NCBI GenBank assembly: GCA_947501275.1
Contig: CANMVD010000002.1
Coordinates: 372,001 to 436,000 of the forward strand
Length of the DNA: 64,000 nt
DNA from: an uncultured Tateyamaria sp.
Lineage (GTDB): Bacteria > Pseudomonadota > Alphaproteobacteria > Rhodobacterales > Rhodobacteraceae
Reading direction: 5' to 3'
Part shown: in pieces, positions 1-64,000 of the stretch
Layout of the letters: each line of letters starts with the position of its first letter
Position numbering within the stretch: the stretch's first letter is position 1
The notes under the pieces: generated by a model
Told to the model about the DNA's origin: nothing
Seen by the model: the letters and a program-made list of their open reading frames with translations, nothing else
Databases searched by the model: none
Program-made: the position numbers and the translations under genes

Positions 1-853
1 TGTCCTTGAACCACGCAGGCATGGGCGGGAAACCGGGTGCTGCGGCAGAGCCCTCGCCATAGTCAATCTCTTTGCTCCAGCGACCCACGCGCATCCACTC
101 CACTACGCTGTCCGGCTGGTCCTGGCACAGGTCCGTTCCAATCCCAAGCGCATGTGGTCCAAACGTGTCCGCCGTCCGGGCAATCATGTCGCAAAAACTG
201 GCCAGTGTGCAGTTAGACTTGCCCTTGAGGTGATGCGGATAAACAGAAAAACCCAACATGCCGCCCTTTTCCGTCACAGCGCGAATAACGTCGGCTTTCT
301 TGTTCCGCAGCGCCGGTGACCATTCATAGGGGTTGGCGTGGGTGATCGCGATGGGCCGCTTGGACAGCTCTGCCGCTTCGATCGTGGAGCGATCCGCCGA
401 ATGGCTCATGTCAATGACAAGGCCAACCCGGTTCATCTCCTTGATCACCTGGCGCCCCATCCGCGTGATGCCTGCGTCTTCCGCCTCGTAACACCCCGTC
501 GCAAGCAACGACTGATTGTTGTAGGTCAGCTGCATGAAACGCGCACCAAGGCTGTGCACGATTTCCACAAGGCCGATGTCATCCTCAATCGGGCTGGGGT
601 TCTGAAACCCGAAAAAGATTGCCGTTCTGCCGCTTTCTCTGGCGCGATCCACGTCGCTCGCCCACAGCCCTTTCATGATGAGGTCGGGGTACATCTCGAA
701 CCACCGGTTCCACTGCTCAAAGTTCAGGACCGTCTCGCGGAAATTTTCGTGATACGCGATGGTGACATGCACAGCATCAACGCCGCCTTCCCGCATCTGA
801 CGAAAAATTTTCTCAGACCAATTGGCGTATTGCAGGTTATCAATCAGCATCAT
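1..853 (-). CDS. Membrane dipeptidase (peptidase M19 family), 3' end outside window
   Basis: About 284 residues are visible; the C-terminus runs off the left edge. The frame reads MMLIDNLQYANW, then the M19 metal-site landmarks in order: GCYE, DMSHS, ITHANP and GIGTDL. The family is a TIM-barrel binuclear zinc hydrolase that cleaves dipeptides or related amides. The usual N-terminal HxD zinc motif is not present, since the protein starts directly at IDNLQYANW; related short alphaproteobacterial members start at about the same place. Two adjacent ATG codons (853 and 850) are possible starts, with a GGAAC just upstream of the first. It is divergent from the RidA gene. Family assignment is secure; the substrate is unknown. 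Confidence 0.85.
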   Translation of the reverse strand, partial: MMLIDNLQYANWSEKIFRQMREGGVDAVHVTIAYHENFRETVLNFEQWNRWFEMYPDLIMKGLWASDVDRARESGRTAIFFGFQNPSPIEDDIGLVEIVHSLGARFMQLTYNNQSLLATGCYEAEDAGITRMGRQVIKEMNRVGLVIDMSHSADRSTIEAAELSKRPIAITHANPYEWSPALRNKKADVIRAVTEKGGMLGFSVYPHHLKGKSNCTLASFCDMIARTADTFGPHALGIGTDLCQDQPDSVVEWMRVGRWSKEIDYGEGSAAAPGFPPMPAWFKD

Positions 854-1175
854 GACGACGTTCCGGTATCTGGCGTGCTTTGAGAGCGTTGGAGCAAGTT
901 GCGATCATCGCCCTGCCCTTTTCGCGCGACTGGCCCAAACTGTCACCGCAACAGGGAAATGGCACGCGAAATTTACACCACTTCTGACGCAGCCCGCGCC
1001 GGATGGCCAACTGCGCGCGGCCGCGTTGCCGTTCGCGTTGCAACCACTATCCGATTGTATCCTTCCGCTTCTCTAAAATCGGTTGTACCACCCGGCACAG
1101 GGCTGGGCGCCGATTTGACGCCGCAAGCAGAGTTGGAACCGCGCAGTTCATGCGCGCAAAGGTGTGGAATGTCTC
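854..1175. other. Intergenic region between divergent M19 and ridA-type genes
   Basis: No convincing gene is seen in these 322 bases; short frames on both strands have no recognisable content. It must hold the promoters of both flanking genes. A loose inverted repeat, CCGATT at 1051-1056 and AATCGG at 1077-1082, is flanked by CAACC at 1041 and GGTTG at 1081. It could be a regulator site but is too weak to call one. Confidence 0.4.
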
Positions 1176-1517
1176 ATGATTGAACGAATTGAAACCGGTG
1201 AACGCTCATCTAAAATCGTCAAGCACAATGGCGTGGTGTATCTGACCGGACAAGTCGCCGAGGGTGACACCATCCAGGAGCAAGTCCGCCTGTGCCTCGA
1301 CAAAATCGATGCATTGCTGATCAAGGCCGGGTCATCGCGGGAACACATGTTGCGCGTCACAATATGGCTTGCTGACATGAAGGATTTTGCCGGCTTGAAC
1401 GAGGTATGGAACGACTGGGTGCCGACAGGTCACGCCCCGGCACGCGCATGCGGCGAGGCTAAGCTGGCCCGTGCGGAGCTTAAAGTGGAATTCATCGTTG
1501 ACGCCGCCGTCATCTGA
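1176..1517 (+). CDS. RidA family protein (YjgF/YER057c/UK114)
   Basis: 113 residues, the usual size of the trimeric RidA fold. It has the family's TGQVAEG segment and the C-terminal RAELKVEFIVDAAV strand with the conserved Arg that contacts the substrate carboxylate in RidA enzymes. Family members hydrolyse reactive enamine/imine intermediates from PLP enzymes; many Rid subgroups have other uncertain roles. ATG 1176 is preferred over the in-frame GTG at 1164 because AAGGTG lies about 12 bases upstream. Being beside a dipeptidase suggests amino-acid or amide catabolism, which is inference. Confidence 0.85.
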   Translation: MIERIETGERSSKIVKHNGVVYLTGQVAEGDTIQEQVRLCLDKIDALLIKAGSSREHMLRVTIWLADMKDFAGLNEVWNDWVPTGHAPARACGEAKLARAELKVEFIVDAAVI

Positions 1518-1678
1518 ACCGTACGCCCCAGAGCAATGTCAGCCCGGAAGAACTGAGAACTTCCAGATCAAAGCCACCCTCTGCGGTGGTGAAAATGGGG
1601 GTTGGCGAACCTCCGAGTGTAGCGCACCCAATACTCTGGTCAAACGGATCGCCGTGTCGCACGGAACATTTTGACCCG

Positions 1679-2260
1679 CTAGAGTATCGCCTGCACTCGA
1701 TCATGCAATTCAGGCAGAAGCTGATTTGTGAACCACGGGTTTGACTTCAGCCACCTGTTGTTTCTGGGGCTGGGATGCGGAAGGATTATTTGTGTTGGCC
1801 ACAGATCGGACCACCCCTTGACAGCTTCAGTGACGGAGCGGCGCGCGTATTCAGGCAAATGCCAATCAATTGCATAGCGTCCGATCACAATGGTCAGCTC
1901 AACTGAAACCAATGCCTTTAGAACCTGATCGCGCCACGTCACGGCGCAGGCGGTGCGCGGCGGCAGGTCTCCGCTTTTGCCGGTGCCGGGAAAACAAAAT
2001 CCCATCGGTAAAATGGCGAATGTCGACGCGTCATAAAACATATCGCGCGAGACACCCAACCATTCCCGCAACCTGTCCCCGGATGGGTCGTCAAATGGGA
2101 TGCCCTTGTGATGCGTGATGCGCCCGGGCGCTTGGCCGACGATCAGGATCTTTGACGCAGAACTGAACTGAACTATCGGGCGCGGCCCCAAGGGAAGGTC
2201 CTCGCAAACGCGACACGCTCTAATTCGGCCAAGCAAGTCAGCGCTTTGATCGATCGTCAT
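1679..2260 (-). CDS. Uracil-DNA glycosylase family protein
   Basis: 193 residues. Two family motifs bracket the domain: GQAPGRITHHKGIPFDDPSG near residue 42 (UDG motif A with the GQAPG loop) and HPSPRNNRW near residue 163 (the HPS motif that inserts at the flipped base). Cysteines near the N-terminus (RACRVCEDL) resemble those that ligate an iron-sulfur cluster in family 4/5 enzymes, but I do not see a full four-Cys set in the usual spacing. Start ATG 2260 has GAGGGAGG about 6 bases upstream and is better than the in-frame ATG at 2275. It is convergent with the RidA gene. Likely a DNA-repair glycosylase; exact subfamily unresolved. Confidence 0.8.
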   Translation of the reverse strand: MTIDQSADLLGRIRACRVCEDLPLGPRPIVQFSSASKILIVGQAPGRITHHKGIPFDDPSGDRLREWLGVSRDMFYDASTFAILPMGFCFPGTGKSGDLPPRTACAVTWRDQVLKALVSVELTIVIGRYAIDWHLPEYARRSVTEAVKGWSDLWPTQIILPHPSPRNNRWLKSNPWFTNQLLPELHDRVQAIL

Positions 2261-2320
2261 GGATCCCTCCCTCATGCTTTGGACGGCACGGACGCGCCGC
2301 CCACTGCCTTACTGTTGTTT

Positions 2321-2689
2321 TTAGATTGGTGCGGAGCGATCATCTGGCTGGTGCAAACCAACGACAGCCAGAACCGTCAACCCCAGAACCATGTAATACC
2401 AGAAATCCAGACCGGCAAAGCCAAGCACCAGCGGGGCTGCAACGAAGGCCAGACCGACAAGCCCATCAACAGCCAGATGCAGCGCGTACGGCAAAACGCG
2501 AAAAAGCCCCAGATGATGATCCGTCAAGGCAGTCAGGGCGAAAGCTGCGATCCCTGTGGCAACAGACAGCGAAAAGGCCAGCGTGTTTTCAACGCCAAGA
2601 CCAAACAGAAACGGCATTGCGATTAACCCGATGGCAACAGGATAATCGAGATAGGCGTGGATCGTTTTCGTGATGAAACGTGGAAACAT
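2321..2689 (-). CDS. Small integral membrane protein (SPW-repeat-like)
   Basis: 122 residues with four hydrophobic segments (around 13-33, 37-55, 66-88 and 92-110) separated by short polar turns such as LTDHHLG. The layout resembles the SPW-repeat/DUF small membrane proteins of Alphaproteobacteria. No catalytic motif is visible. Start ATG 2689 is chosen because AAAGGAC lies 7 bases upstream and the longer frame to 2782 lacks a ribosome binding site. Function unknown. Confidence 0.6.
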   Translation of the reverse strand: MFPRFITKTIHAYLDYPVAIGLIAMPFLFGLGVENTLAFSLSVATGIAAFALTALTDHHLGLFRVLPYALHLAVDGLVGLAFVAAPLVLGFAGLDFWYYMVLGLTVLAVVGLHQPDDRSAPI

Positions 2690-2797
2690 GGTTATTTGTC
2701 CTTTCACGGTGGTGCTCTTGCAGCAGTGATAGGGCAAAGGTAGGCAAGCATACCGGATCATTACATGCGGGTTCGTTCGCATGAATGTGCAGATCGT

Positions 2798-3754
2798 TCA
2801 GAAATCCGTACTTTCAGCCAGAGCACTCCGACGGAACTCTGCGGGCGACTGTCCTGTTTCTTTTTTGAACGAGCGCGCAAAGGCAGAGTCAGAGGCATAG
2901 CCCGCACTCTCTGCGGCATCCGCCAGTGACGTGCCTGCTTCAATCAGAACCTTCTTTGCGATCTCCATGCGCCATTTGGTGACGTAATCCATCGGCGTCA
3001 TGTTCATCGCCTTTTGGAAGTGGACGGCAAAACTGGTCCGCGACATACCCGCCGCTTGTGCGAGCGTCTCCACCGTCCAGCTATCAGCAGGTGCTTTGTG
3101 AAAGGCATCCAAAGCCCGACTCAAGTTCTTGTCGGCAAATGCGCCCAATCCCCATTCCGGTGCGTCGCTGCTTTCAATGAAGCTTCGGACTGCCTGCGCA
3201 AAAATGGTCTCGGACATCTTCAGAGCAATCAGATCGCCCCCCATTCTCTGGCCACCGGACTCTTCCCCGATCATGCGCAACGTGGCTTCCATCCAACGGC
3301 CTGCACTTTCTCCGTAGTTTTTGAGATGAATGATCGGCGGCAGACGCTCCATAAGAACGTGCCGGGCTTGGGGTTCAAACGAAAAGTGCCCGCAAATCAA
3401 TTGGGTTTCGCTTTGTGGCTCTTCGCCGCCGTAAACCAGCACACCGGATCCGGAAAAACCCGAGGCCTCAAGGACCTGATCCAGCGGCATGATCGTGTGC
3501 TCCGGATTGTTGCCGCAATAAAGCGCGTGGGGCGCGCCATGCGGAATGATGACCAGATCGCCTTGCGCCAGGTCAATGGGTTCATCCACCCCGTCCACCC
3601 GAACCAGACAACTGCCGCGATGCGCAAAGTGAAAGCGCGCCACATTTTGATAGCGCGGCACGGCGACGCCCCACGGCTTAGTAAAGGATGTGCGGAAATA
3701 GATCGTACCGCGCATGGACAGGTTGGTCAGGATGTCACTGAGTAGATCAAGCAT
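2798..3754 (-). CDS. AraC family transcriptional regulator with N-terminal cupin domain
   Basis: 318 residues. The N-terminal half is a cupin-type sensor (FHFAHRGSCLVRVDG, QGDLVIIPHGAPH) and the C-terminal hundred residues carry the two AraC helix-turn-helix motifs (TLAQAAGMSRTSFAVHFQKA and AESAGYASDSAFARSFKKET). Start MLDLLSDILT at 3754 matches where this subgroup usually begins; an ATG at 3838 is also open but neither has a clear ribosome binding site. It is divergent from the DUF4142-cupredoxin pair 138 bases away and is a plausible regulator of it. Ligand unknown. Confidence 0.88.
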   Translation of the reverse strand: MLDLLSDILTNLSMRGTIYFRTSFTKPWGVAVPRYQNVARFHFAHRGSCLVRVDGVDEPIDLAQGDLVIIPHGAPHALYCGNNPEHTIMPLDQVLEASGFSGSGVLVYGGEEPQSETQLICGHFSFEPQARHVLMERLPPIIHLKNYGESAGRWMEATLRMIGEESGGQRMGGDLIALKMSETIFAQAVRSFIESSDAPEWGLGAFADKNLSRALDAFHKAPADSWTVETLAQAAGMSRTSFAVHFQKAMNMTPMDYVTKWRMEIAKKVLIEAGTSLADAAESAGYASDSAFARSFKKETGQSPAEFRRSALAESTDF

Positions 3755-3891
3755 GTCTGGATCATATGGCCCAATGCGCTGCTGTACAGAGGTCTGAACG
3801 ATCTGCACGATATTTGGAACGCACGCGCATTCAAACATGTGCCGACACAGGGCTACTCAAACCGGGTCGAAACCCAAAAGGAGTTCCCAAA

Positions 3892-4416
3892 ATGAAAAAA
3901 CTACTGTCCACCTTTGCGATGATCTTCGCGCTGACCGGTCTTCAGGCATCCGCGCAAGATGTTGCTGCGATGAGCGATCTTGAATTCGCCCACATCGCAT
4001 ACACGGCTGACAACATCGACATTCGCTACGCACATCTTGCGCTGGCCCTGTCGAACAATCCCGATGTCCATGAATTCGCCAACACCATGATCCGAGACCA
4101 CACAGCGGTCAACGAAGCGGCGCTGGCTCTATTGGCCAAACTTGGCGCCTCGGCTCAGGACAACGCGGTCAGCCAGACACTCAACACCAATGCGGAAGAG
4201 ATCATTGACGGGTTTGTCAAACTGCGCGGCGCCGAGTTCGATGCGGCCTACGCGGCGAATGAACTGGCCTACCACAAGGCGGTGAATGAGTTGGTCGAAA
4301 ACACGATGATTCCCAACATCGACAACGGCGAGGTTCGCGACCTGTTTGTCCAAGGCCTGGAAATTTTCAAGGCGCATGAACACCATGCCGAAAAGATGGT
4401 GAAGGCGCTTAAGTGA
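3892..4416 (+). CDS. DUF4142 family secreted ferritin-like protein
   Basis: 174 residues. A signal peptide (MKKLLSTFAMIFALTGLQASA) is followed by a four-helix DUF4142 domain with typical segments DLEFAHIAYTADNIDI, FANTMIRDHTAVN and LAYHKAVNELVE, and a C-terminal HEHHAEK. Conserved His and Glu residues resemble a ferritin-like bundle, but metal binding is unproven in this family. Start ATG 3892 follows AAGGAG. The stop overlaps the next start (TGATG), so the two are translationally coupled. Confidence 0.85.
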   Translation: MKKLLSTFAMIFALTGLQASAQDVAAMSDLEFAHIAYTADNIDIRYAHLALALSNNPDVHEFANTMIRDHTAVNEAALALLAKLGASAQDNAVSQTLNTNAEEIIDGFVKLRGAEFDAAYAANELAYHKAVNELVENTMIPNIDNGEVRDLFVQGLEIFKAHEHHAEKMVKALK

Positions 4417-4775
4417 TGATGCACAGACCCACACGCCGAACGGTGTTGGTCGGAACGGTTGCTTTGGCAGCCGTTCCTGTCCCTTTTGCGGCGTCAGCCG
4501 AGCCCCCAACACGTCACGAAATAGAGATCAAGTCGTTTGCGTTTCAGCCGGACATCATCCAAGTCCGCCCCGGTGACACCATCCGGTGGATCAACCGCGA
4601 TCTCGCCCCCCACACGGCGACGGCCGACGCATTCGGATGGGATACGAGCGCATTGGAAACCAACGAATTCGCGGACGTTCTTGTGACCGAAGGCATGGAA
4701 ACGACGTATTTCTGCGTTTTTCATCCGCATATGAAGGCTAGCATCGAGATTCTACAGGCCTCAGTCGACCCATGA
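4416..4775 (+). CDS. Cupredoxin-domain (plastocyanin/amicyanin-like) copper protein
   Basis: 119 residues. A twin-arginine-like leader (RPTRRTVLVG) ends near AASA, then a single cupredoxin domain. The type-1 copper ligands are all present: His in APHTA, then Cys, His and Met in CVFHPHMKA. It should act in the periplasm as a small electron carrier or copper binder. It overlaps DUF4142 by one base (TGATG); GTG 4413 and ATG 4419 are also possible starts. The pairing with a ferritin-like protein suggests a shared metal or redox-stress role, which is inference. Confidence 0.88.
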   Translation: MMHRPTRRTVLVGTVALAAVPVPFAASAEPPTRHEIEIKSFAFQPDIIQVRPGDTIRWINRDLAPHTATADAFGWDTSALETNEFADVLVTEGMETTYFCVFHPHMKASIEILQASVDP

Positions 4776-4868
4776 ATTGGGCCCTGCGCATCAACGGTTC
4801 GACACGACAAGCGCGTGTGGATCCGTTGGGCGGCACCGCAGGCCCCTATCGGGCTTGCACCGCCATGA

Positions 4869-5669
4869 TCACGTCCGCCAGCCCAGGACACGGCGTTCGA
4901 TCAATCCGATCAACGCGCTGACGATCACGCCGAGCAAGGACAGGATCACAACACCGGCAAACAGCCGTTCAAGATCATACAAAGACCCCGCCTCGAGGAT
5001 GTATGCGCCAATGCCATATTCCGCGCCCAACATCTCGGCGGCGACCAGCAGGATGATGGCAATGGCAAGGCTGATGCGGAGCCCGGACAGGATGCCGGGC
5101 ATGGCACCTGGCAGGACAATCTTGCGCACAATAGACCACCACGACAGCCCGAAACTCTGCCCCATGCGGATCAGTGTGCGATCCACATTGTCGACCGCGC
5201 CATAGGTGGCCACGACCGTTGGCGTAAACGTCCCAAAGGCGATCAACGCATATTTCGATCCCTCTCCAATCCCGAACCAGATCACAAAAAGCGGCAGGAG
5301 CGCGATTTTCGGGATCGGAAAGATCGCCGCAACCACGGGGACAAGACCGGAACGGACATAGGAAAATAGCCCGATCAGAACCCCCACGCTGACGCCGATG
5401 CTTGCCCCGATGGCAGCCCCGACCGCCAGTCGCGACAGGGACGGCCCCAAGTGCTTGAACAACAGACCGCTTTCGTAAAGCTCGCGAAAGGTCGCAAGCA
5501 CATCCGATGGCTTTGGCAGCGTCAGCGCCGAGATCCAGCCTGAACGTGTGCCCCATTCCGCAAACAGGATGAGCGCGACAAAAACCGCAAACCCGACCCA
5601 GCGACGCGATTTCGGGGCAAAGCCTCCACCTCGAAAGACGACGGCCTTGCCGGCACTTGCATCAGACAT
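4869..5669 (-). CDS. ABC transporter permease (SsuC/TauC/ThiX type)
   Basis: 266 residues with about six transmembrane segments and the BPD_transp_1 EAA-type loop (GLSWWSIVRKIVLPGAMPGI). This is the membrane component of an NMT1/nitrate-sulfonate class importer. The start overlaps the ATPase stop by 8 bases. Last gene of the leftward GntR-SBP-ATPase-permease operon. The substrate cannot be read from sequence. Confidence 0.9.
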   Translation of the reverse strand: MSDASAGKAVVFRGGGFAPKSRRWVGFAVFVALILFAEWGTRSGWISALTLPKPSDVLATFRELYESGLLFKHLGPSLSRLAVGAAIGASIGVSVGVLIGLFSYVRSGLVPVVAAIFPIPKIALLPLFVIWFGIGEGSKYALIAFGTFTPTVVATYGAVDNVDRTLIRMGQSFGLSWWSIVRKIVLPGAMPGILSGLRISLAIAIILLVAAEMLGAEYGIGAYILEAGSLYDLERLFAGVVILSLLGVIVSALIGLIERRVLGWRT

Positions 5670-6429
5670 TGATCAACTCCGCATCTGCTGCGCGGGCTTC
5701 ATCGCGCATAAGCTGCCACAGATGTTTCTGCTGCGCATCAAGGTCGGCATCCCCGAATTCGCGCGCATTCAGCGGCTTGTCGATATCCACGATCTCGCGG
5801 ATTTGGCCGGGCCGACGCGACAGCACCACAACGCGATGCCCAAGCCGAACGGCTTCGGCCAGATTGTGCGTCACATAGACGGCCGTGAAAGGTTGGCGCG
5901 TCCACAGATCGACCAGATCGTCCATCAACAATTCGCGCGTCTGGCTATCAAGTGCCGACAGTGGTTCGTCCATCAGCATCACCGCAGGATTGACTGCAAG
6001 CGCGCGCGCAATCGCCACCCGCTGCTTCATTCCGCCCGACAGTTGCTTGGGCAATGCGTGTGCAAAATCGCTGAGCTTGGTGCGGGCCAGAACATCGTCG
6101 ATGATCCTGCGCGCCGCAGCCCCCTTGATGCCGTGATCCTCAAGCACCAATGACACATTGCCGGACACCGAGCGCCAAGGCAAAAGCGCAAAGTCCTGAA
6201 AGATATAGGTCAGCGGGTTCAGGCAGTTTTCAGGCGGATCACCCAGTTGCACGATCTGTCCTGACTTGGGCCGCTCCAACCCGCCGATGAACCGCAAAAG
6301 CGTGGACTTGCCACAGCCGGAGGGGCCAACAATGCAAACGATCTGCCCACTAGGAATGTCCAGTGAAACATCGCGCATGACTTCGAAATCGTCATAGGAA
6401 TGGCTGATAGAACTGAGCCGAATGTCCAT
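5662..6429 (-). CDS. ABC transporter ATP-binding protein (SsuB/TauB type)
   Basis: 255 residues with the full nucleotide-binding set: Walker A GPSGCGKST, Q-loop FQDFALLPW, signature LSGGMKQRVAIARAL, Walker B VMLMDEPLSALD, and the H-loop in VYVTHNLAEA. It powers import together with the adjacent permease and binding protein. It lies 57 bases downstream of the binding-protein gene and overlaps the permease by 8 bases. Confidence 0.92.
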   Translation of the reverse strand: MDIRLSSISHSYDDFEVMRDVSLDIPSGQIVCIVGPSGCGKSTLLRFIGGLERPKSGQIVQLGDPPENCLNPLTYIFQDFALLPWRSVSGNVSLVLEDHGIKGAAARRIIDDVLARTKLSDFAHALPKQLSGGMKQRVAIARALAVNPAVMLMDEPLSALDSQTRELLMDDLVDLWTRQPFTAVYVTHNLAEAVRLGHRVVVLSRRPGQIREIVDIDKPLNAREFGDADLDAQQKHLWQLMRDEARAADAELINV

Positions 6430-6486
6430 TAGCGCCGCCTCGTTTCAAAAAGGGGTCGCCACAAGGCGACCCCGGTCTGCGCGGGA

Positions 6487-7500
6487 TCAGGCCCCGAGGA
6501 TGTCGACGTAGGACTGGTCAACGATCTGGTCGATCGTGATGTCGCCATCCACCAGATCTTCGGATTGGAACCAGGCCAATTGGTCCTGAAGCGACGCCAG
6601 ATTGAGGGCCGCGCCAGCATTCAGGCGCATGGTCCCGTTGATGATCGACGGGGCCGCCTTTTCGCGTGGCCGGTCCGTGTAGACATATTTGTGGATCAGA
6701 TCGACCATCGCGTCCTGATCGCCCGTTTTGTCGATCATCGCAGCCGTGTAGTCATCGACGCCCTTGGAGAAACCGGCAAGGAAGCTCTCGGTCAGCCCAC
6801 GCTCATCTGCGGCATTCTTGACCGAGGTGAAGACAGTGGTGACCTGATAGTCAGGCAAGTAATCCGACACGTTGCCAATGATGTGGACCGCACCCGATCC
6901 AGCCAGTGGCTTGGCAATGTGGGGCACAATGGACCAGCCATCAACCTGCCCCGATTTCATCGCCCCAATGATCGCACCAACTTTTTGCAGCGGGGTAAAG
7001 GACATCTCGATCCCTTCGGCCTGCGCCATCTTGGACCCCATGTAGTGGAAAGACGATCCTGCCTGTGTCACTGCGTACTTCTTGCCCGCGAGGTCCTTGG
7101 GCGTTTTCACGCCCGCCTGAAAGGCCGCGTCCGAGGCCAGGAATTTTTGCCCGTCGATGCCCGCCTCTTCGCTCAATGCGCCACCAATCACTCTGATGGC
7201 ACCCTTGTCGGCAAGGCTGATAAGACCACCCGACATTGCCGTAACGGCGTAGTCGACGTCGCCGGATGCAATGGCGACTGCCATGGGCTGCGCAGCTTGA
7301 AAGAACTCAAATTCGACATCCAGTCCAGCTTCGGCAAAGTAGCCCCGCTCGAATGCAACGAAGTTGCCGGAATGCGACGTAAAGCGCAGCGCACCCACTT
7401 TGATCTTCTTGTTCATGGCCAACGCAGGAGCGGCAAGACCGCTTGCAGCAACCGTTCCGCCCATCAGGGCCAGCGCCTTGCGGCGATTGAAAGTAGTCAT
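6487..7500 (-). CDS. ABC transporter substrate-binding protein (NMT1/SsuA-like)
   Basis: 337 residues. It begins with a twin-arginine-type leader (FNRRKALALMGG, cleavage near APALA), followed by a two-lobed NMT1/THI5-like domain (VGALRFTSHSGNFVAFERGYFAEAGL read as separate segments, then GDVDYAVTA and MKSGQVDGW). Such proteins bind small organics (sulfonates, nitrate, pyrimidine precursors, aromatic acids). Start ATG 7500 has GGAGGAG 5 bases upstream. The upstream GntR gene ends 23 bases before this start. Confidence 0.9.
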   Translation of the reverse strand: MTTFNRRKALALMGGTVAASGLAAPALAMNKKIKVGALRFTSHSGNFVAFERGYFAEAGLDVEFEFFQAAQPMAVAIASGDVDYAVTAMSGGLISLADKGAIRVIGGALSEEAGIDGQKFLASDAAFQAGVKTPKDLAGKKYAVTQAGSSFHYMGSKMAQAEGIEMSFTPLQKVGAIIGAMKSGQVDGWSIVPHIAKPLAGSGAVHIIGNVSDYLPDYQVTTVFTSVKNAADERGLTESFLAGFSKGVDDYTAAMIDKTGDQDAMVDLIHKYVYTDRPREKAAPSIINGTMRLNAGAALNLASLQDQLAWFQSEDLVDGDITIDQIVDQSYVDILGA

Positions 7501-7523
7501 GATCTCCTCCCTTTGGATCATTT

Positions 7524-8195
7524 TCAGGTGGTCAGTTCAGCCTCGATATCTTGTTGCAACAGCTCATAGGCCGCGTTTTGGTTCTTGCTCAGGGCCGCAT
7601 CAACAAGCCCGCGTTGGCGCGCTTTTCGCGCGGCCCAGTCCAACTTGCCCTCGCGCATTTGCGCCAGACGGAACCGACGGCTTTGGTCAAAAAACTTGGT
7701 GTGCAGATCAATAAGACGCGGACTGTCGCAGGCTTGGATCAGCGCATGTGCGAAGGCGCGACACGCTTCATCCCACTCCAGCGCCGTCAAATCATCCGGC
7801 GCGTCTGAAACGTCAGCCTCGGCCTTTTGCAACGCGTGATGGGCGGCAATGACACGCCCCTCCCAGGCGACATCGCCCAACTGAATGGAGCGCGCCAAAG
7901 CGACCCGCTCGATCTCAATCCTGACCAGTTGGATATCGCGCAAGTCGTCTTCGGTCGCTGAGGTCACGCGAAACCCCCGCTGCGCCGTCGCCTCAACCAA
8001 CCCTTCGGTGGACAAAATCCTGAGCGTCTCGCGCATGGAGTGGTTCGAGCCACCGTAACGTTGGCGCAGTTGATCGATCTTCAGTTTTTGGTCTGGCAGC
8101 AAAGTTCCAAAGGCAATGTCACGACGCAGTGTCGACGCAAGCAACTCAACGATGGTCTTGTCGTCGGATTTTTTGATGGAGAACATCGAAAACAT
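7524..8195 (-). CDS. GntR family transcriptional regulator (FCD subgroup)
   Basis: 223 residues: N-terminal winged helix (LLASTLRRDIAFGTLLP, QRYGGSNHSMRETLRILS) and a C-terminal helical FCD ligand domain (ALEWDEACRAFAHAL). It is the first gene of the ABC importer operon, so it probably senses the transported compound. The start is uncertain: ATG 8195 and 8186 are both open and neither has a good ribosome binding site; a frame to 8249 exists but would cross the AT-rich promoter. Confidence 0.85.
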   Translation of the reverse strand: MFSMFSIKKSDDKTIVELLASTLRRDIAFGTLLPDQKLKIDQLRQRYGGSNHSMRETLRILSTEGLVEATAQRGFRVTSATEDDLRDIQLVRIEIERVALARSIQLGDVAWEGRVIAAHHALQKAEADVSDAPDDLTALEWDEACRAFAHALIQACDSPRLIDLHTKFFDQSRRFRLAQMREGKLDWAARKARQRGLVDAALSKNQNAAYELLQQDIEAELTT

Positions 8196-8209
8196 ACCAT
8201 GGAATGAAA

Positions 8210-8222
8210 AATATTGGATATT
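8210..8222. promoter_or_regulatory. Candidate operator dyad upstream of gntR
   Basis: A perfect short inverted repeat, AATAT-TGG-ATATT, lies 15 bases upstream of the proposed gntR start in the most AT-rich stretch of the region. FCD regulators commonly bind short dyads in their own promoters. The arms are only 5 bp, so this is a candidate only. Confidence 0.35.
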
Positions 8223-8473
8223 AATGAAAAGTGTGTGCGATCGAGTCAAGCACCAATGCTGCTCAGGTCCCGGATGGAAAACCGAGGGCGCACAAGCCTT
8301 GCGGGCTTGGCAATATCGAGCGTGATCCGAGATGGGAGAGTCACGCGCGTCATAGGGCCAAACAATTTGCGCTGACGTTGGCGATCATGCCGCAAGAGCC
8401 ACCGGCTCAGGGGATCAGACGGGTTGCGTTGGAAACGATCCGTGCCATCAATAGCAAGGCAAGCGGTGTTCTA

Positions 8474-8779
8474 TCACCCGGTTTTAAGCCCCCCACCCGA
8501 CGTTTTCTGCGCAAGCGTCCCACGGTCTTTTCGTGTAGTCTGGACAAGCCTAGTCGCAAAGGTGTTGATCCACTGCTGCTCGCGGCTGTCGCTTTTCCAC
8601 GTCAGCATCCAGTCGATATGAACCTGCTCAGCAAATTCTTCAAAGATCGGCATGTCTCCTTTGGCGTTGAAGCACGGGTTTAGGCCTGGCTTCGCCAAGC
8701 GACGATATTCCAGTGCCCAATTGCGGGTTTGTTTGATGCTGGCAATGCCTTCTCCGCCCAAGCCAAAGTCTGTGCGCAA
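8474..8779 (-). pseudogene. Tyrosine-recombinase (phage/island integrase) fragment
   Basis: The reading frame of about 101 codons contains DFGLGGEGIASI, WALEYRRLAKPGLNP, MPIFEEFAEQVH and QWINTF in the order of the N-terminal arm-binding and core-binding domains of P4-type integrases, where RRDFGLGS, ALEYRRL-GLNP, PTFEE-VH and QWINTL are usual. After QWINTFAT the similarity stops, consistent with a frameshift or deletion. An in-frame TAG lies just before the first residues. The catalytic R-H-R-Y domain is absent. It is a relic, 300 bases from the 3' end of tRNA-Ser and in the same orientation, as expected for an element integrated there. The rest of 8196-9085 shows no other recognisable gene. 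Confidence 0.65.
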
Positions 8780-9085
8780 AATGGACCCCTTCTAGTTAAT
8801 TTGCCCTTTGGGAACCACAAGCGCCATCCAACAGTGCGCACCAAAAGGTCGAAGTCGAAACACGGTCCGTCTCAATAACCTTGTCGCCCGTCGCTAAGGG
8901 TTTCGACACGCTTCCTTGCAAAATTGCCAGAGAGCCACAAAAACTGACCCGCCGCGCCACTCACGGCAAAATCGCGGACATCACCGAAACAAACGCGAGG
9001 TGTTCAGGTGGGCCGCTTAGGCGCCTGAGAACAATCTATCTGCGAAATCAGGAGCTTGTCAGAGGTATTGTGGGACGTGTGTAGC

Positions 9086-9175
9086 TGGCGGAGGCTCAGG
9101 GATTCGAACCCTGGGGACGCTTTCACGCCCGTCGGTTTTCAAGACCGGTGCATTCGACCACTCTGCCAAACCTCC
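9086..9175 (-). tRNA. tRNA-Ser (anticodon TGA)
   Basis: On the minus strand a full class II tRNA folds. The acceptor GGAGGTT pairs with AGCCTCC (one G-U), and the D-arm has TGGTCGAATGC. The anticodon stem is CCGGT/ACCG-type with TGA in the CTTGAAA loop. There is a long variable arm (CGGGCGTGAAAGCGTC), a T-arm GGGTTCGAATCCC, discriminator G and an encoded CCA. Class II shape and anticodon identify tRNA-Ser. Confidence 0.97.
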
Positions 9176-9387
9176 GCTGCGAGAACGCTTTAGGGCCCCG
9201 CGCGCGATTCGGCAAATATGCAATGCGTCGGGGAAAATCGCCCAAAATTCCCCCTGCCGCTTTTCAGGCGCGTGATAAGGCGCTAGTGTCACAAGCAGAA
9301 CTCCGCCCAGCGGGGCATAAAATCGTGTCACAAATGGCACTGGTCGAAAAAGACCATTACAGGCAACAGCAGGCAAGGACTCGGTCC

Positions 9388-10311
9388 ATGAGCAGAGCAT
9401 TCTCATATTCTAAAATTCGCGGCAGTGCGGCTGCGCTCCTCGCACTGGGACTTTTGGCGGGGTGCGATGAATCCGGTCAATTCGTGGCCATGCAGGCGTT
9501 TCAGCCCAACACAAAGACCGAAGGCACGCCCGAACCGGGCGCTCCAATCCAAACGGTCGAACGTGATGTCGAGGCACCCGATGTGTTTTCGGCCACCGAA
9601 GCCGGTTTGTGGGACGGACGCCCCTCGCTGGGCGGTGTCTGGGTTGCACACCCTGACGTGACAGACCCGGAGCGGGTCATTATCCGCAACCCGACAAATG
9701 ACAAATTCGTTGTTGGTGCCTTGTTCCGACGCGAACGCGACATCCCAGGCCCGCGCCTGCAAATCAGCTCTGATGCTGCCGAGGCTCTCGGGATGCTGGC
9801 CGGTGCACCGGCAGAACTGAACGTCACTGCCCTGCGCAAGGAAGAAGTCGCGCTTGAGCCCGAAGTCAGCTTTGACGAAGTGGCAACAGAAGACGCCGTT
9901 GCGGCACCTTCCGAAGTTGCTACCACAACGCTTGACCCAATTGCAGGCGCCGCTGCTGCCATTGACGCTGCGGCTCCGACAACACCAACGGCCACACCGG
10001 TTGCCGCAGGCATCCAGCCCACAGCCAAGCCCGAACCCGTCAAGGCCGCCGCGACTGCTGCGCCAAAAGGGTCAAGCCTGTCCAAACCCTTCATCCAGAT
10101 CGGTATCTTCTCGATTGAAGCCAATGCAGAGCGCACCGCCAAGCAGATGCGCGGCGCTGGCATTATCCCGACGGTCAAGAAATTCGAACGCGACGGCAAG
10201 CCGTTCTGGCGTGTTGTGGTCGGCCCCGCCGGCACCAATGCGGAACGCAGTCAGTTGCTGACGAAGATCAAGGGTGAGGGCTTTACCGACGCATATGCCG
10301 TCACGAACTGA
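9388..10311 (+). CDS. SPOR-domain lipoprotein with RlpA-like middle region
   Basis: 307 residues. The signal peptide ends in lipobox LLAGC, so it should be an outer-membrane or periplasmic lipoprotein. Residues about 60-160 (SLGGVWVAHP, VIIRNPTN, SSDAAEALGML) resemble the double-psi beta-barrel of RlpA but lack its RGPF loop. An Ala/Thr/Pro-rich linker leads to a C-terminal SPOR domain (FIQIGIFSIEANAERTA, FWRVVVGP) that binds denuded septal glycan. Start ATG 9388 has AAGGA upstream. It sits 23 bases before the D,D-carboxypeptidase gene, which fits a role in peptidoglycan. It could be a non-enzymatic RlpA relative. Confidence 0.8.
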   Translation: MSRAFSYSKIRGSAAALLALGLLAGCDESGQFVAMQAFQPNTKTEGTPEPGAPIQTVERDVEAPDVFSATEAGLWDGRPSLGGVWVAHPDVTDPERVIIRNPTNDKFVVGALFRRERDIPGPRLQISSDAAEALGMLAGAPAELNVTALRKEEVALEPEVSFDEVATEDAVAAPSEVATTTLDPIAGAAAAIDAAAPTTPTATPVAAGIQPTAKPEPVKAAATAAPKGSSLSKPFIQIGIFSIEANAERTAKQMRGAGIIPTVKKFERDGKPFWRVVVGPAGTNAERSQLLTKIKGEGFTDAYAVTN

Positions 10312-10334
10312 CCCCGCTTGAAGGAGCATTCCCG

Positions 10335-11498
10335 TTGATCCGCATTCTTGCTGCCACTGCGCTGTTCATCTCGACCACTGTTGCGGCCAGCGCGTTTGAA
10401 ACGCGCGCAACCGCTGCCTACGTGATCGACCAGACGACCGGCACGGTCCTGCTCAACAAGAATGCGGATGAACCGCTCCCCCCTGCGTCCATGTCCAAGC
10501 TGATGACGCTTTATATGGCGTTTGAGGCGCTTGAGCGCGGGCAACTGTCCATGACGGACACCCTGCCCGTGTCTTCACATGCCGCAAGCTTTGGCGGCTC
10601 GACCCTGTTTTTGCAGCAGGGTGAGCGCGTGAAAGTCGAAGACCTGATCCGCGGCATTATCGTCTTGTCCGGCAATGACGCGTGCGTCGTCATTGCAGAA
10701 GCGCTCAGCCCTGACGGGACAGAGGGTGGCTTTGCCCGCCTGATGACACGGCGGGCCCAGGAAATGGGTATGACAAATTCGACCTTCGCAAATGCAAGCG
10801 GGTGGCCCAACCCCAGCCACCGCATGTCGATGCGCGACTTGGGGCTGCTGGCGGGCAAGCTGATTGCGGATTACCCCGAATTCTACCCGATGTTTGCCGA
10901 AACCGAATTTCTTTTTGACACCAAGGAAAGTGCCAATCGGTTCAACCGCAACCCATTACTGAAACTCGGCATTGGTGCTGATGGTCTCAAGACTGGCCAC
11001 ACCCAAGAGGCGGGTTATGGACTGACGGGCTCGGCCAAGCAAGGCGACCGTCGCGTAATTTTCGTGGTGTCCGGTCTCGACAGCGCGGCGGCACGGGCCC
11101 AAGAGGCCGAAGCGATTGTGAACTGGGCCTTCCGCCAATTTGCGCAACGCAACGTTGCCAAGGCCGGTGTGCGCATCGCCACTGCAAAAGTTTGGGAAGG
11201 TGCTGAACCCGAGGTCGGACTGGTGCCTGCCGAAGATATCTCTGTTTTGCTGCCCGTCTTGGCGGGCGACGATGTGGCCGCCGAAGTCATTTACACCGGT
11301 CCTGTTCAGGCACCGATCTCTGCCGGGACAGAACTGGCAGAACTTGTTCTGCAACCAGAAGGGCTTCCTGAACAGCGATTTGCGTTGGTGGCTGAAACAG
11401 ACGTGGCCCATGGCGGTTTCCTTGCCAGAGTGTCGACCGCCGCCAAGGCCCTGATCGACCAACTTGGCAGCACAGCCCCTGCCGAGGACGGCGCGTGA
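10335..11498 (+). CDS. D-alanyl-D-alanine carboxypeptidase (peptidase S11, PBP5/6 type)
   Basis: 387 residues with a signal peptide (ATALFISTTVAASA) and all three penicillin-binding motifs: SMSK (SxxK nucleophile), SGN and KTG. The C-terminal domain after residue 270 is the beta-rich PBP5_C part. The enzyme trims the terminal D-Ala of peptidoglycan stem peptides in the periplasm. The start is TTG at 10335, supported by AAGGAG 9 bases upstream. The last codons overlap tmk by 4 bases. Confidence 0.93.
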   Translation: MIRILAATALFISTTVAASAFETRATAAYVIDQTTGTVLLNKNADEPLPPASMSKLMTLYMAFEALERGQLSMTDTLPVSSHAASFGGSTLFLQQGERVKVEDLIRGIIVLSGNDACVVIAEALSPDGTEGGFARLMTRRAQEMGMTNSTFANASGWPNPSHRMSMRDLGLLAGKLIADYPEFYPMFAETEFLFDTKESANRFNRNPLLKLGIGADGLKTGHTQEAGYGLTGSAKQGDRRVIFVVSGLDSAAARAQEAEAIVNWAFRQFAQRNVAKAGVRIATAKVWEGAEPEVGLVPAEDISVLLPVLAGDDVAAEVIYTGPVQAPISAGTELAELVLQPEGLPEQRFALVAETDVAHGGFLARVSTAAKALIDQLGSTAPAEDGA

Positions 11499-12127
11499 GC
11501 GCATCCGGCACGTTCATCAGCTTTGAAGGCATCGACGGCTCGGGCAAATCCACCCAAGCCCGTCTGCTGGCCGATCATCTGCGCGACCAAGGCCATGACG
11601 TGATCCTCACACGTGAACCCGGCGGTAGCCCCGGTGCCGAAGAAATCCGCGCATTGGTGCTGCAAGGTGACCCCGATCGTTGGTCCGCCGAAACAGAGCT
11701 TTTGTTATTTACGGCGGCGCGCCGCGATCACATGGAGCGGTTGATCCTGCCGGCTGTTGAGGCCGGCAAGATCGTGATTTGCGACCGCTTTGCCGACAGC
11801 ACCCGTATGTATCAAGGCCTCAGCCGCGGTGATCTGCGCGCAACAGTCGATCAACTGCACACCATGATGATCGGGCGCGAACCAGACCTGACAATCCTGA
11901 TTGATATGGACCCGGCAACGGGCCTTGCCCGTGCAAAGGGCCGACAGGGGGTCGAAGAACGGTTCGAAGATTTCGGCGCGGATATGCAGGTAAAGATGCG
12001 CACTGGGTTCCTGGCTCTGGCCGAGGAATACGCGGACCGTTTTCGCACAATCAATGGCGCACGGGATGTGGACACAGTCGCCCACGACGTTGTCGCTGCG
12101 GTGACATCTCATCTGGCACATCGCTAA
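11495..12127 (+). CDS. tmk: Thymidylate kinase
   Basis: 210 residues. P-loop GIDGSGKST, the DR-x motif ICDRFADST, and an Arg-rich LID region (RAKGRQGVEERFE). It phosphorylates dTMP to dTDP for DNA synthesis. The start is GTG, overlapping the carboxypeptidase stop (GTGA). Placement before holB is the usual alphaproteobacterial order. Confidence 0.95.
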   Translation: MSASGTFISFEGIDGSGKSTQARLLADHLRDQGHDVILTREPGGSPGAEEIRALVLQGDPDRWSAETELLLFTAARRDHMERLILPAVEAGKIVICDRFADSTRMYQGLSRGDLRATVDQLHTMMIGREPDLTILIDMDPATGLARAKGRQGVEERFEDFGADMQVKMRTGFLALAEEYADRFRTINGARDVDTVAHDVVAAVTSHLAHR

Positions 12128-12159
12128 AGCAGCCACGCCAACAGTGCGAATAGACACGT

Positions 12160-12175
12160 GGGGGGCTGGCCCCCC
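12160..12175. repeat. Strong GC hairpin between tmk and holB
   Basis: A perfect GGGGGG-CTGG-CCCCCC hairpin. The GGGGGCTGGC core recurs at 42603 in front of another repeat copy, so it looks like the 5' part of the lineage's intergenic repeat. There is no T-run after it, so termination is uncertain. Confidence 0.55.
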
Positions 12176-12202
12176 TGCCCCGGCAGATGCTAGACCGCAG
12201 CC

Positions 12203-13321
12203 ATGGCCGAAGACTCTCCCGATCCAACGCAAGTGCCCGGCGCACCGCATCCCCGTGATACAGTGCAACTGATCGGACAGGATGACGCTCAGTCCGCCTT
12301 TCTTGATGCATTTACCGGTGGACGCCTGCACCACGCATGGTTGCTCACAGGTCCACGCGGCGTGGGCAAAGCCACACTCGCCTGGCGTATCGCGCGCTTT
12401 CTACTGGCCACGCCGGATCCGGACCCCGACGATATGTTTGGCGCACCACTGCCCACATCACTTGATGTCGATCCCGAACACCCTGTTGCGCGGCGCATTG
12501 CGGCTGGGGCAGAACCGGGCCTGAAATCCGTACACCGTACCGAAAATGATAAAACCAAGCGCCTGCGCGATCAGATTGTGATTGATGATGTCCGGGCATT
12601 GGCGTCCTTCTTCCAACTCTCGGCGGCTGACGGTGGTCGCCGCGTTGTGATCATCGATGCCGCCGACGAGATGAACGTGAATGCGGCCAACGCGCTGCTG
12701 AAAATGCTCGAAGAGCCGCCCGCACGGACCACTCTGCTGCTGATATGCCACCAACCCAGCCGCCTGCTGCCAACCATTCGCTCGCGTTGCCGCACGTTAC
12801 GCCTATCTTCGCTGTCTCCCGAGGATATGAGCGTTGCAATGGCCCAAGCCGGGGTCGAGGCGGGTCAGAACAGTGCCGCCCTGTCCGAGCTCAGTGCAGG
12901 GTCGGTCGGAGAAGCGATGCGCCTGTCACTGATGGACGGGCTCAAGATCTACGGTGAAGTCATCGGGCTGCTCGACAGCCTGCCAAATCTGGATCGCGCC
13001 CGGGGGTTGGCTTTGGCTGAGGCTGCGGCCCAGCGTGGCAGCGAAGCAAAACTCGACCTTCTCTATACATTGATCGACATCGCACTTGCGCGCCTCGCAA
13101 AAACAGGTGCCACAGGCGTGCCACCCCATATCGAAGCGGCCAGAAACGAGGCGGCGGTACTGTCTCGCCTCGCGCCGGATGCAACACAAGCACGCGCGTG
13201 GGCCGATACGGCACAAACCGCCCTCGCGCGCGCGCGCCACGGGCGTGCAGTCAATCTTGACCCTGCCGCCCTCGTCCTAGATACCCTGTTCAAGCTTTCC
13301 GCCACAGCGCCCAGCAGATGA
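12203..13321 (+). CDS. holB: DNA polymerase III subunit delta'
   Basis: 372 residues, AAA+ clamp-loader fold: HHAWLLTGPRGVGKATLA, the Walker B-like VVIIDAADEMN, and ANALLKMLEEPP, a signature shared by delta' and DnaX. It is part of the clamp loader that places the sliding clamp on DNA. The stop overlaps tatD by 4 bases, so it is translationally coupled. Confidence 0.94.
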   Translation: MAEDSPDPTQVPGAPHPRDTVQLIGQDDAQSAFLDAFTGGRLHHAWLLTGPRGVGKATLAWRIARFLLATPDPDPDDMFGAPLPTSLDVDPEHPVARRIAAGAEPGLKSVHRTENDKTKRLRDQIVIDDVRALASFFQLSAADGGRRVVIIDAADEMNVNAANALLKMLEEPPARTTLLLICHQPSRLLPTIRSRCRTLRLSSLSPEDMSVAMAQAGVEAGQNSAALSELSAGSVGEAMRLSLMDGLKIYGEVIGLLDSLPNLDRARGLALAEAAAQRGSEAKLDLLYTLIDIALARLAKTGATGVPPHIEAARNEAAVLSRLAPDATQARAWADTAQTALARARHGRAVNLDPAALVLDTLFKLSATAPSR

Positions 13322-14118
13322 CACCTGAAATCACCGACAGCCATTGCCACCTCGACTTCCCCGATTTTGAGGGCCAACTCGACGCGATTGTGGCAAATGC
13401 CGCAAAAGCAGGCGTGACACGTATGGTCACCATCTGCACCAAGCTGCGGCTGGAACCGCAGGTACGCGCGATTGCAGAAACACATGCCCCGGTCTTTTAC
13501 GCAGCCGGCACGCACCCGATGAGCGCAGCAGACGAACCGCTGGCGACAGTGGATGAGCTGATCGCACTCTCCCGTCACCCCAAATTTGTGGGGATCGGGG
13601 AAACGGGGCTGGATTACCACTACACATCCGACAGCGCTGCAATCCAGCAGACGTCGCTGCGCACCCATATCAATGCAGCGCGCGACACGGGGCTGCCGCT
13701 GATCATTCATGCCCGCGCCGCAGATGACGACATGGCGCACATCCTGAGCGATGAATTCCGCAATGGCGCGTTCACATGTGTCATGCACTGTTTTTCCTCA
13801 TCCAGAGAACTGGCGCAAACGGCCCTGGACCTGGGCTTTTTCCTCAGCATGTCCGGTATCGCGGCATTCCCGAAATCCCAAGACCTGCGGGACATCTTTG
13901 CATCAGCCCCGGTGGATCGCATCCTTGTGGAAACTGACGCTCCCTATCTCGCCCCGCCGCCCTATCGCGGCAAACGCAACGAACCCGCATACACCGCCCA
14001 TACGGCGCAAATCGGGGCTGAGGTCTTTGGGCTCGACTACGCGGAATTTGCGGCCCAGACACAACGCAACTTCGACGCACTCTTCACCAAGGCCGCCCGA
14101 TACGAGGCAGCCGCATGA
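13318..14118 (+). CDS. TatD family metal-dependent hydrolase
   Basis: 266 residues. Amidohydrolase-type metal motifs: SHCHLD at the N-terminus, GIGETGLDY, IIHARA, HCFSS and VETDAPYLAP. TatD proteins are DNases/exonucleases with 3'-5' activity on damaged or single-stranded DNA; the precise role here is unknown. ATGA overlap with holB, and ATGA overlap with the next gene. Confidence 0.93.
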   Translation: MTPEITDSHCHLDFPDFEGQLDAIVANAAKAGVTRMVTICTKLRLEPQVRAIAETHAPVFYAAGTHPMSAADEPLATVDELIALSRHPKFVGIGETGLDYHYTSDSAAIQQTSLRTHINAARDTGLPLIIHARAADDDMAHILSDEFRNGAFTCVMHCFSSSRELAQTALDLGFFLSMSGIAAFPKSQDLRDIFASAPVDRILVETDAPYLAPPPYRGKRNEPAYTAHTAQIGAEVFGLDYAEFAAQTQRNFDALFTKAARYEAAA

Positions 14119-14918
14119 GCGATGTCATGCGCTTTACCATTCTGGGCTGTGGCTCATCAGGTGGTGTGCCAAGGCTCGGCGGGCACTGGGGCGCATGTGA
14201 TCCTCAAAACCCCAAGAACAGACGGCAACGCTGCTCGATGCTGGTCGAGCGGGTTGGCGATGCAGGTACAACCACCGTGCTGATCGACACCTCACCAGAC
14301 TTGCGCAATCAGCTCCTGAATGCCGAGGTCGGCCGACTGGATGGTGTGATCTACACGCACGCACATGCCGATCATGTGCACGGAATCGACGATTTGCGCA
14401 TGATCGTGTTCAATATGAAGCAGCGGCTGCAAGTCTGGGCCGATGGCAACACCCAGGACGATCTGATCTCGCGTTTCGCCTATGCGTTTGTGCAACCCAA
14501 AGCGTCCCCCTACCCGCCCATACTGGATCTCAACACAATTCAAGGGGATACAGTGATCGACGGACCCGGAGGGGCCATCACCTTCAAACCATTTGAGGTC
14601 GGGCACGGCAGCATTGACGCCTTGGGCTTCCGGATCAACGATCTGGCCTATCTGCCGGATGTGGCAACGATCCCGGATGCCGCATGGGCGGCCCTGCAAG
14701 ACCTTGATATCTGGATTGTGGATGCTCTGCGGCGCGACCCGCACCCGACACACAGCCATCTGGCCAACACGCTGGACTGGATCGCACGGGTCAAGCCAAA
14801 ACAGGCGATCCTGACCAATATGCACATAGATCTCGACTACGAAACGGTGCTGCGCGAAACCCCGGAACACGTGCAACCAGCCTATGACGGAATGGTGCTG
14901 ACATACACTCTTCCCTGA
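14115..14918 (+). CDS. MBL-fold metallo-hydrolase (PhnP-like)
   Basis: 267 residues. The N-terminal ILGCGSSGGVPR and the metal motif THAHADHVHGIDD (HxHxDH) place it in the PhnP/RNase Z-like branch; later ligands are in VGHG and near TNMHIDLDY. PhnP enzymes are phosphodiesterases acting on cyclic ribose phosphates, but without phn genes nearby the substrate is open. MRFTILG at 14127 is a second possible start. Coupled to tatD by an ATGA overlap. Confidence 0.9.
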   Translation: MSDVMRFTILGCGSSGGVPRLGGHWGACDPQNPKNRRQRCSMLVERVGDAGTTTVLIDTSPDLRNQLLNAEVGRLDGVIYTHAHADHVHGIDDLRMIVFNMKQRLQVWADGNTQDDLISRFAYAFVQPKASPYPPILDLNTIQGDTVIDGPGGAITFKPFEVGHGSIDALGFRINDLAYLPDVATIPDAAWAALQDLDIWIVDALRRDPHPTHSHLANTLDWIARVKPKQAILTNMHIDLDYETVLRETPEHVQPAYDGMVLTYTLP

Positions 14919-14924
14919 TCCAAA

Positions 14925-14955
14925 TTCATCTTGCCAAGTAAACTTCCGCCGGAGG
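14925..14955 (-). repeat. Intergenic repeat, copy A
   Basis: The sequence TTCATCTTGCCAAGTAAACT followed by TCCGCCGGAGG sits right after the MBL gene stop. It is near identical to copies B (38305) and C (42684) and matches copies D and E in the opposite orientation. It is listed on the minus strand so that all copies read CCGG..TTT..AGAtgAA. Confidence 0.7.
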
Positions 14956-14989
14956 CACCCGCACTTTCGGCCCACACCAAGGCCCGCAT

Positions 14990-15919
14990 ATGCAAGCCCT
15001 CCTTGACGTCATCCTGCCCGTCTTTCTGGTGATCGGGTTTGGCTATATCGCGGTGTGGCGACAGTTTTTCCCCGAAAGCGGGGTCGATGCGCTGATGAAA
15101 TTCTCTCAGCACTTCGCCATCCCATGCCTGTTGTTTTCAGCCATCGCCGGGATAGACCTGAGCCAAGGGCTCGACACGCGGTTGCTTGCAAGTTTTTACG
15201 CAGGCGCCGCATCAGGTTTTGCCATCGGCCTCTTGGGCGCACGTTTCCTGTTTGATCGCGATTGGGAGGATGCCGTGGCCATCGGCTTTGCCTGCCTCTT
15301 TTCCAATTCGGTTCTGCTGGGCCTAGCGATCAACGAACGGGCCTATGGTACGGACGCGTTGGCCGGGGCTTATGCGATTATCGCGTTTCACTCGCCTTTT
15401 TGTTACGGGCTGGGCATCACAGCGATGGAAATTGCCCGCAACCGTGGCGGTGCTCCGCTCGACACTGCAAAGAGTGTGTTGCGCGCAATGTTCCGAAATG
15501 TCCTGGTGCTGGCCATCATCGCAGGTTTCGTCGTGAACCTGACAGGGTTGTCAATTCCAGGTGTGATGCAGGATGCACTCGATCTCGTGATCCGCGCGGC
15601 CCTGCCGACGGCTCTTTTTGCGCTTGGCGGGGTGCTGGTGGCCTACCGCCCCGAAGGGGACATGCGCGTCATCATCTGGATTTGCGGGGTGTCGCTGCTG
15701 GTCCATCCCGGCGTCACCTACATGGTCGGCAGTGCGTTGGCCGTACCGTCCGACCTGTTCCGCCCGGCCGTCATGACAGCTGCTATGGCACCGGGGGTGA
15801 ATGCCTACATTTTCGCAAACATGTACGGGCGGGCCAAACGTGTTGCCGCCTCGTCCGTTCTTGTCGCGACAGCCGCGACATTGCTGACTGCCTGGCTCTG
15901 GCTGATCGTACTGGGTTAA
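14990..15919 (+). CDS. AEC family transporter (auxin efflux carrier type)
   Basis: 309 residues, about ten hydrophobic segments in two halves, starting LLDVILPVFLVIGFGYIAV as in the PIN-like AEC family. The second half has TAAMAPGVNAYIFA. Bacterial members move malonate, malate or similar acids; the substrate here is unknown. The 3' end overlaps the convergent YihY gene by 4 bases. Confidence 0.9.
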   Translation: MQALLDVILPVFLVIGFGYIAVWRQFFPESGVDALMKFSQHFAIPCLLFSAIAGIDLSQGLDTRLLASFYAGAASGFAIGLLGARFLFDRDWEDAVAIGFACLFSNSVLLGLAINERAYGTDALAGAYAIIAFHSPFCYGLGITAMEIARNRGGAPLDTAKSVLRAMFRNVLVLAIIAGFVVNLTGLSIPGVMQDALDLVIRAALPTALFALGGVLVAYRPEGDMRVIIWICGVSLLVHPGVTYMVGSALAVPSDLFRPAVMTAAMAPGVNAYIFANMYGRAKRVAASSVLVATAATLLTAWLWLIVLG

Positions 15920-16776
15920 CGAGATTTCATGCGTGCAAGTTGCACGTTCAGTGCAGCGCCCAACAGCACCAGATAGGCACTGATGAACAACCACATCAGC
16001 ATCGCAATCACAGCACCAAGCGAGCCGTAAACTTCGTTATACGTGCCAAAATTCTGCAGATAGAGCGAAAAGCCAACAGACGCCAAAACCCAGCCACATG
16101 TCGCAAACACCGCGCCTGCCGACAAAAGGCGCGGCTTTGGCCGGGGTATGTTCGGTCCGAGTCTGTAAATCAGGGAAAAGCCGATCAACAAAACGGCGAT
16201 CCCAACACCCCACCGCAAGACCGTGGCACCAAATGCTGCAACCGGGCCAAGCGGCACAAAGGCCAGCACCACAGGCAGCACGACGATGCAACCCATCGCA
16301 ACCAGCACAACACCCATCAGCGAAAGCGTCAGGATAAACGCACGCAGGTAATGCGCCAGTCCCGAACGATTGGGCGCTTCGTAGATGGCATTCAGCCCGC
16401 GGATCAGCGCAGCCGCTCCAGCACGTGCAGACCACAGCGCAAAGGCAAAGGACACCAACGAAGCCCACCCCAAAGTCAGTCCATCCGTGCCCGCCAATGC
16501 CTCCAACTGAGCAGCCAGCAAGCGAAACACGTCCCCCGGCAAAACCGCGCGAAACTCTTCCAACTGGATCAGTGCAAGTGCCGGATCGCCAATAATGCCC
16601 CACAATGCAATGGTCGCCGCAATACCCGGAAAGACGGCAAGGATCGCGTAAAACGCCACTCCTGCCGAGATAAGCCCCACATTCTTTTCATCAATCAGCC
16701 GCGTCACGTGGCGAATGGCGCGCCACCACAGGGCGGCTTCTTTTGCAGGTTCGGGGGCAGAGTCAGGTAGTGTCAT
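15916..16776 (-). CDS. YihY/virulence factor BrkB family membrane protein
   Basis: 286 residues with about six transmembrane helices and the family segments LISAGVAFYAILAVFPGIAA, IRGLNAIYEA and GAVIAMLMWLFISAYLVLLG. It was once annotated as RNase BN by mistake; the true role is unknown, probably envelope-related. ATG 16776 is chosen over an in-frame GTG at 16800. Confidence 0.9.
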   Translation of the reverse strand: MTLPDSAPEPAKEAALWWRAIRHVTRLIDEKNVGLISAGVAFYAILAVFPGIAATIALWGIIGDPALALIQLEEFRAVLPGDVFRLLAAQLEALAGTDGLTLGWASLVSFAFALWSARAGAAALIRGLNAIYEAPNRSGLAHYLRAFILTLSLMGVVLVAMGCIVVLPVVLAFVPLGPVAAFGATVLRWGVGIAVLLIGFSLIYRLGPNIPRPKPRLLSAGAVFATCGWVLASVGFSLYLQNFGTYNEVYGSLGAVIAMLMWLFISAYLVLLGAALNVQLARMKSR

Positions 16777-16975
16777 TGGGATGTAACGTAGGAGCGGCAC
16801 AAAGGTTTCTCAATCTTTGATGTACTTTCGTAATGGTAGGACTCGGGATGATGCCCCCCCTGCCCTGATATCCGCGAAACATAATGGATGTGATGGATCC
16901 GAGCCATGGCACGCGCGTTCGAACAGAGGTCTTACGCAGCCGACAGACCGCTGGTGCACAATGAAAACATGGGAA

Positions 16976-17062
16976 TGGTGCGGCCGGCGAGACTCGAACT
17001 CGCACGAGTGTTACCTCACAGCGACCTCAACGCTGCGCGTCTACCAATTCCGCCACGGCCGC
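16976..17062 (-). tRNA. tRNA-Leu (anticodon GAG)
   Basis: The minus strand reads GCGGCCG paired with CGGCCGC in the acceptor, D-arm GGCGGAATTGGTAGACGC, anticodon stem CAGCG/CGCTG around loop TTGAGGT (anticodon GAG). It has a long variable arm, T-arm AGTTCGAGTCT, discriminator A and encoded CCA. This is a class II tRNA, leucine by anticodon. Confidence 0.97.
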
Positions 17063-17128
17063 GAGCCTTAGCTTGGTTCCCGTCCAATAACGACGAACAC
17101 GAGCCTTGCCAAGACCGAAAACCCAAAG

Positions 17129-17160
17129 AAAAACCGGAGCCTGAAAAGACCCCGGTTTTT
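17129..17160. terminator. Bidirectional Rho-independent terminator
   Basis: AAAAACCGG at 17129-17137 and CCGGTTTTT at 17152-17160 form a 9-bp stem with a 14-base loop. It has a T-run on either strand. It lies 21 bases beyond the 3' end of the peptidoglycan-binding protein gene. Confidence 0.8.
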
Positions 17161-17181
17161 GTTACTTTGAAATGGGTCGGA

Positions 17182-18546
17182 TCAGTCCGAGATCACGACA
17201 CCAAAGCTGGGCAGCGCGGCGGCAGGCTGCACGGTGGGCTGGGTTGCGACTGCACTGTTGTTTGTGCCCAGACGCAAGGATGCCTGACGCAGCAACTCAA
17301 CGCGCTCCGGTTGGCCGGGTGCAAAGACAGCAGGCGCCCCGGCGTCTACAGCCTTGAGCCCTTCCCCGTACCAAACACGGGCAACATCGACGCGCTGCGT
17401 GGTGCCGAACCCTTGTGCAAGGTGGTGCCCCATCAATTCGCCATAGACGTGATCACCCATGGCAAACAGCATCAGAGCAGAGCCAAGCGCCACATCCATG
17501 TCATCTGTGCGGTATCCGACGCCCATGCAGATCTGTGCGGTGCCTTTCAGCTGCGCAGGCGACATGCCCGTTGTCAGGATGAAACCAGCCACATCGCTCA
17601 CCACCGCAGGCTGCGGTTTCAACGCCAATGCGGCCACATGGGGCTGCATTGCAGGGCCGAACTGCTTGCACTGCGCGGCGATCTGGTCTGACGTGAACCC
17701 TTGCACCTTGGCGATCATGTCTTCGCTTTTGGCGATTGCATAGGTCCGCGCAAGGCAGAACTGTTCGTTCAATGCGACATTCGGATCGGTCATGGAAGCC
17801 TGCGTCGTGAAGCCGCCATTCGTGTTGGTCAGCAGTGACACGGTGTTACAATGCGAGGCCAAAGACTGGGCTGATCCGGAACCGAGGAAGTTCGGCAATG
17901 CGGCGACCTCGGTTGTGGCCGGGGCTGCCGGTGCGGCCACGGCTGGCGCTGTTGGCGCAGCGGCGACTACAGTTGTCGTGGTTGTCGTTCCGACCGCTGG
18001 GGCAACAGGTTGCGGTGCGACAACAATCGTTGTGCCCTGACCCGCAACAGCAGGCTGACCTGCCAGCTCGGCTCGGTAGGTTTTCAACAGACCGCGTACA
18101 CCTTCGGGGTTCTGCGCGATTTGCTGTGTCACAGCGTAGCCACCAGCCTGAGCGCGGTTATACGAACTGATCAGCAGGTTTTGCTCGAACGGAGACAATT
18201 GCCCTGTGACCGGATACCCAAGGTAGGCTTGATATGCCGAAACAGCATTGCGCGACTTTCGTCCCAGCTGCCCGTCAACTGTACCGGCATTGAAACCAAA
18301 GTAGTTCAGCGAGGCCTGGATCTCGCGCCCTTCCTGCGTGGATGGCAGGCGCGGCTTATACGTTTTTTTCGTGTATGTGCGTGTGGTCGCCCGCTTGCGC
18401 TGGTTCTGCTTTGTCGCAGCGTGGCCCACGATTCCACCGATAATGGCGCCCGCAACAAAGTCGCCGGCATCCGCAGAGGCCCGTTCTACAGGTACAAGAA
18501 TAAGCGAAGCCGCAAAGACCGAAGCGGTCAGCGTTTTGGTAATCAT
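17182..18546 (-). CDS. Secreted peptidoglycan-binding domain protein
   Basis: 454 residues with a signal peptide (cleavage near RASA) and a short glycine-rich segment (GAIIGGIVGHAAT). A PG_binding_1-like domain covers about residues 70-130 (EIQASLNYFGFNAGTVDGQL, AVSAYQAYLGYPVTGQL). An Ala/Thr/Val-rich linker follows, then a C-terminal helical domain of unknown family with conserved-looking cysteines (SHCNT, QFCLA, AQCKQ, QICMG). No lytic motif. Likely a periplasmic, wall-associated protein. Single gene with its own terminator. Confidence 0.8.
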   Translation of the reverse strand: MITKTLTASVFAASLILVPVERASADAGDFVAGAIIGGIVGHAATKQNQRKRATTRTYTKKTYKPRLPSTQEGREIQASLNYFGFNAGTVDGQLGRKSRNAVSAYQAYLGYPVTGQLSPFEQNLLISSYNRAQAGGYAVTQQIAQNPEGVRGLLKTYRAELAGQPAVAGQGTTIVVAPQPVAPAVGTTTTTTVVAAAPTAPAVAAPAAPATTEVAALPNFLGSGSAQSLASHCNTVSLLTNTNGGFTTQASMTDPNVALNEQFCLARTYAIAKSEDMIAKVQGFTSDQIAAQCKQFGPAMQPHVAALALKPQPAVVSDVAGFILTTGMSPAQLKGTAQICMGVGYRTDDMDVALGSALMLFAMGDHVYGELMGHHLAQGFGTTQRVDVARVWYGEGLKAVDAGAPAVFAPGQPERVELLRQASLRLGTNNSAVATQPTVQPAAALPSFGVVISD

Positions 18547-18699
18547 TTACATCCCTCCAAATATCTGGCGGTAGTTTATCACCTGCGCACGGTTTGCGAA
18601 GTCACAATTTCCATACCCCCTTATCTCCGGGCATTTTCTTGCGTATTGCACGCATGATCACAAAGATGCATTTCTGCCCACCCCTTGATCGGAGCTCAC

Positions 18700-19365
18700 A
18701 TGACCACTTCAAGCATCGAGTCACCAGTCGTTTCCGTCGACATCGTGTCAGACGTCATGTGCCCGTGGTGCATTGTCGGCTTTCGTCAATTGGAACAGGC
18801 ACTTGCGCTGACAGGTTCAGGTGCCACGATCCGATGGCACCCGTTCGAACTGAACCCTGCCATGCCAGCGGAAGGGCAAAATCTGGCTGAGCACATTGCC
18901 GAAAAATACGGGCAATCAGCAGAGCAATCAGCGCAAAATCGCGCGCATTTGCGAGAATTGGGCCAAACGCTCGGAATTGATTTCAATTTCTCTTTGGACA
19001 GTCGAATCGTAAACAGCTTTGCGGCCCACCAATTGCTTGAATTCGCGTTGTCTCAAGGATTGCAGCACCCGCTAAAGTTGGCTTTGTTTGAGGCGCACTT
19101 CACCGCGCAGCGCGATGTCTCGGACATCAACGTCTTGTTGGATGTGGCTGAAAACGTTGGACTTGAGCGCAGTGCGGCCGCCGAAGTTCTGAAGAGCGGT
19201 GATCTGGTCGACGCGGTGCGCGACAAACAGACCTTTTGGACATCGCGTGGTATATCCGGCGTTCCGTCTATGATCTTTGCGGGCAAATATCTGGTCACAG
19301 GCGCTCAGGGCGCTGAGAACTATGCGCAAATTTTGCGCAAGGTGGCGCAAGAAGACGCAGCTTAG
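18700..19365 (+). CDS. DsbA family oxidoreductase (FrnE-like)
   Basis: 221 residues. A thioredoxin fold with active site CPWC in SDVMCPWCIVGF, a helical insertion, and the cis-Pro loop GISGVPSMIF. There is no signal peptide, so it is cytosolic like FrnE/2-hydroxychromene isomerase relatives, which act as disulfide or polyketide redox factors. ATG 18700 has CGGAG upstream; a TTG at 18685 is the alternative. Confidence 0.9.
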   Translation: MTTSSIESPVVSVDIVSDVMCPWCIVGFRQLEQALALTGSGATIRWHPFELNPAMPAEGQNLAEHIAEKYGQSAEQSAQNRAHLRELGQTLGIDFNFSLDSRIVNSFAAHQLLEFALSQGLQHPLKLALFEAHFTAQRDVSDINVLLDVAENVGLERSAAAEVLKSGDLVDAVRDKQTFWTSRGISGVPSMIFAGKYLVTGAQGAENYAQILRKVAQEDAA

Positions 19366-19374
19366 CGATCGGCC

Positions 19375-19863
19375 TCAGATGGCCCGAATGCCCCGTCTTG
19401 CCCGCACTCCCCAAGCCAGCATAGCACCCAGCCCCAACGCTAGAACGAGATACCCCAAATCCGGTTGCGATCCAAAAAAGATCCGGTTCGTGACTCGCCC
19501 GGGCAAAAAGTTGAACAAGCCCGCAATCCACAGACCATGCCAATACAGGCTGCGCATCGCCAATCTGTGCAGCGCAATACGTCCGGCAAACACGTGGCGC
19601 AGACCTGTGTAGAGCGACCAATACGTAAACAGCGCAAAACCGTGGATTGGGCTGAACGGACCAATCACGGCGAAGCTGTGTATCCAGAAAGAAGACGTGG
19701 CCACCACGCCCATGACCAGAACCCAGAAATAGCCCAGCACTTTGTGGATGCGATCCCGCTGCCCTCGGTACAGTGCAAACGGTCCGACCACGATGGCCAA
19801 AAGGGCAGCCCCGACATGCAGTTGAATGACGGGTGACGCTTGAAGAAGTGGGAGCAGGGACAT
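19375..19863 (-). CDS. DUF2306 family membrane protein
   Basis: 162 residues, four or five transmembrane segments, with family-like motifs LHVGAALLAIVVGPFALYRG, IHKVLGYFWV and SPIHGFALFTYW, including conserved His residues that suggest haem or metal contact. Function unknown. It is convergent with the DsbA gene, 9 bases apart. Confidence 0.75.
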   Translation of the reverse strand: MSLLPLLQASPVIQLHVGAALLAIVVGPFALYRGQRDRIHKVLGYFWVLVMGVVATSSFWIHSFAVIGPFSPIHGFALFTYWSLYTGLRHVFAGRIALHRLAMRSLYWHGLWIAGLFNFLPGRVTNRIFFGSQPDLGYLVLALGLGAMLAWGVRARRGIRAI

Positions 19864-19973
19864 TGGCGCGCCTTTCTCGAAGGTGGGGTGGGTTGCGCAG
19901 TGGATTGACCCTCAGCTAGACAAGGCAGGCGCGGCTATTCCATTGGCATTGCGCGAAAAAGAGGGCTGACTTC

Positions 19974-20756
19974 GTGAGTGACGGGCATCCGCAATCCGCG
20001 CTTCGCCAATGGCGCAACCACATGGGGCACCCCGCGACGCTGATCGTGCTTTTGGGGGTGGCCACAGTGCTGGGCGTTGCAGGGCCCTTTGGGACGGATG
20101 AGCGCCTCAACCTGTTGCAGCGGCTGGCCTACTGGTGTGTCACGGTATGTGCCACCTATGCCTTGGGTGTGTTGTGTGATGCAGCCGTCCGAGGCGCGTT
20201 TTCACGATCAGGCTTCGCCGTGCAATTGGCCCTGAGCGCGGTTTTGACCGGCATTTCCATCTGCGCGGCGGTGTTCATCATCAACCTTATCGTTTTTGGA
20301 TGGGTGATGGATGGCGTGGCGCTGACCTCTTTCGTGGCCTCCACCTTTGTGATCGCCGCTATTGTCACCATCGTCTTGGGTGTGGTGCGTCAGCACGGCC
20401 AGAGCACACCACAGGTCGTGGCCCCTGCCCCGCCCAAGTTGCTGTCACGACTGCCACTTGAAAAACGCGCAGCCCTGGTCGCCTTGTCTGTCGAAGATCA
20501 TTATGTGCGTGTGCAGACCCTCAAAGGGGAAGAGTTGGTTTTGATGCGCCTGTCGGATGCGATCGGGGAAGTCGGGGATACATTGGGCGGGCAAGTGCAT
20601 CGCAGCCATTGGGCGGCCTTTGGGCAGATCACATCGGCCCGCCGCGCAGGAGACCGCGCCCTCCTGACCATGACAACGGGCGCAGAGATTCCCGTGAGCC
20701 GCGCCAACATCGCGATGATCAAGGAGGCAGGGTTGTTGCCTGAACGCAATGGTTGA
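19974..20756 (+). CDS. Membrane-bound LytTR family DNA-binding protein
   Basis: 260 residues. Four transmembrane segments (about 20-140) are followed by a LytTR domain from about 160 ([43 protein letters not shown]). This is the membrane-LytTR architecture rather than a receiver-LytTR response regulator; such proteins sense the membrane state and bind DNA directly. GTG start. The stop overlaps lipB by 8 bases, so the two are co-transcribed. Confidence 0.88.
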
Positions 20757-21414
20757 ATGGATCACAACACCCGGCTTGACCGACTATCGGCAAGCAGAGG
20801 CTTGGATGGAGACCCGCGCCACCGCCATAGCGGCTGGCGAGGCGGATGAATGCATCTGGTTGCTGGAACACCCCCCCCTTTACACGGCAGGCACGTCCGC
20901 CAAACCCGCCGATCTGACAGATCCCGACCGCTTTGACGTGCATCAGACCCGGCGCGGCGGGCAATACACCTATCACGGTCCGGGCCAGCGGGTCGCCTAC
21001 ACTCTTCTGAATGTGGGTGCTCGCGGGCATGATGTGCGTGCTTTTGTACAACAACTGGAGGCATGGGTCATTGCCACCCTCGCTGAATTCAACGTGCGTG
21101 GGGAGATCCGGGAGGGCCGTGTCGGCGTCTGGGTCGCGCGCCCGGAAAAGCCCCCGCAGCCCAACGGCGCAATGGCCGAAGACAAGATCGCCGCAATCGG
21201 CATTCGCTTGCGCAAGTGGATCAGCTTTCACGGCCTTTCCATCAACGTCGAACCTGATCTTGGCCATTTTGACGGCATCGTGCCCTGCGGCATTGCCGAG
21301 CACGGTGTGACGTCTTTGGTCGATTTGGGTCTTCCTGTTACGATGGATGACGTTGACATCGCGTTGCGGCGCACCTTTGACACCGTGTTCGCGCCGACCC
21401 TGCTCAACAATTGA
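20749..21414 (+). CDS. lipB: Octanoyl-[acyl-carrier-protein]-protein octanoyltransferase
   Basis: 221 residues. Family landmarks [16 protein letters not shown] (RGG-x-x-x-HGPGQ), the Lys loop [19 protein letters not shown], and PCGI with the catalytic Cys. LipB transfers octanoyl groups from ACP to lipoyl domains, the first step of lipoate attachment. It overlaps the LytTR gene by 8 bases. Confidence 0.96.
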
Positions 21415-21743
21415 ATGTCCCTGCTCCCTGACGTGGTCGGCGTGCTACGTTGCCCATTAATCGACCGGCAATTGGGCTAGGCTGCCACCTACGCATGCAA
21501 ACGCACGGGGCTTGCCGGACGAGTCAGTCTGATATTATCAACCCTGATTTTGGCTGGGTTGTACGAGCTTATGGGATCGCGTCACGTGATCAATCAACGG
21601 TTTTAGGGGTGCCGGCGCGACAAACACAGGCGTGCCAGTTCTGATATCTCAAACCGGCCCGACTTTTACGGCTCAGCACCTTCGCAATCCCACACCATCG
21701 CCCCCGGAAAACCAATGCACGGGGGAGCACTGCCGATATTGGT
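21415..21743. other. Intergenic region between lipB and the RTX gene (convergent)
   Basis: No gene is seen in these 329 bases. A CCCCCG/CGGGGG dyad with a 13-base loop lies near 21700-21724, just past the 3' end of the RTX gene. It is not followed by a T-run on either strand, so a Rho-independent terminator is not established. Confidence 0.4.
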
Positions 21744-24700
21744 TTACCCCAGCATCCCGGCCAAGGCACGCGCCTCGTACCCTTTCATGATGGGGCGCGC
21801 CGCGCTGCTGGCGCACATCAACAATTCGGGGAAAATACGCGCGATCTCCATGGCGACAGCGCCTTCCTCGACATCACCGAATTCTGCCGCATCCACCGCT
21901 TCACGGGTCAGATGGAAACTCTCGGTGGCCGCACCATTGGCAAAGATGATCTCGTGCCGATCCAACAGTATGTGATAATATGTAATGGTCGGACGCGGGG
22001 CGCGATAGATCGTGTCGCCGCGCACGAGGTTGGCGGCACTGACCAGCACCTCATCCAACCCAAACAGCATCTCGGCGCGCCAATCCGCGATAAACATGCG
22101 GTGTGCCGGTGACACCAGCAGATCTGATGTGTTGTTCAGCGTGCCAGACGTGATGCAAATCGGTGCAAGGTCGTCCAGCGCATTCACCTCACGCCGCAAT
22201 ATCGCCCGAACCGGACGTGCGCCGTTGTCATAGGTGCGCAACCGCATCCCCCTGCGCAGGTTTTCGACAGCAACCAGCCCTTGGGCAGTGTCGATCAACG
22301 TGCCTGCCGTAAAGCAGGCCACGTTGGTCGTATCGAACGTCAGATCACCCGAAGACGCACCCGCCAGAGTGAGCGTTGCGCCAAGCGATGAGCTATCCGA
22401 GTAATTGCCGATTGACTGGTTCAGGACGCCGTCGTCATTCAGATCAGCCCGCAATTCCGCGATGTGTCCGTAGTACTGACTAAGGTCGATGAAGTCGTTG
22501 TTGCTTTGATCACCGTCGTCGATCGCGCCAGTGTTGCCTGTGTTAAAGTCCGAAATGGTGTCGTTGCCCGTGGACACGACAAAGGTGTCGTCACCATCCC
22601 CCCCGACAAGGCTGTCATCACCTGCGCCAGCCTCGATGACATCGTTATCGGCACCGCCCAGCAAGGTGTCGTTGCCCGTCCCACCTGTCAGCGTGTCGTT
22701 GCCGGCCGCGCCATCGACGTTCAAGCCCGCAGTATCGAGCTCGCCATTCACCACATCATCGAAATCCGTCAGGATCAGGTTTTCAATGCCGGAAAAGGTG
22801 ATGGTGTCTGTGCCGTTGGTGATCGTGCCCGCTTCGGCGCCCGAATAATCAACCGTGACAGGGCCAGACAGGTTCGACAGGTCAATCGTGTCGTTGTCAA
22901 CGCCACCTTCGCCGCCGGTTATGGTGTCATTGCCAAAGTTATCCGCAATGACGAACGTGTCGGCATCGTCACCGCCATCCATACTGTCCGCGCCAAGTCC
23001 GCCCGCGATGGTGTCGCTGCCCGTCCCGCCACTGATCGTGTCCTCAGACGTAGCGTCGCCGGTGTCCGCAATCAGGTCATCGCCCGTGCCGCCATCGATA
23101 CTGTCACTGTCTGCACCACCATCAAGGCTGTCATTGCCGGTGCCACCCTCAAGGGTGTCCGTGCCCGTACCACCAGCCAGCGAGTCGTCGTCGTCACCCC
23201 CAAGCAGGGAGTCATCACCCGCGCCACCATCCAGCGTATCGTTGCCAGCGCCTCCATCCAACGTGTCGTTTGTCGTCTCAATCGCTGCGACACTAAAGTT
23301 GTCGACGGCAAAGCTTTCGTTATCGATGCCGGAGTTCAGCGTGCTGCCTAACCCTACCGTCAGGGTGTCTGGTGGCGTGTCGACCGTGATGACCACATTC
23401 ATGATCGTGTCGACAGAAGACGAAACCGCTGTTGGCCCGGTGGGTGAGGTGTAACCCAGCTCGCCTGTGGCGGTGTTCGTGAAGTCAACTGTGTAGGTCG
23501 CGCCGTCCGCGCCAACAAAGCTTTGGGAAGCAGGCGAGCTCGTGTCCCCCGACAGATGCGTGAAACGAACTTCCTCACCATTCAAGGTGATGACAAACTC
23601 TTCGCCATCCCAGCTGTCCAGCAACAGAACATCAAATACGACCTGTGCCTGATCGGCATCCGATCCCAACTCAAAGGTGTTCTCTGTCGCAACAACCCCG
23701 TCCGCCGCGCCAAAGCGACCAAGAGAGGTGCCAAGGTCCGGGTCAGTCTCGGTGCTGGCATTTGTCCAGCCTGATGCGCCGCTTTCAAAGTCGCTTTCGT
23801 AAACTGTCGTGGACTCGGATCCGTCATCACCGACAAGACTGTCATCGCCGACTCCACCGATAAGACTGTCATCTCCCGTACCGCCATCTAGCGTGTCATT
23901 GCCCGCATCACCCTGCAATGTGTCGTTGCCCGAGTCGCCAACAAGGCTGTCTGCACCTTCGCCACCCGAAACGCTGTCCGATCCGGTGCCGCCCAGCAAC
24001 GTATCGTTCCCGCCGTTGCCATCGATGCTGTCGTCGCCAGCGCCGCCGTCAATACTGTCATTGCCCTCGATCCCGGCAGGCACACCAGTGACGGAGTATT
24101 CCGGCCCCGGCGGCAGTCCGATCATGCTCGAGGTGAGCAGGTTTTCAGCGACGTTGCCCGTGTCGGGGCCACTGATGGTCGCAGCCAAGGTATCCCCGCC
24201 AAGATTCTCCCAATAACGGATCTGGATTGTGTAGGTTTCGTTGGGATCAAGTACCACGTCGCCAAATCGCGTGGTGGTGCCTTGGTGGAAATCATTGTTG
24301 AGGTAGTCGAGCGTTCCGCCCGTCTGATTGGCAAAAGACAGGGGATTGCCTGAGGAATCAAAGATCTGAATGGTCGAGCCATCATCCGAAGACGTGGTCA
24401 ACCGATAGGTGCCTCCAGCAGTCGTGTTCAGCGTCGAGGTGTAAATGACACCAAAGTCTTCGGGGTTTCCGGTTGTGCCCCGCACAGAGTTGGTCAGACC
24501 GCCTTCGTCGAAATCGGTGACGTATCCAGATCCGGTGCGAACACCGCTTTCGATGTCAAACGCCTGCCCGGCTGCCGATGTGAAATCAAAGTCAAAGGTT
24601 TCAAAGTGCCATGCACCCTCGACCGGCCCGTCGCCGCTCAGAACATCCGCACCCTCACCACCGGTGATCGTATCGTCGCCAAATGCACCCGTCAGGGTGT

Positions 24701-24770
24701 CCGCGCCCGTTGTGCCGGAGATGACCTGATCACCTTCGGTGCCCGGATTCGTGTTATCGTTGGTCGCCAT
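21744..24770 (-). CDS. RTX/PA14/Hint-domain secreted calcium-binding protein
   Basis: 1008 residues, very acidic and Gly/Asp-rich. Order: short RTX block (residues 15-45), PA14-like region (about 50-220, YRLTTSSDDGST, IQIRYWENLGG), RTX nonapeptides (GGxGxDx) to about 310, a beta-rich insert with FESGASGW and LNGEEVRFTHL (about 320-500), long RTX arrays to about 800, then a C-terminal Hint domain (818-960: ACFTAGTLIDTAQG, SPAHRMFI). It has no N-terminal signal, as expected for type I secretion; no transporter is nearby. Start MATNDN at 24770 is preferred to GTG 24788. A perfect CtrA box lies upstream. Confidence 0.88.
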   Translation of the reverse strand: MATNDNTNPGTEGDQVISGTTGADTLTGAFGDDTITGGEGADVLSGDGPVEGAWHFETFDFDFTSAAGQAFDIESGVRTGSGYVTDFDEGGLTNSVRGTTGNPEDFGVIYTSTLNTTAGGTYRLTTSSDDGSTIQIFDSSGNPLSFANQTGGTLDYLNNDFHQGTTTRFGDVVLDPNETYTIQIRYWENLGGDTLAATISGPDTGNVAENLLTSSMIGLPPGPEYSVTGVPAGIEGNDSIDGGAGDDSIDGNGGNDTLLGGTGSDSVSGGEGADSLVGDSGNDTLQGDAGNDTLDGGTGDDSLIGGVGDDSLVGDDGSESTTVYESDFESGASGWTNASTETDPDLGTSLGRFGAADGVVATENTFELGSDADQAQVVFDVLLLDSWDGEEFVITLNGEEVRFTHLSGDTSSPASQSFVGADGATYTVDFTNTATGELGYTSPTGPTAVSSSVDTIMNVVITVDTPPDTLTVGLGSTLNSGIDNESFAVDNFSVAAIETTNDTLDGGAGNDTLDGGAGDDSLLGGDDDDSLAGGTGTDTLEGGTGNDSLDGGADSDSIDGGTGDDLIADTGDATSEDTISGGTGSDTIAGGLGADSMDGGDDADTFVIADNFGNDTITGGEGGVDNDTIDLSNLSGPVTVDYSGAEAGTITNGTDTITFSGIENLILTDFDDVVNGELDTAGLNVDGAAGNDTLTGGTGNDTLLGGADNDVIEAGAGDDSLVGGDGDDTFVVSTGNDTISDFNTGNTGAIDDGDQSNNDFIDLSQYYGHIAELRADLNDDGVLNQSIGNYSDSSSLGATLTLAGASSGDLTFDTTNVACFTAGTLIDTAQGLVAVENLRRGMRLRTYDNGARPVRAILRREVNALDDLAPICITSGTLNNTSDLLVSPAHRMFIADWRAEMLFGLDEVLVSAANLVRGDTIYRAPRPTITYYHILLDRHEIIFANGAATESFHLTREAVDAAEFGDVEEGAVAMEIARIFPELLMCASSAARPIMKGYEARALAGMLG

Positions 24771-25147
24771 ACTCGTTACCTGCTCCACCGCGCATTACGC
24801 GCTTTTGAGGCAACAAGTGACGTCGGATTTGAGCTTAACGATGGATTAACCGTGGCCTAATTCGCAAGAAAACAAGGCTATTCTGTGCGTTTGCCCGCAG
24901 ATTGAGAACAAAGCGGCCTGCCCAGCCCACTTTGTTTCCAAAATGACCGCAATCCCAAACCCGTTGAGTTGCCACTTCGGTCAGGGCCAATCCGCAACAT
25001 GCAGAATGGTTCACACGCGACAATTCATCCCGGTCAGACGAGCGATCAAGCATTGAAGCGGGCCCATCAAGTCACTAGAACGAAGTCCAAAGCGGCGCGC
25101 AGATGGGAACCCTGTGCGTGCACTGTATCAAATCTAGGAGGCACCGC
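24771..25147. other. Divergent promoter region, RTX gene / ctaD
   Basis: 377 bases with no credible gene. It carries the CtrA box described separately, an AT-rich stretch at 24800-24900, and the ctaD ribosome binding site AGGAGG at 25137. Confidence 0.5.
24835..24850. promoter_or_regulatory. CtrA binding site (perfect consensus)
   Basis: TTAA-CGATGGA-TTAAC matches the full CtrA consensus TTAA-N7-TTAAC at every specified base. It lies 65 bases upstream of the RTX-Hint start and about 300 bases from ctaD, so the RTX gene is the likelier target. CtrA is the essential-type response regulator of Alphaproteobacteria controlling motility and surface programmes. Confidence 0.75.
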
Positions 25148-26884
25148 ATGGCAGACGCAGCCATTCACGGTCACGATCATGAAGACGAGCGTGGGTTTTT
25201 CACGCGCTGGTTCATGTCCACGAACCACAAAGATATCGGGATCCTGTACCTGATCGTTTCAGCCCTTGTGGGTTTTGTGTCGGTGGCCTTCACCGTCTAC
25301 ATGCGCCTTGAGCTGATGGATCCGGGCGTACAGTACATGTGTGCCGAAGGTGCGCGCCTGTTTGCATCCGACGCATATTGCACGCCCAACGGGCACCTTT
25401 GGAATGTCTTGATCACCGGTCACGGTATTCTGATGATGTTCTTTGTGGTCATCCCCGCTCTGTTCGGTGGATTTGGCAACTATTTCATGCCCTTGCAGAT
25501 CGGCGCGCCCGATATGGCCTTCCCGCGCATGAACAACCTGTCCTTCTGGCTCTACGTTGCTGGTACGACACTGGCGATCTGTTCGGTGCTTGCACCGGGT
25601 GGCAATGGCCAGCTTGGTTCCGGTGTGGGTTGGGTTTTGTACCCACCGCTGTCGACGAGTGAACAAGGCATGTCCATGGACCTCGCGATTTTCGCGGTCC
25701 ACGTTTCCGGAGCGTCCTCCATCCTTGGTGCGATCAACATGATCACCACCTTCCTGAACATGCGTGCACCGGGCATGACGCTCTTCAAAGTGCCGCTGTT
25801 TTCGTGGTCGATCTTTGTCACAAGCTGGCTGATCCTGCTGTCGCTGCCGGTTCTGGCGGGCGCGATCACCATGCTGCTGATGGACCGCAACTTCGGGTTC
25901 ACCTTCTTTGACCCTGCGGGCGGCGGCGACCCGGTGCTCTATCAGCACATCCTTTGGTTCTTTGGCCACCCCGAAGTCTACATCATCATTCTGCCCGGCT
26001 TTGGCATTATCTCGCACGTGATCGCGACGTTCTCGCGCAAGCCCGTGTTCGGGTATCTGCCAATGGTCTGGGCGATCATCGCGATTGGCGCCTTGGGCTT
26101 TGTCGTGTGGGCACACCACATGTACACGGTTGGCATGTCGCTGAACCAGCAGGCCTATTTCATGCTGGCCACGATGGTCATCGCGGTCCCGACGGGCGTG
26201 AAGGTCTTCAGCTGGATCGCCACCATGTGGGGCGGCTCGGTTGAACTGAAAACGCCTATGCTGTGGGCCTTTGGTTTCCTGTTCCTGTTCACTGTTGGTG
26301 GCGTCACAGGCATCGTGCTGAGCCAAGCCGCAGTAGACCGCTACTATCACGACACGTACTACGTTGTGGCACACTTCCACTACGTGATGTCGCTTGGTGC
26401 CGTGTTCGCGATCTTTGCCGGTGTTTACTTCTACTTCCCCAAAATGACGGGTCGCATGTACCCTGAATGGGCTGGCAAGCTGCACTTCTGGACGATGTTC
26501 ATCGGGGCCAACCTGACGTTCTTCCCGCAGCACTTCCTGGGCCGTCAGGGCATGCCACGCCGCTACATCGACTACCCAGAGGCCTATGCGTATTGGAACG
26601 AGTGGTCGAGCTGGGGTGCGTTCCTGAGCTTTGCATCCTTCCTGTTCTTCTTTGGTGTCATGGCCTACTCGATCCGCGCAGGCGCACGGGTGACCGAGAA
26701 CAACCCATGGAACGAATATGCGGACACGCTGGAATGGACACTGCCCAGCCCACCCCCGGAACACACATTCGAAATCCTGCCCAAGCAGGAAGAATGGGAC
26801 AAGTCGCACCGTTACCCGGACAGCCTTGAAGAATGGGCCGGGACCGAGCATCCAAGAGATGCACAGTACAAGCCTGAAAGTTAG
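25148..26884 (+). CDS. ctaD: Cytochrome c oxidase subunit I (aa3 type)
   Basis: 578 residues, twelve transmembrane segments. Haem-copper landmarks: the low-spin haem His in [10 protein letters not shown], the CuB site with [14 protein letters not shown] (His-Tyr cross-link), WAHHMYTVG, and [13 protein letters not shown] near the C-terminus. It is the catalytic subunit of terminal cytochrome oxidase. Start ATG 25148 follows AGGAGG. No subunit II or III gene is adjacent, so ctaD stands alone here, as it does in Paracoccus and Rhodobacter relatives. Confidence 0.97.
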
Positions 26885-26904
26885 GCGCGACGACCAGAAT
26901 ACTC

Positions 26905-26935
26905 AAAAGGCCTCGGGATACTCCCGGGGCCTTTT
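26905..26935. terminator. Bidirectional terminator after ctaD
   Basis: AAAAGGCC-t-CGGG, loop ATACT, CCCG-g-GGCCTTTT: a stem of about 12 bp with one mismatch and T-runs on both strands. It sits 20 bases after ctaD and 6 bases from the end of the convergent acyltransferase gene, and serves both. Confidence 0.9.
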
Positions 26936-26940
26936 GCATT

Positions 26941-27939
26941 TCAGATACCCAGCACCCGAGACAGATTGAACCGCTTGGCCAGCAGCGCCATCAACAGCGG
27001 GCCGACAACACCAAACAGTGTACCAAGGCTGAGGTGCACCCAGAAACTGGTCACGCTCAGGTCCAGCAAAATACCCCGTGTCAACGCCGAGAAAATCGTG
27101 TGCGCCAAATAGATCGGCAGCGAAAAGACACCCAAAACGATAAGCCCTTTTGTAAGGCGCCCGCTCCCCCATTGGACATATGCAAAGACAAGGACAAAGA
27201 TGCCGGTAAGGACAATCTGCACTGCCAATGTCGCAACCGCACCCAGTTCGATATTGGGCCATAGCGCAATCAGCACACCAAAGCACACTCCCAGCACTGC
27301 GACCTTTGTGTGATCCTTCGCAGATCCCATGCCCAAAACATCAATGGCGACCCGCAACAAGGCTCCCAACACAAGGAATGGCGCATATTGAACCGCTGGC
27401 CCTACCCAATAGACCACTGCGTTAGGCAACGGGGCCAACGCCAACCCGACAGTACCTGCAAACAGACACAGCAATATAATCCCCGGCGCGCGTGTGCTTG
27501 GCAGCACAGACAGAACAAACGCCAACACGATGGATTGCACAAACAGCGCCCACAAGAACCACAGATGCAGATAGCCCGGCACCGGAAGCCTTAGGATATC
27601 TGTGAACTCTGTTGTTGCGTTTGCGTATTCGCCGCCGAGCCATCGCAAGGTCAGGAAAATATACGTCCACAATACCATTGGCCAAAAAAGCCGTATCGTT
27701 CTGCCAGCCACAAAGCCCGGCACAGGTTGTTTCTGTATCTGTTGGAGCAGAAAATAGCCGCTCAGCGCGAAAAACACTGGCATGTGAAAGGAATAGATAC
27801 GGGAATCGATGGCTGTGAAAGACGGCTCAGCAATCAGCCCCTTGGCATACAGCCCGCGTATTGCGTGCCCCACGACGACCAGCAATATCGCCACGCCCTT
27901 ACAGACATCTATCCATGATTTGCGTGCGATATTTGTCAT
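26941..27939 (-). CDS. Acyltransferase family membrane protein (acyltransferase 3)
   Basis: 332 residues, about ten transmembrane helices. The N-terminal SWIDVCKGVAILLVVVGHAI carries the catalytic-type His of the acyltransferase-3 family, and the next loop has SFHMPVFFALSGY. Members O-acetylate cell-surface sugars or lipids. Start ATG 27939 is chosen over a frame extending to 27990 because the family begins just before SWIDV. Confidence 0.9.
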   Translation of the reverse strand: MTNIARKSWIDVCKGVAILLVVVGHAIRGLYAKGLIAEPSFTAIDSRIYSFHMPVFFALSGYFLLQQIQKQPVPGFVAGRTIRLFWPMVLWTYIFLTLRWLGGEYANATTEFTDILRLPVPGYLHLWFLWALFVQSIVLAFVLSVLPSTRAPGIILLCLFAGTVGLALAPLPNAVVYWVGPAVQYAPFLVLGALLRVAIDVLGMGSAKDHTKVAVLGVCFGVLIALWPNIELGAVATLAVQIVLTGIFVLVFAYVQWGSGRLTKGLIVLGVFSLPIYLAHTIFSALTRGILLDLSVTSFWVHLSLGTLFGVVGPLLMALLAKRFNLSRVLGI

Positions 27940-28117
27940 TACGCAACAATTGAAGCCTGTTGCGCGTTTTAGTTCAAGCTGGCCAGTCATTCAGTTATGA
28001 TTGGAACTCAAACAGTGTGAGAAAAATGACAACCAACGCCACGTTCAAAAAATGAAATATGTCCGCCGCGACAACCTTGCCACTCGCCCTTGGCGCAGAG
28101 GGCCATATAACTGGAAT

Positions 28118-28606
28118 ATGCCCTATCGTTGGACAACAGACACCGCAGCGCCCACGCAAGAATTGCACCTCTGGCCGCACAACTCCCTGCCCCAACAGGG
28201 CATGGCCGCCACCATCTTGTTCACGTTCACGATGATCATGATCCCGACAATACCGCTTTTGGGCAGTGTCGTGTTGTGGGGGCTTTTGCCTTTTGTGCTT
28301 GGGGTTGTCTGGGCGCTCTACTATGCGCTGCGCCGCAACAGGCGCGCCCGACAAATTATCGAAGTGCTGACATTGGATGACACCCAGACACATCTGACAC
28401 GCACAGATGCGAACGGTCATGTTCAGGAATGGGACTGCAACCGCTACTGGACCAAAGTCACCAAGTACGAGAGCGAGGGCCCAATCCCCCACTACATAAC
28501 GCTCAAAGGCAAAGGGCGTGAGGTCGAAATTGGATCCTTCCTAAGTGAAGAAGAAAGGATAGCACTTTACGACGACCTGATCAGTGCATTGCAAAAACCG
28601 GCGTGA
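28118..28606 (+). CDS. DUF2244 domain-containing membrane protein
   Basis: 162 residues. The N-terminal MPYRWTTDT and LWPHNSLPQQGM are the usual start of DUF2244 proteins; two transmembrane segments lie at about 35-80 and a soluble beta domain (VQEWDCNRYWTKV, LKGKGREVEIGSFLSEEER) follows. Function unknown; in Rhodobacterales the family is often near cytochrome oxidase genes, as here. Confidence 0.82.
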   Translation: MPYRWTTDTAAPTQELHLWPHNSLPQQGMAATILFTFTMIMIPTIPLLGSVVLWGLLPFVLGVVWALYYALRRNRRARQIIEVLTLDDTQTHLTRTDANGHVQEWDCNRYWTKVTKYESEGPIPHYITLKGKGREVEIGSFLSEEERIALYDDLISALQKPA

Positions 28607-28783
28607 TGCGCGCGCCCTTTTTATCGAGCGCCAAACATCGCCTTGGTTCAAGCAGGACGCCCATGACGTCTTCGAAGTGTTTTGAAACCAAGATCACTGC
28701 GTAACGCATTGAAATCCTGGGTTCGGGCAGCGTCACGTGAGCATCGCTTTTGGCGCAACACCTGACCGCTTTGACAGCACGCC

Positions 28784-29245
28784 TTAGCTACACAGGCGGT
28801 CCTTGACGATTGGGCCAACAGCGCCAAAGTCCATTTGGCCTGTATATTTTGCCTTCAGCACGCCCATAACTTTACCCATGTCGCGAATGCTCTCTGCGCT
28901 GACTTCTGCAATCGCGGCGTCAACGGCTTTGGCCGATGCTTCGGCGTCCAGCTTCTGAGGCAGGAATTCGTCGATCACTTTGGTTTCAGCCAACTCGCGC
29001 TCGGCCAGATCCAGACGACCACCCTCTTCATAGGTGCGCGCACTTTCCATGCGCTGCTTGACCATTTTACCAAGGATGCCAAGGACTTCTCGGTCCGGCA
29101 CGCCATCATCCTGACCCGCCGCACGTGCATCAATATCCTTGTCCTTGATCGCGGCATTGATAAGCCGCAAGGTCGATAGTCGATCTGCGTCCTTGTCTTT
29201 CATGGCCTGCTTCAATGCGGCCGAAATGCGCGTGCGCAATTCCAT
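28784..29245 (-). CDS. GatB/YqeY domain-containing protein
   Basis: 153 residues. It matches YqeY throughout: LRTRISAALKQAMK, LSTLRLINAAIKDKDI, EGGRLDLAERELAE, and the tail GKVMGVLKAKYTGQMDFG. The domain is shared with the tRNA-binding tail of GatB amidotransferase. ATG 29245 is taken as the start by family alignment although three upstream ATGs are in frame. It is divergent from carA. Confidence 0.92.
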   Translation of the reverse strand: MELRTRISAALKQAMKDKDADRLSTLRLINAAIKDKDIDARAAGQDDGVPDREVLGILGKMVKQRMESARTYEEGGRLDLAERELAETKVIDEFLPQKLDAEASAKAVDAAIAEVSAESIRDMGKVMGVLKAKYTGQMDFGAVGPIVKDRLCS

Positions 29246-29454
29246 AATGATGTCCATCCCCATGGCCATGTGTTGAATTTGCGAAGATACGGGAAGTCAC
29301 AGGCTTACGCAAGCAGCTAAAATCGCGTTAAGTAATTGTTTTTATTATGTATTTCAATTTTACGACAACGCTTGACCCGGCGTTGTACAGCCTTTAGGTA
29401 TCGCACAATTTTGCGCCGCTCACCGCTCCAAACCCTGTTCAGATGAGGTCTGCC

Positions 29455-30609
29455 ATGCCCAACGCTGCCCCCCAAAAACCGACCGCTTGCCTGGCTCTGG
29501 CTGACGGGACCCTGTTTTACGGGACAGGCTTTGGCGCAACGGGCCAGACACAGGCCGAACTGTGTTTCAACACTGCCATGACAGGGTATCAGGAGATCAT
29601 GACGGACCCCTCGTATGCCGGCCAAGTCGTGACATTTACCTTCCCGCACATCGGAAATACGGGTGTCACACCTGAGGACGATGAAACGGGGGACCCCGTG
29701 GCCGCGGGCATGGTGGTCAAGTGGATGCCAACCGACCCCTCGAATTGGCGGGCTGTGCAGGGCCTGTCTGAGTGGCTGGCTTCGCGCGGCAGGATTGCAA
29801 TTGGAGGTATCGACACGCGCCGGCTCACCCGCGCCATTCGCCAGGCCGGTGCGCCGCATGTCGCTCTTGCGCACAACCCGGATGGCGTGTTCGACACCGA
29901 TGCTCTTGTGCAGCAGGCCAAGGCGTTTGCTGGCCTTGAGGGGATGGATCTGGCCAAAGATGTCACGTGCGCGCAGTCCTATCGCTGGAATGAAATGCGG
30001 TGGGCATGGCCCGAAGGGTACACCCCCCAAACTGATCCCAAGTACAAGGTCGTCGCCATCGACTACGGCGCCAAACGCAACATTCTGCGCTGTCTTGCAT
30101 CGGCGGGATGCGATGTGACCGTACTCCCCGCCAGTGCCACAGCGGGAGAGGTGCTGGCACATGAACCGGATGGCGTTTTCCTGTCCAACGGTCCGGGTGA
30201 TCCTGCGGCAACCGGCATTTATGCCGTTCCGATGATTCAGGACGTTCTCAAGACCGATATCCCGGTCTTCGGAATTTGTCTGGGACACCAGATGCTTGCC
30301 CTCGCGCTCGGAGCCAAAACGATCAAGATGAACCACGGGCATCACGGGGCCAATCACCCGGTCAAGGATCTCGAAACCGGCAAGGTGGAGATCACATCCA
30401 TGAACCATGGCTTTGCCGTAGACGCACAAAGCCTGCCTGAGGGTGTTGTTGAGACGCACACATCGCTTTTTGATGGATCCAATTGTGGAATCCGCATGGC
30501 TGACAAACCGGTGTATTCGGTGCAGTACCACCCCGAGGCCAGCCCCGGGCCCCAAGACAGCTACTACCTGTTTGAGCGGTTTGCAGAGGCGATGCGCGCC
30601 CGGGCGTGA
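29455..30609 (+). CDS. carA: Carbamoyl-phosphate synthase small subunit
   Basis: 384 residues. The N-terminal CPSase_sm_chain domain (LALADGTLFYGTGFGATG) is followed by a class I glutamine amidotransferase domain with catalytic Cys in GICLGHQML and His/Glu in YHPEASPGP. It supplies ammonia from glutamine to carB for arginine and pyrimidine synthesis; carB is not in the window. ATG 29455 has GAGG upstream; ATG 29443 is also in frame. Confidence 0.96.
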   Translation: MPNAAPQKPTACLALADGTLFYGTGFGATGQTQAELCFNTAMTGYQEIMTDPSYAGQVVTFTFPHIGNTGVTPEDDETGDPVAAGMVVKWMPTDPSNWRAVQGLSEWLASRGRIAIGGIDTRRLTRAIRQAGAPHVALAHNPDGVFDTDALVQQAKAFAGLEGMDLAKDVTCAQSYRWNEMRWAWPEGYTPQTDPKYKVVAIDYGAKRNILRCLASAGCDVTVLPASATAGEVLAHEPDGVFLSNGPGDPAATGIYAVPMIQDVLKTDIPVFGICLGHQMLALALGAKTIKMNHGHHGANHPVKDLETGKVEITSMNHGFAVDAQSLPEGVVETHTSLFDGSNCGIRMADKPVYSVQYHPEASPGPQDSYYLFERFAEAMRARA

Positions 30610-30679
30610 TGCCCAAGCGCGTCAGTCCGATACGAATAGTGACGTCGTCAGCCACTTTCGACGCCAACGAGCGCGCCAC

Positions 30680-30695
30680 TTAACACTTCATTAAC
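30680..30695. promoter_or_regulatory. CtrA binding site (perfect consensus)
   Basis: TTAA-CACTTCA-TTAAC matches TTAA-N7-TTAAC exactly. It lies 44 bases upstream of the MshEN-glycosyltransferase start, in the position of a promoter-overlapping activator or repressor site. Confidence 0.78.
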
Positions 30696-30739
30696 CACGC
30701 GAGCGCAAAATGGGGCGACCTTAAAGCGTGGCACGTTAG

Positions 30740-32620
30740 ATGAGTGACCCCCTCCTGCGCCTGTCCGAACCCAGCCCGGTCGCCCGGGTGGACGTGCCTG
30801 CCGTTCCGGTTGGGCGGCAACTGGTAAACGAAGGGCTCATTGATCAGAACACGCTGCTCAAGGCACTCAACCTACAGCATTATATCGACGCACCTTTGGG
30901 CGAAATTCTGGTCGCAGACGGACAGGTCAGTCGCGACGACGTGCTTGGCGCGCTGTCGGTGCAATACGGTGCGCAACGCGTTGATCTAGCGCTGGACCCA
31001 CCAAACGCTGCCATGGCCAAGGCGCTTCCTGCCACGTTGTGCCAGCGCTTCAATGCTGTGCCGTGGCGCTGGTTTGGCAGTACGCTTTTGGTTGCCACCC
31101 ATCGTCCGGATCAATTGCGGGCTCTGCGCGACTCCATGGGGGAACACGCACCGCGGATGCTGCCTGTCATAGCCGAGAGCGATCAGGTCAACACCCAGAT
31201 CAGCCTGTTGCACGGGCCGGAGCTGGCCCATCGCGCGTTAAACACCGTTCCCGACGACATCAGTTCGCGCACGTGGTCATTCAGCAATGCGATGGGTGCG
31301 ACGCAGGTCATCCTTGTTCTGTGTCTTGCCCTGTGCTGCCTTGTGTTTGCACCTGCCGTCTTTGTGTCCGTCCTGATGGGATTTTGCCTCTTGTCACTGG
31401 CACTCACATCAGGGCTGAAGGCGGCGGCACTTCTGGCACAACTCTTCAGGCGGGTCCCGGCGCAGTCGGCCCCCTTGGCGCGTCTACCCCTGTCACGGCT
31501 GCCGCGCGTTTCCGTCATGGTGCCCCTGTTTCGCGAGGAACAGATCGCCGATCAGCTGATCAAACGGCTGGCGCGCCTGACGTACCCAAAGGCGCTGCTT
31601 GAGGTCGTGCTGGTCCTGGAGGCAAAGGATACCGTCACCCGGGACACACTTGCCCGCACCACCCTGCCCCAATGGATGCGGGTCATCGAAGTACCGGATG
31701 ATGGCACGATTACGACCAAGCCACGGGCCCTGAACTACGCGCTCGATTTCTGCAGCGGCAGCATCATCGGGATCTGGGATGCAGAAGACGCGCCGGAACA
31801 TGACCAGCTTGAAAAAGTCGTCGCGCGCTTTGCCGAAGCTGCCCCGGAAGTGGTGTGTTTGCAGGGTATGCTGGATTATTACAACGCCAGGCAAAACTGG
31901 CTCGCCCGCTGTTTTACCATCGAGTACGCGACGTGGTGGCGGTTGGTTCTGCCCGGTGTGGCCCGCTTGGGGCTGGTTTTGCCATTGGGCGGCACAACGC
32001 TGTTCTTCCGCCGCGACATTCTGGAAAAGCTCGGCGGGTGGGACGCGCATAACGTGACCGAAGATGCCGATCTGGGCATCCGCCTTGCACGCGCGGGCTA
32101 TCGCACCGAATTGGTGCCCACCGTCACAATGGAAGAAGCCAATTGCCGCGCGTGGCCTTGGGTGAAACAACGCTCGCGCTGGATCAAGGGGTTCCTGATC
32201 ACCTATTGTGTGCACATGCGCCGCCCCGCGCGCCTTATGGCGGATCTGGGTTTGATGCGGTTTCTGGGTATTCAGGCGATGTTTCTTGGCACCGTTATCC
32301 AATTTGCAACGCTGCCGATTTTATGGAGCTTCTGGTTGCCGGCCGTTGGATTGCCACATGCGGTGACCACGACATTGGGATCAGGGGTTGTCCTGCCCAT
32401 CGCGATTTTCTTTATCGCCGCAGAGATGTTGAACATGGTGTGCGGCATGTTGGCCGTTTCCGGCAAGCAGCATCGCCATCTGATTGCGTGGGTTGTCAGC
32501 ATGCCGCTCTATTTCCCGCTGGCGGCCCTGGCCAGTTACAAAGCGTTGTACGAACTCGTCTCTGACCCGTTCTATTGGGACAAGACGCAACACGGCACCG
32601 CGCAGACACACGCGGACTAG
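30740..32620 (+). CDS. MshEN-domain / family 2 glycosyltransferase fusion
   Basis: 626 residues. Residues 23-46 and 52-75 are two tandem MshEN-type motifs (VGRQLVNEGLIDQNTLLKAL and LGEILVADGQVSRDDVLGAL), the c-di-GMP binding pattern of GspE/MshE N-termini. Two transmembrane helices (about 190-235) precede a processive GT2 domain with the sugar-nucleotide DxD-type site WDAEDAP (about 346) and QRSRW (about 476). Three further transmembrane segments end the protein. E. coli NfrB joins the same two domains in the other order. It probably makes or exports a surface polysaccharide under c-di-GMP control; the sugar is unknown. Confidence 0.85.
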   Translation: MSDPLLRLSEPSPVARVDVPAVPVGRQLVNEGLIDQNTLLKALNLQHYIDAPLGEILVADGQVSRDDVLGALSVQYGAQRVDLALDPPNAAMAKALPATLCQRFNAVPWRWFGSTLLVATHRPDQLRALRDSMGEHAPRMLPVIAESDQVNTQISLLHGPELAHRALNTVPDDISSRTWSFSNAMGATQVILVLCLALCCLVFAPAVFVSVLMGFCLLSLALTSGLKAAALLAQLFRRVPAQSAPLARLPLSRLPRVSVMVPLFREEQIADQLIKRLARLTYPKALLEVVLVLEAKDTVTRDTLARTTLPQWMRVIEVPDDGTITTKPRALNYALDFCSGSIIGIWDAEDAPEHDQLEKVVARFAEAAPEVVCLQGMLDYYNARQNWLARCFTIEYATWWRLVLPGVARLGLVLPLGGTTLFFRRDILEKLGGWDAHNVTEDADLGIRLARAGYRTELVPTVTMEEANCRAWPWVKQRSRWIKGFLITYCVHMRRPARLMADLGLMRFLGIQAMFLGTVIQFATLPILWSFWLPAVGLPHAVTTTLGSGVVLPIAIFFIAAEMLNMVCGMLAVSGKQHRHLIAWVVSMPLYFPLAALASYKALYELVSDPFYWDKTQHGTAQTHAD

Positions 32621-32630
32621 GGCACGTGGC

Positions 32631-33284
32631 TCAGGCTTCGTCCTTGCGGGCCTCGGCGTCCTGCTTGAGGCGCGTCATGAACGCGACCGAGATGTGATCC
32701 CGCAACGCCTGTCCCGCTGCATCCTCATCCTTGGCCTCAATGGCCGCGACAATGCTGTTGTGTTCGGCCTGCGCAATCTCGCCCCGCCCTACAGCCGCAA
32801 GGGATGTCGTCGCCATCAACGCCATGGTTCTGTAAACAAGATCAAGCTGTTGCACGAGGTAGCGGTTGTGCGACGCCAGATGGACCTGCTTGTGAAACCG
32901 GCGATTGGCGCGTGACAGGGCGGGCGGATCGCCGACCAGCGCATTGTCCTCCTCGACCATCTCGCGCAGGATCCGTACCTCTTCGCGGGTGGCATGGCGT
33001 GCGGCCAATGCAGCCGCCAACCCCTCAAGCTCGCGGCGCACCACGTACAGTTCGGACATCTGGTTGTGATCCAGAGATGCCACGATCAGGCTGCGCCCGT
33101 CCCGCGCCAGCAAAGACTGGGTTTCAAGCCGCTGCAGCGCCTCGCGCACGGGCGTGCGAGACACACCAAAGCGGTCCGCAAGCTCGTTCTCGACCAGACG
33201 ATCGCCGGGGCGGTACGTACCGATATCAATCGCTTCCAGGATCATGGAATAGGCGTCGGATTTGGAAGGGCGTGCAGATGCCAT
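32631..33284 (-). CDS. GntR family transcriptional regulator (FCD subgroup)
   Basis: 217 residues. The winged helix (YRPGDRLVENELADRFGVSR, TPVREALQRLETQ) is followed by an FCD ligand domain (ARHATREEVRILREM, HLASHNRYLVQQLD). It is convergent with the glycosyltransferase gene and divergent from the 5'-nucleotidase gene (105 bases), which it might control. No clear operator seen. Confidence 0.9.
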   Translation of the reverse strand: MASARPSKSDAYSMILEAIDIGTYRPGDRLVENELADRFGVSRTPVREALQRLETQSLLARDGRSLIVASLDHNQMSELYVVRRELEGLAAALAARHATREEVRILREMVEEDNALVGDPPALSRANRRFHKQVHLASHNRYLVQQLDLVYRTMALMATTSLAAVGRGEIAQAEHNSIVAAIEAKDEDAAGQALRDHISVAFMTRLKQDAEARKDEA

Positions 33285-33388
33285 CGCGGCCTCGAAAGTC
33301 GTTCAATTGCATCACCTTAGGCTGCGCACGGCGTTTGGCGCAACCCCCAGCCCTTGCGCGCCGCACCACCGCACCCTAAGGCTGGCGC

Positions 33389-34060
33389 ATGGATAGCACC
33401 GCCAACGCCCGCCCCATCCCCGCCGACTTTGCACATGTGCATACGTGGGTGTTTGACCTCGACAACACACTTTACCCCCCCAAAGCGCGGCTGTTTGATC
33501 AGATCGAAGCGCATATGGTCACCTATATGGTCGACACTCTGAAGATCTCGGCGGCCAAGGCAAACGAGATGCGCACGGCCTATTGGCACGATCATGGGAC
33601 CACGCTCGCCGGGTTGATGCACCACCATGACATCGACCCTGATCCGTTTCTTGAGGCTGTGCACGACATCTCGATGCACCCCCTGACGCCCGACCCCTGG
33701 CTGGCCGGTCGCATTGCGGCTTTGCCGGGGCGGCGCATCGTTTACACCAACGGCACAGCCCCCTACGCCCGCCGTGTCATAGCGGCACGCGGGCTGGATG
33801 GGCTGTTTGATGCGGTCTACGGGGTCGAACATGCGAATTATCGCCCCAAACCAGAGGCTGCGGCCTTTCAGCAGGTGTTTGGGCAGGACGGGTTGGACCC
33901 AACCCGCGCGGCCATGTTCGAAGATGAAGCCCGCAACCTTGCTGTGCCGCACGACCTCGGCATGCGCACAATCCATGTCGCACCGGAGCGTCTGGACCAT
34001 GGCTATATTCATCACCACACCGACGATCTGTCGGCCTTTCTCGCCCGGCTTGTGGGGTAG
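33389..34060 (+). CDS. Pyrimidine 5'-nucleotidase (HAD superfamily)
   Basis: 223 residues. HAD motif I is WVFDLDNTLYP, motif II YTNGTAPYA, and motif III/IV the KPEAAAF and MFEDEARNL pair. This matches the SDT1/PHM8-like pyrimidine 5'-nucleotidase branch that dephosphorylates UMP/CMP or acts on modified nucleotides. Start ATG 33389 lacks a strong ribosome binding site. Confidence 0.88.
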   Translation: MDSTANARPIPADFAHVHTWVFDLDNTLYPPKARLFDQIEAHMVTYMVDTLKISAAKANEMRTAYWHDHGTTLAGLMHHHDIDPDPFLEAVHDISMHPLTPDPWLAGRIAALPGRRIVYTNGTAPYARRVIAARGLDGLFDAVYGVEHANYRPKPEAAAFQQVFGQDGLDPTRAAMFEDEARNLAVPHDLGMRTIHVAPERLDHGYIHHHTDDLSAFLARLVG

Positions 34061-34122
34061 GACAGGATGCCGCTTTGGCGTCCCGTCCATAGCATCTATG
34101 TTACCTGACAAAGGAGAGGCGC

Positions 34123-35334
34123 ATGGCTGACTTGGACAGGTGTGACATTCTGATTTCAGGGGGTGGCATCGCCGGTTTGACCGCCGCGGCCGCTTTCGGC
34201 ACGGCTGGTTTTGACGTGATCTGCGTGGATCCGGCGCAACCGATCACCGATCGGGACACACCCGGCGCGGACATGCGGACAACGGCAATGTTGCAACCAG
34301 CCCGCACCGTTCTGGAAGACGCCGGGCTGTGGCAGGCGCTTGCGCCGCACGCGGCTCCCCTCGAGGTGATGCAGATCGTGGACGCCGGTGGCAGCGATGG
34401 CACCGCCCGCCAGATCAAGGCGTTTCGCGCCTCCGATGTCTCTGACCTGCCCTTTGGCTGGAATTTCGCCAATTGGCGGTTGCGTCAATGCATGGTGGAG
34501 CGTCTTTTGAACCTGCCCAACGTGCGTTTCTGGCCCGGCATCGGGGCCAAGACGCTGCTGACCCGCACAGCCGAGGCGCGCATTGGTCTGAGCGATGGCA
34601 CACGGGTGCGCGCGCGTCTTGTGATCGCCGCCGATGGGCGCAATTCGCCTATGCGTCAGGCCGCAGATATCGGCGTGCGGACGCGCCGGTATGGCCAAAA
34701 GGCTTTGGCCTTTGCGGTTAACCACCTGATCCCGCACGAAAACATCTCGACCGAAGTACATCAGACCGGGGGGCCCTTCACGCTCGTGCCGCTGCCCGAT
34801 CACAATGGCAAGCCATGTTCGGCAGTGGTGTGGATGGATGACGGACCGCTGAGTGTTGCGCGTATGAATGCAGACACAGCCGCCTTTGAGGCCGAAATGA
34901 CAGCACGTAGTTGTGCTGTCCTTGGGGCGCTCACGTTGGCCAGCCCGCGCAGCATCTGGCCCATCATGAGTCAACGCGCAGAGCGGATGAGCGGTGAGCG
35001 TATCGCATTGCTGGCAGAAGCCGCCCATGTGGTGCCGCCGATCGGGGCGCAGGGGCTGAACATGAGCCTGGCCGACACCGCAACTCTGCTTGATCTGGCG
35101 CGATCGCGTCCGGAAGGTTTGGGTGACGCTGAGATGTTGGACCGCTACCACAAGGCACGCCACGGTGACGTGGCCATGCGCGTTGCCGGTATTGATCTGC
35201 TCAACCGGACCAGTCAGGCCAAAGGCCCCTTGGCCCGGGACGCGCGCGCTTTTGGCCTACGTGCGCTGCACGAGATCAAACCGGTGCGCAAAACCCTTAT
35301 GCAACTGGGGCTTGGCACCCGCAAAGCCGGATAA
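34123..35334 (+). CDS. UbiH/UbiF family FAD-dependent hydroxylase
   Basis: 403 residues. The dinucleotide motif SGGGIAGLTAAAAFG opens the protein, followed by the DG motif (VIAADGRNSPMRQAA) and the second FAD motif (LLAEAAHVVPPIGAQGLN), as in ubiquinone-ring hydroxylases. Most likely one of the UbiH/UbiF/UbiL steps; which carbon it hydroxylates cannot be read. It follows the nucleotidase by 62 bases, with AGGAGAGG before ATG 34123. Confidence 0.9.
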   Translation: MADLDRCDILISGGGIAGLTAAAAFGTAGFDVICVDPAQPITDRDTPGADMRTTAMLQPARTVLEDAGLWQALAPHAAPLEVMQIVDAGGSDGTARQIKAFRASDVSDLPFGWNFANWRLRQCMVERLLNLPNVRFWPGIGAKTLLTRTAEARIGLSDGTRVRARLVIAADGRNSPMRQAADIGVRTRRYGQKALAFAVNHLIPHENISTEVHQTGGPFTLVPLPDHNGKPCSAVVWMDDGPLSVARMNADTAAFEAEMTARSCAVLGALTLASPRSIWPIMSQRAERMSGERIALLAEAAHVVPPIGAQGLNMSLADTATLLDLARSRPEGLGDAEMLDRYHKARHGDVAMRVAGIDLLNRTSQAKGPLARDARAFGLRALHEIKPVRKTLMQLGLGTRKAG

Positions 35335-35341
35335 CGCGCGT

Positions 35342-36469
35342 TCAAAGCACCTGATCGACGACACGGCCAAGGCGCGCAAGCGTGCCTTCAACGTCATAGA
35401 GCTTGTCCAATCCGAACAATCCAATGCGGAACGTGCGGAAATCGGCAGGCTCGTCGCATTGCAACGGAACCCCGGCCGCGATTTGCATCCCCTCTGCGGC
35501 AAACCGTTTTCCTGTCTGAATATCCGGGTCCGCCGTGTAGCTGACAACCACACCCGGCGCACCAAATCCGTCAGCCGCAACCGACGTGACACCCTTCTCG
35601 GCAAGCATCGCCCGCACGCCATTTCCCAACGCCCATTGGGCATCCTTCAGCTTTTCAAAGCCATAGGTTTGCGTTTCGAGCATCGTGTCACGGAAGTCCC
35701 GCAACGCATCTGTCGGCATGGTCGCGTGATACGCATGCCCTCCACCCTCGTAGGCGACCATGATCTGGTGCCACTTCTTCAGATCAATTGCAAAACTGTC
35801 AGATGTTGTTTCATCCATGCGCGCCACGGCACGTTCCGACAGCATCACAAGACCTGCACAGGGTGACGCGCTCCACCCCTTTTGCGGTGCCGAGATCAGG
35901 ACATCGACACCCAGTTTGCGCATATCGACCCACGCACAGCCCGACGCGATGCAATCCAGCACCATCAGCGCCCCAACCTCATGAGCGGCGCCCGCCATCG
36001 CGGCAACGTAGTCATCCGGCAGGATCACACCCGCGCTGGTTTCCACATGCGGGGCAAAGACAACATCCGGTTTTTGGGTTTTGATCGCCTCAACGACCTC
36101 GTCGATGGGGGCTGGCGCAAAAGGGGATGGGCTGGCATTGCCGCTTTGGCGCGCCTTCAGAACGGTTGTGTTTGCGGTCAATCCACCGGTCTCGAAAATC
36201 TGGCTCCAGCGGTAGGAAAACCAGCCGTTCCGCACAACCAGAACATCCGCACCTCGGCCAAACTGGCGTGCCACGGCTTCCATCCCAAATGTTCCACCGC
36301 CCGGAATAACAACCACAGCATCCGCAGCATACACTTGCTTGAGCATGGATGAGATGTCATTCATCACGCCCTGGAAAACCGCACTCATGTGGTTCAGCGA
36401 CCGGTCGGTGAAGACAACCGAAAACTCCTCGAGCCCGTTTGGGTCAACCGTATCAAGCAATGCGGGCAT
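35342..36469 (-). CDS. PLP-dependent aminotransferase class V (serine/alanine-glyoxylate type)
   Basis: 375 residues. Class V layout: VVIPGGGTFGMEAVARQF (cofactor phosphate contacts), DCIASGCAWVDM (Asp that pairs with the pyridine N), and SAPQKGWSASP with the Schiff-base Lys. Relatives include serine-glyoxylate and 2-aminoethylphosphonate-type transaminases; the amino donor here is uncertain. Start ATG 36469 follows AGGAGAGG; the open frame continues to 36652 but without support. Confidence 0.85.
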   Translation of the reverse strand: MPALLDTVDPNGLEEFSVVFTDRSLNHMSAVFQGVMNDISSMLKQVYAADAVVVIPGGGTFGMEAVARQFGRGADVLVVRNGWFSYRWSQIFETGGLTANTTVLKARQSGNASPSPFAPAPIDEVVEAIKTQKPDVVFAPHVETSAGVILPDDYVAAMAGAAHEVGALMVLDCIASGCAWVDMRKLGVDVLISAPQKGWSASPCAGLVMLSERAVARMDETTSDSFAIDLKKWHQIMVAYEGGGHAYHATMPTDALRDFRDTMLETQTYGFEKLKDAQWALGNGVRAMLAEKGVTSVAADGFGAPGVVVSYTADPDIQTGKRFAAEGMQIAAGVPLQCDEPADFRTFRIGLFGLDKLYDVEGTLARLGRVVDQVL

Positions 36470-36554
36470 GCGCCTCTCCTCTTCTCCCTGTCTTCGCACA
36501 CATAACGACGTGACACGCGCGCGGCAAAGTCTACTTGGGTATACAAAGAGGTGT

Positions 36555-37292
36555 TCAGGCGTATTTGGCAACCGGTGCAGAACGCGGATTTCCGATTGAG
36601 GACATATGCACCTGATTGCGCCCACCGTTCTTGGCCCGGTAAAGCGCATCATCGGCGCGCTGGATTGCGGTTTCGATATGATCCGTGGCCTGCTTGAGTG
36701 ATCCCCCGATGGACACGGTCACACTCAACGTGGTTCCGGCATCATCAATGGGGCTGTTGGCCACCGCTGCACGCAACCGTTCAGCCATGACCGCACCGGC
36801 TCCGTGATCCGCATCTGCAAGGAAAATGACAAATTCCTCTCCGCCAAAGCGGCAGACGATGTCTTTGGGCCGGACCTCGTCCTGCAAAACAGCCGCGACA
36901 TGCGAAATCACCTTGTCCCCGGTGAGGTGGCCATAGGTGTCATTCACACGTTTGAAGAAATCGATGTCGACCATCAATGACATACCATACGCGTCCGGTT
37001 CCTGCGCCATTTGCGAGAAGAAGAAATCGCGCGTGGCAACATCCGTCAGCCGGTCACGTTCAACCAATCGCCGCAATTCTTCTGACAGGCGGACATTCTC
37101 ACGCACCTTGGCACCCACAAACAGACAGGTCGGAATGGACACCAAAGTCACGATGATCATCGTTCCAGGTACAGTCCGCCCCAGGAAAGCCGCTGGAAAA
37201 ATCAAATAGTTCATCGAGACGGCCGACACCATCGAGATCACGGTCACAACAACCGCGAACATGATAACGTCCTTTATGCTTTCAATCTTCAC
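36555..37292 (-). CDS. Membrane GGDEF diguanylate cyclase
   Basis: 245 residues. Two transmembrane segments (about 8-30 and 37-57) are followed by a GGDEF domain with an intact active site, RFGGEEFVIF, and the upstream DIDFFKRVNDTYGHLTGDKV metal and base contacts (read as two parts). No RxxD inhibitory site is evident before GGEEF. It makes c-di-GMP, so it is a possible local source for the MshEN glycosyltransferase, though the two are 4 kb apart. Confidence 0.93.
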   Translation of the reverse strand: MKIESIKDVIMFAVVVTVISMVSAVSMNYLIFPAAFLGRTVPGTMIIVTLVSIPTCLFVGAKVRENVRLSEELRRLVERDRLTDVATRDFFFSQMAQEPDAYGMSLMVDIDFFKRVNDTYGHLTGDKVISHVAAVLQDEVRPKDIVCRFGGEEFVIFLADADHGAGAVMAERLRAAVANSPIDDAGTTLSVTVSIGGSLKQATDHIETAIQRADDALYRAKNGGRNQVHMSSIGNPRSAPVAKYA

Positions 37293-37356
37293 GCTTCACC
37301 TGATGCATAACTGACGCAGGCATAACGCAAGGGTCTCACTCAAACGTTAATCGCTG

Positions 37357-37812
37357 CTAGAGTGGCCCGGGCCGCCGTTCTTCACTTAAAAGAACGTTCG
37401 CTTCGACCTCCCCTGCGCCAGGCAGCGTCATGATACGCCGCCTCAAGACACGTTCGAAATCGGGCAGGTCACGCGCCACGACCCGCAATCGATAATCGTA
37501 AAGCCCCAGCACATGTTCCACCGTTTGCACTTCGGGAATGGCAGAAACAGAGCGTTCAAAGTCTTCAAGGCTCACGCGCCCTTTGGTTGCCAGTTTCACC
37601 CCGAGGAAAACGGTGACGCCAAACCCCAGCTTTTCCGCATCCAATCGCAGTTTTTGCCCGCGAATGACGCCCATGTCCCGCAACCGTTTGATGCGGCGCC
37701 ACGCGGCGGGTTGCGACAGCCCGCAGGCCCGTCCAACAGCGCCCGCCCCCATTGTACCGTCCTGTGACAAAAGCCGTAATATGGCAAAATCAGTGTCATC
37801 AAGATCCGTCAT
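37357..37812 (-). CDS. Lrp/AsnC family transcriptional regulator
   Basis: 151 residues. N-terminal helix-turn-helix (ACGLSQPAAWRRIKRLRDMG) and C-terminal RAM/AsnC ligand domain (VEHVLGLYDYRLRVVARDL). It overlaps the upstream Lrp gene by 4 bases, so the two are made together and could form a hetero-oligomer. Confidence 0.92.
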   Translation of the reverse strand: MTDLDDTDFAILRLLSQDGTMGAGAVGRACGLSQPAAWRRIKRLRDMGVIRGQKLRLDAEKLGFGVTVFLGVKLATKGRVSLEDFERSVSAIPEVQTVEHVLGLYDYRLRVVARDLPDFERVLRRRIMTLPGAGEVEANVLLSEERRPGPL

Positions 37813-38264
37813 AGCGGCAATGCCTCGTCAGATTTGATACGCGCCACATGCATCAGCGCTTCGATGTCCGCGATATGGGGCAACGTCAGGATCTGGGCTC
37901 GATAGAGATGCTGGTAATGGGCCATGTCCCGCGCGATCACGGACAGACGTACATCCACCCGGCCCAGAAATGTCTGGATCTCGATCACTTCCGCCACGTC
38001 GCGCGCCGCGTCAATGAAATCGTCAAAGGCGCGCGCCTGCGTCTTGTCCAACGTGACCCGCAGGGATACCTCAACGGTGTACCCCAAGGCAGCCCAATCC
38101 ACGACCGCCTGCACACCTTTCACATATCCTTCTGCGCGCAGCCGCGCCTGCCGCCGCGCCAACTGCCCCGGGCTGACGCGCGCCCGTTCAGCCAGCTCTG
38201 CCGGGGACAGGCTTGGTTCGGCCTGCCATTGGCGCAATATTCGACGATCCGCATCATCAAGCAT
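37809..38264 (-). CDS. Lrp/AsnC family transcriptional regulator
   Basis: 151 residues. Helix-turn-helix (ERARVSPGQLARRQARLRAEG) and RAM domain (IQTFLGRVDVRLSVIARDMA). The start is MLDDADRRIL at 38264; the frame stays open to 38366 but would enter the repeat and the ilvC promoter. It is divergent from ilvC with 131 bases between, a natural arrangement for a branched-chain amino acid regulator (inference). Confidence 0.9.
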   Translation of the reverse strand: MLDDADRRILRQWQAEPSLSPAELAERARVSPGQLARRQARLRAEGYVKGVQAVVDWAALGYTVEVSLRVTLDKTQARAFDDFIDAARDVAEVIEIQTFLGRVDVRLSVIARDMAHYQHLYRAQILTLPHIADIEALMHVARIKSDEALPL

Positions 38265-38266
38265 GA

Positions 38267-39418
<1,152 letters not shown>

Positions 39419-39437
39419 GGCTTTATTTTATATACAG

Positions 39438-39463
39438 AAAAGGCGTCTTCGGGCGCCTTTTTT
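39438..39463 (+). terminator. Rho-independent terminator after ilvC
   Basis: AAAAGGCGTC and GGCGCCTTTT pair around a UUCG tetraloop (39448-39451), followed by T6. It begins 20 bases after the ilvC stop. The last bases touch the end of the convergent SRPBCC gene. Confidence 0.93.
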
Positions 39464-39915
39464 CATGCCGTGGCCGCAGCGTATTGCCCGGCAAACACAA
39501 AATCCCAACCGGTGTCGTAGTTTTGCCGCTTGTCTTCGGCCTCGTCAGCCCAGACCTCCCAACCGCTATGGGTCAAGGTCACACGCGTCAGCGCCTCTGA
39601 AATCTGCTCAAACGCCACATCCACCCGGGTGGGATTGTCCGCGTTGTTGCCGGGGTGCCATGTCATCGCAAGCTTGCGCCCCACTTCATATTCCAGAATT
39701 TCGCCCCAATCGGTGCGCGTGCCGTCATACATCGTTTCATAGATAGCGCCGCCCACTCCGCGCTCGATTGTGACAGCCAAAGCTACCTTGCCAGCCGCCG
39801 CCGAAGCCGCGTGGCCATCCAAAGGCCACCATGCCGTGATGCGATTGACAAAGATATCAAACGCCCGATCCGCCCCACAAGGCACTTCAATTGTCTTGAT
39901 AATCGGGTCCGTCAT
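39463..39915 (-). CDS. SRPBCC/AHSA1 family protein
   Basis: 150 residues, START-like helix-grip fold: TIEVPCGADRAFDIFVNRIT, EYEVGRKLAMTWHPG and LTHSGWEVWADEAE match AHSA1 (activator of Hsp90 homologue 1-like) proteins. Coupled ArsR-AHSA1 pairs are common in proteobacteria; the ligand is not known. ATG 39915 lies inside the end of arsR, overlapping it by 29 bases. Confidence 0.87.
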   Translation of the reverse strand: MTDPIIKTIEVPCGADRAFDIFVNRITAWWPLDGHAASAAAGKVALAVTIERGVGGAIYETMYDGTRTDWGEILEYEVGRKLAMTWHPGNNADNPTRVDVAFEQISEALTRVTLTHSGWEVWADEAEDKRQNYDTGWDFVFAGQYAAATA

Positions 39916-40225
39916 TGCCCTGCCCTTCCAGTCGTTGAACTTCATTTGCAAACCCGACCAATGCCGCATCCCAGAACTGATCGAGGTAGGCGCGCAGATC
40001 ACGCAAGCCTTCGGCGCGCAGTGTATAGATCCGCCGTGTGCCCTGCGCCTGAACCTGAACCAGCCCGGCATCCGACAATACCTTGAGATGTTGAGAGACC
40101 GCAGGGCGGCTTACGGGCAAAACCTGCGCCAGGTCTGTGACAGAGTACGGCCCCTTGGCCACAATCTCGAACACCTTGCGGCGGGTGGGGTCAGACAGGG
40201 CTGAAAGGGAATTTACGTAAGTCAT
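39887..40225 (-). CDS. ArsR family transcriptional regulator
   Basis: 112 residues. Winged helix LSDPTRRKVFEIVAKGPY and LPVSRPAVSQHLKVLSDAG; no ArsR metal-binding CVC motif, so it is not a classical arsenic sensor. It overlaps the SRPBCC gene and its own start codon lies inside an 18-bp palindrome, suggesting autoregulation. Confidence 0.92.
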   Translation of the reverse strand: MTYVNSLSALSDPTRRKVFEIVAKGPYSVTDLAQVLPVSRPAVSQHLKVLSDAGLVQVQAQGTRRIYTLRAEGLRDLRAYLDQFWDAALVGFANEVQRLEGQGNDGPDYQDN

Positions 40226-40250
40226 GACTTACGGTAAGCTCAAACTTACG
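40213..40250. promoter_or_regulatory. ArsR operator array overlapping the start codon
   Basis: CGTAAGTCA-TGACTTACG at 40216-40233 is a perfect 18-bp palindrome that contains the arsR ATG. A second dyad, GTAAG at 40234-40238 and CTTAC at 40245-40249, follows immediately upstream of the gene. TTACGTAA at 40213-40220 is itself palindromic. Repeated GTAAG/CTTAC half-sites are the pattern of an ArsR autoregulatory operator. Confidence 0.7.
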
Positions 40251-40255
40251 CAAAG

Positions 40256-40939
40256 TCAATCAACCGGGAAAGCCGACTCAAATGCCGTTTGCCCAACGGA
40301 GGTGATCAACACAGCACGGCTGGATGGATCGCGGCGCACCCACGCCAAATGCTCCATCCGGCTCAACAATGCTCGCCCCAAACTGCCAGCCAGGTGATTT
40401 CTCCGCTCGGACCAGTCAAGACAGGTTCGGCACAAACGGGCGCGACCTCCTTGTAGTTCTTTGATATCTATGCCGAAATCAGATACAAACACGCGGCCTT
40501 GCTCGGTCAGATCCACATCTTCGCCGGTTTCTAGTAACAGCCCGCGGCCAAGCATACTGCGATACATCTGCACGCCTTTTTGGCCAGCCAAATGGTTGTA
40601 GCACACCCGCGCGACCTGCATCTGCGCATCCTTCGGCCCAGTGCGCACCCGCGTTGCCCCCCGCCGCGCCGCTAACCCCATCAGCGCCTCAAGAACGCCG
40701 GCCACCTGTGCATCGGCCAACTGAAAATACTTGTGCCGCCCTTGTTTACGCGGATGCAGCAAGTCCGCATCGCTCAACTTGCTGAGATGACCACTGGCGG
40801 TCGACAAGGCCACACCCGCCTCTTCTGCCAGCTCAGACGCTGTCAGTGCGCGCCCATCCATCAACGCTGTCAGAATGTTGGCCCGCGCGGGGTCTCCGAT
40901 CAGGGCGGCAATATGTGAAATGTCAGGGCCTTCTTTCAT
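40256..40939 (-). CDS. ArsR-like winged-helix transcriptional regulator
   Basis: 227 residues. The N-terminal ArsR-type domain (GDPARANILTALMDGRALTA, VALSTASGHLSKLSDADLLH) is followed by a C-terminal domain of about 120 residues with cysteines in RVCYNHLAG and RLCRTCLDWSERR. This is longer than ordinary ArsR and matches a large DNA-binding family in Rhodobacterales. Divergent from the NIPSNAP gene across 72 bases. Confidence 0.87.
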   Translation of the reverse strand: MKEGPDISHIAALIGDPARANILTALMDGRALTASELAEEAGVALSTASGHLSKLSDADLLHPRKQGRHKYFQLADAQVAGVLEALMGLAARRGATRVRTGPKDAQMQVARVCYNHLAGQKGVQMYRSMLGRGLLLETGEDVDLTEQGRVFVSDFGIDIKELQGGRARLCRTCLDWSERRNHLAGSLGRALLSRMEHLAWVRRDPSSRAVLITSVGQTAFESAFPVD

Positions 40940-40956
40940 AGTTCGACCATAGCCGA

Positions 40957-40980
40957 AGCATTCGCGTTCGTCAAAATGCT
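40957..40980. promoter_or_regulatory. Candidate operator between regulator and NIPSNAP gene
   Basis: AGCATT at 40957-40962 and AATGCT at 40975-40980 form a perfect 6-bp inverted repeat with a 12-base spacer, placed midway in the short divergent promoter region. Confidence 0.4.
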
Positions 40981-41011
40981 ACATCGAGGCGAACATCCAA
41001 AGGAGACAGTC

Positions 41012-41335
41012 ATGCTGACATGCATCATCCAGTACCAGATCGACCCCACACAGAAAGAAGCCTTTGCCGAATACGGCGCAAGATGGGGCGAGGCGATCCC
41101 GCGATGTGGTGCTGACCTTGTCGGATACTTCGCCCCGCATGAAGGATCATCAACCCTCGCCTATGGCATCTACCATGTTGAAAGTCTTGCCGCTTACGAA
41201 GCCTACCGCGCCCGTCTGGCCGCCGATCCGCTGGGGCAGGAGAATTACCTGTTTGCACAATCGCGAAAATTCATTCTCAAAGAGGACAGGACGTGGTTGC
41301 ACAATGTCTCTGCACCACAAGGAGGGTCCACATGA
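41012..41335 (+). CDS. NIPSNAP family protein
   Basis: 107 residues of a dimeric alpha-beta barrel fold: MLTCIIQYQIDP, YFAPHEGSSTLAYGIYHV and YEAYRARLAADPLG are typical. Function unknown; often beside small monooxygenase-fold genes as here. AAGGAG lies before ATG 41012, and the stop overlaps the next gene by 4 bases. Confidence 0.88.
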   Translation: MLTCIIQYQIDPTQKEAFAEYGARWGEAIPRCGADLVGYFAPHEGSSTLAYGIYHVESLAAYEAYRARLAADPLGQENYLFAQSRKFILKEDRTWLHNVSAPQGGST

Positions 41336-41679
41336 TTGCCGTCATCTTCGAAGTCTGGCCCAAGGAAGGCCACCGCACGCCCTATCTTAACCGGGCAGCG
41401 GCGCTTAAACACCATCTGGCCGACATCCCGGGGTTCATTTCCGTGGAGCGGTTCGAAAGCCTGATGGAACCGGGCAAGTTGTTGTCCCTGTCCTATTGGG
41501 AAGACGAAGCCGCGCTGGAGCACTGGCGCAAGCTGCCCGATCACCGTGATGCTCAAGGCGCCGGGCGCGACATTCACTTTGACGACTACCGTTTGCGCGT
41601 GGCGGGCGTTATCCGAGATTATGGCATGACTGAACGGGATCAAGCGCCCGCCGACAGCAAGGCGCTTCATGACCGATAG
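41332..41679 (+). CDS. Antibiotic biosynthesis monooxygenase-like (ABM) protein
   Basis: 115 residues. ABM-type ferredoxin-like fold: IAVIFEVWPKEGH, IPGFISVERFES, LLSLSYWEDEAALEHWR. Members include YgiN-like quinol monooxygenases and haem-degrading enzymes; substrate unknown. ATGA overlap with NIPSNAP and an 11-base overlap with the EamA gene make a three-gene operon. Confidence 0.87.
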   Translation: MIAVIFEVWPKEGHRTPYLNRAAALKHHLADIPGFISVERFESLMEPGKLLSLSYWEDEAALEHWRKLPDHRDAQGAGRDIHFDDYRLRVAGVIRDYGMTERDQAPADSKALHDR

Positions 41680-42601
41680 CCCAACCATCACGTGGGCCAG
41701 TTGGGTTATGGTTGCCACGCTTGGACTGACATGGGGGGCGACCTTTCTGGTCACGGAAATCGCGCTGACGGGGATCACACCATTTTGGTTGGCCGCAGGG
41801 CGGGTTGGATTTGCCGCCGTGCTGATGAGCGGCATCTGGGTGGCATTGGGTGCCAAGCTGTTTGCCGCGCCACCCCCCGCCTCTGCCAAGGGCGCCTTGC
41901 TTGCCATCGGAGGATTCAGCACGGCGATTCCCTTCATGCTGCTCGCGTGGGGGCAGCAATACGTCACGGGTGGCTTTGCAGGGGTGTCCATGGCCTCGGT
42001 TGCACTGATTGTATTGCCGCTGGCGCATTTCCTTGTGCCGGGCGAGCGGTTGACTTGGCGGCGCACACTTGGGTTCTGCATTGGTTTTGTTGGCGTGTGC
42101 GTGCTCATCGGTGGTCAGGCTTTTGAAAGCACAGGACAAAGCCTTGAGACAGCGGGACGTATCGCATGCGTCAGTGCAGCATGCTGCTATGGGCTCAGCT
42201 CCGTGCTGATGCGCCGCTTGCCGGCGGTGGACCCGATTGGGCTGTCGACAGTTCTGTTGCTGATTGCAGCCTGCATCACGATCCCCATGGCGATCATCAA
42301 TGAAGGCCCCCCGCCCCTGCCCGACACACAAACCCTTGTAGTGATTGCCTTTCTCGGGTTGATCCCGACGGCGGCGGCCAACATGCTGCGGGTGCTGGTG
42401 ATTCGAAGTGCCGGGCCAGTATTCATGTCGATCACCAATTATCAGGTGCCGCTCTGGTCAGTGTTCATGGGCGCGTGGTTCCTGAACGAACCCTTGCCGC
42501 CAAGCCTGATGCTGGCCATGGTGCTGATCCTGATGGGTGTGGGGCTGAGCCAATACGGCGCATTGCGGCGACTGTTTTCAGGCGCATCGCCGAAGGAGTG
42601 A
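41669..42601 (+). CDS. DMT family transporter (EamA domain)
   Basis: 310 residues with ten transmembrane helices in two EamA repeats (GLTWGATFLVTEIAL in the first, ACCYGLSSVLMRRL in the second). It exports or imports small metabolites; substrate unknown. The start overlaps the ABM gene. A GC hairpin with T6 follows the stop. Confidence 0.9.
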   Translation: MTDSPTITWASWVMVATLGLTWGATFLVTEIALTGITPFWLAAGRVGFAAVLMSGIWVALGAKLFAAPPPASAKGALLAIGGFSTAIPFMLLAWGQQYVTGGFAGVSMASVALIVLPLAHFLVPGERLTWRRTLGFCIGFVGVCVLIGGQAFESTGQSLETAGRIACVSAACCYGLSSVLMRRLPAVDPIGLSTVLLLIAACITIPMAIINEGPPPLPDTQTLVVIAFLGLIPTAAANMLRVLVIRSAGPVFMSITNYQVPLWSVFMGAWFLNEPLPPSLMLAMVLILMGVGLSQYGALRRLFSGASPKE

Positions 42602-42660
42602 CGGGGGCTGGCACCCGCGCCGCTCACGCGGCTACCCCCAGGATTTTTTGAACAGAGAAT
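42601..42660 (+). terminator. Intergenic repeat copy D / terminator after eamA
   Basis: GGGGG at 42603-42607 pairs with CCCCC at 42635-42639, enclosing a CCGC-tcac-GCGG hairpin, and is followed by AGGATTTTTTGAACAGAGAA. The AG..TTTTTTGAACAGAGAA tail is repeated at 49643 (copy E). The structure is that of a Rho-independent terminator for the EamA gene. Confidence 0.75.
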
Positions 42661-42683
42661 GCCCGCCACGGCCTGATCCCATC

Positions 42684-42715
42684 TTCATCTTGCCAGAAAA
42701 ACTTCCCCCGGAGGG
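42684..42715 (-). repeat. Intergenic repeat, copy C
   Basis: TTCATCTTGCCAGAAAAACT followed by TCCCCCGGAGGG. On the minus strand it reads CCGGGGGAAGTTTTTCTGG, a terminator-like G-block plus T-run downstream of glmM. It faces copy D in opposite orientation. Confidence 0.7.
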
Positions 42716-42736
42716 TCGGTTGCCAAATTTCCCAAG

Positions 42737-42759
42737 GCAAGGGGGCAAGTGCCCCTTGC
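42737..42759. terminator. Hairpin downstream of glmM
   Basis: GCAAGGGG at 42737-42744 and CCCCTTGC at 42752-42759 make a perfect 8-bp stem with a 7-base loop, 45 bases after the glmM stop. No T-run follows directly; it may act with the T-run of copy C. Confidence 0.5.
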
Positions 42760-42803
42760 AGTCCGGACATAGTGCCAAAGCGGAATTTCGGGCGCCTGAG
42801 GTC

Positions 42804-44147
42804 TCAGGCAACTGCCGCTTCGACAGCAGCAACAATACTGTCCACCGAGGCGTTCAAGATGACTTCATCCTCGCTTTCAGCCATGATCCGGATCAGTGGC
42901 TCCGTTCCAGATTTTCGGATAAGCAAACGACCATTGCCTTGCAATTGTCCTTCGGCATCCGCGATGGCAGTCTTGACCGCGTCTAGCTCAAGCGGTGTCT
43001 GCCCGGCTGCATAACGCACATTCTTCAGCAACTGCGGAACCGGGTCAAAGACGTGCAGCACCTCACTGGCTTTCTTGCCCGATTGGATAAGTTCGGCGAG
43101 GAATTGCAGCCCGGCCATGAGGCCGTCCCCTGTCGTGGCATGATCCGTCATCACGATATGGCCGGATTGTTCGCCCCCGAGGTTAAAACCACCCGCGCGC
43201 ATGCGCTCAACCACGTAGCGATCCCCGACGCCGGTGCGTTCCAGCGCAATGCCGTGCCCTTGCAGGTAACGCTCAAGCCCGAGGTTGGACATCACCGTGG
43301 CCACCAGTGCCCCGCCCTTCAGTCGCCCTTCAGCCGCCCAACGGGCCGCCATCAGCCCCATGAATTGATCGCCATTGCCGACACGGCCCTGCTCATCCAG
43401 CAGGATCACGCGGTCTGCGTCCCCATCAAGGCAAATTCCCACATCCGCGCCATGCGCCACCACGGCCTCGGCCGCCGTCTGGGGATAGGTTGACCCGCAG
43501 CCTTCGTTGATGTTTTTGCCATTGGGCGTCACGCCCACTGGGATTACTGTTGCGCCAAGTTCCCACAAGGCTTCGGGGGCAACGCGGTAGGCCGCACCGT
43601 TGGCGCAATCCACCACGACCTTCAGCCCATCAAGCCGCATCTGGCGCGGGAAGGACGACTTCACCCGCTCCACATAGCGGAACCGACCGTCATCGATGCG
43701 CTTGGCGCGCCCGATCTGATCCGCAGGCACCAGATCCACCCCTTCGGCCACCAGGCGCTCGATCTCGGCCTCTGCGGCATCACTCAGCTTGTAGCCATCA
43801 GGACCAAAGAACTTGATACCGTTGTCTTCTGCCGGGTTGTGACTGGCCGAAATCATCACACCCAGATCTGCACGCATGGACCGCGTAAGCAATCCAACGG
43901 CCGGCGTCGGCACAGGACCCAGCAATAGCACGTTCATGCCCGTGCTCGTCAAACCAGCCGTCAGAGCGTTTTCAAACATATAGCCCGACAGGCGCGTGTC
44001 CTTGCCGATCACCACACGGTGAACCGACTCTCCGTCGCGGCGAAAGTAGCGCCCAACAGCCGCGCCAATGCGCAGGGCCGTTTCGGCAGTCATCGGGGTG
44101 GTGTTGGCCGTGCCGCGCACCCCGTCCGTTCCAAACAGTTTTGTCAT
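42804..44147 (-). CDS. glmM: Phosphoglucosamine mutase
   Basis: 447 residues. The N-terminal [12 protein letters not shown], the phospho-Ser loop [13 protein letters not shown], the metal loop CLDGDADR, the sugar loop GGEQSGH and the phosphate loop [10 protein letters not shown] are all intact. It converts glucosamine-6-P to glucosamine-1-P for peptidoglycan and LPS. The start is ATG 44147, just past the folP stop. The same frame stays open for another 490 bases upstream inside folP, but that is antisense-free shadow coding. Confidence 0.97.
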
Positions 44148-44148
44148 A

Positions 44149-45129
44149 TCAGGGATGTGCCACAGCAGCGCGCCACAGCGCAATGGCTTGCGCGTGATCG
44201 GCAACATCATGAGCACGGATGATCTGCACGCCTTGGGCAATGGCTGCAAGAGCCACGGCGACAGATCCGGGGGCCCGGTCCTGTGCGGCGGGCGCGTTCC
44301 CGATGGCTCCGATAAATCGCTTGCGCGACGCACCAAGAAGCACAGGCACGCCAAGACCGTGAAACAGCGATAACCGATTGAGCAGGCGCAGGTTGTGGCT
44401 TTGGGTCTTGCCGAAACCGATCCCCGGGTCCGCCGTGATCTGATCACGCGGGATACCGAGATCGACCAGCATCTCGATCCGTTGCGCCAGCGCGTCATAC
44501 ACATCCAGCAACACATCATCATATTGTGGATCGGCTTGCATGGTCTGCGGCTCACCTTGTGCATGCATGACGCAGACTGGTGCGCCTCGCCGCGCACAGA
44601 GCGGGGCAAGGGCCGCGTCATAGGTGAACCCGGACACATCGTTTACGATGTCTGCACCCGCCTCCAAAGCCGCATCCGCGACAACGGCCTTGCGGGTGTC
44701 GACCGAGATCAACGCCGTCAGGCCATTGGCCTTCAGCCCTGCAATCACAGGGGCCGTCCGCATGATCTCGTCCTCTTCGGCGACGGTTTCAGCGCCGGGC
44801 CGGGTCGACTCTCCGCCCACATCAATGATGTCGGCCCCCGCCCGCTCAAGCGCCATGCCATGCGCAATGGCGCTGTCCAGATCGGAATGCAGGCCACCAT
44901 CCGAGAAACTGTCCGGGGTCGTGTTGAGGATCCCCATGATTTGGGGACGCTCAGCACCTGCACAAAATCTGGCGCGTTCGGCGGCACTCAATGCCGCAAC
45001 GGGAATGACTTCGGCAGCGGCGTCGCGCGACAATACCTCGACATGGCTGAACCAACACCATCCAAACCCGACAGCCTCTTCAGGCCGTGCCGGGCCCACC
45101 TGCATCAGCGGGCGCAAATAGCGTCTCAC
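44149..45129 (-). CDS. folP: Dihydropteroate synthase
   Basis: 326 residues. Pterin-binding TIM barrel: [47 protein letters not shown] and [11 protein letters not shown]. It joins pABA and hydroxymethyldihydropterin diphosphate. An N-terminal extension of about 60 residues precedes the barrel. GTG start overlapping folB by 4 bases. Confidence 0.96.
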
Positions 45130-46058
45130 AATTGCGCCTGATCCACGGGCACACTGCGCAACGTGACGGATGCCTCCAAAGGGCCATCCGAGCCGATCAC
45201 CAACATTTCCTGCGCATCAAATGTGGCGGCAAACCAAGACGCCAAGGCAACTGCATCCGCGCCCTTGGCCGAAGGACCATCCACCGCATCCAGCACTATT
45301 TTGGACGGTGCCCAGACGCTGATCTGACCATTGCGCATCGCCCAATCCAACTCGGTCCGGGTGTCCACAACCTTGCAGCGCGTATCACGTCCGGCGAGGA
45401 CCCACGCATTCTGCTCAATCGCCAGCAGATCGATGCGACGTTGGGCCAAATGGTGCGCGGCCTCGGGCGCGGGCATGTCGGCAGGCCCCACGCAGAAAAT
45501 CAACGGGCGCCCCAAGGCTTCAAGCTGGTCAATCCAGCCTTTCAGGTGCTCAGATGCAATGGCGGCGTTGGACATATACACAAGCTCGGGGTGCAATGCG
45601 TCTTGTTCCAGCGGTTCAACCGGGCTGGGTCTTTCCGGGCCGCGCGCACGCACGATCTCGACACCCAAAGCCCCGGGGCCACGGTCCAGCTTTTCCAGAC
45701 GCACGAAAACGCGCATCGCTTGCGGTTCCAGCAGAATGCGGTCTGCAACCCGTTCTGCCACTGTTTCCAGCAGGTTCAACCGCTCCGCCGCAAGCTCAAA
45801 GGCGATGGCCTCGGTCACTTTGTCATAGCTGAGGATGCGATCCACATCGTCATCAATCGGCCCGGTCAGTGGGCGCACCTCGACCACGATGTTGAAACAG
45901 ATCCGCTGTGTGACGCCCCGCTCAGCTTGAAAAGCGCCGATTTCGACTTCGACCGTGTGATCGCGCACTGAAATCCGGTCATAGGGATCGGGCGTGTCGG
46001 ATGTGGCCAATGCTCGTTCAGATGGATGCGCAAAGGCGAGGTGAATTTCAGAAGGCAT
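45126..46058 (-). CDS. folB: Dihydroneopterin aldolase with extra C-terminal domain
   Basis: 310 residues, against about 120 for ordinary FolB. Residues 30-140 are the aldolase: EIGAFQAERGVTQRI with the catalytic Glu, LLETVAERVAD, and VRLEKLDRGPGALG with the active-site Lys. Residues 160-310 form a second domain (IFCVGPADMP, DLLAIEQNAWVLAG, ISVWAPSKIVLDAVDG, ADAVALASWFAATF), reminiscent of amino-acid kinase folds but without a clear ATP-binding glycine motif. ATG 46058. First gene of folB-folP-glmM. Confidence 0.9.
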   Translation of the reverse strand: MPSEIHLAFAHPSERALATSDTPDPYDRISVRDHTVEVEIGAFQAERGVTQRICFNIVVEVRPLTGPIDDDVDRILSYDKVTEAIAFELAAERLNLLETVAERVADRILLEPQAMRVFVRLEKLDRGPGALGVEIVRARGPERPSPVEPLEQDALHPELVYMSNAAIASEHLKGWIDQLEALGRPLIFCVGPADMPAPEAAHHLAQRRIDLLAIEQNAWVLAGRDTRCKVVDTRTELDWAMRNGQISVWAPSKIVLDAVDGPSAKGADAVALASWFAATFDAQEMLVIGSDGPLEASVTLRSVPVDQAQL

Positions 46059-46160
46059 AGCGAAGTCCTGCACGTGATCTTGCCGCCCTTTTATCCGCAG
46101 GCGCGCCCTTGCGACAGGGGCAAAGGCGTCGCGCCACGCGCGGAAAACGGCAGGTTGCGT

Positions 46161-46808
46161 TCAGTTTGACGCTGTGCGGAACGTATGACGGTAGAAGCGG
46201 TGTACCCCAATGGACGCAGTATGCGTGTAAACGCGGCTCCAGCGGGGGCGCACAGCGGTGGTGTGATAGTGCGTCGCGCCTTTGGTCAGTTCTGGTGCAC
46301 GGCCATCCAGTACCGCGCGGGCGACCTTACTGACGCGTTCATAGGCACGGGGTTCGCCAATACGTTCGGGATTGCCATCGCAGGTGTAGGTGAACTGACA
46401 CTGATACTTCTTGCCAGTGCCTTGGTTGATCACACCACAGACGTTGCCGGGGAAGCGCGCGCTTTTTACACGGTTCATGATCACTTCGGCTACGGCAAAC
46501 TGGCCTTTGACGGTCTCCCCGCGGGCTTCGAAATACAACGCCTCACTCAGGCACCGCCAATGCGCGTTCCCGGCCGCTTTGGGTTGCGCATCCAGCCAAC
46601 TGCGCGAAAACTGCACCGAGCTGCCCGCAACTTGCGTAGGAACCGTTAGCATGGATTGCACACGATCGTCTGACAGAGCTTTCAGTGCGCGGGCCTCTTT
46701 GCCCCACAACGCAGTACCCGTTGCTGTCTCGTTGCCGTCCGCTGCATATGCAGTGCTCCCGGCAACCATCAGCGCAGCCGCAGCCGCCCGCATAAACTTT
46801 CGCATCAT
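46161..46808 (-). CDS. Cell wall hydrolase (SleB/Hydrolase_2 domain)
   Basis: 215 residues. A signal peptide (AAAAALMVAGSTAYA) is followed by a C-terminal SleB-type domain with the catalytic Glu in LSEALYFEARGE, QFAVAEVIMNRV, CQFTYTCDG and THYHTTAVRP. This is a lytic-transglycosylase-like enzyme that cuts peptidoglycan in the periplasm. Several ATGs (46808, 46805, 46793) are possible starts. A near-consensus CtrA box lies about 35 bases upstream. Confidence 0.88.
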   Translation of the reverse strand: MMRKFMRAAAAALMVAGSTAYAADGNETATGTALWGKEARALKALSDDRVQSMLTVPTQVAGSSVQFSRSWLDAQPKAAGNAHWRCLSEALYFEARGETVKGQFAVAEVIMNRVKSARFPGNVCGVINQGTGKKYQCQFTYTCDGNPERIGEPRAYERVSKVARAVLDGRAPELTKGATHYHTTAVRPRWSRVYTHTASIGVHRFYRHTFRTASN

Positions 46809-46841
46809 TACCCCCAGGGTGTTCGTCTGCAGGGCCATTTA

Positions 46842-46857
46842 GTTAAAAAAGCGCTAA
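46842..46857. promoter_or_regulatory. Near-consensus CtrA box upstream of SleB hydrolase
   Basis: On the minus strand TTAG-CGCTTTT-TTAAC matches TTAA-N7-TTAAC with one mismatch in the first half. Spacing is exact. Confidence 0.45.
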
Positions 46858-46956
46858 ACGTCCAGTTTTCCCAACAAAACTGGGGTTTTGGGCGTGGGCT
46901 GGTTGATATCAAGCCATGGTACAGCGCGTCACATTCGGTGGAGCGGGCCGATGACG

Positions 46957-49494
46957 CTACCCGATCTTGTGGCCAATTGCCAATTGTGCGGCAGCAAGTC
47001 GCGCCACGGGTACACGGAAGGGAGAACAGGACACGTAGTCGAATCCAGCGTTCCGGCAGAAGGCAATTGATTCGGGGTTGCCGCCATGTTCACCGCACAT
47101 CGACAACGTAACGTCTGGACGCGCCGCCCGGCCCCGTTCCGAACCGAGTTTCAGCAACTCGCCCACTCCGTCCGTATCCAGAGAATGGAACGGATCTTCT
47201 ACAAAGACCCCTTGGCGCACATAGTCCGACATGAAACGGCCCGCGTCATCTCGGCTAAGCCCATAGGTCATTTGCGTCAGATCATTGGTCCCGAAACTCA
47301 GAAAGCTGCAGTGCTGGGCGATGTCACCGGCACGCAAGGCGGCGCGAGGTGTCTCGACCATCACTCCAAGGCGGTAATTGAAACGCGCACCCTTTTCCGT
47401 GGCCACAGCGGCTGCAATGGCGTCAACCCGGCTGCGCACCAATTCAACCTCACGCTTGGCACTGACCAGTGGGATCATGATTTCCGGCACCACGGATGTG
47501 CCTTGGGCCGATGCTTCTACGGTGGCTTCGAAGATGGCACGCGCCTGCATGTCATAAATTTCGGGAACGGTCACACCAAGGCGTACACCGCGCAACCCCA
47601 ACATGGGGTTGTACTCCATCATCGCCTCGATGCGGCGCGTGACATCTGACAGCGGCAGGTTGAGGGCCTCGGCCAATTCATGTTGGCCATGCCGGTCGTT
47701 AGGCAGGAATTCATGCAAAGGCGGGTCAAACAGGCGAATACAGACCGGTTTGCCTTCCATGATGTGAAACAGCTGGGCAAAGTCGGCACGTTGCATGGGC
47801 AACAAACGTTCCAGCACCGCACGGCGATCATCGCTGGTTTCAGCAAAGATCATCTCGCGCATAACCGTCAGGCGCCCGGCGTCAAAGAACATATGTTCTG
47901 TCCGGCACAACCCGATGCCTTGGGCGTTGAAATTACGGGCAGTCTGGGCGTCCGCAGGGGTGTCGGCATTGGCGCGAATATCGATGTCACGCTCGTCGTC
48001 CGCCCACTCCATCAGCGTGGTAAAGGCGTCATCAAGGGCGGCTTCCAGCATCTCGGGCGCGCCCAACAGTACAGTCCCATTGGTGCCATCGACGGTCACG
48101 ATCTCACCGGCATGAATGTCGCGCCCATCACATGTCGTCAACTTTTCCTTGCGGGTTTGAAAACGCATGTCGCTGATGCCAACAACGCAAGGCAAGCCGA
48201 TGCCGCGCCCTATGACGGCTGCGTGACTGGTCACACCGCCCCGTTCGGTGATGACAGCTTTGGCCGCGTGCATGCCGCGGATGTCTTCGGGCGAAGTTTC
48301 GCGGCGCACAAGGATACAGTCTTCACCACGCGCGGCACTGGCCTGCGCGTCATTTGCGGTAAACACCAGTCGCCCCGTGGCCGCGCCCGGGCTGGCCGCA
48401 ATGCCTGCACCAATCACATCCCGCTTGGCGTGACGGTCAATCTGACGGTGCAGCAATTCAGTCAAAGTGGCAGGTGGCACGCGCATCAGCGCCTCTTGCG
48501 TCGGGATGATACCTTCGCGCGCCAACTCTACCGCAATACGCACAGTGGCACGCGAGGACCGGCTGACGCGCACCCCATCAAGGATGCGCAACGCGCCGTT
48601 CTCAATCGTGAATTCCACCTGCATCTCTTCGCGCAGTTTCTGGCGCATCAGACGGGCGTGTTCGACAAGCTGGGTAAAAGCCTCGGGCACCAGTTCTTCC
48701 AGTGACGGGCCACGCGGATCCCGGGTGATGAACAAACTGGCCGCATCCCCGGACAACGCATCGCGCCCCTGGCTCTGGCGCAGATAGCGGCCGGTGATTT
48801 GCGGCTTGCCCGTCTTGGACGACACAAGCTGAAGCACGCCTGACCCGCTTTCGCCCTGTCCCACCCCGAAAGCCATCTGCTGAATGACAAGGCCAAGCCC
48901 TGCATCTGCAGGCGCGCCCTTGGCCTGACGCAGAAGCCGCGCGGAGGTGCCTTCCCATGCACGCGCCATTGAGCGCAAAACGCCTGCCAGTTGCTCGCCC
49001 CTTGTAGCGGGGAAGTCCGTATCGGTTTCGTCCGCATAGGCTTTGAGCACATTGCGCAACGCGTCGGGCCCCTCGCCCGAAATGTCGTCGAACATATCCG
49101 GGTCAAGCCGGTCCACATGGATCGCATAGCTTTGGACAAAACGGGTAAAGAGTGCCGATGCGGCTTCCTCGCCCAGTGTCTTGCACAACACGTCATGGCG
49201 GGCGGCATTCATACCGATGTTCAGAATGGCCGAGGGCCCGCCCCAATCGGGGTCTTCCGACGACGGGCGCACACATAACAGCGAATCCTGAGGAAACTGC
49301 TTCAGCACGGCGTCGATGTCAGGCAAGTGACCATTGGCAATCGAATGAACAGCATCAAAAGACAGAGCGACGGTGCTGGGTACAGGCAGGTCCAGGCGCA
49401 CCAGACGCTGAAGGCATTTTGCACGCCCCCCATGGGTCGCGGTGGCGATGGGCGCTGTGGCGGTCACCAGAGTTGTGTTTGGATTATTCTGCAC
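46957..49494 (-). CDS. ppdK: Pyruvate, phosphate dikinase
   Basis: 845 residues. An N-terminal nucleotide-binding part (CVRPSSEDPDWGGPSAILNI) is followed by the swivelling phospho-His domain (TERGGVTSHAAVIGRG) and the PEP-binding barrel ending in CGEHGGNP with the catalytic Cys. It interconverts pyruvate/ATP/Pi and PEP/AMP/PPi. GTG at 49494 is taken as the start because GGAAGGAAC precedes it; ATG 49524 is the alternative. Confidence 0.94.
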   Translation of the reverse strand: MQNNPNTTLVTATAPIATATHGGRAKCLQRLVRLDLPVPSTVALSFDAVHSIANGHLPDIDAVLKQFPQDSLLCVRPSSEDPDWGGPSAILNIGMNAARHDVLCKTLGEEAASALFTRFVQSYAIHVDRLDPDMFDDISGEGPDALRNVLKAYADETDTDFPATRGEQLAGVLRSMARAWEGTSARLLRQAKGAPADAGLGLVIQQMAFGVGQGESGSGVLQLVSSKTGKPQITGRYLRQSQGRDALSGDAASLFITRDPRGPSLEELVPEAFTQLVEHARLMRQKLREEMQVEFTIENGALRILDGVRVSRSSRATVRIAVELAREGIIPTQEALMRVPPATLTELLHRQIDRHAKRDVIGAGIAASPGAATGRLVFTANDAQASAARGEDCILVRRETSPEDIRGMHAAKAVITERGGVTSHAAVIGRGIGLPCVVGISDMRFQTRKEKLTTCDGRDIHAGEIVTVDGTNGTVLLGAPEMLEAALDDAFTTLMEWADDERDIDIRANADTPADAQTARNFNAQGIGLCRTEHMFFDAGRLTVMREMIFAETSDDRRAVLERLLPMQRADFAQLFHIMEGKPVCIRLFDPPLHEFLPNDRHGQHELAEALNLPLSDVTRRIEAMMEYNPMLGLRGVRLGVTVPEIYDMQARAIFEATVEASAQGTSVVPEIMIPLVSAKREVELVRSRVDAIAAAVATEKGARFNYRLGVMVETPRAALRAGDIAQHCSFLSFGTNDLTQMTYGLSRDDAGRFMSDYVRQGVFVEDPFHSLDTDGVGELLKLGSERGRAARPDVTLSMCGEHGGNPESIAFCRNAGFDYVSCSPFRVPVARLAAAQLAIGHKIG

Positions 49495-49634
49495 TGCAGC
49501 ACCGTTCCTTCCGTGCCGCAGCATAGACAGTCGCGTTCACTTGACAAGCCCGCAGTTGGAGCCCGTGGCGTCAGCACGGCCACAGCCCCTTTGGCGGCAA
49601 ATGCACGATCAGGCAGGCCCGTGCATCAAGGCTT

Positions 49635-49662
49635 TGCCCCCGGGTTTTTTGAACAGAGAAGA
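49635..49662 (+). repeat. Intergenic repeat, copy E
   Basis: GCCCCCGGGTTTTTTGAACA followed by GAGAAGA is almost the same as copy D. It abuts the glyS stop but is oriented opposite to glyS and ppdK, so its T-run would not terminate either one. Confidence 0.7.
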
Positions 49663-51909
49663 TCAGCCTTCGATTTTGGTGAGGTCAGCGACAGACAGGC
49701 ACAAGGTACGGATCCGGCTGAGCAGGTTCAGGCGATTGCGTCGGATGGTCTGGTTGTCCGCATTGATCTGGACCGCCTCAAAGAAGGCATCAATCGGCGT
49801 GCGCAACTTGGCCATGGCAGACATTGCAATGGTAAAGTCCTGTGTCTCCATCGCCGGAGCGATCTTGGCTTCGGCTTCGTCGAGCGCTGCGAAGAGAGTG
49901 CGCTCCTCGTCCGTCTCTGCAAATTTGACGTCCGCGCCGTAGGAATATTCCACCCCGTCCGCATCTTCGGCCTGTGTGAGGATATTGTTGGCGCGCTTGA
50001 ATCCCTGGATGAGGTTTTCACCGTCGTCTGTGGACAGTGATTCGTTGAGCGCCTTGGCGCGCTTTACCAAGAGTGTCAGGTCGTCGTTGTTTGGCGTCGC
50101 AACGGCAGGTGCGCCATCAGGTATACTGATACACGCGTCGATGATGTCGTGGCGGATGCCTTGATCGCGCAGGTAGACTTTGAGGCGGTCGTGGAAGAAG
50201 GTGAGGAGGTCGATTGATTTAGCTTCGCTGTCTTTGAGCGTGGCCCCAGTCACATAATGGTCATAGCGTTGCTGAAAAGCCGAATTCCGAAACTGTCCGG
50301 CGAGTTCGGGATCAACCTGCTCAACCAACTTTGACACTTCATCCGTTGAATACTTCTTAGACGTAAATTCGATATGTACGTTGGTCCGTGCCAAACGCAT
50401 GAAAATCCACTGTCCAAGTGGAACGCGCACGCGATTCTCCAACACCAACCGAATAACACCCAAAGCCGCCCGCCGCAGCGCAAAAGGATCCTTGGACCCT
50501 GTCGGCTTTTCATCAATCGCCCAGAAGCCTGTCAGCGTGTCGAGCTTGTCCGCCAGCGCCACCGCCACCGACACTGGCGCTGTGGGCACGTCATCGGACG
50601 GACCGAGCGGTGAATAGTGTTCTTGGGCGGCCGCAGCAATCGCATCGTCCCGACCAGACGCCGCGATGTAATACCGCCCCATAAGCCCTTGAAGTTCCGG
50701 GAATTCATAGACCATCTCGGAACTCAGATCGGCCTTGGCCAACCGCGCGGCTTCCTCGGCCTGATCGGGGTCAGCACCGACCACAGAGGCCAGTTCGCGG
50801 GCTAAGGCAGCGATGCGCTCAATCCGGTCAGCCTGCGAGCCCAGTTTGTTGTGGAACGTCACGTTCTCAAGGGCTTGCGTCCAGACGCTCATGTCATCCT
50901 TGGCGACCCGCAGATCATTCTCCCAGAAGAATTTGGCATCCGCCAAACGTGCGCTGAGTACCTTTTCGTTGCCAGCAAGGATGGTTGCACCCTGATCGGC
51001 GGTCTCGCGGTTGGCCACGGTGACGAAACGCTCAATCCGGCCTGTCTTGGTACTGCGCACCGAGAAGAACTTTTGGTGTTCTTTCATCGAGGTTTGCAAC
51101 ACCTCAGGGGGCAATTCCAGAAAGTCGTCCCCAATGCGGCCCATCAGCACCACGGGCCACTCGACGAGTCCCGCAACTTCGGCCAGCAGGCCCGCATCTT
51201 CGACAACCTCAAGACCGGACGCAAAGGCCATGTTGGTGGCGTCATTCCAAATCGCCTCGGCGCGCTCTGCCGGGTCCAGCACTACATGGGCGCGCTTGAG
51301 CTTTACGCTGTAATCCTCGAAAGACGTTACAGAAAATGGATCAGGCGCCATGAAGCGGTGACCACGTGTGACGTCACCCGAGGCAATACCATCCACGTCG
51401 AGCGGCACAACGGAATGCCCGGCCTCGTCCGCGAGAATGCACAGGATCGACTGCAACGGCCGCACCCATTTTAGCGCACCGCCGCCCCACCGCATAGACT
51501 TGGGCCATGGGAACGTGCGCACAGTGTTTTCGAGCACCTCGGCAATGATGTCTGCCGCAGGACGGCCCGGCTTTTCGATCACAGCAAACAGCACGTTGCC
51601 TTTGGGCGTTTCACGTTCCTCGACCTGATCGCGGCTGAGGCCTGCGCCGCGCAGGAACCCTTCGATCGCCTTTTCGGGCGCGTCTGCCTTGGGGCCTTTG
51701 CGCTCTTCGCGGGTTGTGGGACTTTCGCCCAACAGACCTTCGACGGTTAGCACCAACCGGCGTGGGGTCGAAAAGGCCGCAGCCGAGGCATAGGTCAGAC
51801 CCGCCTCAACCAGCCCGTTTGTCACCAGCTTTTGCAAATCCTCGCTGGCGCGCTTTTGCATGCGCGCGGGGATTTCCTCGGAAAAGAGTTCAATCAAAAG
51901 GTCAGGCAT
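49663..51909 (-). CDS. glyS: Glycyl-tRNA synthetase beta subunit
   Basis: 748 residues. The N-terminal PDLLIELFSEEIPARM and LRWGG-type region (SMRWGGGALKWVRPLQSIL), HD-like middle part (KADLSSEMVYEFPELQGLMG) and C-terminal DALR anticodon domain match the beta chain of the alpha2-beta2 enzyme. The start overlaps the preceding stop by one base (TAATG). Confidence 0.97.
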   Translation of the reverse strand: MPDLLIELFSEEIPARMQKRASEDLQKLVTNGLVEAGLTYASAAAFSTPRRLVLTVEGLLGESPTTREERKGPKADAPEKAIEGFLRGAGLSRDQVEERETPKGNVLFAVIEKPGRPAADIIAEVLENTVRTFPWPKSMRWGGGALKWVRPLQSILCILADEAGHSVVPLDVDGIASGDVTRGHRFMAPDPFSVTSFEDYSVKLKRAHVVLDPAERAEAIWNDATNMAFASGLEVVEDAGLLAEVAGLVEWPVVLMGRIGDDFLELPPEVLQTSMKEHQKFFSVRSTKTGRIERFVTVANRETADQGATILAGNEKVLSARLADAKFFWENDLRVAKDDMSVWTQALENVTFHNKLGSQADRIERIAALARELASVVGADPDQAEEAARLAKADLSSEMVYEFPELQGLMGRYYIAASGRDDAIAAAAQEHYSPLGPSDDVPTAPVSVAVALADKLDTLTGFWAIDEKPTGSKDPFALRRAALGVIRLVLENRVRVPLGQWIFMRLARTNVHIEFTSKKYSTDEVSKLVEQVDPELAGQFRNSAFQQRYDHYVTGATLKDSEAKSIDLLTFFHDRLKVYLRDQGIRHDIIDACISIPDGAPAVATPNNDDLTLLVKRAKALNESLSTDDGENLIQGFKRANNILTQAEDADGVEYSYGADVKFAETDEERTLFAALDEAEAKIAPAMETQDFTIAMSAMAKLRTPIDAFFEAVQINADNQTIRRNRLNLLSRIRTLCLSVADLTKIEG

Positions 51910-52424
51910 TACTCAGTATCCCGTCTGGGGCATTCTTCGCCCACGATGGTCCCGTCATAGGCTTTTTCGCCGCAATCATTGAGCTCGTGCCACACATAGC
52001 CGCGCCCGTCATCAGTGATGGCAACCACACGATCAACGCCAAAGTCGATGTTCTTTTCGCTCAGGAACAACAGCGCCGTGCCCGCGTTCAACTCAGCGCC
52101 AATCGCCTCGGCGTCAAAACAGTCAAACCAGCCCGGCGCGTTGCGTGGCGCGGCCCCGTCCAGTCCGACATAGGTTTCGCTCAGCAGGGACAGGGACAAT
52201 TCGGTTGTAAAACACGCCCGATACCGGATGGGCGAGCTATCGGCATCGATCGCTTCGAAATTGTCAAACGGGATCGGTTCGGGCTCATCCGAAACAACAG
52301 AGACCAGCTGAACCTCGCCCGCCTCGACGGTTTCGTAAAAGCCGTAGACCTGCAGATAGTACAGTGCCGCGCCCGCGATGATGCCACTTAACACGATGAC
52401 ACTCCCGATGATTTTGCCGTTCAT
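51909..52424 (-). CDS. Small membrane-anchored protein between glyQ and glyS (DUF6446-like)
   Basis: 171 residues. One N-terminal transmembrane segment ([20 protein letters not shown]) then a soluble domain with [27 protein letters not shown] and three or four cysteines (RACF, WFDCF, NDCGEK, GEECP). It resembles an uncharacterised family found at this locus in Rhodobacterales. ATGA overlap with glyQ and TAATG overlap with glyS show tight translational coupling. Function unknown. Confidence 0.8.
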
Positions 52425-53362
52425 GCCGATGCCTCGGGGCTCCAGCCCCCTGCCCGCGTCTGCACAAACGCATCCGCGCACTGTTTGGCCAAGGCACGCA
52501 CCCGCCCGATATAGGCCTGCCGTTCAGTGACCGAGATCACGCCGCGCGCGTCCAGCAGATTGAACATGTGCGAGGCTTTGATGCATTGGTCATAGGCCGG
52601 ATGGGCCATGACGATACGCTTGCCCGTTTTTGGGTCCTCTGCCGCCAGCGACAGGATCTTCTGGCACTCGGCTTCGGCCTCTTCGAACTGGCGCAACAGC
52701 ACATCCGTGTTGGCCACGTCGAAATTCCAACGGGCATATTCCTCTTCGGTCTGTTTGAAGATGTCGCCGTAAGACAGCGCGATCCCGGCATCGGGGTCGT
52801 TGAACGGCATGTCCATCACGTGATCAACGCCCAGCACATACATCGCCAGACGTTCCAGCCCATAGGTCAATTCGCCCGAAACCGGGTGGCAATCATGCCC
52901 GCCAACCTGTTGAAAATACGTGAATTGTGACACTTCCATGCCGTCACACCACACTTCCCAGCCAAGGCCCCACGCCCCCAGTGTCGGGCTTTCCCAGTCG
53001 TCCTCCACAAAGCGGATGTCGTGCAGCGCCATGTCGATCCCGATCGCTTCCAGCGAGCCGAGGTAAAGCTCTTGCAGATCCGGGGGCGAGGGTTTGATCA
53101 GCACCTGATACTGGTAGTAGTGCTGCAACCGATTGGGGTTCTCGCCATAGCGACCGTCCGTGGGACGCCGCGAGGGTTGCACATAGGCGGCTGACCACGG
53201 GTTTGTCCCGAGCGAGCGCAGCGTTGTAGCCGGGTGGAACGTGCCCGCACCCACTTCCATGTCGTAGGGCTGCAAAACAGCGCAGCCCTTTCCAGCCCAA
53301 TAGGTCTGAAGCCGCAGGATAATCTCCTGAAACGAGCGGGGCGTCTGGGGTGTGTCGGACAT
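52421..53362 (-). CDS. glyQ: Glycyl-tRNA synthetase alpha subunit
   Basis: 313 residues. Class II catalytic core: [55 protein letters not shown] and the [12 protein letters not shown] motif 3 region. It activates glycine for tRNA-Gly. First gene of glyQ-(small protein)-glyS. Confidence 0.97.
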
Positions 53363-53543
53363 GGGGCGCAGGCCTTGTGGGTAATCTTGGGATGCGCGCC
53401 TTTCCTACGGGGGCCGTCCCGGATGGTCAATTGCGCGCGAGGTCGCTTTTTGCGCGCTTTCCCCCATTTTCAACCGGGCGGATTCCTGCTTATCTATGCG
53501 CCAAAGATATCAGAGCCTTTGGGCCGGTTACGGGGATGTGGTG

Positions 53544-55325
53544 GTGATAGTGAAACGGGTTGTGGTGGCGTGGCTGTTTGTCCTGAGCCTGACGGGACAC
53601 GCATGGGCGCAGGCCGAGGCCGTCTGGGTACAGGTAGAAGCGCAGCCCAACCTTGCCGACGCGACAGCGCGCGCGCAGGTCTATGCGGCTGATTTACCGG
53701 ATGTTAACGGATTTGCCTTGGGTGGCGGCTGGTATGGCATCGCCCTGGGGCCATACGCGCGTGCGGATGCGGAACAGGTCTTGCGCGTGTACCGCGCCGA
53801 AGGTGTGATCCCGCGCGACAGCTACATCTCGCTCTCGACCAGTTTTCGCCAGCAATTTTGGCCTATCGGAGCCAACGTCCTGAACCTCGGTGTCGTGGCG
53901 CCCCCGACAGCCGTTGTGCCAGAGGCAGACGAGACAGTGCCCGTGCCGGAGGCAGAAGAAGCAGTGTCCGCACCGGAGACGCCTGTTGTCGCCGCCCCTC
54001 CTGTGCCTGATGAGACACCGGGGGAAGCGCAGCGCAGCGAACGCTTGCTGACACGCGCCGAACGTGAAGAGTTGCAGATTGCACTGCAATGGGCCGGCAC
54101 CTATGGCGGCGCAATTGACGGCGCATTCGGGCGCGGGACGCGCAACTCCATGGCCCTGTGGCAAGAGCAGAAGGGTTTTGAGGTCACCGGCATCCTGACG
54201 ACCCTGCAACGGGCGGCCCTGCTCAAGGACTACAACTCTGTCTTGGATGATCTGCGCCTCGAAACGGTGCGCGACGACACCGCTGGCATCGAAATGGTGC
54301 TGCCAACAGCCGCTGTCAGCTTTGACAAATACGAATACCCCTTTGCCCATTACACGCAATCCGGCGACATCCCGGCCACGGTTCTGTTGATCTCTCAAGC
54401 CGGGGATCAAACCACGTTGTTTGGTCTTTATGATATCATGCAGACGCTGGACATCGTGCCGCTGGATGGCGCGCGCAGTCGTCGCGAGCGGTCCTTTTCG
54501 CTGATCGGCGAGGACGCGACCCGCATCTCGGAAACCCGTGTGTCTTTGCAGGATGGTCAGATCAAGGGGTTCACGCTGGTCTGGCCCGCCGGAGATGAAG
54601 AGCGCCGTACACGGCTGATCGAAGAGATGGACAAGAGCCTTGTGCGCCTTGCTGGCGTCATCCCGCCCGAGGCGGGCGCGGAAGAGCAGGCGATTGATCT
54701 GGTGGCTGGCCTGTCGGTGCGCAAGCCGCGCCTGTCACGCTCAGGCTTTTTTGTGGACAGCCAGGGCACGGTTGTGACGACCACCGAAGCCGTGGACAGC
54801 TGTACGCGCATCACCATAGACGGCGAGATGGAGGCACAGGTGGCCACCGCCGACACGACCAAAGGCGTCGCAGTCCTGACCCCGGAGGAAGCGCTGGCAC
54901 CGCTGGCCGTGGCCCGTTTCAGCGCCTCTGCGCCGCGGCTGACATCCGAAGTGGCGGCCTCTGGCTACAGCTACGAAGGCGTGCTGGGCGCGCCCTCCAT
55001 GACCTTTGGCACCCTGAGCGATTTGCGGGGCCTGAACGGAGAATCCGGCCTGGCGCGGCTGGCGCTCAATACACTGCCGGGGGACGCAGGTGGTCCTGTG
55101 CTTGATTCTGGGGGCGGCGTGCTCGGGATGCTGTTGCCCGCGCCTGACACAGGGCGGGCCCTGCCCGATGGTGTGCAGTTTGCGCTGGACCGCGAAACCG
55201 TGCAGGACGTTCTGGCCGAGGCCGGTCTGGCAGGTGCCAACACCAATTCCGGACAGGCCATCAACCCGGTTGATCTGACCGCTGCGGCCACCGGCATGAC
55301 GGTTCTGGTCAGTTGCTGGGACTGA
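53544..55325 (+). CDS. SPOR / peptidoglycan-binding / trypsin-fold protein without catalytic triad
   Basis: 593 residues. Signal peptide (VKRVVVAWLFVLSLTGHAWA), SPOR-like region (VWVQVEAQPNLADATARAQV, WYGIALGPYARADAEQVL), acidic linker, PG_binding_1 domain (ALQWAGTYGGAIDGAFGRGT), a beta-rich middle, then a trypsin-like fold from about 395. The His site reads VVTTTEAV (about 411-417) instead of TNxHV, the Asp site reads KGVAVL, and the Ser site reads GDAGGPV (Ala near 515). It should be a periplasmic binding protein rather than a protease. The start is one of four GTGs (53538-53550); 53544 has GGGGA at best spacing. Confidence 0.82.
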   Translation: MIVKRVVVAWLFVLSLTGHAWAQAEAVWVQVEAQPNLADATARAQVYAADLPDVNGFALGGGWYGIALGPYARADAEQVLRVYRAEGVIPRDSYISLSTSFRQQFWPIGANVLNLGVVAPPTAVVPEADETVPVPEAEEAVSAPETPVVAAPPVPDETPGEAQRSERLLTRAEREELQIALQWAGTYGGAIDGAFGRGTRNSMALWQEQKGFEVTGILTTLQRAALLKDYNSVLDDLRLETVRDDTAGIEMVLPTAAVSFDKYEYPFAHYTQSGDIPATVLLISQAGDQTTLFGLYDIMQTLDIVPLDGARSRRERSFSLIGEDATRISETRVSLQDGQIKGFTLVWPAGDEERRTRLIEEMDKSLVRLAGVIPPEAGAEEQAIDLVAGLSVRKPRLSRSGFFVDSQGTVVTTTEAVDSCTRITIDGEMEAQVATADTTKGVAVLTPEEALAPLAVARFSASAPRLTSEVAASGYSYEGVLGAPSMTFGTLSDLRGLNGESGLARLALNTLPGDAGGPVLDSGGGVLGMLLPAPDTGRALPDGVQFALDRETVQDVLAEAGLAGANTNSGQAINPVDLTAAATGMTVLVSCWD

Positions 55326-55370
55326 CCCGCGGCCATTTTTGTAAACTTGTATGAACACCGATCCGCGCTG

Positions 55371-55386
55371 TTAGGCACGCGTTAAC
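55371..55386. promoter_or_regulatory. Near-consensus CtrA box upstream of small secreted protein
   Basis: TTAG-GCACGCG-TTAAC has exact N7 spacing and one mismatch, with the same TTAG half as the box at 46842. It lies 69 bases before the start of the small secreted protein gene. Confidence 0.45.
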
Positions 55387-55455
55387 GGACACTGCGTCAT
55401 GGTGTATCCAAGGCGTGGGGGCGCTGACAGTATTTATCAGTGATCGGAGTGTGTC

Positions 55456-55722
55456 ATGTTCAATTCCCTTATCAAAGCAACGGCCCTGGCGGCTGCCATG
55501 AGTGTTCCAGCATTGGCCGCTTCGGCCAGCGTCGCGACACCACCCCTGGGCCATCAGGGCCAGTGGTGGACCAACCCGGCTGGCTGCCAATACAGCCGTG
55601 CGGGACGGCCCGGTGAAACCATGTGGTTCCTGATCGTCAACACATCCCAGCCAGGCTGCCCGACATATATCAAGGGCTACAGCATGGACGGCGTCTACAA
55701 GGCACACGGCCCCAAGAACTGA
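55456..55722 (+). CDS. Small secreted protein of unknown function
   Basis: 88 residues. A signal peptide (cleavage near ALAASA) leaves about 65 residues rich in Gly, Trp and Pro, with two cysteines (NPAGCQYS and QPGCPTY) that could form a disulfide. No family recognised. GTG-to-ATG start 55456 is preceded by GGAGTG. Confidence 0.7.
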   Translation: MFNSLIKATALAAAMSVPALAASASVATPPLGHQGQWWTNPAGCQYSRAGRPGETMWFLIVNTSQPGCPTYIKGYSMDGVYKAHGPKN

Positions 55723-55729
55723 GAACGCA

Positions 55730-55750
55730 AGGCGCACGTCAGGTGCGCCT
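55730..55750. terminator. Hairpin between convergent genes
   Basis: AGGCGCA at 55730-55736 and TGCGCCT at 55744-55750 pair with a 7-base loop, 7 bases after the small secreted protein stop. There is no T-run, so it is a probable but unproven terminator. Confidence 0.5.
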
Positions 55751-55787
55751 CACGCGCGGCGGAGCACGCGTCCGCCCGGCACATGGG

Positions 55788-57383
55788 TCATAGAATATCC
55801 GGTGTGAGGTAAACGAGCGTTGGACCGTCTGCGTCGAAAGCGGCGCGGACGGTCTTTTGCATGTCATCCAGCGATTTCGGCGCCGCGGCATAGGCCCCAA
55901 AGGCTTCGGCCAGTTTGCAGAAATCCGGGTTGTGCGCGACAACAGCGTTGGGCGCGATCTGGGCACGGACCATACTGTCCTCGATCTCGCCCAGCTTGGT
56001 GTTGTCCCAAAGGATGATAGGCAGTGGCAGCCCCAGTTCCACGGCCACGCCCAGTTCCGCCATCGTGTAGTGGAACCCGTAATCTCCGATAATCGCCATG
56101 GTCGGTTTGCCTTTGCGCGCAACAGCGCCGCCGATGGCCGCAGGTGTCGCATAGCCCAGCGTGCCAAAACCCGTAGGGTGGTGCCAGTGGCCGGGGCGGT
56201 CCATGTCCCACACTTCCTTGGCCGCATAGGCAAACTGCGTCATGTCCGAGTAAATCATCGTGCCACTTGGCAAACAGTCGCGCAGAGCATCGCAGATCGG
56301 CACAATTCCAGGGCGCTCGGCGTCCACTTCTGCGCGCCATTGTGCGCTTTGGGCAGCCACCCGATCACGGTTCCACTGAAACGGTTTGTCTTCGGGCCAT
56401 TCGTCAAGGCGATTGAAAAGATCGTTGTAAAAGCTGTGGGCACGGCACTGCAGGGCGATATCTGCCACACCGCATGTGGCCAAGACAGCAGGGTCGATAT
56501 CAACGCGGATCATCGGGCAAGAATGCCCGAGGGTGCTGCGCCACAAATCCACCTCTGCCAACTCGGTGCCAATGGCGACAATCAGGTCTGCCTGTTCCAA
56601 AACCTTGATGCTTTGCGGACGGGCCAGAATCGCGCCAAGGCAACGCTCATCCGCTCCATCGACAATGCCGCGCCCTGCATAGCTCGTGATGGCCATGGCG
56701 CCCGTTTTGCGCAGAAGTGTACCCAGGTTGGCGCTGCCCTCCTTCGCGCCACCCCCAAGCAGAATGATCGGGCGCTCTGCAACCTTGAGCGCCTCCTCAA
56801 CGCGGTTCATCGCAAAGTGATCCAAATGGAACGATCCCTGCACCCGTGGCGGGCGCGCAGGTGCTGCTGGCGCATCCGCTTCCAACAAGCGAATTGGCAC
56901 CTGAATATGCTTTGACCTCGGCCGCACTGTGTCGAACTCGACCAACGCGCGGTCAATCAATCCATAAGCGGCTTCGGCACTGCGCGCCTCTTCGGACCAG
57001 TCGCAGACAGTGTCGGCGGCGGCGCGCTGGTCTTTCATCTGATGCAACTGCCCGCGCGTCGCGGCGGTTTCATCCAGGCACGACGATATGACCAACATCG
57101 GCACCGAATCCGAATAGGCCTGCCCCATCGGCGTCATGATGTTGCACAGGCCCGGCCCCGTGATCACGTAAGCCACCCCCGGCTTGCCGGTCGCGCGCGC
57201 ATAGCCATCCGCCATGAACCCCGCCCCCTGTTCGTGGCGCGCCAGCACATGGGTGATCCCCGCCTCTTCTATCCCGCGATACATTTCCTGATTGTGCACA
57301 CCCGGAATGCCAAAAATCACATCCACCCCACGGTCTTTCAACATATGGGAAATTTGCGCGCCAAGGGGGCGAGTTTGCGTCAT
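55788..57383 (-). CDS. TPP-dependent acetolactate synthase-like decarboxylase (AruI-like)
   Basis: 531 residues in three TPP-enzyme domains: N-terminal PYR with the catalytic Glu in LARHEQGAGFMADGYARATG, a central domain, and the C-terminal PP domain with the TPP/Mg motif GDYGFHYTMAELG...WDN. It is closest by eye to the 5-guanidino-2-oxopentanoate decarboxylase group rather than to IlvB, since no ilvH neighbour and no FAD-site signature are evident. It abuts trkH with no gap. Confidence 0.8.
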   Translation of the reverse strand: MTQTRPLGAQISHMLKDRGVDVIFGIPGVHNQEMYRGIEEAGITHVLARHEQGAGFMADGYARATGKPGVAYVITGPGLCNIMTPMGQAYSDSVPMLVISSCLDETAATRGQLHQMKDQRAAADTVCDWSEEARSAEAAYGLIDRALVEFDTVRPRSKHIQVPIRLLEADAPAAPARPPRVQGSFHLDHFAMNRVEEALKVAERPIILLGGGAKEGSANLGTLLRKTGAMAITSYAGRGIVDGADERCLGAILARPQSIKVLEQADLIVAIGTELAEVDLWRSTLGHSCPMIRVDIDPAVLATCGVADIALQCRAHSFYNDLFNRLDEWPEDKPFQWNRDRVAAQSAQWRAEVDAERPGIVPICDALRDCLPSGTMIYSDMTQFAYAAKEVWDMDRPGHWHHPTGFGTLGYATPAAIGGAVARKGKPTMAIIGDYGFHYTMAELGVAVELGLPLPIILWDNTKLGEIEDSMVRAQIAPNAVVAHNPDFCKLAEAFGAYAAAPKSLDDMQKTVRAAFDADGPTLVYLTPDIL

Positions 57384-58829
57384 TCAGGCTCTCCAGAAAC
57401 CAACGGTAAAGATGACATAGACAGCCATCAGCTCAAGACGGCCAATCAGCATTGTCGCCGCCAACAGCCATTTGGCGGTGTCATTCAGGGATGCGAAATT
57501 GCCAGCGGGGCCAATTTGATCGCCAAACCCCGGCCCGATATTGGCAAGTGCCGTTGCAGCCCCCGAGACGGAGGTGACAAAATCAAGCCCCGTCATAGCC
57601 AGCGCAACCGAGATCAGGCCAAGCGTGACGATGAAGAACATGAAAAACGACATGACGGAATTCAACACGTCGTCGCCGACGGCGCGGCCCGCATATCGCG
57701 GCACGAAAATGCCGTGCGGGCTGCGGGTCTTTTGAAGTTGCGCCTTGATCGACGCGAACAGCAACTGATAGCGGAACACCTTGATCGAACAGGCCGTCGA
57801 TCCGGCACATCCGCCAATTAGCCCGGTAAAAAACAGCACCGCAATCGCAAAGCCACCCCACTGCATGTAATCGGCATTGGCATATCCCGTGCCCGTCATC
57901 AGCGAAACGGTGTTGAACAGCGCCGCGCGCAAGGCGTCCTCGCTCCAGTTTTGCTGCTGCCACAGGTTCCACAGCGCAATCAGCGCTACGATGACAAATG
58001 CTGTCACAAGGAATACATGGATCTGCGTGTCGCGCAGCAAAGGTTGGGCCGTGCCCGCGCTCAACTGCACAAAGCGGACAAAAGGCAGAGCGGCCAGGAT
58101 CATGAACAACGTGGCCACGTAGGAAGACGCAGCCGGAAGGGCCGCAAAAGATCCGTCGTAATTGGCAAATCCACCAGTCGCGATGGTGGTCATCGCGTGC
58201 ACGGTGCCGTCAAAGGCATTCATCCCCGACGCCATATAGGCCAGCGCACAGATCAGCGTCAAAGCGACATAGATCACCGAAATCCGGCTTGCGATCTCTG
58301 TCGCGCGAGGCAGGATTTTACCAAAGGTATCAAAGGCTTCGGTGCGGAAAATCTGCATCCCCCCTACCCGCAGTTCAGGCAGGAACACCATTGCGACAAC
58401 GATGATGCCAATGCCGCCCAGCCACTGCAGGATGCCGCGCCACAGCAACAAACCCTTGGGCAAATCCTCAAGACCCGCCAAAACGGTCGACCCCGTGGTG
58501 GTCAGGCCCGACATCGCCTCGAAAAAGGCATCGACAAATCGCGCCTCGGTCGCACCAAAGTAGAATGGCAAGGCTCCAAAGATCGGCAAGGCCAGCCAGA
58601 CGCCGGTGGTCAGCAGGAATGTTTGCTGGATCGTCAGCCCTTCGCGCACACCATTGGCGCAACTGATCGAGATAATTGCGCCAAGAACAATGGTGATCGT
58701 GGCGCTTTGGGCAAACGCCATCCAATGCCCGCGCGCTTCGGCCAGATCGACCAACATCGGCAAGAGCATCGCGATGCCAAGAACAGCCACAAGCAGGCCA
58801 ATCACATATCCAACGGGGCGCAGATCCAT
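57384..58829 (-). CDS. TrkH family potassium uptake protein
   Basis: 481 residues, ten or more transmembrane segments arranged in four M1-P-M2 repeats. Selectivity-filter-like glycines are in SGLTTTGSTV, TTIATGGFANYD, TGTGYANA and NIGPGFGD. Trk systems import K+ with a TrkA partner; none is in the window. ATG 58829 is chosen; a TTG at 58871 also opens the frame. Confidence 0.93.
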   Translation of the reverse strand: MDLRPVGYVIGLLVAVLGIAMLLPMLVDLAEARGHWMAFAQSATITIVLGAIISISCANGVREGLTIQQTFLLTTGVWLALPIFGALPFYFGATEARFVDAFFEAMSGLTTTGSTVLAGLEDLPKGLLLWRGILQWLGGIGIIVVAMVFLPELRVGGMQIFRTEAFDTFGKILPRATEIASRISVIYVALTLICALAYMASGMNAFDGTVHAMTTIATGGFANYDGSFAALPAASSYVATLFMILAALPFVRFVQLSAGTAQPLLRDTQIHVFLVTAFVIVALIALWNLWQQQNWSEDALRAALFNTVSLMTGTGYANADYMQWGGFAIAVLFFTGLIGGCAGSTACSIKVFRYQLLFASIKAQLQKTRSPHGIFVPRYAGRAVGDDVLNSVMSFFMFFIVTLGLISVALAMTGLDFVTSVSGAATALANIGPGFGDQIGPAGNFASLNDTAKWLLAATMLIGRLELMAVYVIFTVGFWRA

Positions 58830-58890
58830 CAGGGGCCAGCGTTGGCGGGCCGCAGCGAGACTGTCAAGCAACGCGCTGCGGCAGCGTGAT

Positions 58891-58914
58891 AAAAAGCCAC
58901 CTCCAAGGTGGCTT
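58891..58914 (-). terminator. Rho-independent terminator of the DUF1127 gene
   Basis: On the minus strand AAGCCACCT pairs with AGGTGGCTT (9 bp, 3-base loop), followed by TTTTTATC. It starts 11 bases after the DUF1127 stop. Confidence 0.92.
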
Positions 58915-58924
58915 CAGGGACGCC

Positions 58925-59149
58925 TCAGATGTGCATCAGGTCGCGGAATACGTACGTCGGAATGTCCTCGCGGCGCAAATTCATTTCAGCCAGTTCCGCG
59001 TCGGATTTGGCATTGAGGGCTTCGATGCGGCGGAAGCGCATCTCGGCGGACGCGGCTGTAGAGCGGATCATCGCGTTGCCAATGGTCGAAAAGATCGCCT
59101 TGGTCGATTGCCAGATCGAAATGGGTTGTTGTTGTGTGACGTAAGCCAT
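58925..59149 (-). CDS. DUF1127-family small protein
   Basis: 74 residues. The C-terminal RFRRIEALNAKSDAELAEMN and REDIPTYVFRDLMHI match the DUF1127 (YjiS) pattern of an Arg-rich segment plus LSD/xxxGxxRxdI-like end. Some DUF1127 proteins bind RNA or control phosphate and stress responses. ATG 59149 has GAGGTG upstream. It stands alone with its own terminator. Confidence 0.78.
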   Translation of the reverse strand: MAYVTQQQPISIWQSTKAIFSTIGNAMIRSTAASAEMRFRRIEALNAKSDAELAEMNLRREDIPTYVFRDLMHI

Positions 59150-59287
59150 GTGGAACACCTCGCAAGTTTGCGGTTAAAGACTGTTCCTCCCTCTTGGGCC
59201 TTACATGCGCCTGCTTGGTCCCTGACACAACTGCCAATTCTGCATAGCCGCAATGCACCTGCTAAATGCCTGATTTACAAACAACTA

Positions 59288-59309
59288 AGGCGCACCGTCC
59301 GGCGCGCCT
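59288..59309. terminator. Hairpin downstream of folE2
   Basis: AGGCGCACC and GGCGCGCCT pair with one mismatch around a GTCC loop, about 57 bases after the folE2 stop. The minus strand continues TTAGTTGTTTG, a weak T-rich tail. Confidence 0.55.
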
Positions 59310-59365
59310 CAGCGTTGCAATATATTTTTGGGCAGAACTATCACCCGCCCACGTCATGGGTTTTG

Positions 59366-60469
59366 TTAACCGACGTGGAACAGCGTGCTGAACTGGTGAG
59401 GATCAATGCTGGTGGCCGCAAACGTATCGCCTTCTGTCAGTACAGACACCGCATCATGGCTGTGCAGGCTTTCCTGATGGCTCGCGATCACGCGGAAATC
59501 GCCGACACGCACATCCGCCAGCAGCTGTTCACAGAACAGGCGCGCTGCATCTTCCACAAAGATCGGATTGGCGGCGTTCAACTCGGCAAATGCCTGTTCG
59601 TCCTCGCGCTTGACCATCACTTGCGTTTCCGTCGGGACAGCACGGCGGCACGCCTCGATCAGATCCTCGAACCACAGACAATCCGCATCGTCGTCCAGCA
59701 CCACCGACACCCGCGCAACAGAGCGTTGCGAATGCGGCGTGGCCAGTTGGCCGCGCGTGGCACGGGCATGTTCGCTCAACTCAAGAGAACAGGGGCAGGT
59801 TGACGAATATACATAGTCAAGATGCATAATGCGCGTGCGCACCCCACCCTGCTCGACCAGTTCCAGCGCGATATCGTAGTACTGATACCCCGCAAGACCT
59901 GACCGCAGGCTGTCGATTTTCATCGGAAACGAGAATCGCATCTGAATGCGTGCGTCAAAGGATTCCAAGTCTTCGATGTAGTCATCCAGCGCCGCCTCAA
60001 TCACACCAAACGAGAACGTCGCTTCGGCATGCTTGTAAAACGAACGCATGATGCGGGACATGTTGATGCCCTTCTTGTCCGCCTCAAGGCTGACAGTCCC
60101 GGTCACAGACGTCTCAAGAGTCAACGGGCCGTCATCGCGTGTCTCGACCCGCAAAGGCAGGCGGAAATTCGAAATGCCAACGTGCTGAATCTGCTGCTTG
60201 GCACCGCGGATTAGGCTGGACGGGCCGTTCTGCAGGTCAGGCAACGTATCCTTGTACTTTGCATCCACCGCGAATTCCTCGGGGTACTTGCGATCAAAGG
60301 ATGGGTATTCGACCCCATCAGCACCCGGCACAAGGCGTGCCACGGACGGATCCAGTTCCAGAATATCGGTGGTTGATGCGGTTTGTGCCCAGCGGCGCAG
60401 CACATCCAGTGCTGCCTCGGCGTCGTCGCGTTCGGGTATTGCGGTCATGTTGGGCGTATGAATGTTCAT
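59366..60469 (-). CDS. folE2: GTP cyclohydrolase I type 2 (FolE2/GCYH-IB)
   Basis: 367 residues. Family features: ISNFRLPLRVETRD, TGTVSLEADKKGINMSRIMR, and the metal/active Cys-Glu segment SSTCPCSLELSEHA. It makes dihydroneopterin triphosphate, the first step of folate synthesis, and unlike FolE is not strictly zinc-dependent. It feeds the FolB/FolP step encoded 14 kb away. ATG 60469. Zinc (Zur) control is common for folE2 but I see no convincing Zur box. Confidence 0.94.
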   Translation of the reverse strand: MNIHTPNMTAIPERDDAEAALDVLRRWAQTASTTDILELDPSVARLVPGADGVEYPSFDRKYPEEFAVDAKYKDTLPDLQNGPSSLIRGAKQQIQHVGISNFRLPLRVETRDDGPLTLETSVTGTVSLEADKKGINMSRIMRSFYKHAEATFSFGVIEAALDDYIEDLESFDARIQMRFSFPMKIDSLRSGLAGYQYYDIALELVEQGGVRTRIMHLDYVYSSTCPCSLELSEHARATRGQLATPHSQRSVARVSVVLDDDADCLWFEDLIEACRRAVPTETQVMVKREDEQAFAELNAANPIFVEDAARLFCEQLLADVRVGDFRVIASHQESLHSHDAVSVLTEGDTFAATSIDPHQFSTLFHVG

Positions 60470-60589
60470 AAAGTAGCCCCCCTTTCTGTCTGTGTACGGG
60501 TGAATGTAAGCTGCTCGCCCGTACTTTTCCATTGTGCTGACGTTTACGTGTAACGCTGCAATATGGATGACTTTTAATTTGCAATGATG

Positions 60590-60613
60590 CCGATCCCTGT
60601 CAGCAGGGATCGG
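60590..60613. terminator. Strong hairpin between metZ and folE2
   Basis: CCGATCCCTG and CAGGGATCGG form a perfect 10-bp stem with a 4-base TCAG loop, 18 bases after the metZ stop. No T-run follows; it could terminate metZ or protect its 3' end. Confidence 0.6.
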
Positions 60614-60631
60614 TCCTGCATTATATTGCTT

Positions 60632-61819
60632 TTATTGCACTTTTTCCAGCGCCTGCAGCACATCGGCCAGCAAATCGGCAGACGCTTCCAACCCGACGGA
60701 CATGCGCACGAGGCCCGGCGTAATGCCAAGCGCGTCCTTTTGATCCTGCGGCAATCGCTGATGCGTGGTTGTGGCGGGGTGAGTCAGAATCGATTTCGCG
60801 TCACCCAGGTTGTTGGAAATAATCGGGATGGTCAGTGCGTTGAGAAAAGCAAATGCCGCCTCTTGTCCGCCTGCGAGATCCAGCGACAGAACCGTACCTC
60901 CACTGCCGCCCATCTGACGTTGCACCAAAGCATTCTGGGCGTGCTGGGCATGGCCTGGATAGATGACGCGGGCCAAGGCGTCGTGCCCGTGCAGCGCATC
61001 AGCCAGCTCCGCCGCGGTGGCCGCCTGAGCGCGCACCCGTAGATCCAGCGTCTCAAGCCCCTTGAGCATTACCCAAGCCGTAAATGGCGACATCGCGCCA
61101 CCGGTATGCTTCATGTAAGGCTCAACCGTTTTGCGGATGAATTCCTGCGTCCCAAGGATGATCCCCCCCAAGGCGCGCCCCTGCCCGTCGATATGCTTGG
61201 TGGCCGAGTAAATCACCACATCCGCCCCTTGCGCGATCGCATCCGAAAACACCGGCGTGGCAAAGACATTATCGACCAGAACGGTCGCCCCAACCGCGTG
61301 GGCCAGCTCCGAGACTGCCGCAATGTCGATCACCTCCAGCGTGGGGTTGGAGATGGATTCGAAGAACACTGCCCGAGTGTCAGGCGTGATCGCCGCGCGC
61401 CATGCGTCCAGATCGGTCCCGTCGACAAATTCCACCTCAACACCATAGCGGGTCAGAACTTCCTCCAGCACGTAGAGACAAGACCCAAACAAAGCCCGCG
61501 CAGACACAACTCGGTCGCCTGCCTTCAGCATGGATGTCAATGCGCCGGACACAGCCGCCATGCCAGACGCCGTGGCAAAGCCATCCTCGGCGCCTTCAAG
61601 CATCGCAATGCGTTCTTCGAACATTGCGACCGTTGGGTTGCCATAACGGGCATAGATGAACTCGTCCTCACCCGCGGCCTCAAAGCGCTGTGCCGCCGCC
61701 TCGGCACTGTCATACACAAAGCCTTGGGTGAGAAAGATCGCCTCACTCACTTCACCATATTGGCTGCGGCGGGTGCCGCCATGGACCGCAGCAGTGCGGG
61801 GATGCCATTTGCTGGACAT
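60632..61819 (-). CDS. metZ: O-succinylhomoserine sulfhydrylase
   Basis: 395 residues, Cys/Met metabolism PLP family: YARYGNPTVAMFEERIA, GMAAVSGALTSML, the PLP Lys in YSATKHIDGQGRALGG and SVGLEASADLLADV near the end. It makes homocysteine from O-succinylhomoserine and sulfide. The SAM-II-like leader upstream supports the methionine-pathway assignment. Confidence 0.93.
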   Translation of the reverse strand: MSSKWHPRTAAVHGGTRRSQYGEVSEAIFLTQGFVYDSAEAAAQRFEAAGEDEFIYARYGNPTVAMFEERIAMLEGAEDGFATASGMAAVSGALTSMLKAGDRVVSARALFGSCLYVLEEVLTRYGVEVEFVDGTDLDAWRAAITPDTRAVFFESISNPTLEVIDIAAVSELAHAVGATVLVDNVFATPVFSDAIAQGADVVIYSATKHIDGQGRALGGIILGTQEFIRKTVEPYMKHTGGAMSPFTAWVMLKGLETLDLRVRAQAATAAELADALHGHDALARVIYPGHAQHAQNALVQRQMGGSGGTVLSLDLAGGQEAAFAFLNALTIPIISNNLGDAKSILTHPATTTHQRLPQDQKDALGITPGLVRMSVGLEASADLLADVLQALEKVQ

Positions 61820-61860
61820 ATCTCAAACTCCGTAACGGGCCTGAAATGGGGTCAGGCCAC

Positions 61861-61900
61861 AAAAAACCCCCAGACGCGGGTCAAGCGAAAGGGGGGCTTT
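61861..61900 (-). terminator. Attenuator-type terminator in the metZ leader
   Basis: The minus strand reads AAAGCCCCC, a 20-base loop, then GGGGGTTTTTT. Five C-G pairs extend through G-U and three A-U pairs to a 9-bp stem ending in T6. It lies between the riboswitch aptamer and the metZ start 42 bases further on. Confidence 0.85.
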
Positions 61901-61906
61901 CATCCT

Positions 61907-61986
61907 GACCTTTTAGCGGAATTTATCGGTCAGCCTTGCCAAGAAGACGCCAAAGTGGCCCGCAATCCGGTAACAAATCGCCACAT
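61907..61986 (-). promoter_or_regulatory. SAM-II riboswitch upstream of metZ
   Basis: The minus strand has P1 GTGGC (61984-61980) paired with GCCAC (61959-61955). Loop L1 GATTTGTTACCGGATTGCGG carries the conserved GATTT, ACCG and ATTGC elements, and the 3' side carries GATAAAT (61927-61921) and GCTAAAAGG (61917-61909). CC..GC of L1 pairs with GC..GG of the 3' strand in the SAM-II pseudoknot. The 3' loop is about 25 bases longer than in minimal SAM-II. It should lower metZ expression when S-adenosylmethionine is abundant. Confidence 0.85.
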
Positions 61987-62109
61987 CTCAGGGGTTACGA
62001 TCCTGCGCGGGGCGCGTCAACACCGTCACGGTGCTGTAACCCAAATTTCATCCGCACGTCATATGCCTGCCCCATAGCGACCCCACAACATGTGGTAGGA
62101 GGCGCTGAA

Positions 62110-63051
62110 ATGCCGATCCTCAGACTAAATGCGACAAATGCGGGTGTATCACTTGATGGCTCACCCGCGTCAGCATGGGCGTCTATCCGTCATGCCGCCA
62201 CACACGGGACGGGCCCGGTCATCATCATGGTGCACGGTTTCAAATATGATCCCGAATGCGCGTCCTGTTCGCCGCACGAAACGATCTTTGGGCGCGCGTC
62301 CAGCCACGATTCCGCACACATCGCGCAATGGCCCCGCCCCCTCGGCTTTTCGACCGAACAGCCCGACCAAGGGCTCGGGATCGCGTTTGGCTGGCGAGCG
62401 CGGGGCGATCTGTGGAGCGCGCAACGATCGGCACACAGCGCAGGGCGCCATCTGGCCCGCGTGATCACCCACCTGCACAAGGTTGCTCCGCAACGCCCGA
62501 TTCATGCAATCACCCACTCCATGGGATCCGAAGTTGTGTTTAAAGCGCTGCACCATCTGCACCCTGGCACTTTGACCCGGATCATCGCCCTGAGCGGGGC
62601 AAGCTACACCAGTCGCGTCTGCGCAGCGATGCAAACGCCCGCCGGAACTACGGCCGAGTTGTTCAACATTACCAGCCGCGAAAACGATCTGTTCGATTTT
62701 GTGTATGAGCGGCTGATGGCGCCACCGACGCCGCAGGATCGGGCTATGGGCACAGGCGTCCATGCGCCCAATGCGGTGAATATCCAGCTGGATTGCACAC
62801 GCAGCCTTTCTGTTTTGACCGGCTTTGGCGCGCATATTGCGCCTCCCAATGCGCGGGTCTGTCACTGGTCCAGCTACACTCGCCCCGGCGCTTTGCAATT
62901 TTACGGCCACGCCATGCGTCGCCCCCAAGACGTGCCCCTGCATGCCCTGCAACAGGATTTGCCGTCCGCGCCTGATCGGCGCTGGTCACGCATCTTTGCG
63001 CGCGCCCACCTGTCGCTGCCCTTGCCGCTGTCCCAGAAAACCGCATCATAA
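62110..63051 (+). CDS. Alpha/beta hydrolase fold protein
   Basis: 313 residues. Oxyanion-type VIIMVHGFKYDPE, nucleophile elbow THSMGSEV with Ser, then ALSGASYTS, and a plausible acid/His pair later (FYGHAM). No signal peptide. It resembles DUF900-like serine hydrolases; substrate unknown. AGGAGG precedes ATG 62110. Divergent from metZ; the metZ leader occupies the shared region. Confidence 0.82.
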   Translation: MPILRLNATNAGVSLDGSPASAWASIRHAATHGTGPVIIMVHGFKYDPECASCSPHETIFGRASSHDSAHIAQWPRPLGFSTEQPDQGLGIAFGWRARGDLWSAQRSAHSAGRHLARVITHLHKVAPQRPIHAITHSMGSEVVFKALHHLHPGTLTRIIALSGASYTSRVCAAMQTPAGTTAELFNITSRENDLFDFVYERLMAPPTPQDRAMGTGVHAPNAVNIQLDCTRSLSVLTGFGAHIAPPNARVCHWSSYTRPGALQFYGHAMRRPQDVPLHALQQDLPSAPDRRWSRIFARAHLSLPLPLSQKTAS

Positions 63052-63080
63052 GCCCCTCAGACACAATGAGGACCTGTGCG

Positions 63081-63767
63081 ATGATTGATCTTTATTTCTG
63101 GCCCACGCCAAACGGCTGGAAAGCCTCTATCGCGCTGGAAGAGTTCGGGCTGCCCTACACCACCCACCTGATTAACATCTCGCAGGGCGACCAGTTCGAA
63201 CCAGACTTTCTCAAGATCTCGCCCAACAACCGGATGCCCGCGATCACCGACCCTGACGGGCCGGATGGCGCTCCGATCTCGATCTTTGAAAGCGGCGCGA
63301 TCCTGCAATACCTCGCCCGAAAGACAGGCAAATTCGCAGGCGCGAATGAGCGGGCGCGCATTGCGGTCGAACAATGGCTGATGTGGCAGATGGGCGGCGT
63401 TGGCCCTATGGCCGGGCAAAGCCATCACTTCCTGAAATACGCCCCACAAATGGGCCACGACATTCCTTATGCCAAGGACCGCTATCGAAATGAAACGGCG
63501 CGCCTTTACAGTGTTCTCGACCGGCAATTGGCCGACAACGAATATGTGGCGGGCGACTATTCCATTGCCGACATGGCGATCTGGCCCTGGGCATCCCTGT
63601 GGGAAGGTCAAGAGCAGACGCTTGACGATAAACCCAACCTTGCCAGATGGTTAGACACCGTGGGCGGGCGCCCCGGCGTCATCGCCGGGCGCGCCTTGCA
63701 CGCAGATTTGCGCAAAACCCATTACGATAAGAAAGGTCAGGACACCCTGTTCAAGCAGAAGTCCTAA
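63081..63767 (+). CDS. Glutathione S-transferase family protein
   Basis: 228 residues. The thioredoxin-like N-domain (LYFWPTPNGWKASIALEEFG, NNRMPAITDPDG, SIFESGAILQYLA) is followed by an all-helical C-domain (YSIADMAIWPW). It matches the YghU/YfcG-like disulfide-bond oxidoreductase branch. ATG 63081 with GAGGAC upstream. The 3' end overlaps the convergent gene by 4 bases. Confidence 0.9.
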   Translation: MIDLYFWPTPNGWKASIALEEFGLPYTTHLINISQGDQFEPDFLKISPNNRMPAITDPDGPDGAPISIFESGAILQYLARKTGKFAGANERARIAVEQWLMWQMGGVGPMAGQSHHFLKYAPQMGHDIPYAKDRYRNETARLYSVLDRQLADNEYVAGDYSIADMAIWPWASLWEGQEQTLDDKPNLARWLDTVGGRPGVIAGRALHADLRKTHYDKKGQDTLFKQKS

Positions 63768-64000
63768 ATCTCGTCGCCAAAGTGTTGCATCGTCAGTTTG
63801 ATTGGGTTCGGGGCCGCCTGCCCCAACCCGCAAATCGATGCATCCGCCATTGCCGTGCAGACCTCGTTCAACAGGCCCTGATCCCATGTCTCGGCCTGCA
63901 TCAACTTCACCGCCTTTTCGCAGCCCACGCGGCAGGGCGTGCATTGGCCACAGCTTTCGTCTTCAAAAAAGCGCAGCATGTTGAGTGCTGCGTCCCGCGC
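63764..64000 (-). CDS. NAD-dependent formate dehydrogenase beta / NuoF-like subunit, 5' part outside window
   Basis: About 78 C-terminal residues are visible, running in frame to the right edge. ESCGQCTPCRVGCEKA is the 4Fe-4S ligand motif CxxCxxC of the NuoF family, and MADASICGLGQAAPNP supplies the fourth Cys. The GQAAPNP ending is more typical of FdsB than of respiratory NuoF. No other fds or nuo gene is visible here. Confidence 0.85.
   Translation of the reverse strand, partial: ARDAALNMLRFFEDESCGQCTPCRVGCEKAVKLMQAETWDQGLLNEVCTAMADASICGLGQAAPNPIKLTMQHFGDEI

Follow-up and report, generated by a model that had tools for sequence, protein, structure and literature searches.

The window, a stretch of 64,000 nucleotides from an uncultured Tateyamaria sp., carries on its minus strand the methionine biosynthesis gene metZ, preceded by a leader in the order TTGACG box, P1 with the SAM-II L1 motifs, enlarged loop, GCTAAA, GGTCAGGATGAAAGCCCCCC, T6 terminator, short hairpin and start codon. 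The next gene after metZ is folE2 (GTP cyclohydrolase; 60532-59366, minus strand), whose true start probably lies downstream of the first ATG in the ORF. Divergent to metZ is a plus-strand ORF (61936-63051) for a DUF900-like alpha/beta hydrolase (PF05990); since its mechanical start falls inside the riboswitch, its translation probably begins at the ATG at 62110. The features of metZ and its leader are as follows.

60632..61819, minus strand: metZ, O-succinylhomoserine sulfhydrylase, the gene predicted to be controlled (TIGR01325, 532.1 bits with a cut-off of 510; PF01053, 407 bits)
61838..61858, minus strand: hairpin GGCCTGA/TCAGGCC, between the U tract, which it directly follows, and the ribosome-binding site; congeners carry it with changes
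61861..61900, minus strand: predicted intrinsic terminator, stem 61900-61892 with 61871-61863, T6 at 61866-61861
61910-61904 with 61885-61879, minus strand: predicted antiterminator outer helix, GGUCAGG with CUUGACC, in the pre-terminator fragment (-15.1 kcal/mol)
61902-61897 with 61891-61886, minus strand: predicted antiterminator inner helix, UGAAAG with CUUUCG, part of the same predicted fold
61910-61908, minus strand: pseudoknot 3' strand GGT, the beginning of GGTCAG (61910-61905)
61917-61912, minus strand: conserved GCTAAA, invariant in 9/9 and 15/15 aligned sequences
61908..61925, minus strand: rest of L3 (TAAATTCC), within the second piece matched by RF00521 (12.1 bits)
61926..61953, minus strand: extra hairpin P3, outer stem 61953-61950 with 61929-61926 in the minimum-energy fold (MFE) of the insert
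61949-61931 and 61948-61944 with 61937-61933, minus strand: P3 single pair and inner stem, from the same insert MFE
61955..61984, minus strand: SAM-II P1 and L1, with P1 formed by GTGGC (61984-61980) and GCCAC (61959-61955) and L1 containing GATTT, ACC and TTGC
61971-61969, minus strand: pseudoknot 5' strand ACC, within L1
62015..62020, minus strand: likely -35 element TTGACG, with TAACCC (61997-61992) 17 nt downstream

Of 128 distinct upstream stretches, 117 carry TTGAC within the 60 nt preceding GATTT, compared to a shuffled rate of 9%, and in 70 of those 117 it lies 40-41 nt upstream. A sigma-70 scan returned no promoter-like site at the position of the TTGACG box.

The initial annotation had read a SAM-II riboswitch before metZ, and its landmarks (GATTT..ACCG..ATTGC, GATAAAT and GCTAAAAGG) were verified on the minus strand in letters and position, as were CTGACC, GGTCAG, the T6 tract and GGCCTGA/TCAGGCC; the downstream metZ and the presence of a terminator were confirmed as well. 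The P1 pairs are present in all nine long congeners aligned, with a compensatory change at one pair in L001 and L002, and AGGU directly follows GCUAAA in 9/9. The ACC/GGU pseudoknot is possible in the window, and CCGACC/GGUCGG is visible by eye in L145-L147. L1 and the pseudoknot strand both depart from the family norm in L040 (1372-1488) and L097 (1461-1577), where the altered letters are GTCCAGC with TCGGCC and GTCCAGC with AAGGCCC; these double changes may represent natural pseudoknot covariation. In L021 (1343-1420), a Tateyamaria metagenome-assembled genome, GAGTT replaces the conserved GATTT in L1 and the loop hairpin has another sequence.

The covariance model RF00521 (gathering score 36), which the initial annotation had named as a check, gave no match reaching gathering in the window. 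At a permissive threshold it matched in two pieces, one of 23.7 bits over P1 and L1 (61985-61952, model positions 10-44, E 0.0026 for 401 bases searched) and one of 12.1 bits over the 3' part (61936-61893, E 3.6). All six compact relatives tested pass the cut-off with the whole model covered (49.8-61.3 bits). None of ten hairpin-bearing relatives in the family does: eight score 22.3-26.9 bits and L001 and L021 are absent from the matches at E 1 or less, in a set of ten that includes L080, which begins inside P1 at a contig end. Two of five distant hairpin elements pass (38.9 and 36.5 bits) and three fail, and overall the curated cut-off misses 14 of the 16 hairpin-bearing elements tested. Across the class, RF00521 was detected in 189 of 385 genomes at E 0.001 and above the cut-off in 166. 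A search of the window's own genome gave no RF00521 match, but as the same search also matched 0 of 14 control genomes, this negative is uninformative by itself. The low, split score in the window is due to the insert. Since compact relatives score in full and hairpin-bearing relatives match in part, the core is homologous to accepted SAM-II elements, and it is on this homology, and not on a gathering-level match, that the class assignment is based. Judged in this way, the window leader is a SAM-II riboswitch preceding metZ, and its class predicts that it binds SAM. Matches in the window to rimP, CRISPR-DR57, sR23 and MIAT were far below their cut-offs and were rejected.

In the parts of Corbino et al. 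(2005; PMC1273637) compared, the A. tumefaciens SAM-II element binds SAM with an apparent Kd of about 1 uM, and many SAM-II elements are followed by putative terminators. The window shares with SAM-II as described there (RF00521) the P1, L1 motifs, GCUAAA and pseudoknot strands, as well as the methionine gene downstream and the terminator after the aptamer; it differs by 24 more bases, arranged as a P1-L3 hairpin, and by scoring below the cut-off in two pieces. The S. meliloti metZ leader likewise places SAM-II over metZ, with a terminator predicted to form on SAM binding (PMC9373788), and the text portions of that paper compared do not mention an extra hairpin. The SAM-II long loops model RF01726, from Bacteroidetes and marine samples (PMC2864571, in the part compared), resembles the window by its name, which denotes SAM-II with longer loops. 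It gave no match in the window at E 10 or less, and none in 16 relatives or the five distant hairpin forms at E 1 or less; the window is set apart from RF01726 by this model score and not by a comparison of loops, and a hairpin at the same point of RF01726 elements is possible.

The core from GATTT to GCTAAA measures 68 nt in the window compared to 44 nt in compact congeners, so that the 3' loop, as initially annotated, is enlarged, here by 24 nt. Compact aptamers fitting the search pattern (n=79) span 42-45 nt. The insert starts about one base after P1 and replaces GTT of GTTAAACATTTCC of the compact congeners, and the A-rich end of L3 stays in place. To assess pairing, the nine long congeners were aligned with the L004 stem as the given structure for P1 and P3. 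P1 and P3 together were paired in 82.6% of cells compared to 76.2% in shuffles (0/500 as high), nine pairs were changed on both sides (2/500 shuffles) and slid structures paired only 36-52%, while the number of pair types was not in excess (17 vs 16.4; 238/500). For P3 alone, 8 of 11 pairs were changed on both sides and 74.7% of cells were paired; L001 has its inner stem shifted by one column in the MFE.

Folding of the inserts gave a similar picture. Against dinucleotide shuffles, better folding was obtained for 16 distinct, partly related inserts taken from the window, its genus and further members of the family (Fisher p 2.6e-11). Five of the 16 have a single p above 0.05, namely L080 (0.15), L001 (0.11), L002 (0.07), L005 (0.06) and the window, whose own P3 is the weakest of all (0.35). 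For six additional inserts the Fisher p was 1.2e-4, with single values of 0.007-0.16. An unstructured enlarged loop was rejected on the covariation and folding of the inserts. These comparisons indicate that the 24 additional nucleotides fold into P3, a hairpin located where P1 meets L3, with pairs that covary among the nine congeners. In L007 (1336-1404) the pseudoknot strand has a second copy, GGTCAGG, inside the P3 insert.

Of the aptamers fitting the pattern, 76 of 79 compact ones but only 6 of 20 with the hairpin have a standard outermost (sixth) P1 pair (Fisher p 5.6e-10, treating sequences as independent). On a 64-row tree, five well-supported independent comparisons between P3 and this pair were available; a mean of 2.9 pointed towards loss of the pair with P3 and 0 in the opposite direction, which is not significant (sign test p 0.25). 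That P3 stacks on P1 in place of the sixth pair is therefore only a suggestion.

We then considered the sequence downstream of the aptamer. Before the 3' arm of the terminator is present, GGUCAGGAUGAAAG and CUUUCGCUUGACC are predicted to fold into a 13-pair hairpin (-15.1 kcal/mol), in which the pseudoknot strand is paired; once the 3' arm is present, the terminator is the minimum-energy fold (-17.1 kcal/mol). Counting any downstream partner, the pseudoknot GG was paired downstream in 108 of 109 leaders, the exception being L073; the L021 fragment in this count ended before its true partner. When a different fragment was folded and the minimum distance was raised, GG was paired in 98 of 102 distinct leaders, 4 failing, compared to 51% of shuffles, and the energy z averaged -3.1.

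Conservation of the antiterminator was examined in a hand-picked set of 65 of the 102 platforms, which left out odd ones such as L057, L059, L073, L121, L125 and L131, and in all 102. In the hand-picked set 91.3% of cells were paired (outer helix 96.5%, inner 85.2%), and 16 cells were changed on both sides compared to 5.0 in shuffles (0/500), the pairs changed on both sides numbering 4 vs 3.2 (187/500). For all 102 platforms, 87.9% of cells were paired compared to 86.6% shuffled (0/500) and 25-66% slid (outer helix 94.9%, inner 81.8%). Sixteen cells were changed on both sides vs 10.3 (15/500), the score was reached by 22/500 shuffles, and pairs changed on both sides numbered 5 vs 5.2 (363/500); five of the six slid versions carry more both-side-changed cells (23-31). 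The antiterminator pairing is thus well conserved across the family at the level of sequence, with modest covariation that is insufficient alone. In the terminator stem 88.3% of cells were paired (65 sequences) with weak covariation, and a slide by one column keeps 90%. Comparison and folding of the leaders place the conserved competitor of the pseudoknot strand at UUGACC inside the terminator loop, and give an antiterminator, using the 3' strand of the aptamer, that is mutually exclusive with the terminator. Because the pseudoknot strand pairs inside the terminator loop, the terminator would be the output of the switch and not the separate element initially annotated.

The initial annotation had been right that GGTCAG has a partner excluding the pseudoknot, and had placed that partner in the enlarged loop, where CTGACC (61933-61928) would pair with GGTCAG and open the pseudoknot while the terminator acted separately. 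The two motifs form six Watson-Crick pairs in the window only, although L004 also reaches six when G-U is allowed. When the loop stretch was shuffled, CTGACC arose in 0.6% of cases and any of the five 6-mer partners of GGTCAGGATG in 3.7%; the complementarity exceeds chance only marginally, before allowing for the free choice of motif. Over nine congeners 75.9% of cells were paired compared to 20-50% slid, yet none of the six pairs was changed on both sides, the 3' side being invariant, so that the alignment of metZ leaders from relatives yielded no covariation of CTGACC with GGTCAG. CTGACC falls in the 3' arm of P3, which does covary, and four of its six letters pair inside P3 in the insert MFE. 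GGTCAG is also found in compact congeners, which do not have the loop, and is therefore not kept for a helix with CTGACC; across genera it is not universal, with GGTCAC, GGTCGA and others in its place. A conserved CTGACC/GGTCAG switch was rejected, and we consider this reading very improbable.

A further partner, CCUGACC (61856-61850) in the leader hairpin, could add a layer of translational control: in the read-through transcript GGUCAGG would pair with it around the terminator, freeing UCAGGCC to pair in the vicinity of the ribosome-binding site. The whole-leader MFE contains this pairing (-62.6 kcal/mol, z -2.4, 4/200 shuffles as good), and CCTGACC is kept in most congeners listed. That GGUCAGG pairs with CCUGACC and not CUUGACC in the full-leader MFE is also expected after the terminator has formed. 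On the other hand, the hairpin GGCCTGA/TCAGGCC needs the same letters as CCTGACC; L012 and L021 alter CCTGACC and keep the GGCCTG/CAGGCC hairpin or a G-U form of it; and beyond the nearest relatives, in other genera, the CCTGACC stretch and the position of the post-terminator hairpin have different sequences. Such a layer is unlikely, though less so than the loop switch. The whole-leader MFE (61985-61817) also closes the region of the ribosome-binding site, and among 73 distinct post-terminator stretches 25 beat their shuffles at p 0.05 or less (median p 0.12). Three partners had been annotated for the one strand; only UUGACC, which was not among them, competes with the pseudoknot in a conserved way.

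The best 80 of 515 confirmed metZ relatives were fetched. Among these, the Tateyamaria records include both compact and hairpin forms, and congeners were placed in Tateyamaria when their riboswitch letters were identical to those of Tateyamaria records. The hairpin is present in 10 of 20 genomes of the genus: the core measures 66-72 nt in nine, 56 nt with a short hairpin in one and 44 nt in nine, while the remaining genome, G203, matched neither the long nor the compact pattern. In the family, the long-form pattern matches 6 of 394 genomes, two of them in the window's genus. A blastn search within the family with the window leader matched 160 of 198, and many of the matches listed end at or skip the insert. 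Six family hairpin forms outside Tateyamaria (L080, L088, L105, L106, L121 and L122) precede metZ, with 71-78% identity. Across the class, the pattern matched 10 of 385 genomes, comprising the window, five SAM-II elements with a loop hairpin and four (L143, L148, L149 and L150) dropped as chance, having no P1 visible in their letters; this count used a widened L1 pattern, as a stricter version needing four bases before CC misses other L1 forms. The five distant elements belong to family groups f116 (3 genomes), f128 and f137, and all five precede a gene with 50-56% identity to the window MetZ. Differing hairpins therefore recur in other Rhodobacteraceae and in three further alphaproteobacterial family groups.

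On a metZ tree of 44 rows (38 different), the hairpin trait needs 7 changes compared to a shuffled mean of 13.8, and well-supported branches alone force 3. The 15 compact Tateyamaria rows (9 different sequences) group in a single supported clade that excludes the hairpin rows of the genus. The tree, whose deep branches are weak, suggests an old hairpin in the genus, lost there a single time, and separate gains elsewhere.

We propose that the window leader is a SAM-II riboswitch that attenuates metZ transcription and in which the extra P3 separates the 3' strand of P1 from L3, and assign this reading a probability of about 0.8. Comparison and folding support the aptamer core, P3, the antiterminator and the terminator. 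Without SAM, GGUCAGG would pair with CUUGACC and the inner helix would form, giving an antiterminator that keeps the C-run of the terminator in its loop, so that metZ would be read. With SAM, the pseudoknot would take GGU and block the antiterminator; the terminator would then form, transcription would stop near 61861 and metZ would be off. SAM binding and the direction of this control are what the class and its homologues lead us to expect.

What P3 contributes is a more tentative matter. Neither the conserved core nor the A-rich end of L3 is displaced by its insertion, and P3 would most likely stack on P1 at its open end, which usually lacks the sixth pair. In the part of the crystallographic study compared (PMC5352136), the SAM-II structure is named as three helices, P1, P2a and P2b, and two strands, L1 and L3. 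P3 may tune the rate of folding or the stability of the element, rather than ligand recognition. An effect of this kind is expected by analogy with P4 of preQ1-II, likewise a peripheral helix in a pseudoknot riboswitch, which takes no direct part in ligand readout and can be deleted with minor consequences for binding, but which matters for kinetics (PMC11625349, in the part compared); preQ1-II has another ligand and belongs to another class, and the likeness is one of analogy only. It is conceivable, at somewhat less than even odds, that this is a recurrently evolved three-stem form of SAM-II, in which P3 on P1 replaces the outermost pair and retunes folding rate, Mg dependence or SAM sensitivity, and of which the curated Rfam cut-off misses most members.

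About as likely, P3 is a neutral insertion that is tolerated and does not influence switching. P3 varies in sequence and in length, with hairpin-bearing cores of 54-78 nt overall, it was gained or lost at least 7 times on the metZ tree, and compact and hairpin forms precede the same gene within one genus. Against neutrality, compensatory changes preserve the P3 pairing, which suggests selection against an unpaired insert; this compensation, in turn, might reflect no more than a hairpin being less harmful to the fold than loose sequence. As far as the literature searched goes, the attenuator itself is ordinary and the novelty lies in the hairpin: no report of a SAM-II element with an extra hairpin or stem was found in the main texts of the open-licence literature, and one may still be published.

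Together, these results show that the compact SAM-II fold can accommodate a third stem at one site, an event that probably occurred repeatedly, and that most hairpin-bearing SAM-II leaders are missed when annotation relies on the curated model. With both forms placed before the same gene on near-identical platforms, a single genus offers natural pairs in which the effect of a peripheral helix could be measured.
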